From positions 1 to 64,000 of the forward strand of contig JAOAPR010000237.1 in assembly GCA_025463005.1 (NCBI GenBank): a stretch of DNA of 64,000 bases, read 5' to 3'. Below the pieces are notes generated by a model. The model saw only the letters and a program-made list of their open reading frames with translations. It did no database searches and had not been told where the DNA came from. Positions within the stretch are counted from its first letter, which is position 1, and each line of letters starts with the position of its first letter. This DNA is from Bryobacterales bacterium. GTDB lineage: Bacteria > Acidobacteriota > Terriglobia > Bryobacterales > Bryobacteraceae. This document shows positions 1 through 64,000 of the stretch, one piece after another. A program made the translations under genes and the position numbers.

Positions 1-3000
1 TGGGGTCGTTGGCATTGTTGAGATCGTCCATCGCGGTAGCGATCTTCTGCTTGATGGCGACGATCTCATCATGAGTTGTGCCGACTGCTAACATGTCCGT
101 CTGATACTGCCCAACTGCCTTGCTGTATGAATCTTGCAGCGTGGCGAGGATTGCCGTTATGTCTTTCTGCTGGGCCTGTAGCTGGGCTATCTGTGCTTGC
201 TGGGGCGTTAGCGCGGGCGCCGCTGGAGGATTCTGCGCCGTGTCCGTTCTGCTGCCTCCGGGAGCAGAGGGCAGAACCACAACAGGAACAGCCGTAGGGG
301 GAGTTCCCGGAGAAGTAGGAGATACGGGCGCGACGGGCGGAGTTGTAGTCGTGGGAGCTGCCGGAGTTGTCGACGGGGCGGGTGCCGGCGATCCAGAAAC
401 CTTCAGCCCCCCCTGCAGTATGTCGCGGATTGTACCGAGCGCGAGCAGGCCATAGTGCGCGCTTTGCCCGATGTCGTGAATGTCGTCTTTCAACTGCCCG
501 GCGATCACGTCTTTGATGACATCCAGGTCTTTGGTCGCATTTCCGAATTGGATGTTATCGCTAATTCTGTACAGCAGACCAAGTACGCTGTTAGAAGTAC
601 TCGCATACGCCCCGCCCACCGCGATATCGGTCTGTTCGGTAGCCTGCATGATGTGAAACAGATGACCGATAATCGTGGAGTTCTGAAAGTCGCCAATGGC
701 ACCCGTGATCATGCTCCCGATCGAGCCGATAGCCCCTACGATGCCCGTAATCGAACCAACAGACCCCGCTGCTCCCCCGGCGCCGCCGCCAGCGCTGCCA
801 GCAGCACCCCCAGCCCCGCTAGCAGCCCCGCCGGCCGCACCACCGAGTCCAGGTATGCTGCCGATCGTTGTCGACGTGCCGCTTCCAATACCAATCGGCA
901 AAGAACCTATGCCCGTTCCCAGTGCTCCGCCGCTTCCAAACACAGTGCTAAAGGCTCCAGAGAGCAACTTGGTTAGCGAGTTTGAAATCCAGTCCGTGAA
1001 TTGCTTCTCGAACGGCTGAAGGACGGTGTTGACCATATCCTCGCCGATCTTCTGGAAGGCTTTGGTGATGGTTCCGAGGAAATCCCCACCTTGGAAAAGA
1101 TCGGTCACGAGGCCAGAGAACATGCCGCTGACGGTGTCGTGAATTTGTTTGTATAGCGAGGTCCACTGAGTGGTGGAAGCGGTGACCCAGTCGGTTTGCT
1201 GTTGCTTGAGCTTCGCCAGCATGAGCTGCTGGGCGGCCGGGACGTCGGTCCCCGAGGCGGTGTATGCTGCGATCTGCTTTTCCAGCGCGTTGATGTGCGC
1301 ATCGAGCACCAGCTTTGGCGACGTGGTGCCATCTTTGAGGATCGTGTTATAGGCGTCGGCAGCACGCTTCGCCAAATCGTCGAAGTGCTGCTGAGGCGCG
1401 ATCCCCATCGAGACCAGCGCGGCCTCTGATTCCGCCGCGGCGGCAGACAGATTGCGGGTTGGATCGAGGATCTTTTGAACGGCCGATGCAGAGATTCCCC
1501 AGTCAGACTGAAGCTGTTGCTCCGCGGCGGACAATTCCTTTTCCGCGTCCGTGAGGCCCCTGTGCGCATCCCTCTCGTTGTTGATCGCGTTGGTAAGCTC
1601 AGGCCCTTGAGTGATCCCGGCATCCCGGAATGACTTGAGCACGGCGAGCGCATCGGCCTCGTCTTTTTCGGCTTGCGTCAGGTTTGCTTGAGCCGCCTTT
1701 ACGTTATCCATCTCGGTTCCGAGGTCTTGGAGATGCGGAACGTACTTCGCGCGGGCGGCGTCGAGCGCGGTTTCGCCGTCGAGAATAGCCCTGGTGACTT
1801 TTTCGGTGTCGACGCGGACCGTGTTCAATGTTGTTTCGGAACTCTTCAGCGCATCAGTATCGGTTTTCAGCTTCGCCCGCGCGGCAGAGATCGCCGCGGT
1901 AGCATCAGCGATCGCGCCCTTATCTTTCTCGCCATCGGCAGCCATCAAGTCGGCTAGAGCCTTCTCGCTAGCCTTAATCTCGTCGTTGTCGAGCTTAATC
2001 TTCTGTTTTGCAGCCGATACAGCCTGAAGCGCTGTATTGTAGTCGATCATTGCCGGAACGGCGATCGCCTTCATCGATGCCGCGTATTCTTTGTCTGCAG
2101 ACGCCAGCAGTGCGGTAACATCCTTTACCAGTGTCTTGCTCGCTGCAAGGTCCTTCTCGCGCTCGCTTAACTCGGTGTCGGCGGTTTTCAGGTTGGCACG
2201 GGCAGTTTTAAGATCGGTCTCCGCCTGCGCCATCGCCGCCGTATTGTGCATGCCAGGCGCCGTCGCGGCCGAAAGCGCATCTTCAACAGTCTTGACGGCG
2301 GCGGCGGCATCAACTCTCTGACGGCGCGCAGCCTCAAGGTTTATCTCCGCATCCTCCTGGTTAAGCAATACCGGAATATAGGACGATTTCGCCGCAGCCG
2401 CGAGAGCATTTTCGGCCTCGCTAAGCAGCTTCGTCGCTTCAGCCCGGAGTTTCTTTTCTTCTTTGAGATTCTTTTCCGCAGCCAGCGCATCACGCGCGGC
2501 TTGCGCGGATTTGGCGGTCTTATCCGCTGCTTCGGTCTCATGGATGATCTGGCTGGCAAGTGCCGCGTCTTGCGCGATCCAGTTCGCGGTGGATCCCGTC
2601 ACCTGCGCGTCGAGTGCGGCGATCGCGGCCTGGAGGTTCGGGTATTTTCCCTTGGCCGTGTCGATGACGGCCGCTAGATCCGTGAAGATTTCTTTGCCGG
2701 CGCTGATCAATCCGAACCCGCTCATCAGGTCCGCGCCCATTTCCTTGATCACACCGCCGACAGAGAGCCCGCCAGATTTTCCACCGGATAGCGATTCGAG
2801 CAACACGTTGACCGCGGAGGTGAGTTGGCCGAGGTTTGTAACGGCTTCCGTTACTGGCTCAGCAGACGCGCTGCCGATGTCCTCCAGAAGCAAATCCCAC
2901 TGAACCTTGAGCCGATTCATCGCCGCCGGAAGCGTCCCCTCGATCGCTTCAGCGGCTGAGCCCATCCTGCGCTCGATTGTCGCCGTGAGGATCTGGAGGG

Positions 3001-3997
3001 CGTCATCAGACTGCGGGCCCAGGGCCTGGAAGGTCTCCTTCACTTTGTCGGCAGAGATACCCATCGTCTCGGCGACGTCCTTGATCGAAATGCCGAGCTG
3101 CGTCAACGTTCTGGGCGAGATCGTCGCGCTCATGTAGATCCGGTCGAGAGCGCTGGAAACCGCATCCAGTGAGTTGCCGGTTCCCTCCGCAGCGGCAACT
3201 ACCGCATGCATCGCAGTTGGAATCTGTTCAGCAGCAACTCCGAGGGCTGCCATCTTTTGTGCGGCCTGCACCAGATCCGGAAACGCAAAGATGCTGCTCA
3301 TCGAGATGTCGCGCATCTTCGAGAGGATTTCTTCGGCGCTCTCGGCACTCCCCGTCAAGGTGGTCAGAGCCGCCGTGGCCATTTCGATCTTGCCGTAGGC
3401 CGCGATGGATTCTTCGATAACCCCCTTCAGTCCTTCGACCAACTGCTCGAGACCGATTCCAACGCCAAGAATTCCGGCGACTTCGGTCAGAGTGTGTCCG
3501 AACTCACCCATGCCGCCATGGGCTTCCTCGACCGCCGGTTTGGTAGCCGCGATCGCATCGTGCATTTCATGCTCGGCTCGAGTTACGTCCTCCGCACTGG
3601 CGGCACCCTGCCGGTAGGCGTCCGAGATCTCATTAAAGTGTGAGATTGACTCCTGCGCCGCGGCATTCAGGCCGGCTTGTTTGTCAATGATTTCCTGCGC
3701 GGCTTCAGAGAATTGAAAGGCCGGCGGGAGTGTTGCGCTGATTGCTTCACCTACCTGGTGGGCAGCTTCCGCGAAGGGGTCAAGAGCTGTAGTGGCTTCC
3801 TTGAAACTGGCTGCCGTCTCCGTAAGCGTGTCGTTGGCAATCCCGAGTTTCTTGAGAAAGGCCTCATCGAACGTAGTCCCAGCGCTTGTTGCCTTGTCGG
3901 CTAACCCGACGAGGTCCGAATCAACGCTAGCGATGGCCTGAGTGAAGCCCTCGACCGAGGCGCCGATCGTAAAGATTAAATTTCCAATTGAGCCCAT
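1..3997 (-). CDS. Phage tail tape measure protein (C-terminus cut by window edge)
   Basis: This is one open frame of about 1,330 codons from ATG 3997 running off the left edge. The N-terminal 400 residues have a TP901-type tape-measure look: a helical lead-in, then a block around residues 190-330 with alternating Gly/Ala-rich helices ending in QLGISIKDVAETMG. The middle (about residues 430-800) is Ala/Lys/Glu-rich coiled coil, matching a rod that sets tail length. A Gly/Ala-rich and hydrophobic stretch near residues 1040-1100 and a Pro/Thr linker near 1190-1250 follow. In siphophages this protein fills the tail tube and helps DNA entry. It is the last gene of the leftward late operon visible here. 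Function is inferred from composition, size and phage context. Confidence 0.85.
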   Translation of the reverse strand, partial: MGSIGNLIFTIGASVEGFTQAIASVDSDLVGLADKATSAGTTFDEAFLKKLGIANDTLTETAASFKEATTALDPFAEAAHQVGEAISATLPPAFQFSEAAQEIIDKQAGLNAAAQESISHFNEISDAYRQGAASAEDVTRAEHEMHDAIAATKPAVEEAHGGMGEFGHTLTEVAGILGVGIGLEQLVEGLKGVIEESIAAYGKIEMATAALTTLTGSAESAEEILSKMRDISMSSIFAFPDLVQAAQKMAALGVAAEQIPTAMHAVVAAAEGTGNSLDAVSSALDRIYMSATISPRTLTQLGISIKDVAETMGISADKVKETFQALGPQSDDALQILTATIERRMGSAAEAIEGTLPAAMNRLKVQWDLLLEDIGSASAEPVTEAVTNLGQLTSAVNVLLESLSGGKSGGLSVGGVIKEMGADLMSGFGLISAGKEIFTDLAAVIDTAKGKYPNLQAAIAALDAQVTGSTANWIAQDAALASQIIHETEAADKTAKSAQAARDALAAEKNLKEEKKLRAEATKLLSEAENALAAAAKSSYIPVLLNQEDAEINLEAARRQRVDAAAAVKTVEDALSAATAPGMHNTAAMAQAETDLKTARANLKTADTELSEREKDLAASKTLVKDVTALLASADKEYAASMKAIAVPAMIDYNTALQAVSAAKQKIKLDNDEIKASEKALADLMAADGEKDKGAIADATAAISAARAKLKTDTDALKSSETTLNTVRVDTEKVTRAILDGETALDAARAKYVPHLQDLGTEMDNVKAAQANLTQAEKDEADALAVLKSFRDAGITQGPELTNAINNERDAHRGLTDAEKELSAAEQQLQSDWGISASAVQKILDPTRNLSAAAAESEAALVSMGIAPQQHFDDLAKRAADAYNTILKDGTTSPKLVLDAHINALEKQIAAYTASGTDVPAAQQLMLAKLKQQQTDWVTASTTQWTSLYKQIHDTVSGMFSGLVTDLFQGGDFLGTITKAFQKIGEDMVNTVLQPFEKQFTDWISNSLTKLLSGAFSTVFGSGGALGTGIGSLPIGIGSGTSTTIGSIPGLGGAAGGAASGAGGAAGSAGGGAGGAAGSVGSITGIVGAIGSIGSMITGAIGDFQNSTIIGHLFHIMQATEQTDIAVGGAYASTSNSVLGLLYRISDNIQFGNATKDLDVIKDVIAGQLKDDIHDIGQSAHYGLLALGTIRDILQGGLKVSGSPAPAPSTTPAAPTTTTPPVAPVSPTSPGTPPTAVPVVVLPSAPGGSRTDTAQNPPAAPALTPQQAQIAQLQAQQKDITAILATLQDSYSKAVGQYQTDMLAVGTTHDEIVAIKQKIATAMDDLNNANDP

Positions 3998-4018
3998 TTA
4001 GTGTTTTATGAAAGGGAG

Positions 4019-4044
4019 CCCGGCGGGGCCTGCGCCCCGCCGGG
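4019..4044 (-). terminator. GC-rich perfect hairpin between protease remnant and tape measure gene
   Basis: An 11-bp perfect inverted repeat (4019-4029 with 4034-4044) with a 4-base loop lies in the 86 bp between the protease remnant and the tape measure start. On the transcribed (minus) strand it is followed by CTCCCTTTC rather than a run of T, so intrinsic termination would be weak. It may be an attenuator, an RNA-processing site or a scar of deletion. Confidence 0.45.
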
Positions 4045-4083
4045 GAATCGAACGAATCGCATCTACTGCGTACACAAAACTGT

Positions 4084-4823
4084 TTACGGCCGTGCCGTTT
4101 GAATCCCCATCGAGCGTAAAAACCGGCGGTCGTAGCCGCTGGCTGCGGCAGCTGTCTCGCTTTTTTTAATGGCTAGGCCGCCGTCAAATTCCGGGAAGGC
4201 CGATATACTAACGGCAATCAGATCAGCTTCTTGGATCACCAGAACTCGGGTGCCGTTCCTGTTTTCGGAACGTTGGATCTTGGGAATGCAGATCACGCCG
4301 GCACCGCTGACGTCGCCGCGGTCGATACTGACGAGCAAATCATCGGCCCAAGATGCGCCGGGCGGCGGATAGCCTCGAACCTCAAACCAGAATCGTCTTC
4401 CCACACTTGCGCCGTTAGGGACTGCGTTCGGCCGATTATCATGTCGGTACGAAAGTTGTGCATGACAGTGGTGTCCGGGTGCAGGAGGAGGCTTTTGCGA
4501 AAACAGCCTGCCTTGAATACCTCGGGCAGTGAACCGACAGCAGTGCTGGTTTTTTCATAGGGCACAGCGCAACCGCTGATGGTGGTCTTACTAGGTCCGA
4601 TGGCCGAATTGTCGGCATGAAGCGAGCGCACAAGAAAGCGCGGACTGGCCTTTGCCGTCTGAACTGCGGGCGTATGGCCAAACTGCGCAGCGCTTCGACG
4701 TATGACTCCGCTACTCGGCGTGAGGCTGTTATAGACCTGGATTCGGTCGCCCGCACCAGGACCCAGCCTGGGCAAATACCGATCATGGTCGGTATTTGAT
4801 AGGTAGCGGGAGAGCTTCAACAT
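4084..4823 (-). pseudogene. HK97-family prohead protease, frameshifted
   Basis: Two overlapping frames make one protein. The first runs from ATG 4823 and includes ISGCAVPYEKTS, a region with a candidate catalytic His (VMHNFRTDMIIGRT) and VWEDDSGLRFEA. The second ends at 4084 and continues with PPPGASWADDLLVSIDRGDVSGAGV, whose Ser in DVSG fits the family nucleophile, then a typical EADLIAVSISAFPEF segment. The frames must be joined by a one-base shift near 4370. Family members mature the capsid by cleaving scaffold and major capsid protein. ATG 4823 overlaps the stop of the upstream gene by 7 bases, so the gene was once coupled to it. An assembly error could mimic the shift, but the missing capsid gene fits real decay. 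Confidence 0.7.
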
Positions 4824-5032
4824 GCGCGCCCCCGGAGCTGAGCTAACTTGAGCTTGGAGCCGCCGAGGTTGGTCACCGGCGCCGTCCGGCTAATGCGTGG
4901 CCGATACCGACTAGTCGCCAGCTTCGCCGCCTGGTCCGGCGACAGGCGAAGCGTTTGAGCCAACTGCAGGAGTTGTACTGCTTTCGCTTCGAAGGCTTCC
5001 CGGGAGCCCGGAAGATCCATGATGGTTTCCAT
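4817..5032 (-). CDS. Small phage protein, unknown
   Basis: The gene encodes 71 residues from ATG 5032. The first half is helical (REAFEAKAVQLLQLAQTLRLSPDQAAKLATSRYRP) and the tail is basic. I do not recognise a family. It starts 10 bases after the preceding stop and its own stop overlaps the protease start by 7 bases, so it belongs to the leftward late operon. Position before a prohead protease would suit a head-assembly accessory protein, but this is only positional. Confidence 0.6.
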   Translation of the reverse strand: METIMDLPGSREAFEAKAVQLLQLAQTLRLSPDQAAKLATSRYRPRISRTAPVTNLGGSKLKLAQLRGRAC

Positions 5033-5042
5033 AGAAAACCCT

Positions 5043-5603
5043 CTAGGCCGCCGCCTTCCACGCGGCCTCGACAGTCGGTCGCGCCCATTCGTTGGCGCGC
5101 AGAAGCCCCGTGAGGTTCACAATTTGCAACGCTGGGCTGCGCCAGGCCTCGCCGTCAGAATATTGGGAGAAGTCATGCGGGAAAAGCGCAGCGATAGCGT
5201 CAATGTGTTGGCCGTAGTTGGTCGCCAGCTCTCGATAGCCAGCAACCTCAGTGGACAACTCTATCAGGAGAGTGCGAATCTTCTGGCGCGATCCGCGCGA
5301 CGCGGTCAGGAATGCCGCATGTCGTTCCGTATCAATTTCGCCTTGGAGCCGCTCGATCTCTGCCTGGCGCGGCTGGATCTGGGCATACAACGAAGCGGCG
5401 TGCTCGTCAGCCGAAGCCAGCTCTGCCGCGGTCCCTTCGTTGTGTGGGAGCTTCGCCACGATGTACCTTAGCTTTTCCGTCGCGTCCAAGGCGGCCCGGT
5501 GTTCGGTTATTAGGTGGCGGAGTTCCAGCTTCGCCTGGCTAAGTTCACTCGCTAGACCGGGCTGCTCGGGCTGCACCGATTCGTCTTTGGTGATCGATTT
5601 CAT
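5043..5603 (-). CDS. Phage coiled-coil protein, unknown
   Basis: The gene encodes 186 residues. Residues about 15-110 form heptad-rich helix with many Glu, Gln, Arg and Ala (LSQAKLELRHLITEHRAAL; QIQPRQAEIERLQGEIDTE), typical of a coiled coil. The C-terminus is compact with several aromatic residues. A good ribosome site (AAGGAG) lies about 11 bases before ATG 5603. It sits in the late operon between small unknown genes where a portal gene would be expected, but neither length nor sequence resembles a portal. A scaffold-like role is possible and unproven. Confidence 0.6.
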   Translation of the reverse strand: MKSITKDESVQPEQPGLASELSQAKLELRHLITEHRAALDATEKLRYIVAKLPHNEGTAAELASADEHAASLYAQIQPRQAEIERLQGEIDTERHAAFLTASRGSRQKIRTLLIELSTEVAGYRELATNYGQHIDAIAALFPHDFSQYSDGEAWRSPALQIVNLTGLLRANEWARPTVEAAWKAAA

Positions 5604-5655
5604 TGTGTTTGTTGCTCCTTATAGTGTGAAAAGTTATATTGGGCGTCGCCTAGCC

Positions 5656-5865
5656 CTAGTAGGCTTGCTCGATCTCTGTGGCCTCGCGTTGTAGCCGCAG
5701 GGCTAGGAAGAGATCGGGCGTTTGCTGGGCTGCTTCCCGCTTCTCTTGGACCAACGCATCCCGGACGAGCCGCACAAGGCCAGGATCGTTCACACGGGCT
5801 AGTGGGTGAGCTTGCCCTCCAAACTCACGGACGAGGATCAAACTCAGCGGGATATCGCGTTGCAT
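5656..5865 (-). CDS. Small phage protein, unknown
   Basis: The gene encodes 69 residues from ATG 5865, with a hydrophobic start (MQRDIPLSLILVREFGG) and a charged helical second half (LVRDALVQEKREAAQQTPDLFLALRLQREATEIE). No family is recognised. It is in line with the neighbouring leftward phage genes, with 52 bp to the next gene and 66 bp from the previous one. Confidence 0.5.
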   Translation of the reverse strand: MQRDIPLSLILVREFGGQAHPLARVNDPGLVRLVRDALVQEKREAAQQTPDLFLALRLQREATEIEQAY

Positions 5866-5931
5866 AAAGCTGGCCTCTACTTACGGCACGGAACTGCCGT
5901 TTATGGGACGCTTTTGCTTATTAAAACCATT

Positions 5932-6492
5932 TCATGCCGCGATTGATTTGGTTTTGGCTGGCCTCGCATGTCCAAAGAGGTCCGCGCGCTCCGCGTTCAT
6001 GATGGTTTCGAAGCCCTGGTCTACCTGCACCATGGCCCAGCAGCGAGCGCCGGATGGAAGACGCTCTTCGTAGCACATACGCAGGCTCGATCCATAGATG
6101 ATGAACCATTCCGGATCGAACGCGGCACGGTCGACTTGCCGCCGATAGCGGGCCAACTTCCGGGTAAGCCGCTTCCGGACGCGATCGGCACGCTGCAGAC
6201 TCCAACTGAGCCGGTCTTGCGCTTCCGGCCGGCTCAGCTCGTCCAGGTACGCAGCGCTGAACCAGGCCGCCTCGTCATCGTCCAGGCGAAGATGCTGTGC
6301 GAGCCTGTCAAGGTCGAAGGCTTCCGGCAGCGGCGCCGCGATCTTAGTCTCATCCAGCCCGCGCGACAGGGTTAGTGGGTGCTGGCCCTGCTTGCGCAGG
6401 ATGTTGGCATGGATCACGTCGCCCACCCGCGGCCGATAGGTCCGAGCATCTAGCGGCGGGTCCCGACGCGCCTTTACGCGATCAGACTTCAC
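5932..6492 (-). CDS. Phage protein, unknown
   Basis: The gene encodes 186 residues, starting at GTG 6492 with AGGAG about 8 bases upstream; its start overlaps the stop of the zinc-finger microgene by 4 bases (GTGA). The protein is basic in the middle (RVRKRLTRKLARYRRQVDRAAF) and has a short structured segment (FDPEWFIIYGSSLRMCYEERLPSGARCWAMV). No catalytic motif is evident. It follows TerL, the slot usually held by the portal gene, but is far too short for a portal. Confidence 0.6.
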   Translation of the reverse strand: MKSDRVKARRDPPLDARTYRPRVGDVIHANILRKQGQHPLTLSRGLDETKIAAPLPEAFDLDRLAQHLRLDDDEAAWFSAAYLDELSRPEAQDRLSWSLQRADRVRKRLTRKLARYRRQVDRAAFDPEWFIIYGSSLRMCYEERLPSGARCWAMVQVDQGFETIMNAERADLFGHARPAKTKSIAA

Positions 6493-6617
6493 GTGGACGC
6501 TCCTTTGCGCTTTCTAGGTTTGTAAACGCCGCGCGTGGCTTTTCTACACATGGCGCTGCAATATCTTTCCCTTTGCGGACAGGGTCCGCGACACGTTCTG
6601 CAGGTTCCGCGCTTCAT
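6489..6617 (-). CDS. Zinc-finger microprotein next to TerL
   Basis: This 42-residue gene was found from overlaps: ATG 6617 overlaps the TerL stop (ATGA) and its TGA overlaps the next GTG start (GTGA). The peptide has a Cys cluster C-x2-C-x3-C-x6-C-x3-C in its first half (CRTCRGPC, then CSAMC) and a Lys/Arg tail, so it looks like a zinc-binding nucleic-acid-binding peptide. The tight 4-base overlaps on both sides argue it is translated. Its role in packaging or regulation is not known. Confidence 0.6.
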   Translation of the reverse strand: MKRGTCRTCRGPCPQRERYCSAMCRKATRGVYKPRKRKGAST

Positions 6618-8230
6618 AGTCGCCGCATTCCTCGGCTTTCGTAGATGGAAACGGCCGACGGAGCGCTGGACACCGAAGTCATGCGGTGCACGGCCATGAT
6701 CGCCGCGATAATTCCGTCCACTCGCTTGCTGCTTTTTTGCAGATCAGGTTTCACCGGGAACACGTTTGCGCGCGTGTCGGACTTCACGGTGGTGCAATCC
6801 GCCATCCACCTGAGGACCTGATGTCCCCCGTGTTCGATTCTTCGCTCCAGCACCAGTGATTCGAATTCTTTCGCCGGCCCGCTCATCGTGCGGAAGCTCT
6901 GAGGCAGTTCCAGTGCTTCGAAGCCATCCGCCTTGAGGTCCTGATACAGCGATTGCATATTCCACGGGTCGAACTGGATCGATTCAAACTTGTACTGCTG
7001 GCCCAGCTCGTTTATCCGTTTCCGCACGTGCTGGTAGTCGACTACTTCACCTTCTGTCGTCTCGATCAGGCCGCTATCGATCCACGGGGCGACGCGATCG
7101 AGCATCGCCCTGTTCACGCGATAGTCTTTTGGCAGCCAGAAAAACGGCAGAACCTTGCGGCGTCCGTTCTCTTGCGGAAAAATTAGCACCAGCGCGGTGA
7201 AATCTTTCTTGACGCTCATATCCAGGCCGGCATAGCATCGCTGTCCGCGTAGCGCGGCCTGGTCGACGTCACCGGCGCATTCATCCCAGGCCTTGAGATC
7301 AATCCAGCGGGACTCCGACTGAACCCATTGGTTTAATCGGAACCTGCGGAAAGACACTTCTTTCGTGGGACTCTGGCGGGCTTCCTTGCATTCTTCGATC
7401 AGTTTCTCGATCGGCAGGAAATCGCCCAGCGCGGGATTAGCGGCATACCATCCTGTCGCCGGGCGGATCACGTCCCCATGGCGGTCGTATTTCGCCTGCT
7501 GGCCCGGGTCGGTCCATTCCCAGTCGGTGGGCGTCGCGAAAACGCGGCCGTAGAACGTCGGCAGGTTGATCACGCCTTCGTTGACCTGGCGGCAGGTTTC
7601 ATGAAACTCCCAGCACAATTCCGATTCGCCGAAAATGCCCGCGGTCGTGATCGCGACGCTGAGCGGTTGCTGCCGAATCGCTGTCCCCTTGTCGAGTACC
7701 TCCCAGAGATCCCGGTTACTGCCCCATCGGTGGATTTCATCCGCGATGAATCGGCTCGGCTGGACGCCGTCGTGCGATCCGGCATCGGCGGAGATGCATT
7801 GGTAGAATCCTTCGTTGGGTTCGTATAGGATCCGCTTCAGGCCCGGCCGAACCATGCAGCGCGCGCGTAGCTTCGCGCTTTTCGCGACCATACTTTTCGC
7901 AGCGTTGAATGCCAGCGAGGCCTGATCGCGGGTCGACGCCGCCGAGTAGACGTGCGGCTCGTCCTCCCGATCCGCGGTCAATCCCTGAAGCGCGAGGCCG
8001 CCGCAAAAGGCAGTCTTGCCATTCTTTTTCGCCGTGGACAAAAACAACGTGCGGAATTGACGAAAGCCTTCATCGTTCACTGTGCCGAAGATATCCGACA
8101 CGATTTTTTTCTGAAACGGCCCCAACGTGAAGGGGTGCCCACTAAACCTGCCGACAGTGTGGCGTAGCCGCTTCTCGAAGAAGTCGATTGCGGTTTGGGC
8201 TTTCTTCTGGTCGAATCTCATTCGGTTCAA
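6614..8230 (-). CDS. Phage terminase large subunit (TerL)
   Basis: The gene encodes 538 residues, the usual length for HK97-type large terminases. The ATPase domain has a Walker A-like STAKKNGKT at about residues 65-73 and Walker B FIADE at 161-165. The C-terminal RNase-H-like nuclease has its metal-binding Asp in GLDMSVKKDFTAL (about 337) and a late Asp in KRVDGIIAA. TerL pumps DNA into the prohead and cuts it. The start is TTG 8230, overlapping the TerS stop, or ATG 8221 three codons in. Its stop overlaps a zinc-finger microgene. All catalytic motifs are intact even though head genes seem to be missing. Confidence 0.93.
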   Translation of the reverse strand: MNRMRFDQKKAQTAIDFFEKRLRHTVGRFSGHPFTLGPFQKKIVSDIFGTVNDEGFRQFRTLFLSTAKKNGKTAFCGGLALQGLTADREDEPHVYSAASTRDQASLAFNAAKSMVAKSAKLRARCMVRPGLKRILYEPNEGFYQCISADAGSHDGVQPSRFIADEIHRWGSNRDLWEVLDKGTAIRQQPLSVAITTAGIFGESELCWEFHETCRQVNEGVINLPTFYGRVFATPTDWEWTDPGQQAKYDRHGDVIRPATGWYAANPALGDFLPIEKLIEECKEARQSPTKEVSFRRFRLNQWVQSESRWIDLKAWDECAGDVDQAALRGQRCYAGLDMSVKKDFTALVLIFPQENGRRKVLPFFWLPKDYRVNRAMLDRVAPWIDSGLIETTEGEVVDYQHVRKRINELGQQYKFESIQFDPWNMQSLYQDLKADGFEALELPQSFRTMSGPAKEFESLVLERRIEHGGHQVLRWMADCTTVKSDTRANVFPVKPDLQKSSKRVDGIIAAIMAVHRMTSVSSAPSAVSIYESRGMRRL

Positions 8231-8655
8231 TCTAGAAGGTCGTCATCCTCGGTGGCACCTGGCTCCGGGAGTGTCATGCGGCTTCTGGACGCTGGCGTTA
8301 GACCGAGCGCATCGGCCCACTTCATGAGCGAGGCCCGATATTCGCGGGCGAGTTGGATGGACGGATTCTTGACCTTGCCCCTTTCGCCGTCGATGAGCTC
8401 GCCGCGTGCAGTGATATCGGCCTCGAGATTATCCAGGCGGGCAAGGCACAACGTGTAGTCCGCGATCGCGGTCTGATCCAATTCGCTGAGGTCTCCGCGC
8501 TTCTGAAGCAGGTCCACCACGCGGACCCATTCCTCTTGCGCGCGCGCTGGCAGCCCTGGAGGCATGCACGGAATACCCGGGAGGTTTGTTGGCTGATCCG
8601 GTGCGCGGCCGCTTTCGAGCTTTTTCCGTTTTCCTGACTTTCGCTTCCCTGTCAT
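8227..8655 (-). CDS. Phage terminase small subunit (P27 family)
   Basis: The gene encodes 142 residues from ATG 8655, chosen because it overlaps the stop of the preceding small gene by 4 bases; an in-frame start at 8670 is possible. The body (GLPARAQEEWVRVVDLLQKRGDLSELDQTAIADYTLCLARLDNLEADI and NPSIQLAREYRASLMKWADALGLTPASR) matches P27-type small terminases, which recognise the viral packaging site and hand DNA to TerL. It lies directly upstream of TerL in the same operon. Confidence 0.88.
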   Translation of the reverse strand: MTGKRKSGKRKKLESGRAPDQPTNLPGIPCMPPGLPARAQEEWVRVVDLLQKRGDLSELDQTAIADYTLCLARLDNLEADITARGELIDGERGKVKNPSIQLAREYRASLMKWADALGLTPASRSRMTLPEPGATEDDDLLD

Positions 8656-8819
8656 TTGTTCCTCGCGCAAATAATCGATTTGCCGATTCCATCGCGCGTT
8701 TTCGGGCCACGCGTGGTTTTTCGCCGGCGGGGTCGTAGGGATTTAACCGGCATACCCGGTGTATCGTGCGATTCGAATTGTCGGCGCGTTCCGCAGCGCT
8801 GGTGCTGTCGCTTCGTCAT
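8652..8819 (-). CDS. Basic phage microprotein
   Basis: This 55-residue gene is supported by overlaps: ATG 8819 overlaps the HNH stop (ATGA) and its own TGA overlaps the TerS ATG. The peptide is strongly basic (MTKRQHQRCGTRRQ; LRPRRRKTTRGPKTRDG) with no recognised fold. It completes an unbroken chain HNH-microgene-TerS-TerL. Nucleic-acid binding is a guess from charge. Confidence 0.5.
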   Translation of the reverse strand: MTKRQHQRCGTRRQFESHDTPGMPVKSLRPRRRKTTRGPKTRDGIGKSIICARNK

Positions 8820-9172
8820 GCTTCCCCTTGGTTCTCCGCCCAGGTCTTGGCTTGATGGCAGGCGCGGCATGCGGATTGGAGGTTGTCCCACCGGAGACGC
8901 AGGCCCGGAGCCCGGGCAATAGGCACGATGTGATCCACCTCCACCGCGACCGAGTCCGGCAGCATCCCTTTGCAATGCGTCCGGATCTGGCAAAGCGGAT
9001 CAGCCGCCAGCTTCATCGCGCGCAACTTTCGCCACGTTGAATCGTAGCCCCGAGCTGAACTACTACCGCGGCGCTGCTCAACGATGCGCGAATGAACTCG
9101 ACACTTACCGCGATAATCGGCCAGACCCGCGCACGGGTACACCGAGCATGGACGCTTTGGTGCATCCGGCAC
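8816..9172 (-). CDS. HNH endonuclease (packaging-associated)
   Basis: The gene encodes 118 residues from GTG 9172; this start shares a base with the previous stop (TAGTG). It has two zinc-binding Cys pairs (CSVYPCAG...KC and C...CRACH) and the HNH core VEVDHIVPIARAPGLRLRWDNLQSACRACHQAKT. In HK97-like phages such HNH proteins sit just before TerS/TerL and take part in DNA cleavage during packaging; the position here matches exactly. An in-frame upstream Met at 9286 is rejected because it would lie inside the preceding gene. Confidence 0.87.
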   Translation of the reverse strand: MPDAPKRPCSVYPCAGLADYRGKCRVHSRIVEQRRGSSSARGYDSTWRKLRAMKLAADPLCQIRTHCKGMLPDSVAVEVDHIVPIARAPGLRLRWDNLQSACRACHQAKTWAENQGEA

Positions 9173-9495
9173 TACTCGCCCTCGCTCGATGGCTTGCGGC
9201 CCTTGTCGACGGCGCCGCACTCTTGGTAGGTGTAATAGACTTCGAAGGTCTGGCCCGGGTGTTCGCTGAACAGAACGGCCTGGCACTGGTGGAGGATATC
9301 GCCGGCGCTATGGCGTGATGGACTCGACGCCGCTCCCATGTCATCCCGCAACCGTTCGATCTCCGTTACGATCTCAAGCGGAACGTTCGTCGTCCCGTCG
9401 CCCGGGCACATCAAGCGGAGAGCCGCATACAGATGGCTGTCCGCGAAGTGGAGATGCTGGGCAATCTCTCTATGCTGTTCGATAGTCAGTTTCAT
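9172..9495 (-). CDS. Phage protein, unknown
   Basis: The gene encodes 107 residues from ATG 9495 with a weak AAAGGGA ribosome site. It begins MKLTIEQHREIAQHLHFADSHLYAALRLM, a helical segment, and has no recognised catalytic motif. Its stop shares one base with the HNH start. It is the first gene after a repeat-bearing intergenic gap and so may begin a separate transcript for the packaging genes. Confidence 0.6.
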   Translation of the reverse strand: MKLTIEQHREIAQHLHFADSHLYAALRLMCPGDGTTNVPLEIVTEIERLRDDMGAASSPSRHSAGDILHQCQAVLFSEHPGQTFEVYYTYQECGAVDKGRKPSSEGE

Positions 9496-9526
9496 TGGTA
9501 GGTTCCCTTTCTCAAAGTCTTCTTTG

Positions 9527-9643
9527 GAGTGACAGCAGTGACACGAGTTACACGAGTACTATGTGTTCTGAGTGACAGGGTGACGGCAGGGCTAGCCTTC
9601 TCTGTTCTCATAGGCCTATCTTTCCTCTTTCTCTCTGTCACTC
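9527..9643. repeat. GAGTGACAG repeats in phage intergenic region
   Basis: The 155-bp gap between the replication ATPase and the packaging genes holds GAGTGACAG at 9527-9535 and 9570-9578 and its inverse CTGTCACTC at 9635-9643, plus a CACGAGT tandem (9543-9557) and a GA-rich tract. Such a mix of direct and inverted 9-mers next to replication genes suggests protein-binding sites: an origin or an operator/promoter for the late genes. Confidence 0.45.
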
Positions 9644-9650
9644 CTGTAAC

Positions 9651-10670
9651 TCATAGAGAGAGAGAGGGAAGACGATATTGCTTGCTGGTTTTCTCAATTT
9701 TCCCGTCTGCCGCCATACGTCTCAGCATCATGCGTACGCCACCCCGCGGCTTTCCAAGTTCGCTTGCTATCTGAGCCGGACTTAGCCCGCCTTCTTCCTT
9801 CAGTAGCTCAATCACCTCTCGCTGCTCCGCGCTGATGGCGAGCTCCGCGCCGTCGCCGACGAACCGCCAGCCAAACGGAACCTCACTGTTGAAGGTGAGC
9901 GCGTAAGACCGTTCCGATATTTCCCGTCCCGTTACTTCCAACTCGGCCCGGCCTTCTGGCTTTCGTTTAAGCACCAAGATGGAATCGCACGCGGCCGTTA
10001 TTCCGCCAGTTCCCGCAACGGCCTCCACAGCATCGCCAGATAGCCCCTTGCGTAGGTGGTGAATTAGTAGGAACGCGGCGCGTGATTCCTCTGCCATTTT
10101 GCGAAGCTCGGATACTTCGGCGTATTGGCTTCTGAAGACGTCGTTTTCTCGTTTTCCTCCACCCTTGATCAGCGCCGTCAGGGTGTCAAGTACTACCAAC
10201 CGCGGCGTATGTAGCCGGATCAGTTCCCGAAGTTGATCGGCGCCGCCGCCCATCAGCGGCAGAAGTTCGTACACGAACACTAGCCACTTGAGCCAGTCGC
10301 CGGCAGGAGCCAACTTGCGGATCCTGGCTGACGTTCGCACCGCGGGTTCTTCGAGCGCAACATACAAAACCGACCCGTGCTCGACGACCTGGAGCCCTTC
10401 ATGCTCCGGCCCGCCGGCTACCGCTATGGCAAGCTGAAGTGCTTCCCAACTTTTGCCGGCTTTCTGACGTGCGGCAAAGATGCTCAAGCCGTCCATTAGA
10501 AGCGCCTCGCCCGATGCCTTGACGCGCACCAACGGGCGAATATCTGGCGCGATGCTGTGGTAAAGATCCTCGCCGGTTCGTATGCGTGGAAGCTCGATCT
10601 CGTTTTTCGGAGCGGTTCCGTTAGGAAGCGTATCAATGAATTCCGGCTCTGCTTGCAACTCATGCTTCAT
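9651..10670 (-). CDS. RepA-like AAA/RecA-fold ATPase (phage replication helicase)
   Basis: The gene encodes 339 residues. A RecA-type core has Walker A ARQKAGKSW (about residue 67), Walker B RLVVLDTL and the sensor segment AAFLLIHHLRKG; the C-terminus (ISAEQREVIELLKEEGGLSPAQIASELGKPRGGVRMMLRRM) is a winged helix. This is the architecture of RepA-type hexameric helicases and phage DnaB-like ATPases. ATG 10670 overlaps the primase stop by 4 bases, so primase and helicase are coupled and probably make the phage primosome. Confidence 0.82.
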   Translation of the reverse strand: MKHELQAEPEFIDTLPNGTAPKNEIELPRIRTGEDLYHSIAPDIRPLVRVKASGEALLMDGLSIFAARQKAGKSWEALQLAIAVAGGPEHEGLQVVEHGSVLYVALEEPAVRTSARIRKLAPAGDWLKWLVFVYELLPLMGGGADQLRELIRLHTPRLVVLDTLTALIKGGGKRENDVFRSQYAEVSELRKMAEESRAAFLLIHHLRKGLSGDAVEAVAGTGGITAACDSILVLKRKPEGRAELEVTGREISERSYALTFNSEVPFGWRFVGDGAELAISAEQREVIELLKEEGGLSPAQIASELGKPRGGVRMMLRRMAADGKIEKTSKQYRLPSLSL

Positions 10671-11467
10671 TGAGACACTTCCTCGCCGTCGAATTGCGCG
10701 ATGAATTCCAACTCCGAATGCCCGGCGTTAAACCAATCCGTGACGTCCTTGATTCCCTCGCCTTCAAGCTCCAGGTAGACGAGGCGCGGCACTTTGCCCA
10801 GTAGGGCCCGCGCGATGCGCTTCACCCGGGCATAGCCCGGACCGTCCCGATCAGGAATCAGAATTACTTCGTGCCCGGCGAGCGCCGCTGTGAATTGCGG
10901 CAACCACGGAGCGTTGGCGCCGCCTGCGTTGGTGGTAGCGGTGAAGCCATGTTCTCGGAGCGTTTCTACGTCGCGTTCCCCTTCCACCACGAAGATGATC
11001 GGGTTTTCTAAGACCTCACGGAGGTGATAAAGCACCTGTTGCGGGTTCTTTTTCCAAATCCACCCGCCCGAGCCATCTGGATACCGCTGCAGAAAGTTTT
11101 TCGGTTCAGTCCGGACGACCTGATACAACAATTCGCCGGATTCATCGGTGTAGTTGTATGTGGCGACGATATTGCGTGATTTACCCTGCCGTTCTGGCTG
11201 GCCGGATCGTTGGGCTAGGCGTGCTACCGCTTCCGGAAAGGCGATGCCCTCGATCTCCATCAGGAATTTGATCACATCGCCGCCCACATCGCAGCCGAAG
11301 CAGTGATACAGGCCCTTGCTCCGATCAACAGTGAATGAGGGGGTTTTCTCCTGATGGAAAGGGCACAGCCCGACATAACGATCCGTCGCCCCAGCGCGCT
11401 TTAGTGCAAGATGTTCTCCGATGATGGCCACGATGTCGACCGCGGCTTTGAGCTGCTCGGCGTCCAT
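10667..11467 (-). CDS. Phage DNA primase (CHC2 zinc finger + TOPRIM)
   Basis: The gene encodes 266 residues from ATG 11467, which shares one base with the preceding stop (TGATG). The N-terminus is a CHC2 zinc finger (YVGLCPFHQEKTPSFTVDRSKGLYHCFGC). A TOPRIM domain follows with the Glu motif IIFVVEGERDVETL and the Asp motif EVILIPDRDGPGYARV. It makes RNA primers for phage replication. Compared with bacterial DnaG it lacks the helicase-binding tail, as expected for a phage enzyme paired with its own ATPase. Confidence 0.88.
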   Translation of the reverse strand: MDAEQLKAAVDIVAIIGEHLALKRAGATDRYVGLCPFHQEKTPSFTVDRSKGLYHCFGCDVGGDVIKFLMEIEGIAFPEAVARLAQRSGQPERQGKSRNIVATYNYTDESGELLYQVVRTEPKNFLQRYPDGSGGWIWKKNPQQVLYHLREVLENPIIFVVEGERDVETLREHGFTATTNAGGANAPWLPQFTAALAGHEVILIPDRDGPGYARVKRIARALLGKVPRLVYLELEGEGIKDVTDWFNAGHSELEFIAQFDGEEVSQ

Positions 11468-11625
11468 CACGCTGTGCGAGCCTCCCGCCACTCCACCCGC
11501 GCAACTTTCTTGCAGGCTGCGCATGTGACGGTCCCGGTGGCGTCGACTATGGCGGCTGGAAGCTCGATCGGCGGAGCGCCGCAAGAACACGAAATCTCGT
11601 ACACTTCGCAGGTGCGGGCGCTCAT
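11467..11625 (-). CDS. Zinc-ribbon microprotein
   Basis: This 52-residue gene has a strong ribosome site (GGGAGG) 7 bases before ATG 11625, a 4-base overlap with the previous stop and a 1-base overlap with the primase start. Two Cys pairs (CSCG and CAAC) flank a short loop, the pattern of a small zinc ribbon. Longer in-frame extensions upstream lie inside the previous gene and are not needed. Its role is unknown; position suggests replication or early regulation. Confidence 0.6.
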   Translation of the reverse strand: MSARTCEVYEISCSCGAPPIELPAAIVDATGTVTCAACKKVARVEWREARTA

Positions 11626-12074
11626 GATGTTGCCTCCCAGGTGATGGCCATGAAACCGGTCTGCCTGCATCGCCGCGGTGCGCAGCGGTGCACCAGGCGA
11701 TCCCGCTCGGCATCTGGGAGACGGCGGGCCACGCCATGACGCTCCATCCCGGATTGCGCCGCGATCTCGGCCGATGTTAAAGGCTCCGCCTGACCTCGCA
11801 ACCATTCCAATAGCTGCAGCTTCTGATTCGTGCGGATCCCGGACCTAGTGACGGTTTCGAACGCATGCCGGGATGTGCATGGCGGAGACGATGAACGCGT
11901 CGGTGGCGTATCTGCGGAATTTCCGCAGATAGTCGTATCTGTCATCAGATGACAGATGGGATCACCGAAGAGACCAGCTTGGCCACGCTGGTGTGCTTCA
12001 CGCTCGCGTGCAAGGCGCTGCCGGCTTCGGCGAAGCTCCGCTTCACGACTTCGAGTCGTGGTCAGCAGCGACAT
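11622..12074 (-). CDS. Winged-helix phage protein
   Basis: The gene encodes 150 residues from ATG 12074, which shares a base with the Xis-like gene stop (TAATG). The C-terminal 60 residues (LQLLEWLRGQAEPLTSAEIAAQSGMERHGVARRLPDAERDRLVHRC, then RRCRQTGFMAITW) form a winged helix with a Cys/Arg-rich wing, common in phage replication regions. The N-terminus is an Arg-rich helix. It probably binds DNA; target unknown. Confidence 0.6.
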   Translation of the reverse strand: MSLLTTTRSREAELRRSRQRLAREREAHQRGQAGLFGDPICHLMTDTTICGNSADTPPTRSSSPPCTSRHAFETVTRSGIRTNQKLQLLEWLRGQAEPLTSAEIAAQSGMERHGVARRLPDAERDRLVHRCAPRRCRQTGFMAITWEATS

Positions 12075-12286
12075 TAGGCCGCGCGCCCACCGCCACACGG
12101 CGCGGATTGAGTGTAGGCCGCCACATCGTCCGCTCCGTAGCGGCAATTGGCTCCGAACTTGCGGAAAAGCGGTCCCTTGTTGAGAAGTCTCCAGCTTCGC
12201 AATGTGTTGACTGACACACCGAGGATTTCGGCCACCTCATGCTCGGTTAAGAATTTTTGGGGGGTTCGAACTTCAGTCTTGGCCAC
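12074..12286 (-). CDS. Excisionase-like HTH protein
   Basis: The gene encodes 70 residues from GTG 12286, with AAAGGAG about 10 bases upstream. Residues 12-57 (FLTEHEVAEILGVSVNTLRSWRLLNKGPLFRKFGANCRYGADDVAAY) match the helix-turn-helix 17/MerR-like fold of Xis and AlpA proteins, which bend DNA and steer integrase toward excision. It is the first gene of the leftward operon and is divergent from the repressor and integrase, a classic lysis/lysogeny switch layout. Confidence 0.8.
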   Translation of the reverse strand: MAKTEVRTPQKFLTEHEVAEILGVSVNTLRSWRLLNKGPLFRKFGANCRYGADDVAAYTQSAPCGGGRAA

Positions 12287-12404
12287 TTGCTATCGGCTCC
12301 TTTAATGTGGGTTGACGTAGGTTAGTATCTATGCAATACTGTTCTGGTAGAAGGATGCACGCTGTGCGGGTCTACTGTCAAGTGTTTTTTGGAGCTGATC
12401 GAAA
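12287..12404. promoter_or_regulatory. Divergent control region of the prophage
   Basis: Rightward, TTGACG (12312-12317) and AATACT (12335-12340) are separated by 17 bases and would serve the repressor gene. Leftward, a perfect TTGACA (12381-12376) is present but the -10 about 17 bases on (GCATCC) is poor, so that promoter may need activation. The repressor presumably binds here; I see no clean symmetric operator. Confidence 0.5.
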
Positions 12405-12965
12405 ATGAACCGGATAACAGCCGCAGTTAAGGAACTTCGAAAACGACTTGGCGACAGCCAGGATGCTTTCGCCAGCCGCTTGCATCTGTCCGTGCGGGCC
12501 ATCGCCAACTACGAGGCGGGGCGGATGCCAGCGATCGCCGTGCTGGTGAGCTTGATGAACACGGCCGATTCAAACGGATTTCGCGACTTGACGACACTCT
12601 TCCAGGAAGCCGTGGAGAAGGAGCTCGGCCACGGCATTGTGCGCGTCGCTCCCCTGGGAAGCGAAGAGGAAGAATTTAGCGCGCTGCGTTGCATTCTCCG
12701 CTACGAGGGTTCGATGTACAAGGAGCTTCGCGCGAAGTGGATGGAGCTGGCCGAGCCAGTTAAAGCGGCAAACCGCGCAAACGACTTTCGAGCCTCGGTT
12801 ACCGCCGGGCTCATTCAACTTGTTCAGAAAGGCCTGGCCGACGGATTGACTGATGAGCAGATTATGGCGAAAGCTCCGAAGGCCGACCAGATTGCGCTCA
12901 AGGGGATTCTCACCATGACGCGCGGCATGCAGAAATTGGAAGCGGAACGGAAGGGAGATCACTAA
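12405..12965 (+). CDS. XRE-family prophage repressor-like regulator
   Basis: The gene encodes 186 residues with ATG 12405 preceded by GGAG. Residues about 5-50 are an XRE helix-turn-helix (LRKRLGDSQDAFASRLHLSVRAIANYEAGRMPAIAVL). The rest is helical (LRYEGSMYKELRAKWMELAEPVKAANRAND), without a LexA/cI peptidase Ser-Lys pair. It likely represses the leftward operon. It is followed 3 bases later by the integrase, so both are probably co-transcribed. Confidence 0.78.
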   Translation: MNRITAAVKELRKRLGDSQDAFASRLHLSVRAIANYEAGRMPAIAVLVSLMNTADSNGFRDLTTLFQEAVEKELGHGIVRVAPLGSEEEEFSALRCILRYEGSMYKELRAKWMELAEPVKAANRANDFRASVTAGLIQLVQKGLADGLTDEQIMAKAPKADQIALKGILTMTRGMQKLEAERKGDH

Positions 12966-12968
12966 TCG

Positions 12969-14168
12969 ATGTCAGTTTATAGGCCAACGTATAGGGATGA
13001 GAAAACCGAGAAGCTGAAGAAGTCAAAAGTCTGGTGGTTCCATTTCAAATTCGCTGGGCGCCGGATCCAGGAGTCCAGCAAATCGACTCGCAAGACGGTC
13101 GCGCAAGAGGCGGAGAAGAACCGTCGCCTGGAATTGGAGCGCGCCTATGCCGGGATGCATAGCGAGCCGGCGGCCGGACGCGTCGCGCCGGTCGTCGAGA
13201 AGGTCAAAACCTACTCGGCCAACTACACTTCAAGCCATCGCGCGAAGTCGGTCGTATTCTCGACGCAGCGACTCGCTCACGTCAAACGGCTTCTCGGTTC
13301 CTGCCTGCCATGCGATCTCACCGAGGACAAAATCCAGGAGTACATCAGGACCCGACTGGCCGAAGGCGCCGCCGGGCGGACGGTCAACATGGAAGTGGGC
13401 GAGCTCTCGCGGGCGATGAAGTTCAAATGGTCGATTGCGTGGCCGAACGTCCGGAAGCTCGAAGAGAATCACGAGGTCGGGCGCGCGCTGAGTCCTGACG
13501 AAGAAAAGCGGCTGTTACAAGCCGCGGCGGGCGATCAATCCCCGAACCGGAACCCGACGTTATACGCGTTCCTCCAGATCGCGCTGACAACCGGCATGCG
13601 GAGCGGGGAAATCGCCGGGCTGAAGTGGGAACAGATCGACCTCGAGGCTGGCGTGATGACGGTGGGCCGGAAGGCAAAGACGCGCGCCGGATCGGGCCGT
13701 CAGATCCCGATGAACGCTGACATCAAGGCCGTGCTCGAAATGCATGCGTCCTGGTATGCCGACGTGAAGCGTTTCGGAGAGATCAAGCCGGAATGGTTCG
13801 TATTCCCAGGCCGGAAGGGCAGGCCCAAGAAGGGCGAGAAACGGCTCGACCCCATGGCGCCGATGCAGAGCATCACGTCATCGTGGGAGAAAGTCCGGAC
13901 CGCGGCGAAGGTGTCGTGTCGCCTCCACGACCTCAGGCACACGGCCGCCACCAAGATGGCCGAGGCCGGCATCCCGGAGTCCACCATGCTGGCGATCATG
14001 GGCCACATGTCCCGGGCGATGCTGGAGCGTTACAGCCACATCCGCATGGCGGCGAAACGTGAAGCTGTGAAGTCGCTGAGCCTGCCGGATCTCACAGTTA
14101 AGACACCAAACCCGAACGAGGTTGCTAAGGTTCCCGCTAAAGTGAAAGGGGCGAGCGCTCCGAACTAG
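12969..14168 (+). CDS. Phage integrase, tyrosine recombinase
   Basis: The gene encodes 399 residues. After an Arm/core-binding region (about 1-170), the catalytic domain shows Arg211 (TTGMRSGEIAGLKW), His320/Arg323 (RLHDLRHTAATKM), His346 (IMGHMS) and the nucleophile Tyr355 (MLERYSHI), so all conserved catalytic residues are present. It integrates and excises the element by recombination between attP and attB. The gene ends 20 bp from the 3' end of a tRNA-Lys gene, the expected attachment site. Confidence 0.93.
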   Translation: MSVYRPTYRDEKTEKLKKSKVWWFHFKFAGRRIQESSKSTRKTVAQEAEKNRRLELERAYAGMHSEPAAGRVAPVVEKVKTYSANYTSSHRAKSVVFSTQRLAHVKRLLGSCLPCDLTEDKIQEYIRTRLAEGAAGRTVNMEVGELSRAMKFKWSIAWPNVRKLEENHEVGRALSPDEEKRLLQAAAGDQSPNRNPTLYAFLQIALTTGMRSGEIAGLKWEQIDLEAGVMTVGRKAKTRAGSGRQIPMNADIKAVLEMHASWYADVKRFGEIKPEWFVFPGRKGRPKKGEKRLDPMAPMQSITSSWEKVRTAAKVSCRLHDLRHTAATKMAEAGIPESTMLAIMGHMSRAMLERYSHIRMAAKREAVKSLSLPDLTVKTPNPNEVAKVPAKVKGASAPN

Positions 14169-14188
14169 CGCGGAAGTCCTTTTGAATG

Positions 14189-14264
<76 letters not shown>

Positions 14265-14341
14265 TTGTGGGTGGCGGCTGCGGGGGAGACTGCAGCTTCA
14301 TTTAATTGTAAGCCGTTCCGTTCAGCTTACACAAGTATCCG

Positions 14342-15595
14342 CTACACCAGCATCGTCGCGACGTCTACCGTCGACCGGTAACCTTCCACCACCACGATCC
14401 CGCTTTCGGTGACATGGTACAACTTCTTATCGATCTCATCATCGAAGCCTATGGTTGCATCATCCGGAATGCGCACGTTCTTGTCCAGGATCGCGCGCCG
14501 CACGTGCGCCATCCGGCCAATGTCGCAGTTGTCGAACACCACCGAGTCTTCCACCACCGCGCCTGAGTGGAGGCGGACGTTGCGCCCGATCACCGATCTC
14601 CGCACCATGCCTCCGGAGAGAATCGAGCCGCCCGATACGATTGAATCCGTGGCTTGGCCTCGCCGACCATGTTCGTCGAAAATGAACTTCGCCGGTGGAT
14701 CGGAGTAGCTTGCGGTACGCAGCGGCCACTGCCGGTTGTACAGGTTGAGCGCCGGGCTCACGGCCCGCAGATCCATGCTGGCGTCATAAAACGCATCGAT
14801 GGTTCCCACGTCGCGCCAGTACGGCTCCTGATTTGGAGGATCTCCGGGAATGCGGTTGGTCTGAAAATCGTATGCGTACATCGGCGCGCGGCCCACCAGC
14901 GACGGCAGAATATCGCGGCCGAAATCGTGCGAGCTGTTTGGGTTTTCCGCATCCGCGTACAGCTCGCGCAACAGAAGGTTGGTGGAGAAAATGTAGTTCC
15001 CCATGGACGCGAACACACGATCCGGATCGCCCGGCATGGTCGGCGCGTCCGGACGTTTTTCATGGAAGCCGATCACAGCGCCGTCCGGCGCCGCTTCGAT
15101 CACGCCGAATTCAGCCGCCTGGTCCTTATCCACCGGGATCGCCGCGATGGTCGCCTGCGAACGCCTGTGCATGTGATACTCCAGCATCTCGCGGATGTTC
15201 ATGCGGTAAATGTGATCGGCGCCGAAGATCGCCACGTAATGCGGATCGGCCTGTTCGATCAGGTTGATGTTCTGATGCAGCGCGTCCGCAGTGCCGCGAT
15301 ACCAATCCTCGCCGGGCGAGCGCATCTGCGCCGGTACCGGAATGATGAAGTGCTGTTGCAGGAGTCCGCCTACTTCCCAGCCTTCACTCAAGTGCTGCAA
15401 CAGGCTCTGGCTCTTGAACTGGATCAGGACGTAGATCGAATAGATGCCCGAGTTCACCAGGTTGCTGAGGACGAAGTCCACAATGCGATACCGTCCTCCG
15501 AAGGGCACGGCCGGCTTAGCTCGCTCCTTGGTAAGGGGATAGAGCCGCGTACCTTTTCCTCCGGCCAGCACGAACGCGAGCACCCTAACCTGCAT
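14342..15595 (-). CDS. glgC: Glucose-1-phosphate adenylyltransferase
   Basis: The gene encodes 417 residues from ATG 15595. The nucleotidyltransferase domain starts with the signature VLAGGKGTRLYPLTKERAKPAVPFGGRYRIVDF, and has WYRGTADAL, FGADHIYRM and WRDVGTIDAFYDA; the C-terminus is a left-handed beta-helix (SIVSGGSILSGGMVRRSVIGRNVRL). It makes ADP-glucose from ATP and glucose-1-phosphate, the committed step of glycogen synthesis. No other glycogen gene is nearby. A longer start at 15691 is unlikely because it overlaps the divergent sigma gene. Confidence 0.95.
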   Translation of the reverse strand: MQVRVLAFVLAGGKGTRLYPLTKERAKPAVPFGGRYRIVDFVLSNLVNSGIYSIYVLIQFKSQSLLQHLSEGWEVGGLLQQHFIIPVPAQMRSPGEDWYRGTADALHQNINLIEQADPHYVAIFGADHIYRMNIREMLEYHMHRRSQATIAAIPVDKDQAAEFGVIEAAPDGAVIGFHEKRPDAPTMPGDPDRVFASMGNYIFSTNLLLRELYADAENPNSSHDFGRDILPSLVGRAPMYAYDFQTNRIPGDPPNQEPYWRDVGTIDAFYDASMDLRAVSPALNLYNRQWPLRTASYSDPPAKFIFDEHGRRGQATDSIVSGGSILSGGMVRRSVIGRNVRLHSGAVVEDSVVFDNCDIGRMAHVRRAILDKNVRIPDDATIGFDDEIDKKLYHVTESGIVVVEGYRSTVDVATMLV

Positions 15596-15625
15596 GGGGC
15601 TTATTGTGGCAGGAGTATAGGCCGT

Positions 15626-16186
15626 GTGGCAAACCGGATCATCGATAATGATCTTCAGATATTCGTGGAACGAAACCAGATACTGGAGCAACTGCGCGAA
15701 AGGATTGTCCGGTTCGCGGCATCCAGACTAGCAGAGGGGGTGAGGGACGGGGCGGCTCAGGATATCGCCCAGGAGGTTCTTCTGGTGCTGCACGAAAAAT
15801 ACCCCACACTCGACCGCGCCGAGGACCTGGTTCCCCTGTCGCTTGAGATTGCGCGTTTCAAGGTCCTGGCTGCGCGGCGGAAAACGATACGGCGGGGCGA
15901 GAACACCCAGGTTTCGGTCGACGATCTTCCGCTGGCCGGGGGCGGCCCGGACCCTTTCGAGCAGGCCGTTCGTCGTGAACGGCTCAATCGGCTGGAAGCT
16001 GCGCTGAAGGAGCTTGGGGTCCGCTGCCGGGAGATCTTTCGTATGAAGTTACAAGGACTTAGCTTCATAGAGATCCAGAAGGAGTTGAAGGTAGGCTCGC
16101 TCACTACTCTATATACTTGGGACCTTCGGTGCCGGAAGCAACTCCATGAGCGGCTGGGCCCGGATTGGGAGAGCCTGAAGAAATGA
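15626..16186 (+). CDS. ECF-type RNA polymerase sigma factor
   Basis: The gene encodes 186 residues from GTG 15626, with AGGAG 10 bases upstream. Region 2 (DGAAQDIAQEVLLVLHEKYPTLDRAEDLVPLSLEIARFKVLAARRK) and region 4 (LEAALKELGVRCREIFRMKLQGLSFIEIQKELKVGSLTTLYTWDLRCRKQL) match two-domain sigma-70 factors. It overlaps its probable anti-sigma partner by 4 bases. The start is only 30 bp from the divergent glgC start, so their promoters must overlap each other or the opposite gene. Regulon unknown. Confidence 0.82.
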   Translation: MANRIIDNDLQIFVERNQILEQLRERIVRFAASRLAEGVRDGAAQDIAQEVLLVLHEKYPTLDRAEDLVPLSLEIARFKVLAARRKTIRRGENTQVSVDDLPLAGGGPDPFEQAVRRERLNRLEAALKELGVRCREIFRMKLQGLSFIEIQKELKVGSLTTLYTWDLRCRKQLHERLGPDWESLKK

Positions 16187-17046
16187 CTCGTGACGAAGCT
16201 CGGAAGCTGATCGGCGGATACGCCACCGGTTCGCTCACCGAGTCCGAACGGACCGCGCTGTTCGAGGCTGCCCTGCAAGATCAAGAGCTTTTCGACGAGC
16301 TCGCGGGCGAGCAGGCCTTGAAGGAAGTTCTCGACCAACCGGGTGCACGGCAGCGGCTTCTCGCCGCACTCGAGCCACCGGCCCACCGAACAGCGTGGTG
16401 GATGCGGCCATGGCCGTGGTCCGCTGCGGCTGTGACCCTGGCGATTGCGATCATTATCGTAGTCTCCACGCGAACCCCACCACCTCAGCAAATTGCGCAA
16501 GTGCTGAAATCGCCGGACCCGGCGGCAACGCCCGTGGCGCCTGCTCCTCCAACCCCGACTGCTCCGCAGGCCAAAAGAAGAGTCCCGCCGGCTCCCGCGC
16601 CGAAATCGCCACCACCGGCAGCCCAGGATGAAGTACGCGAACAATCGCTCGCCGATAAGCAACAGCCGCAAAAGCAGGAGCAAGACCAAGCCAAAGCGCA
16701 AGTCTTCGGCGCGGCCCGTGCGCTACGCTCCGAAAATATGACCGCTGCTGCCAGCGGGTTTGCCTTGACCTACGCCGTTGGCGCCGACGGTTTTCTTGAA
16801 ATCGTGCCCGCGGCGCCCGGATTCTTGTCGGTGATGGCGACGACGGTCATTTTTTCCGGTGCGGTGAGCGCCGGAATGCCCGTCCGAATTCAGATTCCCT
16901 CGGAGGCAACCAGCCTCTCGATCGGATTTTCCGGGATGGGGGGAATGATCGGCTCGCCCGTACAACTCGATGCGGCTTCGGGAACGGTGACCGATCAGTA
17001 TCCGCCAAATCGGCGGATTATGGTGAGAATCCCGGCCAAGCCGTGA
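16183..17046 (+). CDS. Membrane-anchored anti-sigma-like protein
   Basis: The gene encodes 287 residues from ATG 16183 (ATGA overlap with the sigma stop). An N-terminal helical domain (MTRDEARKLIGGYATGSLTESERTALFEAALQDQELFDEL) resembles anti-sigma cytoplasmic domains; one membrane helix spans about 78-95 (WSAAAVTLAIAIIIVV). A long Pro/Ala/Gln stalk (about 98-175) crosses the periplasm and a beta-rich C-terminal domain ends the protein. It probably holds the sigma factor until an envelope signal arrives. The signal-binding domain is not a recognised family. Confidence 0.72.
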   Translation: MTRDEARKLIGGYATGSLTESERTALFEAALQDQELFDELAGEQALKEVLDQPGARQRLLAALEPPAHRTAWWMRPWPWSAAAVTLAIAIIIVVSTRTPPPQQIAQVLKSPDPAATPVAPAPPTPTAPQAKRRVPPAPAPKSPPPAAQDEVREQSLADKQQPQKQEQDQAKAQVFGAARALRSENMTAAASGFALTYAVGADGFLEIVPAAPGFLSVMATTVIFSGAVSAGMPVRIQIPSEATSLSIGFSGMGGMIGSPVQLDAASGTVTDQYPPNRRIMVRIPAKP

Positions 17047-17958
17047 TCACTCTGCCTTACCCGATACAAGCGACTCGATAAATTTCCGCTCAATGGGCCA
17101 GGTTCCGGTGACTTGATCCTTTTGCGCTTCGAAACGGCCCGCCACCAGGATTCCGCTGAGGTCAGATGACGGCGGCTTGAGCTTGTCCCGCTCGAGCATC
17201 TTTTTCAGCAGATCCGTCACGTTCGAGAACTGCGCGGCCATCTTGGCGGCATCGTCAGGAGCGGCGCATTCCACTGTCATGCGCAGCTCGAAGGTTTTCT
17301 GATCTGGTGACGGACCAAGCGTGAAAACCGTGTTGCGCGCTTGCGCGAGTTGCGTTCGAAACGCGCCTACGCCAGCCGGAAGATTCTTCGCATCGGAAAA
17401 TATATACGGCGGCGCTGAAACCCACACCGCGGCGGTGGGGATTTTGGGCGGATCTTTCCAGAACCCGGGCAGGATCATGCGGGACGCTTGCGGATCCCGC
17501 GCCACTGCCAGCGCCAATACGTCGCGGCGCAAGAGAGCGAAGGAAATTGTCTTGCCGGCCTGGTTGGCAGGCATGCTGCACGCGCCACTCTCGCAGGAAC
17601 CCTGGTGCGATCGTGCGTAGTCCGCCAGACGATTCCACTGAAAGCGGCCTTGCACGGCGAAATATTCGTCGCCATCGCGGAATCCGGCGGCGACCGCATC
17701 CAGATCGGTGCGGTAATTGAATCCGGTTTGCTCAATGAATTTCTTGTAGTCGACCTCTTCAACCGCCTGGGAGCCGGCAAGCAGGTCCAGAATACCTGCG
17801 GAGCGGAGCAGGCCCACATTCATGTAGACATGCAAAGACCGGTCGGAGGGAAGACACTGAACCAACCTCACCGCGTCGTAGGGACGTGAATAAAACCAAT
17901 ACGCCGAGGCGCCCAGTACGACGCCCACCGCCGCCATGAATGCGGCCCATTTTTTCAT
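17047..17958 (-). CDS. Membrane-anchored protein, unknown
   Basis: The gene encodes 303 residues: a signal anchor (AAFMAAVGVVLGASAYWFY) and then an extracytoplasmic domain of about 275 residues without a recognised motif. Two Cys in CESGACSMP may form a disulfide. The gene is directly convergent with the anti-sigma gene (stops abut) and lies downstream of aroF on the same strand, separated by a palindromic repeat that ends 8 bp before its ATG. No good ribosome site is visible, perhaps because of that insertion. Confidence 0.6.
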   Translation of the reverse strand: MKKWAAFMAAVGVVLGASAYWFYSRPYDAVRLVQCLPSDRSLHVYMNVGLLRSAGILDLLAGSQAVEEVDYKKFIEQTGFNYRTDLDAVAAGFRDGDEYFAVQGRFQWNRLADYARSHQGSCESGACSMPANQAGKTISFALLRRDVLALAVARDPQASRMILPGFWKDPPKIPTAAVWVSAPPYIFSDAKNLPAGVGAFRTQLAQARNTVFTLGPSPDQKTFELRMTVECAAPDDAAKMAAQFSNVTDLLKKMLERDKLKPPSSDLSGILVAGRFEAQKDQVTGTWPIERKFIESLVSGKAE

Positions 17959-17966
17959 AAGGTGAA

Positions 17967-18049
17967 AAATGGGGACAGCCAGCCGATTTCAGGACGCTTA
18001 TACCGACAGGCGAACCCTCTGTTCTCGAAATCGGAGGCAGTCCCCATTT
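17967..18049. repeat. MITE-like palindromic repeat, copy 1
   Basis: Imperfect terminal inverted repeats of about 23 bp (17967-17990 and 18027-18049) begin AAATGGGGAC(A/T)GCC and continue to CCGATTTC. The element is about 83 bp and non-coding, and its right end touches the aroF stop codon. The outer motif is shared with the element at 63873-63972, so both belong to one family, probably moved in trans by a REP-type (Y1) transposase not seen here. Confidence 0.7.
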
Positions 18050-19090
18050 CTATACGGCGGCAGCAGTCTCAGCCATGCGCGCCTGCTTCCACAGCGCTAC
18101 GTAGGGCTTCAGATCGGCCATCATCTTTGCGAACTGCTTGGGATCGAGCGATTGCGCTCCGTCGCTCACCGCTTTTTCCGGATGCGGGTGCATCTCGACG
18201 ATCAGCCCGTCGGCTCCGACGGCGACTCCGGCCCGAGACAATGCGGGAACCAAGCTGCGCTTTCCGGCGGCGTGGCTGGGGTCGAGGATCACAGGCAGGT
18301 GGGTGAGCTCGTTCAGCGCCGCGATCGCTCCGATGTCGCAGGTGTTACGAGTAACGGTCTCAAATGTTCGGATCCCGCGTTCGCACAACATCACCTGCTG
18401 GTTCCCATGCGCGACAATGTATTCGGCCGACATCAACAGCTCCTTGACCGTGGCGCTCATGCCGCGCTTGAGCAGGATCGGACGGCCGCACTTGCCCAGC
18501 AGTTTGAGCAGCGCAAAGTTCTGCATATTGCGTGCGCCGATCTGCAGAACATCGGCGTACTCGGCCACCATGTCCACGTCGCGATCGCTCATTACCTCGG
18601 TGATGATACCGAGACCCGTCACTTCGCGTGCTTTCGCCAGGAGCTTCAGGCCTTCCTCTTCGAGGCCCTGGAAATCGTAGGGGGACGTTCGCGGCTTGAA
18701 AGCTCCGCCACGCAGAAGCTTGGCTCCGTGCTTAGCGACGATCTCGGCCGATTCCAGGATCTGCTTCTCGCTTTCCACCGAGCAGGGGCCCGCCATTACC
18801 ACGAATTCGTCGCCGCCGATGGTAGTGCCGGCCACCGAGATTTCCGTCTTGTGGGGGCGGAACTCTTTGCTCACGAACTTGTAAGGCGCCGAGATGCGGA
18901 CCGCCTTTTCCACTTGCGGCATGGCCTCGAGCGATTCCAGGCAGGCTGTGACATCGCCCATCCCGACCGCGCCGATCACCACGCGCTCTTCTCCTTCAAT
19001 GGAGTGGACCTTATAGCCGAACTCTTCGATTCGAGCACGCACCTGAGCCACCTCTTCCTTGGTCGCATGCAGTCGCATGGAAATAATCAT
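18050..19090 (-). CDS. aroF: 3-deoxy-7-phosphoheptulonate (DAHP) synthase
   Basis: The gene encodes 346 residues from ATG 19090. An N-terminal ferredoxin-like regulatory domain (about 1-70, [31 protein letters not shown]) precedes the barrel, as in Thermotoga-type class I-beta enzymes. Barrel motifs include [55 protein letters not shown], and [12 protein letters not shown]. It condenses PEP and erythrose-4-phosphate, the first step to Phe, Tyr and Trp. The N-terminal domain can give allosteric control; a leader attenuator upstream (19113-19241) adds transcriptional control. Confidence 0.95.
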
Positions 19091-19112
19091 CGAAAACCCC
19101 TCCCAAACAAAA

Positions 19113-19134
19113 AACCCACTCTTTCGAGTGGGTT
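19113..19134 (-). terminator. Intrinsic terminator in the aroF leader (attenuator)
   Basis: On the minus strand, AACCCACTC and GAGTGGGTT pair around a GAAA loop and are followed at once by TTTTG and more T, a textbook intrinsic terminator. It lies 22 bp before the aroF ATG and after the leader-peptide stop, so it can stop transcription before aroF. Confidence 0.85.
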
Positions 19135-19156
19135 TGTTTTGCAAATTCCAGATTGG

Positions 19157-19164
19157 CCCACTCG
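19157..19164 (-). promoter_or_regulatory. Antiterminator segment of the aroF attenuator
   Basis: The minus-strand segment CGAGTGGG is perfectly complementary (8 bp) to CCCACTCG at 19132-19125, the 5' arm of the terminator. Pairing here would block the terminator. The segment lies 7-14 bases after the leader-peptide stop, so a ribosome that reaches the stop would cover it, while a ribosome stalled at the aromatic codons would leave it free. Confidence 0.7.
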
Positions 19165-19170
19165 CCCGTT

Positions 19171-19227
19171 TCAGCCGGTAAAGTACCGGAACCAAAATCG
19201 ATACGAGCTGGCAAAGCCCCGAGTCAT
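19171..19227 (-). CDS. aroF leader peptide, aromatic-rich
   Basis: An 18-codon frame from ATG 19227 to TGA 19171 encodes [18 protein letters not shown]. Seven residues are Phe, Tyr or Trp, and six fall in the eight codons 9-16 (YRFWFRYF). This is the composition expected of a sensing peptide for an enzyme that starts Phe/Tyr/Trp synthesis, followed by mutually exclusive terminator and antiterminator pairings. The codons 14-18 also sit in a small hairpin (19175-19189). No ribosome site is seen; the promoter would start the mRNA 0-3 bases before the ATG, implying leaderless translation. Confidence 0.8.
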
Positions 19228-19235
19228 GAAGATCG

Positions 19236-19241
19236 ATTATA
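19236..19241 (-). promoter_or_regulatory. Extended -10 promoter of the aroF leader
   Basis: TATAAT on the minus strand is preceded by TGT, giving an extended -10 (TGnTATAAT). No good -35 is seen, which is acceptable for this class. The predicted start is near 19229, giving a leader of about 140 bases before aroF. Confidence 0.7.
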
Positions 19242-19428
19242 ACATGCGACGCAAGGCTCCGCTGGGACGGGGCGCGTGAATGTTTCTAGAGCTAGAAACC
19301 TCTTGGAATCAATAGGCTGGCAGCGATATCTCATCGCTTATTTTTCTTTTTGACACCGCAACTGCTTTCTGGCATACTACCCTCCGTATCTTGGTGAGGT
19401 CTTGCCGGTTACAGTTAGGAGCGCTCAG

Positions 19429-19716
19429 GTGAAGAAGCTTTTTGTGGGAAACCTGCCGTACGGTGCGAACGAGACGGACGTCCAGAATTTCTTCGCAGAT
19501 GCAGGGGTGAATGTGGATTCGGTGACGGTCATGCGCGACCGCTTTACCGGCCAGGCGCGAGGCTTTGGCTTCGTGGAGATCAATGATGACGGGGCCGCCC
19601 AGCGCGCAGTCGATGCGTGCCATGGCAAGGACCTCATGGGAAGAACCGTGGTGGTGAACGAAGCCCGCCCGATGAGCCCTCGTGAGGGTGGCGGCGCGCG
19701 GCCCCCCCGCCACTAA
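19429..19716 (+). CDS. RRM-type RNA-binding protein
   Basis: The gene encodes 95 residues from GTG 19429, with AGGAG 7 bases upstream; an upstream in-frame start at 19402 lacks a ribosome site. The fold is one RNA recognition motif with RNP2 LFVGNL (4-9) and RNP1 RGFGFVEI (44-51), followed by a short Gly/Pro/Arg tail. Small bacterial RRM proteins of this kind are often cold- or stress-regulated RNA chaperones. Perfect 8-bp dyad GTTTCTAG/CTAGAAAC (19282-19299) lies between it and the aroF promoter, purpose unknown. Confidence 0.9.
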   Translation: MKKLFVGNLPYGANETDVQNFFADAGVNVDSVTVMRDRFTGQARGFGFVEINDDGAAQRAVDACHGKDLMGRTVVVNEARPMSPREGGGARPPRH

Positions 19717-19822
19717 AGCGGTCTTCCAGTCTCACCCCAATCTGACGGCTCAGCCGCCCTGATGGTTGTCTGCGTCGTTAAATACTGTTCCGCACCGGCT
19801 TGCCACATCGTCTTAAGCGACG

Positions 19823-21625
19823 ATGACCACCAGTCCTGTACTCTCGCGAATCCCCGTAGTCGCTTGTGCCGCCTTCTCCCTGCTGTGTCTGCCTGTTTTC
19901 AAGGCTTCCGCGCAGGGCACCAGCAAGGCGAACGTGTACGTCCAGCACAATTTTGTGTCGGATATCCCGGGTATGGCCGATGTGACCGACCCCAACCTGG
20001 TCGACCCCTGGGGCGTCTCTTTTAGCGCCGCCAGCCCCTTCTGGATCTCCAACGCCGGCAAGAGCAACGCCACCCTCTATAACGGATCCGGAACCATCAC
20101 GCCGCTGGTGGTGTCGATTCCCGCAGGCGCGAAGGGTACAGCGAGGTCCTCGCCCAGCGGGCAGGTGAATAACAACACCACCGTGTTCCTGTTGCCCACT
20201 GGGGCCAGATCATCTTTCATCTTCGCCACCGAGGACGGGACGATCTCCGCCTGGAGCGCGGGGGCAGCCTCCACTGTGATGGTGGACAATTCGGGCGGGG
20301 GAGCCGCCTATGAAGGTCTGGCGATCGGCAACAGCAGCATCGGAGGCGCGCTGTACGCGGCCAATTTCAACAGCGGCAAAATCGACGTTTTCGACGGTAA
20401 GTGGGCGCCTGCCACATTGCCCGGCTCCTTTCAGGATCCTGGCCTTCCCAGCGGATTTGCCCCCTTCAACATCTGGAATCTCGGCGGCAAGCTGTACGTC
20501 ATGTACGCCAAACAGAACGACGCCAAGAAACGCGATGTCGCCGGAGCCGGCAACGGCTTCGTCAACGTATTTGATCAAGACGGCGTGTTTCAAAAGCGCC
20601 TGATTTCGAATAGCCTCTTGAATTCACCGTGGGGCGTCGCGATCGCTCCGGCGACCTGGGGCGCCTTCGGCGGTGCGGTTCTGGTGGGCAACTTCGGTGA
20701 CGGCCGCATCAACGCTTTTGACGCGACTACGGGCGCCAGCCTGGGTACTTTGCAAGACAAGAATGGTCAATCTATCGTGAACTCGGGCCTGTGGACAATT
20801 ACCTTCGGCAACGGCGGCAGTGGAGGCGATCCCAACACGCTGTATTTCACCGCAGGCATTCAAAATGAGACTCACGGCCTGTTCGGCGCGATCGCACCGC
20901 CCACGACGCTGCTGTCAGTAGTGAATGCCGCCAGCGGCGTGGCCGGTCCCGTGGCCCCGGGCGAAGTCGTCCTGATATCAGGATTCAGCATCGGGCCCTC
21001 GCCTAGAGTTGCCGCCACGATCCCGGCGTCAGGAACGCTGGGAACGTCGGTAGGTTCAACCGTAGTCACCTTTGACGGACGCTTTGCTCCGCTTTTGTAT
21101 GCCTCCGCGTCCTACGTTGCCGCGATCGTTCCCTATGAGGTAGCCGGCTCCACATCCACCAGCGTCGCGCTCAACTTTACAAACCAATTCAACACCCAGT
21201 TTCCGACGCCGATCTCAGTGCCGGTCGCCACATCAGCGCCCGGGCTGTTCACGCTCGATTCGTCCGGTAACGGGCAAGTGGTCGCCATCAACCAGGACGG
21301 CACCGTCAATGGAACCGCGAACGCGGCTGCCCGGGGCTCGGTGGTGTTGCTCTACGCCACTGGCGAGGGCTCTACGGCCCCTGTGGTGCAGGACGGAGCG
21401 ATCACCTCGGGGCGTTTTGCTCCAGGACCCATTCTTCCGGTGACACTGGCGATTGGTGGGCAGGCTGCCAGAGTAATCTACGCCGCGTCATTTCCCGGGA
21501 CGGTCGCCGGGATAATGCAGATCGAGGCGATCATCCCTAGCGGCGTAACGCCCGGCGCCGTGCCGGTTGTCGTGACAGTAGGGACGGTAGCGAGCCAAGC
21601 CACCGCCACACTCAATGTGAAATAG
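19823..21625 (+). CDS. Secreted TIGR03118-type protein with Solibacter C-terminal domain
   Basis: The gene encodes 600 residues: a signal peptide (VACAAFSLLCLPVFKASA), then a beta-propeller-like domain of the TIGR03118 kind (NLVDPWGVSFSAASPFWISNAGKSNATLYNG; NSPWGVAIAPATWG), and a C-terminal domain of about 220 residues from LLSVVNAASGVAGPVAPGEVVLISG to the end matching TIGR03437, first noted in Solibacter. Propeller proteins of this kind are extracellular; substrate unknown. The C-terminal domain is a strong lineage marker. Confidence 0.82.
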   Translation: MTTSPVLSRIPVVACAAFSLLCLPVFKASAQGTSKANVYVQHNFVSDIPGMADVTDPNLVDPWGVSFSAASPFWISNAGKSNATLYNGSGTITPLVVSIPAGAKGTARSSPSGQVNNNTTVFLLPTGARSSFIFATEDGTISAWSAGAASTVMVDNSGGGAAYEGLAIGNSSIGGALYAANFNSGKIDVFDGKWAPATLPGSFQDPGLPSGFAPFNIWNLGGKLYVMYAKQNDAKKRDVAGAGNGFVNVFDQDGVFQKRLISNSLLNSPWGVAIAPATWGAFGGAVLVGNFGDGRINAFDATTGASLGTLQDKNGQSIVNSGLWTITFGNGGSGGDPNTLYFTAGIQNETHGLFGAIAPPTTLLSVVNAASGVAGPVAPGEVVLISGFSIGPSPRVAATIPASGTLGTSVGSTVVTFDGRFAPLLYASASYVAAIVPYEVAGSTSTSVALNFTNQFNTQFPTPISVPVATSAPGLFTLDSSGNGQVVAINQDGTVNGTANAAARGSVVLLYATGEGSTAPVVQDGAITSGRFAPGPILPVTLAIGGQAARVIYAASFPGTVAGIMQIEAIIPSGVTPGAVPVVVTVGTVASQATATLNVK

Positions 21626-21639
21626 AGCGGCGGCGAGGG

Positions 21640-23709
21640 CTACGGTTTCAGTTTGCGCGCCAAGAAATCGCCAGCTGCGCGATACGCCTTGATCCAGCTC
21701 TCCTCCAGCAGGAACTCGTGGACTTCGCCAGGGAAGATGAGTTCCTCGAACTCGACACCTTGGGCTCGCAGAGCCTCGACCAGCCGCACAGTCTGGTTGA
21801 AAGCGACATTGCGATCATCGTCGCCGTGAATCAGGAGGACCGGTGAGTGCCAGTTCTTTACATCCGCCAGCGGTGACGACTGAAGCGCGGTGCGCTCGAT
21901 CTCGCGCAGCTCGTCCGCGTTGAGCGCGGTGAGCGAACGGTCGCTACGAATGCTCCAGTCGTGTACGCCGTGCATGTCCACGCCGGCTGCGAACAGGTTA
22001 CTTGCTCGGGCGAGCGCTAGCGCTGTCAAATAGCCTCCGTAGGACCCGCCCCACACGCCGATGCGCCGCGGATCGACGTCGGCACGCCCGGCCATGTACA
22101 GACCTGCGCCCATCACGTCGTTGTACTCGCTGCCCCCGGCATTGCCGAAATTCAGAGCTTCGCGGAAGTTCAGGCCGTACCCGATGCCGCTCCGGTAATT
22201 CACACTCAGGACAACGAAGCCCCGGGCGGCCAGATACTGATTCATCGCATACGCGTTCGAGTAATAACGCCGGTAGTGATACCCCAGCAGCATCTGCCGC
22301 CGCGAGCCTCCGTGAAAGAAGATCACGGCGGCATGTTTTGCGCTGCCGCCGGAGGGAGGCAGAAAAAGCTGCCCGTGAATCGTGAGACCGTCCGAGGCGG
22401 GGAAGATCACCTGCTGCGGCTTGACCAGCTCCTTAGGAAAATCCGCGGGGATGGAATCAGGCGCCAGATCCCGAACGGGTCCACCGCCGATCTTCACCGC
22501 CGCGCGACTGATTTCGGTGGCGCTGGAGCGAAGAAATGCGAGTGCTCCATCGGCGACATCGGCTGGTTGCCACTCGATGCCTTCGCCGAGCTGTGCCCCG
22601 AGAAGCGCTGTCGGTTTGCCGCCGGCTGCAGCTACGCGCCATACATGGCGGCGATCGATATCGTCCTGGTTCGAAGAAAACAACACCTCACGGCGATTGC
22701 GCGAAAGCGAAACGTGTTCCACTTCGAATTCGCCCGGCGTGAGAAGCTGCGCCCGCCCGCCGTCGGCCGCGACCGTATACAGATGGAGCCAGCCGTCGCG
22801 CTCCCAGGGAAACACCAGGCGGTCGCCGTCGGCCCAGAGGATTTGAGTCTGAGCTTCGATTCCTCGGAACGCGCTGCCGGGACCCTTTTCGGCGCGCCAC
22901 GCCTCACGGCCGGCGCCGGTCGTTGCATCCGCTACACGAATCGACCATGGAGTCGCGGCTTCGCGCGCCGGACCAACTGAGATCGCGGACGAGTACGCTC
23001 GCCGCACGAATGCGATCCGGCGGCTATCGGGACTCCACACAGGGGACGTGTCGCGATCGACGCTCGGGTCGAGGTACGTCACGGTTTTGTTCGCAATGCG
23101 GTACATGCCGATGAAGCTGTGATCGCCGCGATAACTTCTGAACACCAGGGCAGCGCCATCCGGCGACCATTGCAGGTCCTCCGAGGAAGCTTTGGTGTGG
23201 ATTGCTTCGGCTGGCTTAGCGCCGTCAAGCGTGGTCATCCAGATTTGGCCATTTTTCAGAAAGGCGACGCGGCCGTCGCGTGAAACGGCGGGTCCACGCC
23301 CGTCGCTCAGCCTATGGGGAGCGCCGCCATCGAAGGCGATTGCGTAGATCGTCTGCTCCGGTGTGTCGGGAAGGTTCCTGGGATTCGGAACGTCGCCGTT
23401 CGTGTCGAAATCTCCGCCGCGTACATAGACCAGGAATCGTCCGTCGGCGCTCCATGCGATGTCGCCCAGGTCCTGGCCATCATCTTCTGTATAGGACGTG
23501 AGCCGGCGACCCTTATAATCCGGCGCGGCGGCTACCCATAGGTTGCGCGCCCCGTGTTCATCGAGGATCCAGGCGACTTTACCGCCTCCAGGCGCGGCCG
23601 AAAGCTCGGAAGCGAAGGGAGCTTTGAGGTAGCGCTCTATCGAGGCTGCGGAATCGGCCCCAAAGAGCGAGCTGAGTGCCAGTAAGCAAAGGATGAACGG
23701 TTTACCCAC
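21640..23709 (-). CDS. S9-family prolyl oligopeptidase/dipeptidyl peptidase
   Basis: The gene encodes 689 residues from GTG 23709, chosen because it gives a proper signal peptide (GKPFILCLLALSSLFGADS); a start at 23820 would overlap the divergent gene. The N-terminal part is a WD40-like propeller (LQWSPDGAALVF; PVWSPDSRRIAFV). The alpha/beta hydrolase has the nucleophile GGSYGG, Asp in HGDDDRNV and His in GEVHEF, so the triad is complete. It should cleave short peptides in the periplasm, many members after Pro. Monocistronic. Confidence 0.9.
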   Translation of the reverse strand: MGKPFILCLLALSSLFGADSAASIERYLKAPFASELSAAPGGGKVAWILDEHGARNLWVAAAPDYKGRRLTSYTEDDGQDLGDIAWSADGRFLVYVRGGDFDTNGDVPNPRNLPDTPEQTIYAIAFDGGAPHRLSDGRGPAVSRDGRVAFLKNGQIWMTTLDGAKPAEAIHTKASSEDLQWSPDGAALVFRSYRGDHSFIGMYRIANKTVTYLDPSVDRDTSPVWSPDSRRIAFVRRAYSSAISVGPAREAATPWSIRVADATTGAGREAWRAEKGPGSAFRGIEAQTQILWADGDRLVFPWERDGWLHLYTVAADGGRAQLLTPGEFEVEHVSLSRNRREVLFSSNQDDIDRRHVWRVAAAGGKPTALLGAQLGEGIEWQPADVADGALAFLRSSATEISRAAVKIGGGPVRDLAPDSIPADFPKELVKPQQVIFPASDGLTIHGQLFLPPSGGSAKHAAVIFFHGGSRRQMLLGYHYRRYYSNAYAMNQYLAARGFVVLSVNYRSGIGYGLNFREALNFGNAGGSEYNDVMGAGLYMAGRADVDPRRIGVWGGSYGGYLTALALARASNLFAAGVDMHGVHDWSIRSDRSLTALNADELREIERTALQSSPLADVKNWHSPVLLIHGDDDRNVAFNQTVRLVEALRAQGVEFEELIFPGEVHEFLLEESWIKAYRAAGDFLARKLKP

Positions 23710-23795
23710 GAGCCGATTCTCGCATAGTACTAAAGCGCTTATAGATCTAAAGACCATCCTCCAGACTGTCGATCTTTCCTCTGGAAAGGACTCCC

Positions 23796-24305
23796 ATGCG
23801 TTTTCTAATTCTCCCCACATTGACTATTCTCTCAGGCGGTCTACTTTTGGCCGCCGATTCGGGAACCGTGACCTATATCGACGGAAACATCGCCGATCTT
23901 GCGCCCAATACCGGCGCGACTTTGTACCTGAGTAACTCGCACTCCATGGAACTTCGGACCCCGCTCCACACGGTCCAGGTTCCGTATACCCAGATCACGA
24001 AAGCTGAGCTGGGTCCGGTGAACGTTCATTCTTCCGAACCGGAAGCATTGTACAAAGTCTGGGCGCTGCCCAAGCGGCTCATGAGGTCGGAGACTCGTCA
24101 GATGACAGTCGCCTTTACGAACGGAAACGGCCAGGACCAGACTATGACAATCGAGCTGTCAAAGCCGGCTGCTTCCACCCTGTTTGCCACCATCGAGCGT
24201 CACAGTGGTAAGGTCGCAAATGACAATTGGTGGGGTGACGGTTACTGGAAGACCACACGCAACAAGGACCAGTGGGGCGGAGTCGGACCAGTCGCCCAGA
24301 AGTAG
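23796..24305 (+). CDS. Secreted protein, unknown
   Basis: The gene encodes 169 residues with a signal peptide (MRFLILPTLTILSGGLLLA) and a beta-rich mature part (GTVTYIDGNIADLAPNTGATLYLSNSHSMELRTPLHTVQVPYTQI) ending in a Trp-rich tail. GGAAAGGA precedes ATG 23796. No family is recognised. It is divergent from the S9 peptidase and ends at a bidirectional terminator. Confidence 0.65.
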   Translation: MRFLILPTLTILSGGLLLAADSGTVTYIDGNIADLAPNTGATLYLSNSHSMELRTPLHTVQVPYTQITKAELGPVNVHSSEPEALYKVWALPKRLMRSETRQMTVAFTNGNGQDQTMTIELSKPAASTLFATIERHSGKVANDNWWGDGYWKTTRNKDQWGGVGPVAQK

Positions 24306-24331
24306 TCTCGCACTGACCGGGCAATTAAAAA

Positions 24332-24355
24332 GGGCGGATCCTCACGGGTCCGCCC
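24332..24355. terminator. Bidirectional intrinsic terminator
   Basis: GGGCGGA (24332-24338) pairs with TCCGCCC (24349-24355), with two more pairs across the loop. AATTAAAAA precedes and TAATGATTTTT follows, so it can end both convergent transcripts. Confidence 0.85.
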
Positions 24356-24376
24356 TAATGATTTTTACAAGGAAGG

Positions 24377-25270
24377 TTAGTTGGTGCGGGCCTGCTGAAC
24401 CTTGGGTGCGGCGATGTAGCCCGAAATCATGTCCTTCTTCACTTCGTTCACCACGATCTCGAAGGGCTGGGTCGCACGAGACAGCATGAACTGAACCGGC
24501 TCATTGATGGTCTTGTCTTTCTTCTCCACCAGCTTGTCGTCGGCGATCAGCTCGATGGTGTAACGGTTCTTTTTCATGTCGGCCGATTTCAAGCGCATCT
24601 GGACGTCGCCGACTTTGCGCGGCGTCTTCTCCTTAGTAAGCCGGAATTCCGTGTAGTTACGCTCGCCCAAGCTGCGTAGCGCGGCCAATTCTTTACCGTT
24701 GGTTGCAATCAGTCCGCTTTGAACGCCCAGATCGCCGCGCGTGCTTCGCAGGTCGGCAATGGTCTTCTCGAGTTCGCTTTTGGTGGCAGCAGCGTCGGTT
24801 TTGACGGTCGCCAGATCGCTTGAAACCTCGCCCACGCGGGTCTTGGTGGAGTTCGCATCGTCCCGGACCTGCGAAACCTCGCCCGAAACGGCCGTGACTT
24901 TTTCGGTCACCTTGGCGGTCTGCTCTTCTTGCATCTTCTGAAGCTTCTCAGCCAGATCATCGGCGTGCTTGGTCGCGTCGAGCTTGGCTTGGCCTGCCAG
25001 TATGTTGGCCTGGCGCCGGGCTTCGTTCATCTGCGACTTCAGAGAGTCGACGGACTCGCGGTTGGTTTTGCTCGAAACTGTAGAGGTTTCGTGGACTTTG
25101 GAAATTTGTTCCAGCATGGCGTCGCGCGTGGATTCCAATTCCGCGCGCACCTGCCGCACTTCGTAGAACTGATAAAGGGACGCCGCCACCAGCGCTACCA
25201 CCGCCCCAAATAGTATTGGAATCTTCGCGCCGGAAGAAGATCCGGAAGGATCAAGAGAACTGTCGCCCAT
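24377..25270 (-). CDS. Membrane-anchored coiled-coil protein
   Basis: The gene encodes 297 residues: a short polar N-terminus, one membrane helix (IPILFGAVVALVAASLYQFY, about 17-36), a long coiled coil (about 38-195, rich in Lys/Glu/Asp/Ala with repeated VSS/VKT/VSGEV heptads) and a C-terminal beta-rich domain (EFRLTKEKTPRKVGDVQMRLKSADMKKNRYTIELIADD). The C-terminal part resembles domains found in other Acidobacteria envelope proteins. Role unknown; a periplasmic tether or spacer would fit. Confidence 0.65.
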   Translation of the reverse strand: MGDSSLDPSGSSSGAKIPILFGAVVALVAASLYQFYEVRQVRAELESTRDAMLEQISKVHETSTVSSKTNRESVDSLKSQMNEARRQANILAGQAKLDATKHADDLAEKLQKMQEEQTAKVTEKVTAVSGEVSQVRDDANSTKTRVGEVSSDLATVKTDAAATKSELEKTIADLRSTRGDLGVQSGLIATNGKELAALRSLGERNYTEFRLTKEKTPRKVGDVQMRLKSADMKKNRYTIELIADDKLVEKKDKTINEPVQFMLSRATQPFEIVVNEVKKDMISGYIAAPKVQQARTN

Positions 25271-25353
25271 GGTGTAGTCTCCTTTTAGGGAACTTTCGTC
25301 TTATTTTAGCAGTTGGATTAGGTACTAGGTGCACTCGGCTATCCTGGGCACGG

Positions 25354-26016
25354 ATGCACTGCCTCGGGAAAAGGGTGATTCTGCCGGAACTTCTCGACAC
25401 GCTGCCGCCGGACCAAGCTCGCGCGAGCCTGGGCGATCTGGTGCGGCTTAACCAGCATTGGGGAGGGCATTCGACGCTTCGCACCTTGCTGCGGGAAAGT
25501 GTGCCGGATGGCCAGGCATTTTCGGTTCTGGATGTGGGCGCGGCTTCGGGGGACATGGGAGCGTGCGTCCGGCAATGGTATCCAGCGGCGAAAGTCACTT
25601 CGCTCGACCTCGCCGAATCCCATCTGGCGAGGTCGGCCGCGCCCAAGCTCGCTGGGGACGCGTTCCGGCTGCCGTTCCGCCCGGGGAGCTTCGATTACGT
25701 GTTTTGTTCGCTGTTTCTGCATCACTTTCGCGATGAACAGGTTGTCAGCCTGTTGCGGAATTTCGGCGACGTGGCCCGCAAGGCGGTCCTGGTGATCGAC
25801 CTGGAGCGGCATCCGATACCTTACTACTTCATCGCGTGGAGCCGGCCGCTGCTGGGCTGGGATCCGGTCACCGTGCACGACGGAGCGATTTCAGTGGAGG
25901 CGTCGTTTCGCCCCAGGGAGCTGGAGGAGCTGGCGCGGCAAGCCGGGCTGCGAAATCCAAAAGCGCGAGCGTTTCGTCCAGCGTTCCGGATCGGGCTCGT
26001 TGCGGCGGCCCGGTAG
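25354..26016 (+). CDS. Class I SAM-dependent methyltransferase
   Basis: The gene encodes 220 residues from ATG 25354. Motif I VLDVGAASGD (about 58-67), motif II-like VTSLDLA, AGDAFRLPFRPGSFDYVFCSLFLHHF (motifs III-IV) and the C-terminal strand pair are all present. The substrate is unknown; UbiE-like small-molecule methyltransferases have this layout. It stands alone between divergent and convergent neighbours. Confidence 0.82.
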   Translation: MHCLGKRVILPELLDTLPPDQARASLGDLVRLNQHWGGHSTLRTLLRESVPDGQAFSVLDVGAASGDMGACVRQWYPAAKVTSLDLAESHLARSAAPKLAGDAFRLPFRPGSFDYVFCSLFLHHFRDEQVVSLLRNFGDVARKAVLVIDLERHPIPYYFIAWSRPLLGWDPVTVHDGAISVEASFRPRELEELARQAGLRNPKARAFRPAFRIGLVAAAR

Positions 26017-26044
26017 GCCACTCAGTGAGCGGCCAACGCAAAAC

Positions 26045-27169
26045 TCAGCTCAGCGATCGTAATTCGGCCTTGGCCTGGCGCCCCCACGAGGCGGTGAAGC
26101 GGCGGCGATGAGGCGGGGAAGTGCGGGCTGCCTCCACTGCGCGCTGAAACGCATCGCGAGATTCAGGGACCCGGCCTAGATTCTTGTACGCGGCGCCCAG
26201 CCAATACAATCCTTCCGGATCGAACTCGCGCCGCACGGTATATCTCTCAAGCTCAGCTAACGCCTGCTCGGTCTTTCCCAATTGCAGATCGGCAGCACCA
26301 AGACCGCGCCAGACTTCACTCGAAGAATGTTTGTCATCCAGAGCGACGGCGGCAGCGAAATGCCGGCGCGCGTCGTCGTAGCGCTTCTGTTCAAGAGCGA
26401 TACAGCCCAGTTGATAATGCGCATCGGTCTCGCTCGGATCGATCTCGACGGCTTTGGTGAAGCGCGCAATCGCTTCCGCGTAGTTGCGTCGCTGCTGATA
26501 GATCAAGCCGAGCTGGTAGTGCGCATCGGCATCGCGGGGATTCACTGTCAAAGCCTCCAGGTGGCGGTTGAAGTTCTGGCGCGAGCGCAGGCCGCCACCA
26601 AGGCCGGTAAACATGTCGAGATTGGGACGGAACAGATAGTACAGCCAGAAGAGCATGAAGGGCGAGGCGAAGTAGGAGAGCGCTCCGCCAAATGTCTCAT
26701 ACGCGAAATATCCGCCCACTGTTGCGGCTAATCCACCTAAAATGGTTCCCGCGGCCCGGCCGGCGCTGGTCCCAAACACGGTCCGGACCGCGATAGCCGC
26801 TAGGGCCAGGAAATACAGATCCACAGCCGTGTGAATCCAAAAAGTGAACGCAGGCGCGATCAAGCCTGCGAGAACGCCGGGAATGCTGGCGGCGATCCAG
26901 CACATTAAGGCGCAGACCAACAAGGGTGAGTAATCGCGGCGAAGCACCACACCCAGGCTGCCGAGGTGATCCCACAGCGAGATAATCGCGATACAGGCGG
27001 GGACAAAAAGCACTACTATGAGCACAACGCGGCTGATCTCGCCGAATGCCAGAGCGATCACAGCCGCTGCGATAACGGCCAGCGCCAGGCTGCCGGAGTC
27101 GAGTATCGTGCTTAGCGCGCGCGAGGGCCGGTAATAGATTTGAAATAGAGTCACTAATCTTTCGGCCAT
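26045..27169 (-). CDS. Yip1-like membrane protein with TPR tail
   Basis: The gene encodes 374 residues from ATG 27169. The N-terminal 210 residues have about five hydrophobic segments and the start (LVTLFQIYYRPSRALSTILDSGSLALAVI) typical of bacterial Yip1-domain proteins. At least three TPRs follow (DADAHYQLGLIYQQRRNYAEAIARFTKAVEIDPSETDAHYQLGCIALEQKRYDDARRHF). Likely a scaffold at the inner membrane. It is divergent from infA. Confidence 0.72.
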   Translation of the reverse strand: MAERLVTLFQIYYRPSRALSTILDSGSLALAVIAAAVIALAFGEISRVVLIVVLFVPACIAIISLWDHLGSLGVVLRRDYSPLLVCALMCWIAASIPGVLAGLIAPAFTFWIHTAVDLYFLALAAIAVRTVFGTSAGRAAGTILGGLAATVGGYFAYETFGGALSYFASPFMLFWLYYLFRPNLDMFTGLGGGLRSRQNFNRHLEALTVNPRDADAHYQLGLIYQQRRNYAEAIARFTKAVEIDPSETDAHYQLGCIALEQKRYDDARRHFAAAVALDDKHSSSEVWRGLGAADLQLGKTEQALAELERYTVRREFDPEGLYWLGAAYKNLGRVPESRDAFQRAVEAARTSPPHRRRFTASWGRQAKAELRSLS

Positions 27170-27251
27170 GGGGTCCTGGGTTACGATTCTAGCGGAACTG
27201 TTCTCGTGATTTGAAGATGCCTCGGCGTGTATAATCACGTCTGGAAGGACG

Positions 27252-27470
27252 ATGAGTAAAGAAGATTGCATCGAAGTGACCGGAACCGTAGTAGAGAAAT
27301 TCCCCAGCGGTTTGTTCAGCGTGCAACTGGATCAGGAGCGCACGGTTTTGGCGCACCTGGCGGGCAAGCTTCGGCGCAATCGTATCCGTGTTCTGGCCGG
27401 CGACCGCGTCACTTTGGAGCTTTCTCCCTACGATCTCACCAAGGGACGCATCACCTACCGTCATAAATAA
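27252..27470 (+). CDS. infA: Translation initiation factor IF-1
   Basis: The gene encodes 72 residues, the exact family length, forming a single OB-fold ([66 protein letters not shown]). IF-1 binds the 30S A site during initiation. TATAAT at 27230-27235 and GGAAGGAC before ATG 27252 imply a short leader. The gene is away from ribosomal protein operons, so it could be an additional copy. Confidence 0.95.
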
Positions 27471-27538
27471 CGCCTTGTTTCCTGCCTCTTAGCAGTGCGC
27501 GCGCCATGCGCCGATACCTTCCGCGCTGAGAATAAGTT

Positions 27539-28606
27539 GTGCGCGGCCAACCGATTCCCATCCGTCCGCGGCGAAATTTGGCCGCCAATTTCCCTACTTG
27601 CGCAACCGCGCCGGAAGAACTCGCGCAGCAGCTTGCGAGCCGTCTGGTGGGGCAGGCTCATGCCATCGCGGAAATTGTTCCGTACGTTCAAATGTATCGC
27701 GCGGGACTAGGGCCTGAAGGCAGGCCTGCGGGCGTGTTCCTGCTGCTAGGTCCCACCGGCACCGGCAAGACACGCACTGTCGAGGCGCTGGCGGACGCTT
27801 TGCACGGCAGCGAGAAGAGCCTGCTGCGCGTCGATTGCGGCGAGTTTCAGATGGAGCACGAAATCGCCAAGTTGATCGGAGCGCCGCCCGGATATCTGGG
27901 GCATCGCGAGACGCCGCCGATGCTTACTCAGCAGAAACTCGGCGCGGTGACCAGCGAGGGATCTCACCTGGCGCTGGTGTTGTTCGACGAAATCGAGAAA
28001 GCCGCGCCCAGCATGACGCGACTCTTGCTGGGCGTGCTGGATAAGGCGGTACTGCGGCTGGGCGATAACACTTCGGTCAACTTCGAACGCACGCTCATTT
28101 TTCTCACCAGCAACCTGGGAGCGTCGGCGATGCACAAAGAAGTGCTGCCGGATTTCGGCTTCGCCGCGGGGGTGCAGGGGACAGGCGATGGAACTCTTCG
28201 GAAGTTGTCGGGCATCGGGCTCGGCGCCGTGAAACGGAAGTTCCCGCCGGAATTCGTCAATCGCATCGACGCGGTGATCACATATCAGCCGCTCGACGCG
28301 GACGCACTGGAAACGATTCTGGATCAGCAGATCGCCGCGCTGGAGCGGCATATCGCACGCCGCCTGGAAGAACGAGCCTTCACGCTGGAGCTGGATCCGG
28401 ACGCCCGGAGATTCCTGTTGGCGAGGGGAACCAGCCGCGAATACGGTGCACGGGAATTGAAGCGCGTGATCCTGCGGAAGCTGACCCAGCCGCTGGCGGC
28501 CATGGTGGAGTCGGACCAGATACCGCCCGAGTCAGTGGTGCAGGTGGGTTATTTTGGCGTCGCCGAGCAGTTAACCTTGAGCGTCATTCCGGCGATTTTG
28601 GCTTGA
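27539..28606 (+). CDS. Single-ring ClpA/B-type AAA+ ATPase
   Basis: The gene encodes 355 residues from GTG 27539. It equals only the second AAA module of ClpA/ClpB: Walker A GPTGTGKT, the pore/insertion GAPPGYLGHRE, Walker B LVLFDEIEKA, sensor LTSNLGA, and the D2-small domain with EYGARELKRVI. There is no N-domain, no first AAA ring and no clear zinc finger or ClpP-binding loop. It should be a protein-remodelling ATPase. The stop codon overlaps the -35 box of the next gene. Confidence 0.85.
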   Translation: MRGQPIPIRPRRNLAANFPTCATAPEELAQQLASRLVGQAHAIAEIVPYVQMYRAGLGPEGRPAGVFLLLGPTGTGKTRTVEALADALHGSEKSLLRVDCGEFQMEHEIAKLIGAPPGYLGHRETPPMLTQQKLGAVTSEGSHLALVLFDEIEKAAPSMTRLLLGVLDKAVLRLGDNTSVNFERTLIFLTSNLGASAMHKEVLPDFGFAAGVQGTGDGTLRKLSGIGLGAVKRKFPPEFVNRIDAVITYQPLDADALETILDQQIAALERHIARRLEERAFTLELDPDARRFLLARGTSREYGARELKRVILRKLTQPLAAMVESDQIPPESVVQVGYFGVAEQLTLSVIPAILA

Positions 28607-28631
28607 CAGCGATCCCTTCCCCCTGTATATT
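28603..28631 (+). promoter_or_regulatory. Strong sigma-70 promoter of the ArsR gene
   Basis: TTGACA (28603-28608) and TATATT (28626-28631) are 17 bases apart. The predicted start near 28638 is 5 bases before the ATG. The palindrome CAACCGGTTG (28647-28656) over the first codons is a candidate autoregulatory operator. Confidence 0.8.
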
Positions 28632-28642
28632 ACCGTTTAGTT

Positions 28643-29005
28643 ATGCAACCGGTTGGTTATGGACGCCTCGACGCGACGTTCGCCGCGCTCGCTGATCCCA
28701 CGCGTCGTGCAATTCTCGCGCGCCTGGCGGCGGGTGAAGCGTCCGTAACGGAACTCAGTGCGCCGTTTGAGGTGAGCCAGCCCGCGATCTCCAAGCATCT
28801 CAAAGTGCTGGAGCGCGCAGGCCTGATTTCGCGCGGCCGGGACGCCCAGCGACGGCCTCGCCGCCTGGAGGCCAAGCCACTCGCGGAGGCCACCCATTGG
28901 CTCGAAGGCTATCGCCAGTTTTGGGAAGGCAGCTTCCAGCGACTCGACGTCCTGCTGAATGAGATGAAGACCAAAGATAAAAAACGCAGGCGTACGAAGC
29001 GATAG
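28643..29005 (+). CDS. ArsR-family transcriptional regulator
   Basis: The gene encodes 120 residues. The winged helix (FAALADPTRRAILARLAAGEASVTELSAPFEVSQPAISKHLKVLERAGLISRGRDAQRRPRRLE) is a standard ArsR fold without metal-binding Cys. This subfamily is usually paired, as here, with an SRPBCC protein 12 bp downstream. The two are co-transcribed and the regulator probably represses its own promoter. Confidence 0.9.
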   Translation: MQPVGYGRLDATFAALADPTRRAILARLAAGEASVTELSAPFEVSQPAISKHLKVLERAGLISRGRDAQRRPRRLEAKPLAEATHWLEGYRQFWEGSFQRLDVLLNEMKTKDKKRRRTKR

Positions 29006-29017
29006 GGGAGATCACCG

Positions 29018-29494
29018 ATGAAGAATACCGGAACATTGAAAGTAACCACACCCACCGACCGCGAAGTTGTCATGACGCGAGTGTTCGATGCGCCACGCCA
29101 CCTGGTCTTCGACGCGTTCTCCAAGCCTGAGCTGCTCAAGCGCTGGTTCGGACCGCGCGGCTGGTCGCTGGTGGTATGCGAGGTCGATCTGAAGGTCGGC
29201 GGCGGCTTTCGCTTCGTGCTGCGCGGCCCCGATGGAAAGCAAATGGGCATGCGCGGTGTCTATCGTGAGATCGTGCCGCCCGAGCGCTCGGTCCACATGG
29301 AGTCGTTCGACGACTACCCCGGTGAGTCGCAGGTGACGGCAGTCTTTGTGGAACAGGGCGGCAAGACTACGCTCACCGTGACCGTGCTCTATCCGTCGCA
29401 AGAGGTTCGCGACATTGTCCTCAAATCCGGAATGGAGCACGGCGCGGCGGAGAGTTACGACAAGTTGGCCGAGCTGTTGCCCTCGATCACGTGA
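29018..29494 (+). CDS. SRPBCC (AHSA1-like) domain protein
   Basis: The gene encodes 158 residues. The START-like fold is seen in REVVMTRVFDAPRHLVFDAFSKPELLKRWFGPRGW, VGGGFRFVLRGPDGKQMGMRGVYREI, and the C-terminal helix VLKSGMEHGAAESYDKLAELL. These proteins bind hydrophobic ligands in a deep pocket. Pairing with an ArsR regulator suggests ligand-linked control. GGGGAG lies just upstream of ATG 29018. Confidence 0.9.
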   Translation: MKNTGTLKVTTPTDREVVMTRVFDAPRHLVFDAFSKPELLKRWFGPRGWSLVVCEVDLKVGGGFRFVLRGPDGKQMGMRGVYREIVPPERSVHMESFDDYPGESQVTAVFVEQGGKTTLTVTVLYPSQEVRDIVLKSGMEHGAAESYDKLAELLPSIT

Positions 29495-30744
29495 GGGCGT
29501 TCCGCAGCGGGCCTGCACTATACTGCGCGGATATAGTAAAGACAGTGATTCCGCTGATCATCGCTGCCGTTCTACTCGCCGGGTCCGTGGCGGCGCAGCA
29601 CGTCACCTTCTACCGCGACGTTCTGCCGATTTTGCAAAATCGCTGCCAGGAGTGCCATCGCCAGGGCCAGATGGCGCCCATGGCCTTCTCCACTTATCAG
29701 CAGACGCGGCCGTGGGCCAAAGCCATCCGCGAGGCGGTGCTCACGCGCAAGATGCCGCCCTGGTTCGCCGATCCGTGCTGCGGGAAATTCGCGAACGACC
29801 GTTCGCTGACCGCCTCCGAGCGCGAGACTCTGGTGCGATGGGCGGATTCAGGCGCAGAGCAGGGCAGGGAATCGGACGCTCCTCCGCTGAGGAGATGGAC
29901 CGAAGGATGGAACATTTCCCGTCCGGATGCGGTAATCGAGATGCCTCGTGCATTCCGTGTTCCGGCTTCCGGTGCCGTCGAATATCAATATTTCATCGTG
30001 CCCACGGGGTTCCAGCAGGATCGGTGGGTGCAATCGGTCGAGGTCCGGCCCAGCGAACGTTCGGTTGTGCACCATGCAGTGGTTTACATCCGCGAGCCCG
30101 GCGATACCTGGACGCGCGGGCCGACCAAGGCCGACATTCTCGCCGTTTACGCGCCGGGTAGCGCACCGGACGTGTACCCGGCGGGGATGGCCAAGCTGGT
30201 CAAGGCCGGATCGGATCTGGTGTTCGAGATCCACTACACGCCCTCCGGCAAGGCAGTCGACGACCGGATCAGGGTCGGAATGGTTTTTGCCGAGGCGCGT
30301 CCGGCGAAGCGCGTCCTTACGCTGCAAATGGACAATGAGAAATTCGTGATCCCGGCCGGAGAGCGCGACTTCCGAATTAGCGTGTGGGGCACGCTGCCGA
30401 ACGACGCCCTGCTCTTGGGATTCTTCCCTCACATGCACCTGCGCGGAACCGCCTTCGAGTACACCAGGATTCTGGATAGCGGCCTGCCTGAGACCCTGCT
30501 GCGCGTGAAGCCCTACGACTTCTACTGGCAGCTCTACTACCGGCTGGCGGAACCGATGCCGCTCAAGAAGGGAACCCGACTGAACTGGATCGCGACTTAC
30601 GACAACTCGGCCGCGAATCCGCACAATCCAGACCCAACGGCCGACGTTCGCTATGGGCCGCAGAGCTGGGAAGAGATGATGGTCGGGTTCTTCGATGTCG
30701 CGGTGGACGCGTCGATCGACAAGCCGGCCTTTTTTGTGCGGTGA
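29491..30744 (+). CDS. Secreted cytochrome c / copper monooxygenase-like protein
   Basis: The frame has 417 codons from GTG 29491 (overlapping the previous stop), but GTG 29545 gives a cleaner signal peptide (IPLIIAAVLLAGSVAAQ). The N-terminal domain has one haem-c site, CQECH, in FYRDVLPILQNRCQECHRQGQMAPM. The C-terminal part resembles copper type II ascorbate-dependent monooxygenases, with likely ligands in VVHHAVVYI, FEIHYTP and FFPHMHLRG. It may pass electrons from haem to copper in the periplasm. Such fusions recur in Acidobacteria and Planctomycetes; substrate unknown. Confidence 0.75.
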   Translation: MRAFRSGPALYCADIVKTVIPLIIAAVLLAGSVAAQHVTFYRDVLPILQNRCQECHRQGQMAPMAFSTYQQTRPWAKAIREAVLTRKMPPWFADPCCGKFANDRSLTASERETLVRWADSGAEQGRESDAPPLRRWTEGWNISRPDAVIEMPRAFRVPASGAVEYQYFIVPTGFQQDRWVQSVEVRPSERSVVHHAVVYIREPGDTWTRGPTKADILAVYAPGSAPDVYPAGMAKLVKAGSDLVFEIHYTPSGKAVDDRIRVGMVFAEARPAKRVLTLQMDNEKFVIPAGERDFRISVWGTLPNDALLLGFFPHMHLRGTAFEYTRILDSGLPETLLRVKPYDFYWQLYYRLAEPMPLKKGTRLNWIATYDNSAANPHNPDPTADVRYGPQSWEEMMVGFFDVAVDASIDKPAFFVR

Positions 30745-30752
30745 AACTTCGG

Positions 30753-33206
30753 CTACTTCACCGGAAGTTTACTCGTGTTGCTATCCACGTTGTTGACCGT
30801 TACCTTCACGTTGACCAGACCGGAAGGCAGCGTGCCGGTGAGCTTGACCCGGAGCACGACCATTCCAGCCAAGCCGTTCGCGGCTCGCGATGTGACCGGG
30901 GTGTAAGTCTGCCCATCGACAGTCACCTTCACCGGATCGACCAGGTTCCAGTTCCCGGTATCGGGAGTGGGGAAGCCATCCACCAGCGGGCGATCGTACA
31001 AGCCGAAGCCCGTTCCGTAGATCGAAATCGTCTCGTTCAGCGTGGCCGGATTATCGGCCGTGAGCATGGTCCCGTTCTCACGGAAAGCGGCCACGGTGGG
31101 GCTGCCTTGCGCCGGATACCACTGGAATAATCCAGGCGAGTTTCGACGGACCTTGAAGTTGCGGCTCGCGTCCTGCTGCGCGGTGTGGTGAACCGTGAGC
31201 GTGTAGTCGCCATCCGGAAGATCGGAGAAAAGCTGTGCGTTGATCTGCTGGGGCGATATGAAAAGCAGAGGCAGCAGCCGGTCATTCACCGTGACCCAGA
31301 CGTCGTCCAGGGCTTGCGCGAGCTCGCCTGCCGGAGCCACCTGCAAGGATGATGCGAGATTGTCGCCAAAGATCGAGATGTCGGATCCCGGTCCGACGGT
31401 ACCGGAGGGAGTATCGCCGGCGGCGTTCTTCACGCCGTTTTCGGAGATGAAGGGGAACCCGTCAAGGACCGCTACGGCGAAGCGCGGGGCGTTCATCACT
31501 ACAGAAGCCGTCACGTTGTTACCTGAAAGATCGCCCGACCAACGCTTGAACTGGAACCCGTTCGTGGGGGTGGCCGTCACGGCGACTTGCGTTCCATCGG
31601 CGAAGAAGCCATCGGCTGAAGGCGGATTGAACGCGAAGGTAACGTGGTTGATCGGCTGCGAGCTGGCCGTGAGTTTATAAAAGGCCTGGTACGTAGCAAC
31701 GAAAACCTGGGCGTGATCGCCAATGGTGACCTGGAACGTGTTGGAAGTGCTGCCGCCGTTCCAAGTACGGAAATCGTAACGCCGGTAGGCGTCTGCCGAT
31801 ACTGACGCGGGCGCTACCACTTGCACCTGCGCTCCGGTGGCCTTATTGACGAGGATGCAGGGCGTGGTGCAGGCCGCGCCGTCCACGTTGAAGGGCAATC
31901 CGGATGGCACGCTATCCACTTGCAGTTTGCCGAGAGGCTCGTAGGTCGCCGTCAGGGTAAGTCCCGGCAGGCCGGTTGGAACCGTGTAGCTCTGGTCGGC
32001 GGAACCGCCGTTAGACCAGCTCACGAATTTCCAGGGATGTCCAGACGCATCGGTCTGGGTTGCCGGAGCGACCAGATGGTGCGTCTGTCCTTCAGCCCAG
32101 AGAAGCAGCGAACCCTTGGAATCATCCTGGCCGTCAATATTTACGGTCAGACCGGCGGGTGACGTGACTACGCGAGCGGGCAGACCGGCAACGAAGTTTC
32201 CGTTAACCGTGTCTGTTGCGTTGATGTCGGAATCGGCCGTGTAGATCGCGTTCTGTCCCATCCCATTGCTGAATCCGGTGAAGACCCACGTTTTTCCTTG
32301 AGCGTCGGTTTGTACGGGCGGTGCGCCGATGAGGTGCTGGGACCCCGGGAGGAAGTCGAAATCGCCCACGCACAACGGCTTATAACCGACGGGGAAACCA
32401 ACCGGCAGCAAGGCATAGTCGATCGGACAGTAAGGATCTCCGGAGTATGGTCCGTTGAGAACCGGACCGGGCTTGACTAACTGGTGATCAATCGTCAGGC
32501 TCAGGCCGAGCGGATTGGATCGAAAACGCGCGCGCTTGGCCTTCACAAACATAGGCGCGACATTGGTGGGCCCTACGATTGGATACTCGCTTAGCGTCTG
32601 ACCGGGGACGATATTGCCGTTGATCACCCAGTTGGTGAAGATGAATCCGGGGAAGGGGCCGGCGGTGAAGGTGAACGGTCCTGGAACCACCCAAAACGTC
32701 GAGGGCGCGCTAAAGCAGGTTGCGCCCACTAGCATGACGCCTTCGCGGGGATCGTTGGATACGGCTGTGGCGGAACAGGGAAGATTGGGGTCGGTATAGC
32801 CGTTGAAGTATACGTACAAGGCCACTTCCGTGTTTACCTGGCCGAGGATCTGGGTAAGCGTGGACTCGACGTTGATCATCAACAGGGCGCCCTGGTTTCC
32901 GACCGGCGCTTGGCCCGACAAGGTCCAGCCTCCGAAGGTGTAGCGAGTTCCAGGAATATTGGTGGGATATTGGTGATTCCCGAGCGTTCCATCGCTTTCC
33001 TGAGACTGGACGAAGTAAACCTGATGGCTGCTTCCGACCACCCAATTCATGACTTGGGGCGTAGAGTAAGCTTGGCCGTCGATGAGGAAGAACGGACCGG
33101 GCGTGCTCAGGCCGACACGCACGGATATCGTGTCCTGTGCCCAGGCGCCTCCGCAAGCCAGCAGCCCGAGAATTGCCAATCGATTCAGACTTTTCGCAAC
33201 GCCCAC
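30753..33206 (-). CDS. Large secreted repeat protein with Solibacter C-terminal domain
   Basis: The gene encodes 817 residues from GTG 33206, which has AGGAGGG 5 bases upstream and a signal peptide (SLNRLAILGLLACGGAWA). The body carries four or more diverged beta repeats with the core W-x-F-x-x-(W/F)-S-N-G (WVFTGFSNGMG; WKFVSWSNGGS; YDFRTWNGGS; FQFKRWSGD), like InlB-type B repeats. The last 240 residues (VKNAAGDTPSGTVGPGSDISIFGDNL onward) match TIGR03437. Probably a cell-surface or matrix protein. Confidence 0.8.
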   Translation of the reverse strand: MGVAKSLNRLAILGLLACGGAWAQDTISVRVGLSTPGPFFLIDGQAYSTPQVMNWVVGSSHQVYFVQSQESDGTLGNHQYPTNIPGTRYTFGGWTLSGQAPVGNQGALLMINVESTLTQILGQVNTEVALYVYFNGYTDPNLPCSATAVSNDPREGVMLVGATCFSAPSTFWVVPGPFTFTAGPFPGFIFTNWVINGNIVPGQTLSEYPIVGPTNVAPMFVKAKRARFRSNPLGLSLTIDHQLVKPGPVLNGPYSGDPYCPIDYALLPVGFPVGYKPLCVGDFDFLPGSQHLIGAPPVQTDAQGKTWVFTGFSNGMGQNAIYTADSDINATDTVNGNFVAGLPARVVTSPAGLTVNIDGQDDSKGSLLLWAEGQTHHLVAPATQTDASGHPWKFVSWSNGGSADQSYTVPTGLPGLTLTATYEPLGKLQVDSVPSGLPFNVDGAACTTPCILVNKATGAQVQVVAPASVSADAYRRYDFRTWNGGSTSNTFQVTIGDHAQVFVATYQAFYKLTASSQPINHVTFAFNPPSADGFFADGTQVAVTATPTNGFQFKRWSGDLSGNNVTASVVMNAPRFAVAVLDGFPFISENGVKNAAGDTPSGTVGPGSDISIFGDNLASSLQVAPAGELAQALDDVWVTVNDRLLPLLFISPQQINAQLFSDLPDGDYTLTVHHTAQQDASRNFKVRRNSPGLFQWYPAQGSPTVAAFRENGTMLTADNPATLNETISIYGTGFGLYDRPLVDGFPTPDTGNWNLVDPVKVTVDGQTYTPVTSRAANGLAGMVVLRVKLTGTLPSGLVNVKVTVNNVDSNTSKLPVK

Positions 33207-33337
33207 GTCATCCCTCCTGAGCAGATCTACCGTGTACCCGGTAATAGAACCTGGAGACACAAAGTCCCAGGGGTTTATCGGCAAGAAGGGGGGTAAGCTT
33301 TAGCTCGTTGCAGGGTGTGCCAAACTGGAGGGAAGCC

Positions 33338-34390
33338 ATGCCTTCCGCAACATTTTGGATCACAATTGTTCTGGCGGCCGCAGCGGGCGTGGGGTTCGCT
33401 GTGGTGTGGATGAGGGCGCGGAACGCAGCCCAGAATACGGCCAATGACGCGCGCACGGCGGCCGATGCCGCTCGACCCATGGCCGATGCCTTGGCGAGGA
33501 TCGAAACGCAGATGCGCGAGATCGAATCGCAACGGCAGCATGCGCTGGGGGGCCTGGAAGCCCATCTGGCTACGCTGAGCAAAGAGACCCTGGCGTTGTC
33601 GCAGGCCTTGCGCGGGCCGAATTCGCGGGGACGCTGGGGCGAACTTACGTTGCGCCGTGTGGCCGAGCTGGCCGGGATGGCTCCTTATTGCGATTTCTTC
33701 GAGCAACAGACGGAAGATAGAAAACGTCCGGACATGCTGGTGAAGCTGCCAGGTGGCAGGACGCTGGCCGTGGACGCGAAGGCTCCCTTGTCGGCGTATC
33801 TGGATGCGGAAGAGGCCGCGGATCCCGCGACACGCGCGGCTGCTTTGGATCGCCACTCGCAGCAGTTGTGGCGGCACGTAATGGATCTTTCGACGCGGGA
33901 ATATTGGGCGCAGTTCGATCCCGCGCCGGAGATGGTGGTGTTGTTTCTGCCGGGCGAGCACTTCATGAGCGCTGCGCTGGAGCGCAATCGCGATCTGCTG
34001 GAATTGGCGCTGGCCAAGAAAGTTCTGCTGGCGACTCCGGTGACGCTGGTCAGTATTCTTAAGGGAGTGTCCTACGGCTGGCGCCAGGAACGGCTGGCGA
34101 AAAACGCGGAAGAACTGCGCCGGATCGCTGGCGAGTTTCACGAGCGTGTGCGAGCTTTCGCCGAATTCTACGTCGACTCGGGTCGTCACCTATCGAAGTC
34201 GATTGAAGCGTATAACCGTTCGGTTGCTTCGTGGGACGCGCGGCTGCTGCCCTCGCTCAAAAGGATGCGGGAGCTGGGAGTAGGCGGATCGGCCGAGCCT
34301 CCGCAGCCAATCCGGATCGACACGGCGGCGCGGCAGCCGGAATTGCCGGCGGACCATCCCAAGCGCGCGGAGGGCATCTGCCCCACATGA
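33338..34390 (+). CDS. rmuC: DNA recombination protein RmuC
   Basis: The gene encodes 350 residues from ATG 33338 with GAGGGA upstream. An N-terminal membrane helix (FWITIVLAAAAGVGFAVVW), a short coiled coil (ADALARIETQMREIESQRQ) and a RmuC nuclease-like domain (GRWGELTLRRVAELAGM, DMLVKLPGGRTLAVDAKAPLSAYLDA, EMVVLFLPGEHFMSAALERNRDL) are clear. RmuC limits recombination at inverted repeats. It overlaps the next gene by 4 bases. Confidence 0.93.
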   Translation: MPSATFWITIVLAAAAGVGFAVVWMRARNAAQNTANDARTAADAARPMADALARIETQMREIESQRQHALGGLEAHLATLSKETLALSQALRGPNSRGRWGELTLRRVAELAGMAPYCDFFEQQTEDRKRPDMLVKLPGGRTLAVDAKAPLSAYLDAEEAADPATRAAALDRHSQQLWRHVMDLSTREYWAQFDPAPEMVVLFLPGEHFMSAALERNRDLLELALAKKVLLATPVTLVSILKGVSYGWRQERLAKNAEELRRIAGEFHERVRAFAEFYVDSGRHLSKSIEAYNRSVASWDARLLPSLKRMRELGVGGSAEPPQPIRIDTAARQPELPADHPKRAEGICPT

Positions 34391-35295
34391 TCCGGCGGTT
34401 GTTCCTTTACCTCTCCCGCCAACAGGCACTGCGGAGATGGATGGAGGCTTGGTCGCTGGCCCGCAAAATTACGCGGCGGTTCGTGGCGGGGGAAACGCTC
34501 GAAGAAGCCCTGGCGGTGTGCGAAAAGCTACAGAGGGAAGGCATTTTCTCCACACTCGATCACTTGGGAGAGAACGTCAGCACACTCGAGGAGGCTTCGG
34601 CATCCTGTGACGCCTATGTGGCCGCGCTGGAGCAGATCGCTGCGCGTCACTTGTCCAGCACGATCGCGATCAAGCTCACACAATTCGGACTGGATCTTTC
34701 CGAGCAGGCGTGTCTGGAGAACGTCCGCCGCCTGGAAGCGCATGCCAAGACGGCGGGAAGCCGAGTCGAAATTGACATGGAATCGAGCGCCTACACCGAG
34801 CGCACGCTAGCGCTGGCGATCCGGGCAGGCCAGGAGTGCGGTTGCGTGCGGCTGTGCGTTCAGGCTTACCTGTATCGAAGCGCCGGCGATATCGAGCGTC
34901 TGAATGCGGCCGCGGTGCCCGTGCGGCTGGTCAAGGGCGCCTATCGCGAACCGCCTTCCATCGCGTTCCCGCGGAAGCAGGACGTCGACAAAAACTACGT
35001 GACGCTAATGAGGAAGCTGCTGGATGAAGGAGTATACCCGGCGCTGGCGACGCACGACGAGCGCATCATCCAGCAGGCGATCGAGTATGTCAAAGCGCGG
35101 GGCATTCGCCCGGACAGCTTCGAATTCCAGATGTTGTACGGAATTCGCCGCGATCTGCAGCGCCAGTTGATCCAGCAGGGCTATCGGCTGCGGTTGTACG
35201 TCCCTTACGGTACGGAGTGGTATCCGTACTTCATGCGGCGACTGGCGGAACGACCGGCGAACGTGTTATTCGTTCTACGCAACCTGCTCCGCTGA
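34387..35295 (+). CDS. putA: Proline dehydrogenase
   Basis: The gene encodes 302 residues from ATG 34387 (ATGA overlap with rmuC). The FAD barrel is shown by DHLGENVSTLEEA, IAIKLTQFGLDLS, EIDMESSAYTERTL, VRLCVQAYLYRS, VRLVKGAYREP, ALATHDERII, FEFQMLYGIRRDLQ and RLYVPYGTEWYPYFMRRLAERPAN. It oxidises proline to pyrroline-5-carboxylate. It is the stand-alone short form (no fused P5C dehydrogenase), and no such dehydrogenase is nearby. Coupling to rmuC is unusual. Confidence 0.93.
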   Translation: MIRRLFLYLSRQQALRRWMEAWSLARKITRRFVAGETLEEALAVCEKLQREGIFSTLDHLGENVSTLEEASASCDAYVAALEQIAARHLSSTIAIKLTQFGLDLSEQACLENVRRLEAHAKTAGSRVEIDMESSAYTERTLALAIRAGQECGCVRLCVQAYLYRSAGDIERLNAAAVPVRLVKGAYREPPSIAFPRKQDVDKNYVTLMRKLLDEGVYPALATHDERIIQQAIEYVKARGIRPDSFEFQMLYGIRRDLQRQLIQQGYRLRLYVPYGTEWYPYFMRRLAERPANVLFVLRNLLR

Positions 35296-36375
35296 TTAGT
35301 CTTCGAGCGGCACCTGATCAGTGATCTGAATCCCGAACGCGTCCAGGCCCGGCAGCTTGCGCACGCGGTTGGTCAGGATGCGGATGGTGGAAAGGCCCAG
35401 GTCGGCCAGAATCTGCGCGCCGATGCCGAATTCGTGCAAGGGCCGCGGAGAACCGTCCGGCATAGGAATATGTTTGCGCTCGCCCCATCCGGACTGATGC
35501 AGATACACCACTACGCCCTCTCCCTCTTCGGTGATCCGCTTGAGCGAGGCGCGCAGCATTTCGCCGCAGTTGCAGGCCGTGGAGCCGAACACATCGCCCA
35601 GCACGCAGCGGGAATGCATGCGCACCAGAACGTTGGATTTGCCGCGAACTTCGCCGTGGACCAGAGCCAGGTGGGCCTCGTCGTTCACGGTGCTTCCGTA
35701 GGTTACGGTCTTGAAGCTGCCGAGCTCGGTCTCGAGACAACCCTCGGAGCGCCGCTGGATCAGATTCTCGGTCTGATGGCGATGGCGGATCAGGCTGGCG
35801 ACGGAGATCATCTTGAGTCCGTGCCGCTCGCAAAATTGCGTGAGCTGCGGAACGCGGGCCATGCTGCCGTCGTCGTTCATGATTTCGCAGATCACGCCGC
35901 CCGGCTCAAGGCCTGCCAGTCGGGCCAGATCCACAGCGGCCTCAGTCTGACCGGCGCGGACCAGCACGCCGCCTTCGCGTGCTCGCAAGGGGAAAACGTG
36001 ACCGGGACGAGCAAGGTCGGAGGGCTTGGTCCCGGGGCGCATCGCGATCCGGATTGTATGGGCGCGATCGGCCGCGGAGATGCCGGTGGTGACCCCGTCG
36101 GCGGCGTCGATGGATTCGCAAAAGGCCGTGCCGAAGCGGGAGGTGTTCATGGGGGAGACCAGCGGTAGATGAAGCTGATCGCAGCGTTCCGGGGATAGGG
36201 CCAGGCAGATCAGCCCGCGCCCGTGCAGAGCCATGAAGTTGATGGCTTCGGGGGTGACGAACTGGCCGGCCATGGTGAGGTCGCCCTCGTTTTCGCGGTC
36301 CTCGTCGTCGACTACGACCAGCATGCGGCCGGCGCGGATTTCTTCAATCGCCTCGGGGATAGTGGCGAAGGCCAT
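35296..36375 (-). CDS. ribBA: RibBA: DHBP synthase with divergent GTP cyclohydrolase II domain
   Basis: The gene encodes 359 residues. Residues 1-205 are a complete 3,4-dihydroxy-2-butanone-4-phosphate synthase ([38 protein letters not shown]). Residues 210-359 match GTP cyclohydrolase II, with zinc ligands Cys257, Cys268 and Cys270. However, the usual RQEGRGIGL active-site motif is replaced by [12 protein letters not shown] (293-304), and the following helix region is shortened. The domain may have lost cyclohydrolase activity or changed substrate. Riboflavin pathway, cytoplasmic. No FMN riboswitch is seen upstream. Confidence 0.88.
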
Positions 36376-36511
36376 GAGTGTTCGTATTCAGGATAGCGTG
36401 CCCGCGCAGACAAAGCCTGCAGAATTATTAATCGTTCACAAGGGATTCACTCTGAACCCTCCGGGTTCCGGGCCGCGTCTCTAGGGGTGTAAGCAAAAAG
36501 GGGACCTTCGT

Positions 36512-37171
36512 ATGCTCCAAAGATTTACGTCGACCGCGTTCGTGGCCGGCACGCTGCTCACGGCGTTGTTACCGGCAGTCGGCTTGGCCCGGGATCGCGG
36601 CGGTAATTCCGGAGGTGAGCGCGGTAGCTCGTCCGCCAGATCGGCGCGAAGCAACAGCGGGCGGAGCTTTTCCGGTGGGGGCCGCAGTTACGACGCGCGC
36701 GGCGGCGGAAGCCGTTCCTCGGGTGGAGAGCGCTTCGTGAACCCCCGCGGATATGACGAACGGCGCGGGTATTCGAGTGGCTCGAGCTACTACAGCCGCG
36801 GCTATATTGCTCCACGTTCGTATGGCCGGCCCGTTTATCGCGGATATTACAGCGGCGGCCTCTATTTGGGTTATTCCGCTCCCTATGGATACTATTACGA
36901 TCCCGGCTACGCTTACGATCCAGGTTACTCGTACGGACCGGCTCCCGCCCCGCAGACCTGTGCTCCAGGCTCATACGATCAGTACGGCACTTGGGTTCCC
37001 AATCCCAACTGTTATTCCAGCCAGCAGCAATATCCGCCTCCGCAGCAGAACTACGATTACAATCAACAGCAATACCCACCGCCTCAGCAGGACTACGATC
37101 CCAATCAACAGCAGTATCAACAGCCCCAGCAGAATTACGATCCTAATCAGCCTCAACGGTACACCCGATAA
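36512..37171 (+). CDS. Secreted low-complexity protein (Gly/Ser/Tyr/Gln-rich)
   Basis: The gene encodes 219 residues with a signal peptide (AGTLLTALLPAVGLA). Then come a Ser/Gly/Arg-rich stretch (about 28-75), a Tyr/Gly-rich middle and a C-terminal tract of three or four repeats of QQxYPPPQQxYDxNQ (about 165-215). GCAAAAAGGGGACC precedes the ATG. Looks like an extracellular matrix or sticky surface protein; no fold recognised. Confidence 0.65.
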   Translation: MLQRFTSTAFVAGTLLTALLPAVGLARDRGGNSGGERGSSSARSARSNSGRSFSGGGRSYDARGGGSRSSGGERFVNPRGYDERRGYSSGSSYYSRGYIAPRSYGRPVYRGYYSGGLYLGYSAPYGYYYDPGYAYDPGYSYGPAPAPQTCAPGSYDQYGTWVPNPNCYSSQQQYPPPQQNYDYNQQQYPPPQQDYDPNQQQYQQPQQNYDPNQPQRYTR

Positions 37172-37196
37172 CACGTAGGGGCATTGCGTCAGGCGC

Positions 37197-37661
37197 ATGC
37201 GACATACGTTCTGGCTTCTGATCCTGCTTGCAGGGATCGGCCACGCGCAATCTTTTCCGGCGCGGGACATGCTGGCCGCCCACAACACGGTGCGAGCGCG
37301 CGCAGGAATGGCTCCGCTGGCTTGGTCTGACCGGCTAGCCGCGGGGGCGCAAAACTGGGCCGACACTCTCCTGGCGCGTAAGCAATTCGTTCATCGCCTG
37401 CACTCGGCGTACGGCGAGAATCTGTTCGAGATCACCGGTGCGCGCGCCTCGTCGGCTGAGGTGGTCGCCGCGTGGGCCGCGGAATCCCGGAACTACGACT
37501 ACAGCTCGAACAGATGTCGCGGCGTGTGTGGGCACTACACGCAAATCGTCTGGGGCGACACGAAAGAAGTAGGCTGCGCAGTGGCGCGAGGCGGAAAACG
37601 CGAGGTTTGGGTTTGCAACTACGATCCGCCCGGCAACTGGGTCGACAAGCGGCCCTATTGA
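37197..37661 (+). CDS. Secreted CAP/SCP-domain protein
   Basis: The gene encodes 154 residues: a signal peptide (TFWLLILLAGIGHA) and a CAP domain with MLAAHNTVRARAGMAPLAWSDRLAAGAQNWAD, GENLF, the signature GHYTQIVW and CNYDPPGNW. Four Cys near the end would make disulfides. CAP proteins are secreted, bind lipids or small molecules and in some cases act as proteases. It follows the low-complexity gene by 25 bp and may share its transcript. Confidence 0.9.
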   Translation: MRHTFWLLILLAGIGHAQSFPARDMLAAHNTVRARAGMAPLAWSDRLAAGAQNWADTLLARKQFVHRLHSAYGENLFEITGARASSAEVVAAWAAESRNYDYSSNRCRGVCGHYTQIVWGDTKEVGCAVARGGKREVWVCNYDPPGNWVDKRPY

Positions 37662-37683
37662 GTCGTCCTCGAGCCTGAGCCTT

Positions 37684-38898
37684 CTAAAGTCCCAATCTTC
37701 GATCGAGGTCGGCGGTTATCTGCGGCAGCTTATCGGGATTTCGCAGCAGATTCCGCACACCTTCCGCGCCCGCTTCCTTCCAGAGCAACTCCACGGCGGC
37801 GAGCGATAAGGCATAAGCTTCCGCAGCATGCTCGGCATCCATGCGCGACCAGTCCTGCTTCAGATTGCCCAAGCGCGGCAGTTTTCCCTGTCTGGCGACG
37901 TCGCCGAGCTTTTTCATCTGGGCCGCGCTGAGCGAATCTCCGGCGAGCTTCTGCGCGATTCCTTCCTGGACCCACGCAGGCCAGTGTCCCAGCATGGTCA
38001 GACAGGCGTGCGCGGTTTCATGCGCCAGCGAACGGATGGTGGTTCCATCCAAAACTCGCGGGTCGAACACCGGCACGCGAATTTTCCCGTCGAATTGGCC
38101 TCCACTCCATTCGGCCGTGTCAGTGGATTTGCGGAAGGCCTCGCGGCTCTGCACAATGGCGATCACGCGCTCTTCGGCGCTGCAACCCAGCTCTTGGGAA
38201 ATACGTGCGAACTCCTGGTCAAGCACTGCCGTGATCTGGCGGGCCACCTCGACGGGAACAGCCGAGCTTTCGTAGCGCAGCAGCACCCGCATCCCATACA
38301 AACGGTCATTACTCTGATCGCCTTTTGCTTCGCGCTCCACCTGACGATACAGCTTCTCCACCTCCGGGCTGGGCGCCAGGTCCAGGGAGGCGCGCCAGTA
38401 TTCGAGAGCCTGGCGAGAGTCATCGGCACGCCAGGCGGCGATACCTGCTAACGCCAATAAGGTTGGGTCGCGGTGGATCTTCAACTCCGGTTCCAGAAGT
38501 TCCAACGCTCTTTGGGGCCGGCTGGAGTCGATCAGGTCGGCGGCTTTTTGTGCCACTCCCGCGCCCCCTCGCAAAGACGGTAATGCGGTCGTGGCACGCA
38601 CTGAATTCACAACGATGGCCGTATCGAGCCACACAGCCTGCCGACGAGCTTGGTCGAAATCCTCCAGCTCGCCGATGGCGCTGGCCGGCAGATAACCCTC
38701 CCACGCCTTGCCGTCCACCTGCGCCGAAACTTTGTAGCAGGGCTGACTCTCGCCGGAAATCGAATAACGAATCGTCACGGCGGCGCCAGAGGGCAGGGAA
38801 GCCAAGGCTGCGGCATCGGACGAACATCCTGCACGCAAGGGCGTGGGGCCGTCCTTTACGACAGCCGCCAATAGGATCGCCAGCAGCAGAGCGGACAT
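37684..38898 (-). CDS. Secreted peptidase_MA-like zinc protease
   Basis: The gene encodes 404 residues from ATG 38898, giving a signal peptide (SALLLAILLAAVVKDG); an in-frame start at 39000 is less likely. The middle has TPR-like helices (DDSRQALEYWRASLDLAPSPEVEKLYRQ). The C-terminal gluzincin domain has the metal motif HETAH (SLAHETAHACL) with the downstream Glu in WVQEGIAQ. It should be a periplasmic metallopeptidase; substrate unknown. Convergent with the CAP gene. Confidence 0.78.
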   Translation of the reverse strand: MSALLLAILLAAVVKDGPTPLRAGCSSDAAALASLPSGAAVTIRYSISGESQPCYKVSAQVDGKAWEGYLPASAIGELEDFDQARRQAVWLDTAIVVNSVRATTALPSLRGGAGVAQKAADLIDSSRPQRALELLEPELKIHRDPTLLALAGIAAWRADDSRQALEYWRASLDLAPSPEVEKLYRQVEREAKGDQSNDRLYGMRVLLRYESSAVPVEVARQITAVLDQEFARISQELGCSAEERVIAIVQSREAFRKSTDTAEWSGGQFDGKIRVPVFDPRVLDGTTIRSLAHETAHACLTMLGHWPAWVQEGIAQKLAGDSLSAAQMKKLGDVARQGKLPRLGNLKQDWSRMDAEHAAEAYALSLAAVELLWKEAGAEGVRNLLRNPDKLPQITADLDRRLGL

Positions 38899-39217
38899 AG
38901 TTCGAGCATACGGATCTTCAGCCCTGAATACCCTCCGGCAAAGACCGTACACGGGGCTCAGGCGTTTTCCTGAAAGCGCGGAAAGTCCGTCGCGAATCAA
39001 TCAAATGGAGAGGCGACAAATCAGAAGTGAAAAAGCGGACCGAAGCAGGAGGATATAGTACTCATGCCGTTCCAAGTACTTTAAAAATCAGTGTCCTGAG
39101 GACATTTCAACCCCGGCCTTAGGGTTAATACCGATTCTTTCAGAAACCCGCCGATGATACTTTTGAATTGGCGACAGGGACTGTCGCGCACCATAGGGAG
39201 AGGAGATCAAAAACAAC
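38899..39217. promoter_or_regulatory. Pilin 5' region with perfect dyad
   Basis: This 319-bp gap between divergent genes holds no gene that I can support. A perfect dyad GCGACAG-GGA-CTGTCGC (39171-39187) sits 31 bp before the pilin ATG, followed by GGGAGAGGAG as ribosome site. It may be an operator or an RNA hairpin in the pilin leader. No sigma-54 box is seen. Confidence 0.5.
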
Positions 39218-39403
39218 ATGAAGAATCTGCTTCTGCAGCTTAAGGTTTGGAAAGATCAGCGCGGCCAGGACCTCATCGAGTACGCTCTGATGGCGGGTTT
39301 TGTGGCCGTTGCGGCCGGCGCCATTATGCCGGGCGTGGCCACCAGCATCAGCCAGATCTTTTCGAAGGTTGCATCGGTTCTCGCTGCCGCCAACGCCAGC
39401 TAA
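39218..39403 (+). CDS. Flp/Fap-type type IVb pilin
   Basis: The gene encodes 61 residues. The Flp pattern is clear: a short charged leader, then GQDLIEYALMAGFVAVAAGAIMPGVATSISQIFSKVAS, with the conserved Glu-Tyr pair after the processing Gly (prepilin peptidase would cut before QDLIEYAL). These pilins build tight-adherence pili. No tad, cpa or rcp genes are nearby, so it is a solitary pilin locus. Confidence 0.9.
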   Translation: MKNLLLQLKVWKDQRGQDLIEYALMAGFVAVAAGAIMPGVATSISQIFSKVASVLAAANAS

Positions 39404-39553
39404 TTACAATCCATCTTTGCCCTGCGGGGAGTGGGCGGGCTTAGCTCGTCTGCTCTCCGAAGGTTTTTTCCCGCATCCATTCGGCCGCTCACTACCGTTC
39501 GCGGTTCAGTGCAACTCTACCGAACCACGAGCGCCGGCGAGTGGCTATTTCCA

Positions 39554-41032
39554 TTATTTTAATTGCTGTTTTAATTCAAGGTATTTCGGAAACAAGAGCG
39601 ATTGCAGCAGTAGTGGATCGCCTTCCGCTCCGGGCAGCGGCCATAAAACCAGCAGCTTCCGAGCCTCGTCCTTTTGACCCGCCTGCGCCAAGGCCGCAGC
39701 GAAAAGAACGCGCGTGATGCCGTCCGACGTCGGCGGAGTTCGTTCGAAGACCTGCTTGAGCGCTGCCGGATCGTGGGGAAGCTTGGAGAGATCGCTCCAC
39801 ACCGCGAGCTGGGTACGCGCCAGGTCCGCAGGCGGTCCGCTCACACTCGGCAGGCGGGTCACGTTCGTCAAGCGATCGATGGCGGCTGCGGGGCGGCCGG
39901 TAGAATATTCCCATACAGCCTGGCGCCACGCGACCATCGGATCTTTCTGCTGGCTACGGAAGGCCAGATACTGTGCGAACAGTTGATCCGCTCCAGTCAG
40001 ATCGCCCTTCAGCCACCGGGCATAGGCGGCTTTAAGCAGATCGCCGCCACCGAGCATCGCGGGGCTCTTTGCGTGCGCTTCCAGGAAATACTTTTCCGCT
40101 TCGGAAAATCGCCCGTTCAGAAACGCCGCTTCACCCTGGGAGTCGAGCGCGTTGGCGGCACGGGCCGGATCGCTTCCATAGCGCTCAAACGATTTTTGCG
40201 CCGAGTCCACATCGCCCGCGAATGCCTGCGCATACCCCAGCATGTTCCAGGAATCGATATCATCGGGGTCTTCCCGCAGTGCGGCCTGGTAGAACTGCGC
40301 TGCTTGCGAAAACCGACGAGCGTTCATTTCCTGCGTCGCCAGCCGGCGCAACAAGGCCGAATCATGCGGCATGAGCTGGGCCAAAGCAGCGAGAGCACGC
40401 TGTTGAGCGGGTTCATCCTGGCGGAAAGTAGCCGCCGCGAGTTCCAATTGCGCGCGATCGACGGGAGACCGTAAGGAGGGCTGCCGCAGGGCCCGCACGA
40501 CAATGTCGAACGCGTCTTGGGTATTTCCGGCCGCGGCGCGGGCCTGCACCCAACTCAACCAAGCCGCACCGAAATCCTGGTCGAGGGATACCGCGTTTTC
40601 AGGCTCGCCACGGGCCCAGGCAGCGACGGCCTCGGGATTGGTGGAGGAAAAAGGGTGTGCGCCCGAATCGATTTGCTTCGCCAGCCGGTCGAGAGCGGGC
40701 AACGTGTCTCCATCGCCCGCTACGGTCTGAACCACCTTGTGCGTCTGGGTATCCTCCACCATGAATTCGTAATGCAGACCCTGGCCGCGCTTCTCGAAAT
40801 ATCCGTGTACGAGCTGGGTAGCGCCGGACGCGTAGGCGTCGCGCAATGCGCCAGCCTGGACGGGAACGGTGCGACCAGTGCCTCCTAAAAGCTGATCGGT
40901 GACGATCTTCGGACCGGCCGTGGAAATCCAGTCCGGGGCAGGGTCGCCGGTGAGGTTTTCGATTGGAAGGAACGCGACGCGCTCAACTGCACGGCCAGAA
41001 CGCGAGCATGCGCCGCAGGCCGCAGCCACCAA
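39554..41032 (-). CDS. TPR lipoprotein, unknown
   Basis: The frame has 492 codons from GTG 41032; upstream in-frame codons extend to a hydrophobic lipoprotein-like signal (about FRLALILVAAAC), so the true start is probably near 41062, overlapping the previous stop. After an N-terminal domain (RVAFLPIENLTGDPAPDWIS), many TPRs follow (DDIDSWNMLGYAQAFAGDVDSAQKSFERYG; AAFLNGRFSEAEKYFLEAHAKSP). Likely an outer-membrane-associated scaffold. Coupled to the TPR gene upstream. Confidence 0.7.
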   Translation of the reverse strand: MVAAACGACSRSGRAVERVAFLPIENLTGDPAPDWISTAGPKIVTDQLLGGTGRTVPVQAGALRDAYASGATQLVHGYFEKRGQGLHYEFMVEDTQTHKVVQTVAGDGDTLPALDRLAKQIDSGAHPFSSTNPEAVAAWARGEPENAVSLDQDFGAAWLSWVQARAAAGNTQDAFDIVVRALRQPSLRSPVDRAQLELAAATFRQDEPAQQRALAALAQLMPHDSALLRRLATQEMNARRFSQAAQFYQAALREDPDDIDSWNMLGYAQAFAGDVDSAQKSFERYGSDPARAANALDSQGEAAFLNGRFSEAEKYFLEAHAKSPAMLGGGDLLKAAYARWLKGDLTGADQLFAQYLAFRSQQKDPMVAWRQAVWEYSTGRPAAAIDRLTNVTRLPSVSGPPADLARTQLAVWSDLSKLPHDPAALKQVFERTPPTSDGITRVLFAAALAQAGQKDEARKLLVLWPLPGAEGDPLLLQSLLFPKYLELKQQLK

Positions 41033-41058
41033 AATCAGTGCGAGCCGAAATCCCTGCT

Positions 41059-41844
41059 TCAGAGGACCTTGTACTCCGCGGCGAGGATCTGCTGGAATTC
41101 CATATTTTCCTGCAACGTGGAGAATTCCGGGTCGGCCTTGAACTTGTCGCGCTCTTTGAAGCCGCTCTCAAGCGCCTTGCGAATGTATTGCAGGCTCCGA
41201 TCCGTCATGCCGGCTTTCGCGCAGGTCTTGGCCAGTATATAGAAATAACCGGCTCGCTCCTCAATGGTTCGCTCCTGAACCATCACGCCCTGGCTGCTGT
41301 GCTGCTCGAAGATGTCGGGATCGAAAGCGACGGCCTGCTCATAGGCTTTCATGGCATCCTCATACTGTTTGCGCGCGAAATACGCTGTACCCAGGTTGCT
41401 GAGGACCGAAGCCGATGTGGGTGCGATCCGCAACGCGCTCTTGTACTGATTCACCGCGCGCCGGTAGGATTTCTTGGCGTAGTACACGGTTCCCAGGTTA
41501 TTTATGGCCTCAGGATATTTCGAATTCAGCTTGATTGCGTGGCGATAGTACTTTTCTGCGTTCTGCAGATCCTGAAGCTGGTGATATGCAATGCCGGTTT
41601 TGTTCGCCAGGACCGCATTCTTTTCGGCGTCGGGCTTATAGAAGTCGATAGCCTCGCGGAACATCTTGCGGGCCATCATGATATCGCCACGCAGCTCGGG
41701 GGTCAGTGCGGGATTGCCTGGCGGGGCCTGGTTGAGCGCAGACGTGCGAAATCCGTCCGAGGTTTGCACCGTGGGCGCAGTCTGAAACGCCAAGCCGGCA
41801 CCTGGAATTAACAACGGGACCAGCAAGGAGACGAAAGACTTCAT
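41059..41844 (-). CDS. Secreted TPR protein
   Basis: The gene encodes 261 residues with a signal peptide (FVSLLVPLLIPGAGLAF). Four to five TPRs follow (AVLANKTGIAYHQLQDLQNAEKYYRHAIKLNSKYPEAINNLGTVYYAKKSYRRAVNQYKSALRIAP). A C-terminal helical region includes FYILAKTCAKAGMTDRSLQYIRKALE. Forms an operon with the next TPR protein. Partner proteins unknown. Confidence 0.78.
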   Translation of the reverse strand: MKSFVSLLVPLLIPGAGLAFQTAPTVQTSDGFRTSALNQAPPGNPALTPELRGDIMMARKMFREAIDFYKPDAEKNAVLANKTGIAYHQLQDLQNAEKYYRHAIKLNSKYPEAINNLGTVYYAKKSYRRAVNQYKSALRIAPTSASVLSNLGTAYFARKQYEDAMKAYEQAVAFDPDIFEQHSSQGVMVQERTIEERAGYFYILAKTCAKAGMTDRSLQYIRKALESGFKERDKFKADPEFSTLQENMEFQQILAAEYKVL

Positions 41845-41946
41845 AGCGGCCTCCTTCGTTATCTCTTACTCTATCATCGGCAGCGTTTCAACGGGACTGG
41901 AGTACACGTCCCGATAGTTGGGGTAAAGTATAAAAGGAAACCCACT

Positions 41947-42276
41947 GTGAACCCCGGCGGCTCTAAGGTAAAGCTGGGCTGGATCGCGATCCTGGCGATC
42001 GCCCTGCTCATGACGTCTTTGCAGGCGAAGCTCGGACTATATCATCCCGAGCAATCGCAGGCACAGCTTGTTTCGAAGTCCTTCAAGCCGTCAGAATGCC
42101 GTCTGGAACGTGCCGTTCCCGACCCGCCCGTCGCCATTGTCGACGTGGTCATGGCAGCAGTAGCCCGCGATGACTGGCGTCCGGATCCAGACTTCCAGGA
42201 GTACGCTCCGACACAACCCCGACAGCTTCTTCTCTCTCGTTCTCATTGGTTCCGCCCTCCTCCCGCTCGTTCCTAA
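41947..42276 (+). CDS. Small membrane protein, unknown
   Basis: The gene encodes 109 residues from GTG 41947 with an N-terminal membrane helix (LGWIAILAIALLMTSLQAKLGLY) and a Pro-rich soluble tail. No family is recognised. It lies 51 bp before the efflux adaptor and may be co-transcribed with it; small membrane proteins often sit next to RND operons. Confidence 0.5.
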   Translation: MNPGGSKVKLGWIAILAIALLMTSLQAKLGLYHPEQSQAQLVSKSFKPSECRLERAVPDPPVAIVDVVMAAVARDDWRPDPDFQEYAPTQPRQLLLSRSHWFRPPPARS

Positions 42277-42327
42277 CGCTCCCGCATTTTTCCAAGTTAA
42301 GAAAAGTTGTGTTCAGGAGGTGTATTG

Positions 42328-43510
42328 GTGCGAATATTTCTTCTCGTTCTCTTCCTAAGCGGTGTGTGGTCGTGCACCCGCCCGGCCAAAACTGCAGTCC
42401 AAGCCCGATTCTGATGTGCCCTCGGTGGGCGTGGCTCGGGTGCAGCGCCAGGATTTACAGCGCGACCTGGTGCTGTCGGCCGAATTCCGGCCGTATGAGG
42501 AAGTTGATCTGCACGCGAAAGTGGCCGGCTTCCTCAAAGAAATCCGCGTGGACGTGGGAGATCGCGTCCGGGCGGGCCAGTTGATCGCCACCCTGGAAAT
42601 CCCGGAAATGGTGGACGAAGACGCACAGGCGGAAGCCACTCGCAAGCGCAGCGAGGCGGAGCTGGTTCATGCTCAGGGCGAGCTGGCGCGCGCGCAGAGT
42701 GCGCATGAGGCGGCGCACCTGAATTTCAAGCGTCTTGACGATGTAGTGAGAGCCCGCCCGGCATTGGTGGCTCGCCAGGAAATCGACAACGCGCTGGCGA
42801 AGGACCGTGAATCGGAAGCGCAGGTCGACTCCGCGAAAGCGGCGATCACGGCCGCCGAGCAGCAGATCCGCGTTTCACAGGCGAGCGAACAGCGCGTTCA
42901 TACGTTGGAGGCGTACCAGCGCATCACCGCTCCCTTCGCCGGAGTCATCAGCAAGCGTTACGCCGATCCCGGCGCGATGATCCAGGCGGGCACGTCATCC
43001 AGCAGTCAGGCGCTGCCGCTGGTACGGCTGTCGGAGACAGCGCGGCTGCGTCTGGTGCTCGCGGTTCCCGAGTCGGCCGTGCCGCGGATTCGCGTGGGGA
43101 GCCCGATCGCGATTCGCGTGACGGCAGTCAATCGCCAATTTCAAGGCAAAGTATCACGATTCTCGGGACGTCTGCAAAGCGACACGCGCACCATGGAAAC
43201 CGAGGTGGACGTCGACAATTCCCGAGGCGATCTCGCGCCCGGTATGTTTGCCGAGGCGGTGGTAACTCTGGATCGTCATAACGGCGCGCTATCGATTCCG
43301 ATGCAGGCTGTGGCTGGAGCCGAAGACAAAGCCACGCTGCTGGTGCTGGACTCGCAAAACCAGTTGGAACAGAAAGAAGTGCGTCTCGGCCTTGAGACTG
43401 CCGACCGACGCGAGGTATTGAGCGGGCTCGATGAGGGGCAACTGGTAGTGGTCGGCAAGGCTGCCGGTTTGCGTCCCGGGCTGCGAGTCCGCCCGCAGGA
43501 GGCGCAGTAA
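42328..43510 (+). CDS. RND efflux adaptor (HlyD/MFP family), frameshifted after signal peptide
   Basis: The adaptor body is open from 42362 (about 380 residues): a barrel-sandwich half (VDLHAKVAGFLKEIRVDVGDRVRAGQLIATLEIPEM), a coiled-coil hairpin, the second half (YQRITAPFAGVISKRYADPGAMIQAG) and beta-barrel/MP domains. The best start is GTG 42328, with AGGAGG 7 bases upstream and a signal peptide (MRIFLLVLFLSGVWSCTRP), but that frame stops at 42414. A one-base shift between about 42376 and 42414 is needed to join them. Adaptors link the pump to the outer-membrane channel. Either an inactivating mutation, an assembly error, or (less likely) programmed frameshifting. Confidence 0.88.
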
Positions 43511-43511
43511 C

Positions 43512-46500
43512 ATGTCGGGCTTTTCCATTCGCAATCCGTACTTCATCATCGTGGCCTGCCTGATCATCGCCGTAGTCGGCACAGTAAGCCTGGTCCGCCT
43601 GCCAGTGGACATGTTCCCGACGATCAACATTCCTGTGGCCGTGGTGGCGACGTTTTATAACGGCATGCCGCCGGAGCAGATCGAGGCCGATATCACCGGA
43701 CGCTACGAGCGATTCTTTACCCTCGCGAGCAACGTCGAGCACATCGAATCGCGTTCGCTGCCCGGCGTGAGCCTGATCAAGGTATATTTCCAACCAGGAA
43801 CCGATGGCGACGCCGCCGTCAACCAGATCTCGAATCTGGCCACCGCGAACCTTCGGCGCCTGCCGCCCGGAACGCTGCCGCCAGTGGTGCTGAAGTTCGA
43901 CGCCTCCAGTCTGCCGGTGTGCCTGGTGACCGTTGCGGGCGAGGGGATGAACGAAGCAACGCTCCGCGACAATGCCCAATACGCGGTTCGCAACCAGATC
44001 GCCAACGTGCCCGGATCGAGCGTTCCCCAGCCGTTCGGGGGCACCTACCGGCAAATCATGATCTATGTGGATCCGCACAAGCTGGAGGCGCACCAGTTGA
44101 GTCCCATGGACGTGGTGCGTGCGGTGAACGATTCCAACCTGATCCTGCCGGCCGGCGACGTGCGCATCGGGCCGCTGGACTATAGTATCTACACCAATAG
44201 CCAGCTCGATACCACCCACGAGATCAACCTGCTTCCGCTCAAAACCGAGGGCAACGGCTATGTAACCGTAGCTGACGTGGGCGAAGCGAAAGACGCCCAG
44301 CAGATCCAGCAGAATATCGTCCGCGTGGACGGTCAGAAGTCCGTATATCTAGCGATCCTCAAACAGGGCGGAGACACCAACACTCTTTCCGTCGTCGACG
44401 GAGTGAAAAACGTCGTCGCGCATCTGACCGACGTCCCCAAGGAGTTGACCGCGCATGCGGTATTCGACCAAGCCCAATTCGTGCGGTCGGCAATCGATAC
44501 GCTGCTCCACGAAGGCGGCATCGGCCTGCTGCTCACTTCGCTGATGGTGCTGCTATTCCTGGGGAGCTTTCGCGCCACCATCGCGGTGTGCCTCTCGATC
44601 CCTCTAGCGGCACTAGCCACCTTCCTGGTCTTGTATATGGGCGGAGGCACCGTCAATACCATGGTGCTGGGCGGGTTGGCCCTGGCCTTCTCGCGCATCA
44701 TCGACAACTCGGTGGTGGTGCTTGAAAACATCTATCGCCATCTGGAGCACCGCATGAATCCGCACGGGGCAGCCGAGGTTGGCGGCAAGGAAGTCGCGCT
44801 GCCCGTTCTGGCGGCGACCCTGACCACCGTGGTGGTGTTCTTCCCGGTGACCTTCTTGTACGGCGTCAGCAAGTTCCTGTTTACGACGCTCGCTGCGGCC
44901 GTGATCATCTCACTATTCGCATCCTACTTCGTCGCGATGACCGTGGTGCCGCTGTACAGCTCGCGCTTCCTGACGGGTCATCAGGCCGGCGGACCGTTTC
45001 ACAAGTGGTTCAATCACGGATTCGACTGGTTCTTGCGGCGTTACGATCACCTGATCGGCTTCGCGCTTCGGATCCCTAAAACAGTGGTGGCAGTCACTCT
45101 CCTTCTATGCCTGGCAACGGGTATCCTGTATCCATTTATTGGCTTGGCGTTCTTCCCGCGCACCGACGCCGGCATGTTCACCATCAACATGAAGGCGCCT
45201 TCCGGCACGCGCATTGAACTCACCAATGAAAAGGTGGCCAAGGTCGAACAACTGATCCGGAGCACCGTCTCACCGGACGATCTACAAATGATCGTTTCGA
45301 ACATCGGGGCCACGCCGGACTTTTCGGCGATATATTCGCAGAACTCGGCGCAACACACCGCTTTCGTGCAAGTGGCGCTGAAGCCGGAGCATCGCGTGGG
45401 CAGCTACGAGTACATGCAGCGGATTTCCACCCGCATCGCCCGGGAAATGCCGGAAATGTCGGCATACTTCCAGTCCGGCGGGCTGGTGGACGCCGTCCTC
45501 AACCTGGGCCTCCCCGCACCAGTGGATATTCAAGTCAGCGGGCAGAATCTGAAGGCGGCTTACGCGGTCGCAACCCGGATCGGCGAACAACTGCGCAAGG
45601 AGCCAGGCGTGCAGGACATCTACACGCCGCAGGATCTGGACTATCCGGCCCTCAAAGTAAACATCGACCGGACGCAGGCCGCTCAATTGGGCCTGGCGCA
45701 GAAGGAAATCGTGAGCAATGTGATCACGGCGCTCACCTCCAACCAGATGATCGCCCCCAGCTATTGGGTGGACCCCAAAACGGGCAACGATTACATGCTC
45801 ACCGTCCAGTACCCGGAGGGCAGCGTGAAGACCCTGACGGATCTTCGAAACATCCCGCTGCACTCCGCCGGCCGGTCTCAGCCGACGCAGCTCGACGCGG
45901 TTACCGATATCCAGCGCATCCAGGCGCCCACCGAGGTCGATCACTATCAGCTTCGGCGAACCATAGACGTCTATGTCCAGCCCAGCACCGAAGACCTGGG
46001 CCGCGTGAACACGGCGGTGGATCGCATCGTCGCGGGCCTGAAGATTCCGGAGGGTCTGCGCGTCGACGTGCGCGGCATGGTGTTGGGAATGCGCGCCTCT
46101 TTCACGAGTTTCGGATACGGCCTGCTGCTTTCGGTGCTGCTTCTGTACCTGATTCTGGTGGCGCAATTTCGATCGTTCCTGGATCCTGCGCTGATCCTGC
46201 TGGCGGTGCCGCCGGGATTGGCGGGCGTAATTCTGATTCTGGCCGCCACAGGAACCACGCTTAATGTGCAGAGCCTTCTGGGCGTGATCATGATGACCGG
46301 GATCGTGGTGTCGAACAGCATCCTGATCGTCGACTTCACGCATCGCCTGCGCGACGAAGGCAAGCCCGTACGGGAGGCTGTCGCGCGCGCCTGCCGCATC
46401 CGGTTACGACCCGTGCTGATGACTTCCATGGCCACGCTGTTCGGCCTCCTGCCGATGGCGTTGAAGATGGGAACTGGAAGCGAAGCGTATGCGCCGCTGG

Positions 46501-46604
46501 CGATCGCTATCATCGGGGGCCTGAGCGTCTCCCTGGTGGCGACGGTGTTCATCGTCCCGGCCGCTTATCTTCTTGTCTATGACCGTAAGGAGCACGTAGC
46601 ATGA
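43512..46604 (+). CDS. RND efflux permease (HAE1-like)
   Basis: The gene encodes 1,030 residues, full family length, with 12 membrane segments and two large periplasmic loops. It starts MSGFSIRNPYFIIVACLIIAVVGTVSLVRLPVDMFPTI, and TM4 carries GLALAFSRIIDNSVVVLENI; the proton-relay Asp pair of AcrB (DD) is DN here, and the preceding residues are FSRI rather than a small-residue run. The second half repeats the fold (GVIMMTGIVVSNSILIVDFTHRL). It begins 1 base after the adaptor and overlaps the TolC gene by 4 bases. Substrate unknown. Confidence 0.93.
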   Translation: MSGFSIRNPYFIIVACLIIAVVGTVSLVRLPVDMFPTINIPVAVVATFYNGMPPEQIEADITGRYERFFTLASNVEHIESRSLPGVSLIKVYFQPGTDGDAAVNQISNLATANLRRLPPGTLPPVVLKFDASSLPVCLVTVAGEGMNEATLRDNAQYAVRNQIANVPGSSVPQPFGGTYRQIMIYVDPHKLEAHQLSPMDVVRAVNDSNLILPAGDVRIGPLDYSIYTNSQLDTTHEINLLPLKTEGNGYVTVADVGEAKDAQQIQQNIVRVDGQKSVYLAILKQGGDTNTLSVVDGVKNVVAHLTDVPKELTAHAVFDQAQFVRSAIDTLLHEGGIGLLLTSLMVLLFLGSFRATIAVCLSIPLAALATFLVLYMGGGTVNTMVLGGLALAFSRIIDNSVVVLENIYRHLEHRMNPHGAAEVGGKEVALPVLAATLTTVVVFFPVTFLYGVSKFLFTTLAAAVIISLFASYFVAMTVVPLYSSRFLTGHQAGGPFHKWFNHGFDWFLRRYDHLIGFALRIPKTVVAVTLLLCLATGILYPFIGLAFFPRTDAGMFTINMKAPSGTRIELTNEKVAKVEQLIRSTVSPDDLQMIVSNIGATPDFSAIYSQNSAQHTAFVQVALKPEHRVGSYEYMQRISTRIAREMPEMSAYFQSGGLVDAVLNLGLPAPVDIQVSGQNLKAAYAVATRIGEQLRKEPGVQDIYTPQDLDYPALKVNIDRTQAAQLGLAQKEIVSNVITALTSNQMIAPSYWVDPKTGNDYMLTVQYPEGSVKTLTDLRNIPLHSAGRSQPTQLDAVTDIQRIQAPTEVDHYQLRRTIDVYVQPSTEDLGRVNTAVDRIVAGLKIPEGLRVDVRGMVLGMRASFTSFGYGLLLSVLLLYLILVAQFRSFLDPALILLAVPPGLAGVILILAATGTTLNVQSLLGVIMMTGIVVSNSILIVDFTHRLRDEGKPVREAVARACRIRLRPVLMTSMATLFGLLPMALKMGTGSEAYAPLAIAIIGGLSVSLVATVFIVPAAYLLVYDRKEHVA

Positions 46605-47875
46605 TGCGCGCGTGGATCGCGTTAGTAACCGTGACGCTGCCGATGTTCGCGCAGGCCCCGCGCAAGCTGACCTTACAAGAAGCCGAAACGCTCGCTGTTC
46701 AGCAGCATCCGCAGATCGCCGGCGCCAAGCTCGCGACGCAGGCCGCTGGCCAGGTGATACGGGAAACCCGGTCGCCCTTATACCCGCAGCTCTCCGCCAA
46801 CGCGACCGCGGTCGGTGCGGTCCCTGACAGCCGCATCGCCGCCGGATTCCTCAACGCGCCGACCGTCTTGAACCGCGCAGCGGCGGGCGTGTCGCTCCAG
46901 CAACTCATCACCGATTTCGGGCGGACCAGCCATCTGGTGGAATCGAGCAAATTGCGCGAGCAGTCGCAGGAGGCCGGCGAAATCGCCACCCGCGCCTCCG
47001 TGCTGCTGGACGTAGATCGTGCATACTTTCGCGCCTTACGGGCGCAGGCGGTCGTGAAAACGGCGCAGGAAACGGTGAACGCGCGCCAACTGGTGGTCGA
47101 CCAGGTCACGGCGCTCGCCCAGAGCGCGCTGAAATCGCAACTCGATGTGAGCTTCGCCAGCGTGAATCTGGCCGACGCGAAGCTGCTGTTATCCACGGCG
47201 CAAAACGAAGTGCAGGAAGCATTCACCGATCTCTCGACCGCGCTCGGTCTTACTCAGCCGCAAACCTTCGATCTGGCCGAAGCCGCTGTGGCGAGCGCTC
47301 CTGAAACGGACGCTTCCGGTCTGATCCAACAGGCGCTTCAGCAGCGTCCGGAGCTCGCCGGCCTGCGCCTGGATCGCGATGCAGCCTTGCAGTTCGCGCA
47401 AGCCGAACGTGCGCTGGTGCGCCCGACGGTGACCGCAGCAGCGGCCGCGGGCGGAGTCCCCGCGCACGATAGCAACCTTCACGGGCGCTACGCCGCCGCT
47501 GGAATCAATGTGACGATCCCGGTATTCAATGGGAAGCTGTTCGCGGCGCGGCGGACCGAAGCCGATTTGCGCGCACAAGCCGCGTCCGAACATCTGCGCG
47601 ATGCTGAAAACCGCGTGGCGCACGATGTGAACGTCGCGTGGCTCAGCACCAGCAACGCCTTCCAGCGCATCGGATTAACCGACCAACTGCTTGCGCAGGC
47701 GAATCTTGCAATGGATCTCGCCCAATCCCGCTACGATCTGGGGCTCAGCTCGATTGTCGAGCTCGGTCAGGCTCAGCTCAATAAAACCGGCGCGGAAATT
47801 CAGAATCTGACCGCACGTTACGATTTTCAAATCCAGAGTGCGGTCCTGAAGTATCAGGTGGGACTATTGCGTTAG
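46601..47875 (+). CDS. TolC-family outer-membrane channel
   Basis: The gene encodes 424 residues from ATG 46601 (overlap with the permease stop). A signal peptide (WIALVTVTLPMFAQA) precedes two repeats of long helices and strands, e.g. KLTLQEAETLAVQQHPQIAGAKLATQAAGQVIRETRSPLYPQLSANATAVG and INVTIPVFNGKLFAARRTEADLRAQAASEHLRDAENRVAHDVNVAWL. It completes the tripartite pump with the two upstream genes. Confidence 0.92.
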   Translation: MMRAWIALVTVTLPMFAQAPRKLTLQEAETLAVQQHPQIAGAKLATQAAGQVIRETRSPLYPQLSANATAVGAVPDSRIAAGFLNAPTVLNRAAAGVSLQQLITDFGRTSHLVESSKLREQSQEAGEIATRASVLLDVDRAYFRALRAQAVVKTAQETVNARQLVVDQVTALAQSALKSQLDVSFASVNLADAKLLLSTAQNEVQEAFTDLSTALGLTQPQTFDLAEAAVASAPETDASGLIQQALQQRPELAGLRLDRDAALQFAQAERALVRPTVTAAAAAGGVPAHDSNLHGRYAAAGINVTIPVFNGKLFAARRTEADLRAQAASEHLRDAENRVAHDVNVAWLSTSNAFQRIGLTDQLLAQANLAMDLAQSRYDLGLSSIVELGQAQLNKTGAEIQNLTARYDFQIQSAVLKYQVGLLR

Positions 47876-48039
47876 CCCGCTACTGCTTGAACTGGGAGGG
47901 GTGCTCGCCGAAGCAGCGCCTTTGAGAATTTCTTCCAGCGGCGCGGTTGAATATCCGTGTGATCGCGCAGCGTCGCGTCGGCCCGCAGCCCCGGCGCGAG
48001 CACCACTAGTAGCAGGGCCAACGCACTGATGAGAGGCAC
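47872..48039 (-). CDS. Small secreted protein or truncated gene downstream of PBP
   Basis: A 55-codon frame from GTG 48039 starts 4 bases after the PBP stop and has a signal-peptide-like start (PLISALALLLVVLAPGLRADA) followed by a basic tail. In another frame the tail reads APLEEILKGAASASTPPSSSSSG, which looks more like a natural linker, so the gene may be frameshifted or a 5' remnant. Its end overlaps the convergent TolC stop by 4 bases. Confidence 0.35.
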   Translation of the reverse strand: MPLISALALLLVVLAPGLRADATLRDHTDIQPRRWKKFSKALLRRAPLPVQAVAG

Positions 48040-48043
48040 GCGT

Positions 48044-50605
48044 TTACTGGAAAATATCCTTCAGCCGCCCGAAGAATCCCTTCTTCTTTTTTTCCGGCTG
48101 TGACTGACTCGCGGGCGGCGCAACCGGGATACTTCGCGGGCCCTGAGGCTGCAATTGACCAGGAGCAGCCTGCGCCGGCTGTGGATTCTGGACTGTTGCG
48201 ACCACGCTGCTGCTGCTCTCGGGTGACGACGTGCCCCCAGGGGCGCTCTGCTGCACCGGATCCCAACCGGACACCAAAGTCCGTCCGCTGCCGTGAATGT
48301 GGCAGATCTGCAGCGGCTGGCTTCCGGCGATAAAAACCTCGCTGCGCACTTTCGGACAACTCGGGGTTGCCAGCTCGCCGGTCTCTTCGTCGATATCGAC
48401 GGTGACGATGCCATCCGGCGGCTGGAAGGAATGGACGTTCTTATATTCCTGGTGTTGATGCGCGCGCTTCATGAACTCCACCCAGATGGGCAGCGCGCTC
48501 TTGGCGCCTTCCAGTTTGAAGTCACGGTTGTCGTCAAAGCCCACCCACACCACGCAGATGATCTTGGAGGTGAATCCCGCGAACCAGCCGTCGCGCGAGG
48601 TCCCGGTTTTTCCAGCGGCCGGAAGCACAAAGCCCATGGAACGGGCGCGGGCGCCGGTGCCGGTGCCGCGAAGAACATCCTCCATCATGCTCTCGACCAA
48701 ATATGCCACCCGCGGATCGATAGCCTGTTTCCGCTCGGGCTTGGCTTGATATGTCGTGGCGCCGTTCCCATCGCGGATTCCCTTAATGACCCCCGATTTC
48801 AGGAGGTTTCCTCCATTCGGAAAAACCGTGTATGCGCTGGCGATCTCGAGCGGCGTCACTTCGTAAGCGCCCAGTGCGATGGACGGGGTGGGCTGGATAT
48901 CCAGGTTCATTCCGACCGCGCGCGCCACCTCGGCCACTTTGTCAAATCCAACCATCTCGGCGACTTTCACCGCTGGCACGTTCTTCGAATGCGCGAGAGC
49001 GTAGCGCAGGGTCATGGGACCTTCGAACTTCATCCCGAAATTATTGGGCGTATAGTTCCGTGTGCCGTTTTCGTACCAGAAGGTGGTTTCCTCATCCACC
49101 ACCATTGAGGCTGGAGTTAGAACCGTGCGACTCGCCGGATCCAGCGCGCTCATCATCGCCGCGGTGTAGACGAACGGTTTGAACGACGATCCCGGCTGCC
49201 GCTTCGCGCTGACGCGATTCAGTTGGCTGACGCCGTAGCTGCGGCCGCCCACCACTGCCAGAGGCTCGCCGGTTTCCGCCGACAGCGCAATCGCCGCGAC
49301 CTGAGCCAGAGGGAAATCGCCGGTGCCGTATTTTTTGTTGCGCCGCCTCCACTGCTGATCGGTTTCCAGAATGCCCGCGCGTACGGCTTCCACCAGGTCG
49401 CGCTGCAGATTCAGATCGAGCGTGGTGTACACGCGGCTTGAGTTGGTGTAGAAATCCCGATCCTGAAAACGGCTCTGCAGCTCGTCATTCACCAGGTCCA
49501 CGAAATACGGCGCATCGCTCGACTCCACCTCGCCATGATTCACCTGCAGGGGAGTCGCTACCGCCGCCTGGTACTGGCGGTCAGTGATGAAATCGTTCTC
49601 GCGCATCTGCTTGAGCACGATATTGCGGCGAGCCAGCGCACGGTCCGGATGGCTGAACGGATTGCGGCCGCCGGGACTCTGGATCAGACCGGCCAGCATT
49701 GCCGCTTCGGGCACAGTGATCTTGCTGAGGTCCTTGCCCAGGTACACCTGCGAGCCTTCACCGAATCCGTGAATACTGAAACTGCCCTGATTGCCCAGGT
49801 AAATCGAATTCGCGTAATAGTAAAAGATCTGCTGCTTGGTAAGCTTCTGCTCAAGCTGCATCGTGATCATGGTTTCGGGGATCTTCCGCCGCCAGCCGCG
49901 CTCGGTGCCGAGCCACAATGTCCGGGCCAACTGCTGGCTGATGGTCGAAGCGCCTTCCAGGCGCCGGTCGTTCATCAAGTCCCGCCAGGCTGCGCGCACG
50001 ATTCCGATAGGATCGAAGCCCGCATGGGAAAAGAAATGCTTGTCTTCCGCCGCGAGCACCGCGTTCACCATCACCTTCGGAATATCGTCGAAGGCCACGA
50101 TGCGGCGCTTCTCACGCTTCTTGTCGTAGAGATTACTGATCAGCTCTGGTTCCAGCAGATATTGCGTCCGCTCGGTGTGATCGCGCAGGGAAATAATCTG
50201 GTTCACCTTGCCGCCGGCGATCTTGATCACAGCGCCTTCCGGATCGTACGCATCCGGGCCAGGGTTGACCTCGATTGCGTCGGGACGAACCAGATACCAG
50301 CCCATCCGGCTGGTGTTCGATTGCGAATAGCCGCACTGCCGCAAATACGCGGCAATGTCCGGGCCCGTGATCTGTTCGCCTACCAGAACCGGGCGGGGCG
50401 ATGCGTATAGCAGGGTCGCGTTCGAGAACGGGCCGGCTTTCAGCTCGCCGTCGATCATGCGGGAGTATTGGAGATAGTAGTAGGAGAAGACGCCGGTCGC
50501 CGTCATGCCAAGCAACAGGAACGCGATGATAAAGGTCCGGCCCCAGGGATTCTTCAGGATCCGGAACACCGGAGAATTTCGGGATATGCGCAGTTTTACC
50601 GCCAT
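48044..50605 (-). CDS. Bifunctional penicillin-binding protein (PBP1b-type)
   Basis: The gene encodes 853 residues: an N-terminal membrane anchor (TFIIAFLLLGMTATGVFSYYYL), a UB2H-like segment (IAAYLRQCGYSQSNTSRMGWYLVRPDAIEVNPGP), a GT51 glycosyltransferase (catalytic Glu in AAEDKHFFSHAGFDP; STISQQLARTLWLGTERGWRRKIPE) and a transpeptidase with SxxK (GSSFKPF), SxN (SKNVP) and KTG (GKTGTS). A Pro/Gln/Ser tail follows. It polymerises and cross-links peptidoglycan. All catalytic motifs are intact. Confidence 0.95.
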   Translation of the reverse strand: MAVKLRISRNSPVFRILKNPWGRTFIIAFLLLGMTATGVFSYYYLQYSRMIDGELKAGPFSNATLLYASPRPVLVGEQITGPDIAAYLRQCGYSQSNTSRMGWYLVRPDAIEVNPGPDAYDPEGAVIKIAGGKVNQIISLRDHTERTQYLLEPELISNLYDKKREKRRIVAFDDIPKVMVNAVLAAEDKHFFSHAGFDPIGIVRAAWRDLMNDRRLEGASTISQQLARTLWLGTERGWRRKIPETMITMQLEQKLTKQQIFYYYANSIYLGNQGSFSIHGFGEGSQVYLGKDLSKITVPEAAMLAGLIQSPGGRNPFSHPDRALARRNIVLKQMRENDFITDRQYQAAVATPLQVNHGEVESSDAPYFVDLVNDELQSRFQDRDFYTNSSRVYTTLDLNLQRDLVEAVRAGILETDQQWRRRNKKYGTGDFPLAQVAAIALSAETGEPLAVVGGRSYGVSQLNRVSAKRQPGSSFKPFVYTAAMMSALDPASRTVLTPASMVVDEETTFWYENGTRNYTPNNFGMKFEGPMTLRYALAHSKNVPAVKVAEMVGFDKVAEVARAVGMNLDIQPTPSIALGAYEVTPLEIASAYTVFPNGGNLLKSGVIKGIRDGNGATTYQAKPERKQAIDPRVAYLVESMMEDVLRGTGTGARARSMGFVLPAAGKTGTSRDGWFAGFTSKIICVVWVGFDDNRDFKLEGAKSALPIWVEFMKRAHQHQEYKNVHSFQPPDGIVTVDIDEETGELATPSCPKVRSEVFIAGSQPLQICHIHGSGRTLVSGWDPVQQSAPGGTSSPESSSSVVATVQNPQPAQAAPGQLQPQGPRSIPVAPPASQSQPEKKKKGFFGRLKDIFQ

Positions 50606-50658
50606 GTTTCAGCTATGACTCCGCCTGTATGCCCCGTCTGTATTCGATGCGGTGGCGC

Positions 50659-51093
50659 TCACTTTTTCGGGTCGTCCAGCGACACCAGTTCTTTCCACAT
50701 GTCTTCGTGTGGCTGCCAGTCCGGTACCTGATGTCCGGTGATCTGCACCTCGTCGACTTTCAGTGTCCCGTGGCCGAACGGGCAGATGTACTCGGTGCGC
50801 GGCCGGCCCAACAGAATATGGGTCCAGGAGCCGGTGAGGATCGGCATGCGCAAGCGGCGCAGGCAAGTTCGGCAGCGGTAGCGCTGGTCCCAGATCGCCA
50901 GCCAGACCACCCCCGCAGCGATCAGCGAGTACCCAAACATGATCAGGGTATAGAGCAGATCGTGTCCGAAAGGCTGGGTCACATTGAACAGCGGTTTGGG
51001 AGCCGGAAGCAGGTACGCGAGGGTCCAGCGAAGGCCGTACAAAAACACGCCCGCCAGCGCCAGCTTGGCGGCCAAGTAAGCCCAGTACTTCAT
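50659..51093 (-). CDS. Membrane protein with zinc-ribbon-like tail
   Basis: The gene encodes 144 residues: two membrane helices (LALAGVFLYGLRWTLAYLL and LIMFGYSLIAAGVVWLAIW), then a segment with two Cys in YRCRTCLRRL and one Cys plus His in YICPFGHGTL that could bind zinc. No family is recognised. It precedes the PBP gene by about 50 bp on the same strand and may be co-transcribed with it. Confidence 0.6.
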   Translation of the reverse strand: MKYWAYLAAKLALAGVFLYGLRWTLAYLLPAPKPLFNVTQPFGHDLLYTLIMFGYSLIAAGVVWLAIWDQRYRCRTCLRRLRMPILTGSWTHILLGRPRTEYICPFGHGTLKVDEVQITGHQVPDWQPHEDMWKELVSLDDPKK

Positions 51094-51349
51094 ATCCTCT
51101 TGGACACCCGCCCTCGCTATTAGTGTGCCACATTTCTTAACATCAAATGAGATTTATGCCGTTCCAAACGTTTCCGAAGACGCTCTTTAGGAGTACGTGC
51201 GCCCGCTTCCCGCCGTTCCTCCTGATCCATTCCCAGCAGGATGGTGGTTTTCAGCCAGTGTGAAGACGCAAGCTGCATCGACAAGTTACATCCATTCAAG
51301 TGGTTACCTTTGGCCCCCCACTTGCCTTTCTACTGGCGAGGATAAGGCC

Positions 51350-53467
51350 ATGAAGCGAACCATCCTGGCGCTATTGCTGGCGGGCACGGTGGTCCTGCCC
51401 GCTTGGGCGCAACAGCTGCCGCCGCAGCAGCCGCCCTCGCAGCAGCAGGACGACGAAGGCTATGCACCCGACCATGGCGTGGCTCGCATCAGCTTAATAA
51501 ATGGCGATGTCTCGGTCAGGCGCGGCGATTCGGGCGACCTGACTGCCGCGACTGTAAATGGTCCTCTGGTTGCCTCCGACACTCTGGCAACGGGCCCCGG
51601 CGCCCGCGCGGAAATCCAGTTCGACTGGGGCAACTCGATTCGCCTCGCTCCGGCCAGCGAAGTTCGCCTGGGCGAGTTGCAGGATCGGCATTACCTGGTC
51701 CAGATTGGTGTCGGGACCACCACCTTCCGCGTCATGCGCGATAGCAGCGCGGATGTCGAAATCAGCACGCCGACGGTTTCCGTCCGGCCTATAGAGCAGG
51801 GAAGTTATCGCGTCACGGTCCTCGAGGACGGGACCACCGAAATCACCGTGCGCGTTGGCCGCGCCGAAATTCTATCGCCCCGCGGGTCCGAGATGCTGAC
51901 GCCCGGCCGCACCATGGAAGCTCGCGGCACTCCTTCAGATCCCGAGTACATGATCGTCGCCGCGATTCCGCAGGACCAGTGGGACGGCTGGAATGTCGAC
52001 CGCGATCGCCAACTGGAGCGCACCTCGAGTTATCGCTACGTGAGTCCCGACGTAGTGGGCGCCGAGGAGCTCGACCAGAACGGCCGCTGGGCGAACGACC
52101 CGCAATATGGCAACGTCTGGGTTCCCAACGTCGACCCCGGCTGGGCTCCCTACCGGGTGGGTCGCTGGGTCTGGGTGGATTACTACGGCTGGACCTGGCT
52201 GAGTGGCGATCCCTTTGGCTGGGCGCCGTACCACTACGGTAACTGGTACCAGAGCAGTTTCGGCTGGGCGTGGTATCCCGGCCCTATCGGTGTGCGCCAC
52301 TACTGGAGACCGGCCCTTGTCGGCTTCTTCGGCTGGGGCGGAGGTGGTGGATTCGATTTCGGGTTCGGATTCGGCAACGTGGGCTGGGTTCCGCTGGCTC
52401 CCTATGAACGCTATCGACCCTGGTACGGGCGCGGGTACAACAACCGCACCGTCATCAACAACATCACGGTGGTGAACAATTATCGCAACGCGCGGTTCGT
52501 CAACGGCCGCAACGGTGTGACCAGCGTCAACGCGGGCGATTTCGGCCGGGGCCGCTCCATCAACACGAATAACTTCGTTCGCGCCTCGAATAACGATCTG
52601 GCGCGGGCAGGAGCGGTGCAGGGCAGACTGCCGTTCAACCCGTCGACCGAGGGCCGGCGCATGTCGGATCGCACTGTGAACGCCCAATCGGTGCCGCGGG
52701 TGATCGACAACACGCGCTTTTCAAGGCGCGGCGGATCCGCCGCGGGAGCGCTAGGCCAAGCTACCCAAGGGCCTGCCCAGGGAGCTTTTCAAGGAAGACC
52801 GGCACAGGGCTTCGGACAACCGCGGTCGCAGGCGGCCCAGCCGCAGCAGAATTCCGCACCGCCGGTGAATCGCGGCCAGTTCGATCGTGGTAACAATTCG
52901 AACGGCCCCGGGTGGCGTCAGTTCGGGGGCGCGACGCCTAACGACACTCGCGGCCCAAGAAACGGAAATGGAAATGTGACCAACGGGATTGTGCAGGCGC
53001 CGCAAGCGCAGCCGAATCCCGCGCCGCAGATGAATCGAGGCCAGGTCGATCGCGGACAATACAACCGCGGACAGTTCGATCGCGGGAATAGTTCGAATGC
53101 CCCGGGCGGACGGCGGTTCGACACGCCCGTGCAGAGCGCGCCCGCTCCGCAGGTTCGCAGTCTTCCGCAGCAGGACCAGCGGGCGCCTGACCGGCAGCCC
53201 AGGGTCTATGAAAGCGCTCCCCGTCAGATGGCGCCCCAGCAGCAGCCGGTCCGGATCAGCCCGCCCATCGTTCGCGAACGCGCTCCATCGCCGACGGCGG
53301 TTAGCCGTCCTCCTGAGGCGCCTCGGGGAGGATTCGGTACGCCTCGCCCGCAGGGTGGCGGGAACGGCGGCGGCGGGGGCAACCGCGGTAACGGCGGAAG
53401 CGGAGGCAATGGCGGTGGGAACCGCGGTGGCGACTCGCGGGGCGATGGCGGCGGTCACAGGCGGTAG
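51350..53467 (+). CDS. Secreted FecR-domain / DUF6600-type protein
   Basis: The gene encodes 705 residues from ATG 51350 with a signal peptide (ILALLLAGTVVLPAWA). A FecR-like beta domain (ARISLINGDVSVRRGDSGDLTAATVNGPLVASDTLATGPGARAEIQF) is followed by a Trp/Tyr-rich block (GNVWVPNVDPGWAPYRVGRWVWVDYYGWTWLSGDPFGWAPYHYGNW) of the DUF6600 kind, then about 350 residues of Asn/Gln/Gly/Arg-rich low complexity with repeats of NRGQFDRGN and a Gly-rich end. Probably surface-exposed. Typical of Acidobacteria. A strong terminator follows. Confidence 0.82.
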   Translation: MKRTILALLLAGTVVLPAWAQQLPPQQPPSQQQDDEGYAPDHGVARISLINGDVSVRRGDSGDLTAATVNGPLVASDTLATGPGARAEIQFDWGNSIRLAPASEVRLGELQDRHYLVQIGVGTTTFRVMRDSSADVEISTPTVSVRPIEQGSYRVTVLEDGTTEITVRVGRAEILSPRGSEMLTPGRTMEARGTPSDPEYMIVAAIPQDQWDGWNVDRDRQLERTSSYRYVSPDVVGAEELDQNGRWANDPQYGNVWVPNVDPGWAPYRVGRWVWVDYYGWTWLSGDPFGWAPYHYGNWYQSSFGWAWYPGPIGVRHYWRPALVGFFGWGGGGGFDFGFGFGNVGWVPLAPYERYRPWYGRGYNNRTVINNITVVNNYRNARFVNGRNGVTSVNAGDFGRGRSINTNNFVRASNNDLARAGAVQGRLPFNPSTEGRRMSDRTVNAQSVPRVIDNTRFSRRGGSAAGALGQATQGPAQGAFQGRPAQGFGQPRSQAAQPQQNSAPPVNRGQFDRGNNSNGPGWRQFGGATPNDTRGPRNGNGNVTNGIVQAPQAQPNPAPQMNRGQVDRGQYNRGQFDRGNSSNAPGGRRFDTPVQSAPAPQVRSLPQQDQRAPDRQPRVYESAPRQMAPQQQPVRISPPIVRERAPSPTAVSRPPEAPRGGFGTPRPQGGGNGGGGGNRGNGGSGGNGGGNRGGDSRGDGGGHRR

Positions 53468-53497
53468 CGGATTTTCAGAGTTTTCTTCCCTTAAGAA

Positions 53498-53539
53498 GGC
53501 CCGGTGGCTAATAGAATCAGGTCACCGGGCCATTTTTTT
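53498..53539 (+). terminator. Intrinsic terminator
   Basis: GGCCCGGTG (53498-53506) pairs perfectly with CACCGGGCC (53523-53531), followed by seven T (53533-53539). Ends the FecR gene transcript. Confidence 0.9.
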
Positions 53540-53608
53540 ATTAAAAGCTACTCCCGAAGCGGATCGTGTATACTCATGCGGTAGGGGCTTCACCTTGAGG
53601 AGGACGAG

Positions 53609-54178
53609 ATGAGGAACGCTATACGCACGTTGGGGTTTTTGAGTGTTTTAGGCTTGGGTCTGCCGGCCTATGGCTCATACATTATGGTCGCCAACCTGGC
53701 CGGCGCGAACGAGGTGCCATCCACCAGTTCTCCCGCCACTGGCTTCATCACGGCGACGCTGCATGATGACTTGATAACGCTTGATGTTATCGAGACATTT
53801 ACCGGTCTGACCGCCCCGGCCGCAGCGGCTCATCTGCATTGTTGTGCGCCGGCTGGCGTCAATGCTCCAGTTGCCCTTCCGTTTGTGACTTTTCCCAGTG
53901 CCACTTCCGGAACGTACACCCACACATTCAATTTGACTACGGATCTAACTGGCGTGACTCAGCTGGTCTTCGCCGGAGCGTTCATAACTGGAAACGTCTA
54001 CGCGAATATCCACGATTCCAATTTCCCCGGCGGGGAAATTCGCGGCCAGCTTGCTGCAGCTACTGTTCCCGAGCCGAGTTCGACATGGCTAGTGGGGCTC
54101 GGCCTTGTGGGCCTGATTGGAATAACGCTACTTCGGAGCAATCGAGATCTGAAAGTTGCTCGGCCAGCGCGCCGGTAG
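53609..54178 (+). CDS. CHRD-domain protein with PEP-CTERM sorting signal
   Basis: The gene encodes 189 residues. A signal peptide (TLGFLSVLGLGLPAYG) precedes a CHRD domain (VANLAGANEVPSTSSPATGFITATLHDD...AAAHLHCCAPAGVNAP...IHDSNFPGGEIRGQL). The C-terminus is VPEPSSTWLVGLGLVGLIGITLLRSNR, a PEP-CTERM motif: Pro-Glu-Pro, a hydrophobic helix and an Arg end. It would be processed by an exosortase and placed on the cell surface. CTTGAGGAGGA precedes the ATG. Confidence 0.9.
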   Translation: MRNAIRTLGFLSVLGLGLPAYGSYIMVANLAGANEVPSTSSPATGFITATLHDDLITLDVIETFTGLTAPAAAAHLHCCAPAGVNAPVALPFVTFPSATSGTYTHTFNLTTDLTGVTQLVFAGAFITGNVYANIHDSNFPGGEIRGQLAAATVPEPSSTWLVGLGLVGLIGITLLRSNRDLKVARPARR

Positions 54179-54289
54179 CCTCGATCTCACCATCCCAATA
54201 CCCGGCCTACGCTCTCGGGAGCCCTGTTTATTTTCCACGTACCCAGGCCGAGATTGCGAAAACAATCAGAGTAGCCCACTACTCACTGA

Positions 54290-54772
54290 ATGCGCTCGTT
54301 GCAAACTCTAGCGACTCTTATCTTGGTCCTGCCGATTTATTCGGCAGAAGAATATGTAGAGCGCGACTTCAACGTTAGCTGCGCCCGGATTGAGACCGTA
54401 GCGAGAACCTACTTAAAAGGCAGGGGATTCACAGAGCCAGAGTGCGATCATTGCCCGAATAGCCTGAAATCGCCTGGCCAGTTACTTGACGCACATGGGA
54501 AACCGGTGGGTACGTTGCGAATCCGTCGTGAACTGGCTGGTCAGCAGCTTCCATTCTATTTGTGGTCAGATGCTTTCCATGCTCGCGTCTTTCTCTGGCC
54601 GAAACCTCAGCCGAGCGGCTGCAAATTAGGTCTCTATATCGATTTCGCAAGCCGACACACGATGATGATTGGGATCATTCCCGTGGGGGAACGGCTCGGC
54701 GTTCGCAGTAATGGCAAACTTGAGGCGGAATACCTCGATGCGATCTTGGCGAGCCAGCAAAGTTCAAACTGA
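54290..54772 (+). CDS. Secreted protein, unknown, between IS-end remnants
   Basis: The gene encodes 160 residues with a signal peptide (SLQTLATLILVLPIYSA) and a compact domain with four Cys (NVSCARIE; PECDHCPNS; SGCKLG). No family is recognised. An IS1-end-like sequence (AGTAGCCCACTAC, 54270-54282) lies just before its ATG and another (54763-54781) overlaps its stop, so it may have arrived as cargo of a now-decayed element. Confidence 0.5.
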   Translation: MRSLQTLATLILVLPIYSAEEYVERDFNVSCARIETVARTYLKGRGFTEPECDHCPNSLKSPGQLLDAHGKPVGTLRIRRELAGQQLPFYLWSDAFHARVFLWPKPQPSGCKLGLYIDFASRHTMMIGIIPVGERLGVRSNGKLEAEYLDAILASQQSSN

Positions 54773-54804
54773 ACCACTACCCCTATTCAAACTGAGACAC
54801 TACC
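54763..54804. repeat. Two tandem IS1-family right-end remnants
   Basis: TTCAAACTGAACCACTACC (54763-54781) and TTCAAACTGAGACACTACC (54786-54804) are diverged copies of the right end seen at 57850-57868. CCTA separates them, similar to the CCCTA that follows the other ends. They mark earlier insertions or deletions. Confidence 0.6.
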
Positions 54805-54814
54805 TAGATAGAGG

Positions 54815-55399
54815 TTGTGGGTTGCCATCGACGCCGATACCAAAATCGTGCCGTGTTGGATGCTCGGGAATCGGGATTCCCACACGGCCAGGGCATTCGT
54901 TAAAGACCTCAAGAGCCGTCTTACCAACCGCGTTCAATTGACTACGGACGGCCTGAAGTACTACTTCCACGCCGTTGCTGAGTACTTTAGCGATGATGTG
55001 GATTATGCGATGTTGCGGAAGATCTACGGCGGGACGTTGGATGAGAGCGGGCCCAGCGTGCGCTACAGCCCCGCGAAGTGTCTTGGATGCGAGCGGAAGG
55101 CTATGATCGGTCGGCCTGATCCCGAGCACATCTCGACCAGCTTCGTAGAACGTCAGAATCTATCGGTTCGCATGAACATTCGGCGTTACACCCGATTGAC
55201 GAATGCCTTTAGCCGGAAGATCGAGAACCACTCTGCCGCTGTCGCACTGTACTACTTCTCGTACCACTTCGTGAAGATCCACCGCACGCTGCGCTGCACG
55301 CCCGCCATGGCCGCTGGCGTGACTAATCGACTGTGGGAAGTGTCGGACCTGGTTGCCTTGCTGGAAGCTGACGAACGGGCGTTAGAAAGAGCGGCATGA
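54815..55399 (+). pseudogene. IS1-family transposase, 5'-truncated
   Basis: About 195 codons match the C-terminal two thirds of the intact copy at 56627-57490: WVAIDADTKIVPCW (second catalytic Asp), MIGRPDPEHISTSFVERQNLSVRMNIRRYTRLTNAFS (catalytic Glu) and the family's end. The N-terminal DNA-binding region and the first catalytic Asp (CDEIWSF in the intact copy) are missing, and no left inverted repeat is seen. It is not a simple duplicate: many substitutions separate the two. Its right end is at 55680. Confidence 0.85.
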
Positions 55400-55671
55400 C
55401 ACTTGAGCGCAAAATTACGACGATCGCTGCCATACTCGGAGCCATATTGCCGTTTCGAGCTTTGTGGTTCACGGGACCTGATCCAGCCACCGAAACGATT
55501 GATCTCGTCCTCGTACCGGCATATGTAGTTGGTCGGATGCTGCCACCCATGGGCGATTTCGGCAGCTTGAGTTTCCTTGCCGCGACCATCGCAACGAACG
55601 CGTTTCTGTACGGAGCGGTCGCCAGCTATCTCTTTCAGCGCTTGCGGCCAGCCCGAAGAATTTCAAAGTAG
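55396..55671 (+). CDS. Small membrane protein, IS passenger
   Basis: The gene encodes 91 residues from ATG 55396, which overlaps the truncated transposase stop (ATGA). Three hydrophobic segments are visible (TTIAAILGAILPFRALWF; IDLVLVPAYVVGRML; LAATIATNAFLYGAVASYLF). It ends just before the IS right end at 55680. Translational coupling to the transposase marks it as an element-borne passenger; no function recognised. Confidence 0.55.
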   Translation: MTLERKITTIAAILGAILPFRALWFTGPDPATETIDLVLVPAYVVGRMLPPMGDFGSLSFLAATIATNAFLYGAVASYLFQRLRPARRISK

Positions 55672-55688
55672 CCCACTACCCCCTAACA
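55661..55688. repeat. Right end of truncated IS, then target duplication of intact IS
   Basis: TTTCAAAGTAGCCCACTACC (55661-55680) is the right end of the truncated element. The next 8 bases, CCCTAACA (55681-55688), are repeated at 57869-57876, directly after the intact element. Confidence 0.75.
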
Positions 55689-55778
55689 GGTAGTGGGTCT
55701 ATTTGAATCTGACCCCCCTTGCGACGATAGCCATAGGTGTGCCTGCCCGACCGCTTTCGCACGCGCTAGAGTTAAGGA

Positions 55779-56678
55779 ATGTGGTTTATTCCGAGCAGAA
55801 ATCCATTTAGGCCGTTTACGATGCCAGCGTGGGCCGTTGTCGTTCTGGCGATTTCAAGCTATTACGGAAACCTCAAGCGTATCGGTGATGGCATGAAATA
55901 CGCATGGGATTCCCTTACTAACAACCCACATGGACTGGGGGCGCTGCTTACCCTATTGGCCTCGTGGATCGTCCTTTCAATGTACTGGCCCCGCCCCAAG
56001 CTGGCAGTGTACAAATTCTTCGGTCACGAGCCAAAACCGAGACCAAAGCCAATGGGCTCCCGAATGGCCGAGGCCGAGACACAGCTTGAAATTCTGCAGA
56101 GACAGATAAAGGTCACCTCTCTGGTTTCCGCCACGACGGAGGGCGTTGCGTCTGCCCTCTCTAAGACGGTTGAGGCGATGCAAGCAGACTTTAGTATGCG
56201 ATGCGCGAATCTATTCGGCGACTTGTCGGAACAGAAGGCGCGAATCGACGAACATCGATCCTGGATAGCGAGTATCGAGCCCAAGGTCAATGGATTTCCC
56301 GAGGCGATAATGAATTTCCTCATTCTGAGAGAGCTTCAGAATGAGGCCCATAGTTTGGGCCGGGAGATGTCTCGCTTAAGAGAACTGCATGGCCCCCTGA
56401 TAGTCCCCACGGAGGCTGCCTGGAATAAATGGGCGCATGATTTAGCTTTTCACATAGTTTGCTGCCAGGGATTGGCGATTCAACTGGGAACCACCTATTT
56501 CGATGGCGACCTGTTTATTCTCGGTGGTAAATGGCACGAGAACGACTGGACGATGAAGGCCGACAGCAGGATTCTAGAGGCTCAGTTTGAGGCGCATGTG
56601 AAGCGGCTAGCAGGAATACGCCAGAATTATGCAGCCAGACTTAAAAGCGATGGAAACGCCAGGGTGGTTATTTCCTGA
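55779..56678 (+). CDS. Membrane-anchored coiled-coil protein, IS passenger
   Basis: The gene encodes 299 residues from ATG 55779 with AAGGA upstream. One or two N-terminal membrane segments (MPAWAVVVLAISSYYG; LGALLTLLASWIVLSMYW) precede a coiled coil (about 95-190: EAETQLEILQRQIKVTSLVSATTEGVASALSKTVEAMQ) and a C-terminal domain. No enzyme motif. It is convergent with the transposase, overlapping its 3' end by 52 bp, and lies within the element's inverted repeats. The role as cargo is unknown. Confidence 0.65.
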   Translation: MWFIPSRNPFRPFTMPAWAVVVLAISSYYGNLKRIGDGMKYAWDSLTNNPHGLGALLTLLASWIVLSMYWPRPKLAVYKFFGHEPKPRPKPMGSRMAEAETQLEILQRQIKVTSLVSATTEGVASALSKTVEAMQADFSMRCANLFGDLSEQKARIDEHRSWIASIEPKVNGFPEAIMNFLILRELQNEAHSLGREMSRLRELHGPLIVPTEAAWNKWAHDLAFHIVCCQGLAIQLGTTYFDGDLFILGGKWHENDWTMKADSRILEAQFEAHVKRLAGIRQNYAARLKSDGNARVVIS

Positions 56679-57490
56679 ATCGACCAAACATGATCGCTCA
56701 AGCCAGCTTCCATCGCCGGGGTAACGCGGAGCGTCTGATGAACGCGGGCAAAGTTGTACCACATGTAGAACAGATTCACAGAGTGAATGTGGTTGGTCAG
56801 ACTCTTGGAGAACGCATTGGTCAGGCGAGTGTAGCGGCGCATCTGCATCCGCATCGTGAGGTTCTGCCGTTCGATGTAAGACGTGCTGATGTGGGCCGGA
56901 TCTGGATGCCCGATCATGACCTTAGTTTCGGTCCCAAGACAGCGTGCGGGGCTGTACCGCACGTAAGCCCCGCTTTCGTCCACCGTTCCTCCATAGATTT
57001 TATGGATAGTTCCGTAGTCGATCCCATTGCCAAAGCTCTCGGCGATGGCATGGAAGTACATCTTCAGGCCGTCCGTGCTCATCTGGACCCGATTCGCAAG
57101 GCGCGACTCCAGGTCTCCGATAAAGGCCCTAGCCGTGTGCGTGTCCCGCTGCCCAACCCACCAGCAGCAGGCCAGCTTGGTATCGGCGTCCATAGCAACC
57201 CAGGTCCAAACATCACCGGCCATAGGTTCACGGGACTTAACGCTCTCCGTGACGTTCTTCTGCTTAGCCGCAACAAAAGACCAGATTTCGTCGCACTGAA
57301 TCCGCTTGGCCGGAAGGTTCACCAGCACTCGGTTTTGGTATTCGGAACAGGCCGTGCCGACACTCTCCAGGAGGCGAAGGATCGCGCCCTTGGACACGCC
57401 CGTCATGCGGACGGTGGCGCGGACAGAGCAACCCTCGACCAGGACAGAAATGACAGCTACCCGCTTGTCCATACTGATAAAGTTGCTCAT
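56627..57490 (-). CDS. IS1-family transposase
   Basis: The gene encodes 287 residues from ATG 57490. An N-terminal HTH (VISVLVEGCSVRATVRMTGVSKGAILRLLESVG) is followed by the DDE core: Asp in QCDEIWSFV, Asp in VAMDADTKLACCWWVG, Glu in STSYIERQNLTMRMQMRRYTRLTNAFS. It is one frame, unlike classic IS1 which needs a frameshift. TATAAT (57502-57497) lies 6 bases before the ATG with TTGCTT 17 bases further up, placing the start of transcription on the A of ATG (leaderless). Confidence 0.92.
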   Translation of the reverse strand: MSNFISMDKRVAVISVLVEGCSVRATVRMTGVSKGAILRLLESVGTACSEYQNRVLVNLPAKRIQCDEIWSFVAAKQKNVTESVKSREPMAGDVWTWVAMDADTKLACCWWVGQRDTHTARAFIGDLESRLANRVQMSTDGLKMYFHAIAESFGNGIDYGTIHKIYGGTVDESGAYVRYSPARCLGTETKVMIGHPDPAHISTSYIERQNLTMRMQMRRYTRLTNAFSKSLTNHIHSVNLFYMWYNFARVHQTLRVTPAMEAGLSDHVWSIQEITTLAFPSLLSLAA

Positions 57491-57553
57491 GGACCAATTA
57501 TACGGGAGCGCTTTCGCATAAGCAAGCAAAAAGCGACAGAACGGCGGTATTTG

Positions 57554-57799
57554 TTAGGCTTTCTTGGCCTTGGACCAACGTGCTTTAGCCGCTTTTTTGG
57601 CGCTCTTGCTGCGTTGTTCGGGAGTCATGGTTTCGAGTCGGCGCTTACCGCCGATCTTGCCGCCCTTGGCTCCCATGGTCCGCATAACCTGCTGTTCGAG
57701 TGTAAGTGTAACCTCTTCGGTTTCAATCGATTCGAGCACCACTCTTCGAGCATTTTGGATAGGGTCAAGTTTCTCGGTTTTGCGAGTCCGCTTTGGCAT
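57554..57799 (-). CDS. Basic KGG-type small protein, IS passenger
   Basis: The gene encodes 81 residues from ATG 57799 (in-frame Met at 57838 is possible). The C-terminal half is very basic with GAKGGKIGGKRRLETMTPEQRSKSAKKAAKARWSK, a pattern seen in small DNA-associated proteins on mobile elements. It lies upstream of the transposase on the same strand and inside the inverted repeats. It could be a regulator or DNA-binding accessory of transposition. Confidence 0.6.
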   Translation of the reverse strand: MPKRTRKTEKLDPIQNARRVVLESIETEEVTLTLEQQVMRTMGAKGGKIGGKRRLETMTPEQRSKSAKKAAKARWSKAKKA

Positions 57800-57876
57800 A
57801 ACTGCCTTAAGCGTGGCACGGATCAGGGAGGGAGTCAACCGGCCATGATTTCAAATAGACCCACTACCCCCTAACA

Positions 57877-58217
57877 AGACATAATATCTGTTATCGGAAG
57901 TTGCGCTAGGGGCTCCAGCCGGGCCTCGACTACCCTTGAGCAAGTGAGATAATACCCTCCAGAACCCGCCAATCCTTATGCCCGGCACCCACGAGAATGG
58001 GCGGATCCCGGTTGGATCGCCTGGAAGGTTTGATGGCGCTCCTAATTGAAGACCACGTCAGTTCAGCGATGAGCATCACCAGTTGCTGACCTCGCAGGTC
58101 CTGCTGACGGACCGCGTAGATAAACTGGCTCACTCGACACGGCAATAAAGGAACTCTCCGCGTCACAGCGCCATACAGACGACCGCCTCAACGCGCTGAT
58201 CTCGATCGTCGACGCTG
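57877..58217. other. Intergenic region with possible gene remnant
   Basis: No intact gene is supported in these 341 bp. On the plus strand, an open stretch near 58130-58237 reads AIKELSASQRHTDDRLNALISIVDAVIRR, the kind of C-terminus found on small coiled-coil proteins, but it lacks a start and the rest of a gene. Probably a remnant left by insertions on the left. Confidence 0.35.
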
Positions 58218-58865
58218 TCATACGGCGTCGGCCTCCGCAGTAACCTGCCCCTTACCCCCTGCCAGATAGCTCCGGACTTCCTCCGCGACTTTCCCGACCG
58301 CGCTCACCCGCAGTACCTCGAATCCCGCCGCGCGACCCGATGCGACGCCGGCTTCCGAATCCTCGATTACCAGCGGCCGCCGCGCTCCCAATCGTTGCGC
58401 TGCCAGTAGGTACGGCTCGGGCGAAGGCTTAAAGTTCTGCACGTCTTCACCAGTGATAAGCAATTGGAAATACTCGCGCATTCCCGCTCGAACCAGGGGC
58501 GGCTCCAATTCCGATCTGTAGCTTGAGGAAACCACAGCCAACTTATATACACCACGCAGTTCTTCCAGAATTCTGACAGTCTCCGGCAGGAATGGATGCG
58601 CTTCCGCCAGCATCTGGCGAAACAAGGCCTGCTTCCGAGGCACCAATTCGCCGTGGTCCTTCAGCTTAAGCCGTTCGCACAAAGCCACTTCGTCGGCAAC
58701 TCCCACGAAGTTCCTTTGATAAAAGTCCCAATCGATCTGAATCCCCAGGGGTTCCAAGGTCTGATTCCAGGCCCTGTGATGAACCGGCTCCGTATCGGCC
58801 AGAACGCCATCGAAGTCGAACAGCAGCGCGTCAAAGCCGGTCGAAGGTGTCAGCGGGGCGCTCAA
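58218..58865 (-). CDS. HAD-family hydrolase (phosphatase/phosphomutase-like)
   Basis: The gene encodes 215 residues. HAD motif I is LLFDFDGVLADTEP, motif II is VVSSSY, motif III Lys is in NFKPSPEPYLLAA and motif IV is VIEDSEAGVASGRAAGF. The cap domain (residues about 25-90) is of the beta-phosphoglucomutase type. Small-molecule substrate unknown. ATG 58865 overlaps the M48 stop by 4 bases. Confidence 0.9.
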   Translation of the reverse strand: MSAPLTPSTGFDALLFDFDGVLADTEPVHHRAWNQTLEPLGIQIDWDFYQRNFVGVADEVALCERLKLKDHGELVPRKQALFRQMLAEAHPFLPETVRILEELRGVYKLAVVSSSYRSELEPPLVRAGMREYFQLLITGEDVQNFKPSPEPYLLAAQRLGARRPLVIEDSEAGVASGRAAGFEVLRVSAVGKVAEEVRSYLAGGKGQVTAEADAV

Positions 58866-59710
58866 TTCCCCGCCGGGCGAGCGGCGGCCTTCGGCGGCGG
58901 AGGTGGCGGCAGGCTCGCGACGATGTTCTTGATACGCGGCAGCGCGCCCGAGTCGATTTCGCTGTATTGCGTTTTCGGCAGATACCTGTTCTGATCCTCC
59001 ACGTAGGCTACGCGATTGCCGGGCGTCGGATGGTCCGATAGAAAGTTGGCCAGCTTGCTGTTGTCCTTCTGCCCCTCGGCCTCGAGCTTCTGGAAGAACT
59101 GGGCCATCTGCACCGGATTGTACCCGACCTCGTTCATGATGCGCGCCCCGTTCAGGTCGGCCTCGGTTTCCGCATTGCGCGAGTACTTCAGCAGAACCGA
59201 TTGCGCCCCCAGGCCGACGCCGATCTGCCCCAGCTTTGACAACATAGAATCCCCGCCCAGTCCGGAGCTTGCCAGCGCCGCGCCTAGCTGCAGAAGGTTC
59301 GCCTTGGTGGCCTGATTCGTCCCGTGCCGCAGAGCCACGTGCGACATCTCATGTGCCAGCACGCCCGCTAACTGCGACTCGTTATCCAGCGCCGAGATCA
59401 GTCCGGTGTGAACGAAGATCGGTCCTCCCGGAAGCGCGAACGCGTTGATGCTTTTGTCGTTGATGGCGGTGAAGCTGAACGGAAACGTTCCGGCGTGCTT
59501 GGATTTAGCCAGCCGGCCGCCGATCCTGGATAAGTAGGCGGTGAGTTCCTCGTTCTTCACCACCGGCATGGACTTCTCCACTTCCACGGCGGCTTCTTTG
59601 CCTAACTGAATATCCTGCTGTGGAGAGAACAAGTTGAATCCCGGTTTAAGCTCTTTGAGCTGTGCGCTAAGGGTCAATCCCAGCGCAAACAAAATCGTGA
59701 GTACCCTCAT
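58862..59710 (-). CDS. M48-family zinc metalloprotease
   Basis: The gene encodes 282 residues with a signal peptide (VLTILFALGLTLSAQ). The zinc site is VLAHEMSHVALRHG with the third ligand Glu in NAETEADLNGARIM. SDHPTPGNRVAYVE near the end is typical of BepA/LoiP-like periplasmic proteases that handle outer-membrane proteins. A Pro-rich tail ends the protein. First gene of a two-gene operon with the HAD hydrolase. Confidence 0.92.
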   Translation of the reverse strand: MRVLTILFALGLTLSAQLKELKPGFNLFSPQQDIQLGKEAAVEVEKSMPVVKNEELTAYLSRIGGRLAKSKHAGTFPFSFTAINDKSINAFALPGGPIFVHTGLISALDNESQLAGVLAHEMSHVALRHGTNQATKANLLQLGAALASSGLGGDSMLSKLGQIGVGLGAQSVLLKYSRNAETEADLNGARIMNEVGYNPVQMAQFFQKLEAEGQKDNSKLANFLSDHPTPGNRVAYVEDQNRYLPKTQYSEIDSGALPRIKNIVASLPPPPPPKAAARPAGN

Positions 59711-59784
59711 GGAAGTACCTCCAGTTCCCGCTGCAATAGGTAGATACGAAGGGCTGCGCGGGCATTACTGCGCCTGGTAGTGGC

Positions 59785-59790
59785 TATAAT
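59785..59790 (+). promoter_or_regulatory. -10 box of ilvE, leaderless start
   Basis: TATAAT is followed by six bases and then ATG 59797, so the predicted first base of the mRNA is the A of the ATG. No ribosome site precedes the gene. The -35 (GCATTA) is poor. Confidence 0.6.
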
Positions 59791-59796
59791 TGTCTC

Positions 59797-60738
59797 ATGA
59801 TCAAAGCCACGGAGAAGATCTGGCACAACGGCAAGTTTATCGCTTGGAATGACGCCAAGATCCATGTCCTGGCGCACGTGACCAGCTATGGAAGCTCGGT
59901 CTTCGAGGGGATCCGCTGCTATGCCACCGCCTCCGGTCCGGCCATTTTCCGCGGGACCGAACACATGCGCCGGCTGCTCGATTCGGGCAGAATTTATCGC
60001 ATGACCATCCCCTACTCGGTCAATGAGTTGGTGGCGGCGATGCACGAGCTGGTTCGCGTCAACAAGCTGGAATCCTGCTATGTGCGGCCGCTGGTGTTCC
60101 GCGGCTATGGCGATCTCGGCGTTCTGCCTACAAAGGATACGCCGCTCGAAACCTACATGGCGTGCTGGGAGTGGGGTAAGTACCTGGGCGCCGAGGCTAT
60201 GGAAGAAGGCGTGGACGTGTGCGTTTCGAGCTGGACGCGCCTGGCGCCAAATACGCTGCCCACGCTGAGCAAGGCCGGCGCGAACTACATGAATTCGCAG
60301 CTCATCCGGATGGAGGCTGCGGCGAACGGGTACTCGGAAGGCATCGCGCTCGATGCCTCGGGATACGTGTGCGAGGGTTCGGGCGAGAACGTTTTCGTGG
60401 TGCGCGACGGGAAAATTCTGACGCCGCCCATCGGGTCGAGCGTGCTGCCCGGCATCACCCGCGACACCGTCATTCAGTTGGCGAAAGACATGGGCATTAC
60501 GGTCACGGAAACGCTGATCCCGCGTGAAATGCTGTACATCGCCGATGAAGTGTTCTTCTCCGGAACGGCCGCTGAGATTTCGCCCATTCGCTCGGTGGAC
60601 CGCATCCCCGTTGGCGCAGGCAAGCGCGGGCCGATCACAGAAAAGCTGCAGCGTGAGTTCTTCGCGCTGGTCGAGGGCAAGTCGCCGGACCCGCACGGAT
60701 GGCTAGCCCCCGTGGCCCAGCCGGTTACGACTCGGTAA
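59797..60738 (+). CDS. ilvE: Branched-chain amino acid aminotransferase
   Basis: The gene encodes 313 residues. The class IV PLP fold is clear: IWHNGKFIAWNDAKIHVLAHVTSYGSSVFEGIRCY, the PLP-binding Lys in TLSKAGANYMNSQLI, GYVCEGSGENVFVVRDGKILTPPI, SVLPGITRDTVIQLAKDMG and EVFFSGTAAEISPI. It transfers the amino group between glutamate and branched-chain 2-oxoacids. Divergent from the M48 protease. Confidence 0.95.
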   Translation: MIKATEKIWHNGKFIAWNDAKIHVLAHVTSYGSSVFEGIRCYATASGPAIFRGTEHMRRLLDSGRIYRMTIPYSVNELVAAMHELVRVNKLESCYVRPLVFRGYGDLGVLPTKDTPLETYMACWEWGKYLGAEAMEEGVDVCVSSWTRLAPNTLPTLSKAGANYMNSQLIRMEAAANGYSEGIALDASGYVCEGSGENVFVVRDGKILTPPIGSSVLPGITRDTVIQLAKDMGITVTETLIPREMLYIADEVFFSGTAAEISPIRSVDRIPVGAGKRGPITEKLQREFFALVEGKSPDPHGWLAPVAQPVTTR

Positions 60739-60745
60739 AGATAGT

Positions 60746-60762
60746 CGGGCCGGGGAGGCCCG
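60746..60762 (+). terminator. Possible ilvE terminator
   Basis: CGGGCC (60746-60751) pairs with GGCCCG (60757-60762) around a 5-base loop, followed by GGTGGTTTGTTTCT. The T-tract is broken, so strength is uncertain. The rest of the 60739-61000 gap holds nothing else I can support. Confidence 0.45.
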
Positions 60763-61000
60763 AACTGGTGGTTTGTTTCTGAGTCGGAGAGAGATTCCGC
60801 GGGAACCGAACCTGTGGCCACCTCCCCCGAGATTGACGCACTTGCCCGGATTCCCGCAGAATTGTTATTCATCTTTATTACCAGGACCGAGGCATCCCTG
60901 AACAGGGCAAAGTGCCGATATTCACAAGATGTTTCCCTTGCAGTTTGCTGAGGTTACCAGTTAGCCTCTGTGAGTATGCTGTGCAAAAACCAGGACCGCG

Positions 61001-62140
61001 ATGAAATGTAATGGAGTTGAAACGTCCACGCGCGATTTCATCGAGATCGAGGGTGATTCTGTAATCTCGCGCGTAGATCCGGTACTGCAAGCGACTGAGA
61101 ACGCATGCTGGATCGCGCCCGGGTTTATCGACCTGCAGGTGAACGGATTCGCTGGCGTGGACTACAACGCGGCGTCGTCACCATTGGAGGAAATTGGGCG
61201 GTCGATCCGCGCGATGTTCTCGACCGGCGTCACGCGGTTCTTTCCGACCGTGATCACTGGCGCTCCGGAAGACATGCTGGCCGCACTCAGGAACTTGGCG
61301 CGCGCACGCGAGGCTCTGGCAGAGGGTCCTGCGATGGAAGCGTTTCACGTGGAAGGTCCGCACATATCGCCGCACGACGGCCCGCGCGGCGCGCATCCGG
61401 CTCGCTGGGTTCGCCCTCCGGACCTGGAGGAGTTCCGTCGCTGGCAGGATGCAGCGCAAGGAAATGTGCGGTTAGTCACGCTGTCACCGGAATGGCCCGA
61501 GGCGACTCGCTATATCGAACAGTTGACGCGACAAGGCGTGGTCACGAGCATCGGGCACACGCGGGCGACGCGGGAGCAGATTGACGATGCAGTTCGCGCC
61601 GGCGCGACGCTTTCGACCCATCTCGGCAACGGGGCGGATGCGGTACTTCCCCGCCATCCAAACTACCTCTGGGAGCAACTGGCCGAAGACAGGCTTGCCG
61701 CCAGCTTCATTGTCGACGGCCATCATCTGCCGGATTCGTTCTTGCGCGTCGCCTTGCGCGCCAAGGGTGTCGAGCGGAGCGTGTTAGTCACCGACGCCGT
61801 GATGCCTGCGATGTGCGCGCCGGGTCCTTATCGTTTGGGCGAAGTCGAGGTGGAGTTGAAGGACGACCAGCGCGTGGTTCTGAGGGGCGGCACGCGGCTG
61901 GCCGGCTCGAGTTTGCGGATGGACGCGGCAATTTCGAACGTCATGCGTGTGGCCGGGCTGAGCCTGACGGAGGCGATCACCATGGCGACGATGAATCCAG
62001 CTCGGGTGGGCCGCATCGGGGGACGCGTGCGCGGGCTGCGGCCGGGCGAGAGATCGGACGTGGTGCGGTTCCGAGTGGAAGATGGCGGAATCCGCGTCCT
62101 GGAAACGTACTTGAATGGCGACCGCGTCTTCGCGGCCTAA
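61001..62140 (+). CDS. nagA: N-acetylglucosamine-6-phosphate deacetylase
   Basis: The gene encodes 379 residues. Amidohydrolase features in order are IAPGFIDLQVNGFAGVD, FHVEGPHISPHDGPRGAH (metal Glu), TSIGHTRATREQID (His), STHLGNGADAV (His), VDGHHLPDSF and VTDAVMPA (catalytic Asp), and LTEAITMATMNPARVGRIGGRVRGLRPGERSDVV. It deacetylates GlcNAc-6-P for amino-sugar recycling. The metal-site helix reads THLGNGAD instead of the common THLFNAM, a known variation. No nagB nearby. Confidence 0.9.
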   Translation: MKCNGVETSTRDFIEIEGDSVISRVDPVLQATENACWIAPGFIDLQVNGFAGVDYNAASSPLEEIGRSIRAMFSTGVTRFFPTVITGAPEDMLAALRNLARAREALAEGPAMEAFHVEGPHISPHDGPRGAHPARWVRPPDLEEFRRWQDAAQGNVRLVTLSPEWPEATRYIEQLTRQGVVTSIGHTRATREQIDDAVRAGATLSTHLGNGADAVLPRHPNYLWEQLAEDRLAASFIVDGHHLPDSFLRVALRAKGVERSVLVTDAVMPAMCAPGPYRLGEVEVELKDDQRVVLRGGTRLAGSSLRMDAAISNVMRVAGLSLTEAITMATMNPARVGRIGGRVRGLRPGERSDVVRFRVEDGGIRVLETYLNGDRVFAA

Positions 62141-62169
62141 TAAGAAGCGGGGGTAGTAAGCTGGATGTC

Positions 62170-63873
62170 ATGCAGCGTCCAGCTCTTGGCGTCCTGATCG
62201 TCTCTGTTAGCCTGTTTTCGGGTGGCTGTGGCAGCCGCTCGAATCCGGCGATGGATTTCGAGAAACTAACGCAGGACTTCATCTACGGGACCCTGGCCCT
62301 CTCCCCGGTAAACGCTACCGCCACCGGATATCATCTGCATAACGGCGTCCCACTGGACGAACTGTTGGACGATTACAGTTCCGGAGGCTTAGACCAGGCG
62401 CGAAACTTCTACAGGGATTTCCAAATGCGGGTCGCTGCCCTGGATGTCGCGAAGCTCGACAAGGAGCAGCGCGTGGATCTCGACATCATCAAGAACAATA
62501 TCGAGCTGGCGCTGCTGGAGTTCGACTCGATCCAGAGTTATAAGCACAACCCGACCGTATACGTAGAGCTGGCCGGAAACGCATTGTTCACTCCCTACAT
62601 GCTCAACTATGCGCCGATCGAAAAGCGCTTCGGGCACATCATAAAGCGTATGGAACGACTTCCCGCGCTGTTCCAGCAAGCCAAGGCCAACCTGGTGGAT
62701 GCGCCGGAAGTCTGGAATCGCGTGGCCCGCGAGGAGAACGCCGGAAACCTCGGGCTGATCGACAGGACGCTGCGCGACGCTGCGCCCGAAGCTCAGAAAG
62801 CTGCTTACGCGGCTGCGGCGGACAAGGCACTCGCGGCGGTGCGGGATTTCAACGCGTTCCTGAAAATCAACCTCTCGGCAAAGACATCCGACTGGCGCTT
62901 GGGCAAAGAGAAGTACACACGGAAATTCGCGCTGGTCCTGGCCTCGGGCCGCACCCCCGAAGACCTGCTGGCCGCAGCCGAAGCCGACCTCAAGACCGTT
63001 CGCGTGGAGATGGCCAAGCTCGCCGCGCCCAAGACCGTCGAGCAGGCATTGGACGCCATCGCGCGCGAGCATCCTACGCCCGACACCTTTATTCCTAAGG
63101 CCAAAGAGATACTGGCGCAAGCCACGGCGTTCGTCAAGGAGAAGGATCTCTTGACCCTTCCGACGCGCTCCAATCTGCAGGTGATCGAGACACCGGAATT
63201 CTTGCGCGGCATCTACGGCGTCGGCGGATTCAATCCGGCCCCGCCTCTCGAACCGCAATTGGGAGCGTACTACTGGATCACGCCGATTCCCAAGGACTGG
63301 CCGCCCGCACGGATCGAATCGAAGCTTCGTGAGTACAACAACTACGGACTGCAGGAGCTCACCATCCACGAAGCTATGCCCGGCCACTACGTGCAGTTTG
63401 AGTACGCGAACGATGTCCAGCCGGTGCCGCGCCGGCTGTTACGCACGATCTTCTCAAACACGCCATACGTGGAAGGATGGGCGTTTTATACCCAGCAGAT
63501 GATGTCGGAAGCCGGCTACCTGGACGGCAGCAAAGCCCTGTGGCTCACGTTCTACAAACAAGTGTTGCGCGCGCTGGCCAACACAATCTTGGATGTAAGG
63601 CTCCAAACCATGGGAATGACCGATCAACAGGCGCTGGACCTGATGATGAAGGAGACCTACCAGGAGAAGGAGGAGGCGACAGCCAAGCTGCAACGCGCGC
63701 AGTTATCCTCGTGCCAATTGCCTACCTATTTTGCGGGATGGAAGGGGTGGCTGGATCTGCGCGAGCATTACAAGCAGCGCAAAGGAAGCTCATATTCGCT
63801 GAAGGAGTTCCACGAGCGCGCGCTCAAAGAACCCGGCGTGCCGCTCCCGGCGTTGGACGCGCTGCTGCAGTAG
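62170..63873 (+). CDS. DUF885-family lipoprotein (gluzincin-like)
   Basis: The gene encodes 567 residues from ATG 62170. The N-terminus is a lipoprotein signal (LGVLIVSVSLFSGGC). The DUF885 core includes LSPVNATATGYH, GGFNPAPPLEPQLGAYYWITPIPKDW, the metal-binding-like HEAMPGHYVQF, YVEGWAFYTQQMM and MKETYQEKEEATAKLQRAQLSSCQLPTYFAGWKGWLDLR. These are thought to be zinc-dependent carboxypeptidase-like enzymes; the activity is not settled. A palindromic repeat starts at its stop codon. Confidence 0.88.
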   Translation: MQRPALGVLIVSVSLFSGGCGSRSNPAMDFEKLTQDFIYGTLALSPVNATATGYHLHNGVPLDELLDDYSSGGLDQARNFYRDFQMRVAALDVAKLDKEQRVDLDIIKNNIELALLEFDSIQSYKHNPTVYVELAGNALFTPYMLNYAPIEKRFGHIIKRMERLPALFQQAKANLVDAPEVWNRVAREENAGNLGLIDRTLRDAAPEAQKAAYAAAADKALAAVRDFNAFLKINLSAKTSDWRLGKEKYTRKFALVLASGRTPEDLLAAAEADLKTVRVEMAKLAAPKTVEQALDAIAREHPTPDTFIPKAKEILAQATAFVKEKDLLTLPTRSNLQVIETPEFLRGIYGVGGFNPAPPLEPQLGAYYWITPIPKDWPPARIESKLREYNNYGLQELTIHEAMPGHYVQFEYANDVQPVPRRLLRTIFSNTPYVEGWAFYTQQMMSEAGYLDGSKALWLTFYKQVLRALANTILDVRLQTMGMTDQQALDLMMKETYQEKEEATAKLQRAQLSSCQLPTYFAGWKGWLDLREHYKQRKGSSYSLKEFHERALKEPGVPLPALDALLQ

Positions 63874-63972
63874 CCAAAATGGGGACAGCCACCGGTGTCC
63901 CGCCAGAGGAAGGCTCCTGTTAACAACGGCGCCCATCACGCCCGGGACACTGGTGACTGTCCCCACTTTGGC
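63873..63972. repeat. MITE-like palindromic repeat, copy 2
   Basis: Terminal inverted repeats of about 30 bp with 3 mismatches (63873-63902 and 63943-63972) share the outer AAA(A/G)TGGGGACAG motif with the element at 17967-18049, while the inner arm (ACC(G/A)GTGTCCCG) differs. It is 100 bp, non-coding, and begins on the stop codon of the DUF885 gene. Confidence 0.75.
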
Positions 63973-64000
63973 TACGCCTATCGCACCGCAGACGCGTGCG

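Follow-up and report, generated by a model that had tools for sequence, protein, structure and literature searches.

A probable leaderless attenuator reading three aromatic amino acids upstream of aroF in Bryobacterales and related Acidobacteriota

The 64,000-nucleotide stretch of Bryobacterales DNA analyzed here (the window; contig JAOAPR010000237.1 of assembly GCA_025463005.1) carries on its minus strand aroF, whose product, a type I-beta DAHP synthase, scores above the cut-offs of the NCBIfam profiles PRK08673 and DAHP_synth_Bsub. Between a promoter hexamer and the gene lie a short frame rich in Phe, Tyr, and Trp codons and a terminator-like stem, and this arrangement raises the question of whether translation of the frame decides transcription of aroF and, if so, to which amino acids it answers. 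Our analyses strongly favor control of aroF by ribosome-mediated attenuation of transcription, as in trp/his leaders, in a leaderless and trivalent form; this is the explanation best supported by the anatomy, conservation, selection, and geometry of the region.

Elements and predicted pairings of the leader

The leader ATG, at 19227, lies 8 nt past the TATAAT hexamer (Table 1), and translation of the frame gives seven aromatic codons in 18 (F5, Y9, F11, W12, F13, Y15, and F16). Segment 2 is found 7–14 nt past the leader stop, and its 8-base complementarity to segment 3, the 5' arm of the terminator, is perfect. These features agree with an earlier note on this DNA, which had also described the extended -10; the terminator that it reported stands as well, although its limits (given as 19113–19134) and its distance from the gene (22 bp) shift by one base, with a stem of 10 pairs and a loop of 4 that ends 21 nt upstream of the aroF ATG. 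On the other side of aroF, an ORF at 17047–17958 resembles by eye the ORF that follows aroF in a distant relative (L169) and is a possible conserved neighbor.

Table 1. Coordinates of the aroF leader elements in the window
Feature	Position	Strand	Basis
Extended -10 hexamer TATAAT, preceded by TGT	19236-19241	-	sequence read
Leader peptide frame, 18 codons, probably leaderless	19171-19227	-	reading frame, conservation, selection
Segment 1, within leader frame; pairs with 19160-19174 around stop and segment 2	19192-19208	-	MFE folds
Segment 2, CGAGTGGG; partner is segment 1 or 3	19157-19164	-	complementarity
Segment 3, CCCACTCG; with 2 antiterminator, with 4 terminator	19125-19132	-	complementarity
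Segment 4, GAGTGGG, followed by T6	19115-19121	-	sequence read
Intrinsic terminator, segments 3 and 4 with T-rich tail	19112-19135	-	stem prediction
aroF, type I-beta DAHP synthase, proposed regulated gene	18053-19090	-	profile match

The 140-nt leader has a minimum free energy of -50.6 kcal/mol, a stability reached by none of 200 dinucleotide shuffles (z = -2.8). For the leader as far as segment 2, the most stable predicted fold is a 1:2 hairpin, formed by GCTCGT, TCG, and TTTTGG of the frame with the bases flanking the stop and with CGAGT of segment 2. Because a segment of the frame pairs with segment 2, the predicted design has four segments and is trp-like, replacing the three-segment design of the earlier note. 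Folds with a ribosome placed on the frame, assumed to cover 10 nt beyond the occupied codon, depend on its position. With the ribosome on any of the seven aromatic codons, the free RNA up to arm 3 forms 2:3, and the energy of the whole free stretch before arm 4 is -12.7 to -23.8 kcal/mol; the 2:3 fold still forms with the ribosome at Gly18 (-11.8 kcal/mol), and with the ribosome at the leader stop the free RNA up to arm 3 reaches only -3.4 kcal/mol. Together with the spacing of segment 2, these folds fit the proposal that a stalled ribosome would free segment 2 and a ribosome at the stop would cover it. Equilibrium folding with arm 4 present returned the terminator in every case, even with a stalled ribosome; antitermination must therefore be kinetic, decided before arm 4 is made.

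The region thus drawn looks as if it worked like a trp-type attenuator. Judging from the -10, transcription would start at the leader ATG or 1–2 nt before it, and a ribosome would enter directly at the 5' terminus, in the manner of leaderless mRNAs. A shortage of charged Phe-, Tyr-, or Trp-tRNA would stall the ribosome in the aromatic stretch, where it would cover segment 1 and leave segment 2 free to pair with segment 3 while RNA polymerase passes, so that transcription would continue into aroF. With all three tRNAs charged, the ribosome would reach the stop, cover segment 2, and then leave, after which 1:2 would re-form, 3:4 would form, and transcription would end before aroF. We infer the start site, leader translation, stalling, and direction of the response from elements, conservation, and geometry that are themselves read from sequence.

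Comparisons across loci favor the 2:3 and, less clearly, the 1:2 pairing, but the window's own pairings do no better than controls. The 1:2 hairpin is on average stabler than in synonymous shuffles (mean z = -0.84, Wilcoxon P = 2e-4, 55/69 loci), with several loci positive; in the window, by contrast, 90 of 200 synonymous variants match the hairpin in stability (z = -0.07). The 2:3 duplex formed with a locus's own partner averages -17.97 versus -16.83 for permuted partners, a difference that ignores kinship (69 loci) and is matched by 1 of 5000 permutations; the duplex of the window (-16.1) is weaker than its swapped-partner mean (-19.6). Many lineages have a longer antiterminator, GAGTGG-bulge-GTTGG with CCAAC-CCACTC, and its extension GTTGG:CCAAC is paired in 302 of 399 cells, a count reached by 2 of 5000 permutations (57/83 loci, kinship again ignored). 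Covariation in the core is thin because segments 2–4 are nearly invariant, as is the CCCACTC/GAGTGGG terminator in 36 aligned loci.

Conservation and history of the leader

Among 80 of 383 aroF relatives that were kept as a first set (flanks of at most 1.5 kb), 69 loci have a -10-like hexamer followed after 4–13 nt by a frame containing three or more aromatic residues, a few of these loci being weak cases (e.g., L031 and L077), and a CCCACTC/GAGTGGG-like terminator is present in 68 of the 69 as well as in the window. Loci from order, class, and phylum searches enlarged the set to 200, 160 of them unique. Three with less than 200 nt upstream were dropped, and the remaining 128 close (at least 64% identity) and 29 distant loci were scanned for the strict combination of a -10 hexamer 4–12 nt before the start, an aromatic frame, and a terminator. 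The strict scanner was positive at 88 of the 128 close loci, including the window's, and at none of 640 shuffled upstream regions or 128 opposite strands. Loss of the leader in close relatives had been set beforehand as grounds for rejecting the attenuator, and its presence in these 88 loci leaves the proposal standing. A relaxed definition, which has no shuffle control of its own, recognizes a leader at 98 of 123 loci; 25 of the 123 clade loci are without a recognized one, yet at least two of these (L180 and L181) bear one elsewhere in the analysis. Below 64% identity the strict scanner was positive at 2 of 29 loci (L169 and L172), and no aromatic leader was found at the 27 distant loci L085–L111 (53–63% identity) apart from a poor chance frame at L094.

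The distance from the -10 to the start codon, for which the strict scanner allows 4–12 nt, is 8–9 nt in 62 of the 88 strict leaders. The near-leaderless start, which the earlier note considered an oddity, is instead the usual form, and, judged from this spacing, the frame probably starts at or beside the 5' end of the transcript.

A covariance model built from 36 sequences has matches in 117 of the class's 299 genomes, with full-length or nearly full-length matches in families f1, f85, and f86 and mostly terminator-only matches in f2 and f87; the window's genome has one copy by this model. A survey of the phylum returned 14 of 297 genomes, three of them in the window's genus; in the remaining 11 the match is partial in six, mostly the terminator alone, and longer in five (G195, G010, G030, G043, and G068). 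In 20 stretches around matches, aroF is immediately downstream in 17. The others are L182, where a short frame has an aroF-like N terminus, and L179 and L184, where other genes follow Cys-rich frames. The element before the short frame of L182 (genome G567) is a second copy, perhaps a decayed duplicate. In family f17 of another class, the model matches directly before aroF genes of 54–55% identity; the terminator is present, and longer frames translated by eye include WFWWSWRF (L241) and WFWWPWHF (L242 and L243). These long leaders escaped a relaxed frame scan that covered 19 upstream regions; the one doubtful frame that it returned, at L243, we reject as a leader. On an AroF tree (FastTree, with many weak forks), presence of the leader requires 21 changes versus a mean of 43.3 for shuffled labels, none of 500 shuffles being as low. 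The leader is probably ancestral in this aroF clade and has probably been lost repeatedly since.

Three further observations concern individual loci. At seven of the 25 loci without a recognized leader (L050, L051, L058, L079, L190, L195, and L205) the motif ACACC-N8-GTGGTG occurs 86–100 nt before aroF, with a -10-like hexamer seen by eye near the aroF ATG itself; the motif occurs at one of the 98 leader-bearing loci (L158, at -254). A DNA operator perhaps replaces the attenuator at these seven loci. L170, L171, and L173 retain the aromatic leader before a DAHP synthase without about its first 71 residues (the N-terminal domain), the L170 product being confirmed as a DAHP synthase. Finally, a metagenome bin titled Bordetella parapertussis (L009) has a Bryobacteraceae-like aroF with leader, and its title is probably wrong.

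What the leader peptide would sense

Strict leaders have 13–28 residues, 35% of them aromatic on average, and 4–10 aromatic codons, with 65 of the 88 having 6 or 7. In 27 non-overlapping pairs drawn from 97 leaders, pS is 0.376 and pN 0.099 at codons where one member or both encode an aromatic residue, a ratio of 0.26 (bootstrap 0.15–0.49); at the other leader codons pS is 0.199 and pN 0.154. By this measure the aromatic codons are under purifying selection, and the frame is kept for them. Codon choice within the leaders is also skewed: TTT accounts for 164 of 219 Phe codons (23% in aroF genes) and CGA for 71 of 176 Arg codons (6% in aroF genes), for which pairing or slow decoding is conceivable.

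Segment 2 is an exact GAGTGG or GGGTGG in 72 of the 97 leaders. In these, it lies 14–18 nt after the last aromatic codon preceding it in 61 (sd 6.2, range 1–63) and lies at -24 to +48 nt from the stop (sd 8.6, modes +8 and -1), being at most 12 nt past the stop or inside the frame in 70. Its distance from the ATG varies about as little (sd 6.9), and the spacing by itself therefore does not point specifically to the aromatic codons. In the first 80-locus set, segment 2 was taken as the best complement, an assignment that is doubtful for the L016/L033/L035/L039 type; in L016, L033, and L035 it is weak and inside the frame.

The conservation and selection described above bear on simpler explanations. 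A plain promoter-proximal terminator or RNA structure, with the frame a by-product of U-rich RNA, would account for a strong and near-invariant terminator, but a scan that found no leader in 640 shuffles, a conserved start and spacing, and selection on the aromatic codons make it extremely improbable. A protein or small molecule might bind the leader RNA and the frame merely tune the outcome, as the unusual sequence invariance of segments 2–4 could suggest; invariance is, however, expected of several segments that have to form alternative pairs among themselves, and a search of Rfam at gathering score matched no family to this element, giving only a tRNA in the window, with amino-acid leaders and T-box unmatched, and nothing at 20 related loci. 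We see scarcely any probability in such a ligand. Nor do we give much weight to arrest of the ribosome by the nascent peptide upon binding of a free aromatic amino acid, for which TnaC is the model and which would replace depletion of charged tRNA as the signal. The exact core RFW recurs in 50 of 88 leaders, as such an arrest peptide might require; yet the sequence, length, and residues near the stop vary widely, and a ribosome arrested where the frame ends would sit on or beside segment 2, which makes this reading very unlikely.

If the ribosome-mediated attenuator is accepted, the narrower question is whether a single amino acid is its sole or main signal. Phe is the commonest of the three (287 F versus 169 Y and 127 W over the 88 leaders), and Phe limitation is the condition under which AroR of C. 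glutamicum acts in the accessible part of PMC11802643. The Tyr and Trp codons would then be incidental, which is difficult to reconcile with the presence of all three residues in 81 of 88 leaders, of Y in 83 and W in 86, and with the RFW core, in which F adjoins W. We therefore regard sensing of Phe alone, or mainly of Phe, as unlikely, and the proposal that all three aromatics are read at once is supported. The DAHP synthases of the genome may offer part of the reason. In the window's genome, which is 96% complete, an AroF search found aroF and one other frame, which is KDO8P-synthase-like (kdsA-like) and sits beside a pyrG-like one, both named by look and identity; neither a type II nor a type I-alpha DAHP synthase was found there. 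Such a lone entry enzyme would need to respond to each of the three products. A type I-alpha enzyme is present in addition in four of 26 relatives, which all belong to the window's genus (G353, G370, G435, and G187), a point that favors sensing of Phe alone, and the single enzyme is thus at best part of the reason for trivalency.

Known attenuators and possible leaders at other genes

The enteric trp and phe leaders follow the same 1:2, 2:3, 3:4 logic as that predicted here, with regulatory codons in segment 1; they differ in starting from a Shine-Dalgarno sequence, in sensing one amino acid each, and in the genes that they control. Leader frames without a ribosome-binding site are reportedly found in the Cys attenuators of mycobacteria (said to be the work of Canestrari et al. 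in 2020) and in the ilvBNC leader of C. glutamicum (reportedly described by Morbach in 2000), which share this feature with the aroF leader but concern other amino acids and another phylum. Leaderless initiation is discussed in the accessible part of PMC11857589, and predicted leaderless genes average 13.3% in three acidobacterial genomes according to an extract of PMC3160421.

Attenuators before aroF as such are already known. The closest is aroR-aroF of C. glutamicum, where, in the parts of PMC4046766 and PMC11802643 available to us, an aromatic leader peptide likewise precedes a DAHP synthase gene and stalling raises transcription. As the latter recounts Neshat et al. (2014), AroR has Phe-Tyr-Phe and acts under Phe limitation; the leaders described here belong to another phylum and have 4–10 aromatic codons, usually for all three amino acids. 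The accessible part of PMC11802643 also names trpL and pheL as leaders. The uORFC-13-1 motif of Acholeplasma (24 representatives; PMC8632094, in part) consists of a predicted uORF and terminator and is confined to sites upstream of aroF; its features include a ribosome-binding site and a run of U that encodes one or more Phe, whereas the acidobacterial leaders usually contain three aromatics and, judged from the distance between -10 and ATG (8 nt in the window, 8–9 nt in most strict leaders), leave little or no room for such a site. The same text mentions an attenuation-type hypothesis for E. coli aroF, and an upstream element is predicted for Shewanella aroF in an extract of PMC2659441. Our search of the literature on attenuation and aromatic leader peptides, covering mostly journals open without subscription, found no account of this element in Acidobacteria, and the accessible portions of PMC4833913 and PMC2965389, returned for Acidobacteria, leader peptide, and attenuation, contain no such aroF element. 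As far as these searches reach, the earlier note's claim of novelty holds for the leaderless and trivalent form, in Acidobacteriota and without an Rfam family, and not for the kind of attenuator.

Candidate leaders also occur before other genes. At L184:103–150 (G553), the frame MGVNIHIGCCVCCCA and a terminator precede a 650-aa ORF whose best family, below cut-off, is NirA (sulfite/nitrite reductase group), and at L179:90–161 (G195), MTTISNTFSFRCCCCCNVTGVRG and a terminator precede a peroxiredoxin-like ORF (below cut-off); both are possible Cys attenuators. A scanner that recovered L003 and L010 found no -10 hexamer 5–12 nt upstream of either Cys frame. On the minus strand of L244 (G010), the frame MDVQPAGANNYFWCWYRQGGWSAF, which includes NYFWCWYRQGGW, has TATTCT 8 nt before its ATG and is followed by a terminator and a trpE-like gene (best family trpE_most, below cut-off and partial at the locus end). 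Among 30 trpE-family loci of relatives two frames were found, neither with a terminator; among 60 leuA/ilvB loci four frames have a -10 and a hairpin, none a clear branched-chain leader, and a stricter scanner returned no frame. At L293 (G187), directly at the start of ilvB, a 23-residue frame with a -10-like hexamer and a hairpin has 10 residues that are I, L, or V; this is a single case that may be due to chance.

We are accordingly cautious in extending the aroF design. It is possible, though doubtful, that leaderless leader peptides are a general and old mode of attenuation in Acidobacteriota, in which the start codon comes first in the transcript and the ribosome would load at once, coupled to RNA polymerase from the outset; the design would be used at aroF in more than one class, at trpE in one lineage or more, and possibly at Cys-linked genes, with a trivalent sensor of the whole aromatic pathway at aroF. 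We hold this slightly less probable than before because both Cys frames are without a -10 hexamer at leaderless spacing. For aroF itself, one cis element could tune the flow into aromatic synthesis to three amino acids. A conserved attenuator with a leaderless start would lend itself to direct tests of how ribosomes load and become coupled to RNA polymerase, and its nearly invariant arms illustrate how several segments of an RNA can constrain each other.
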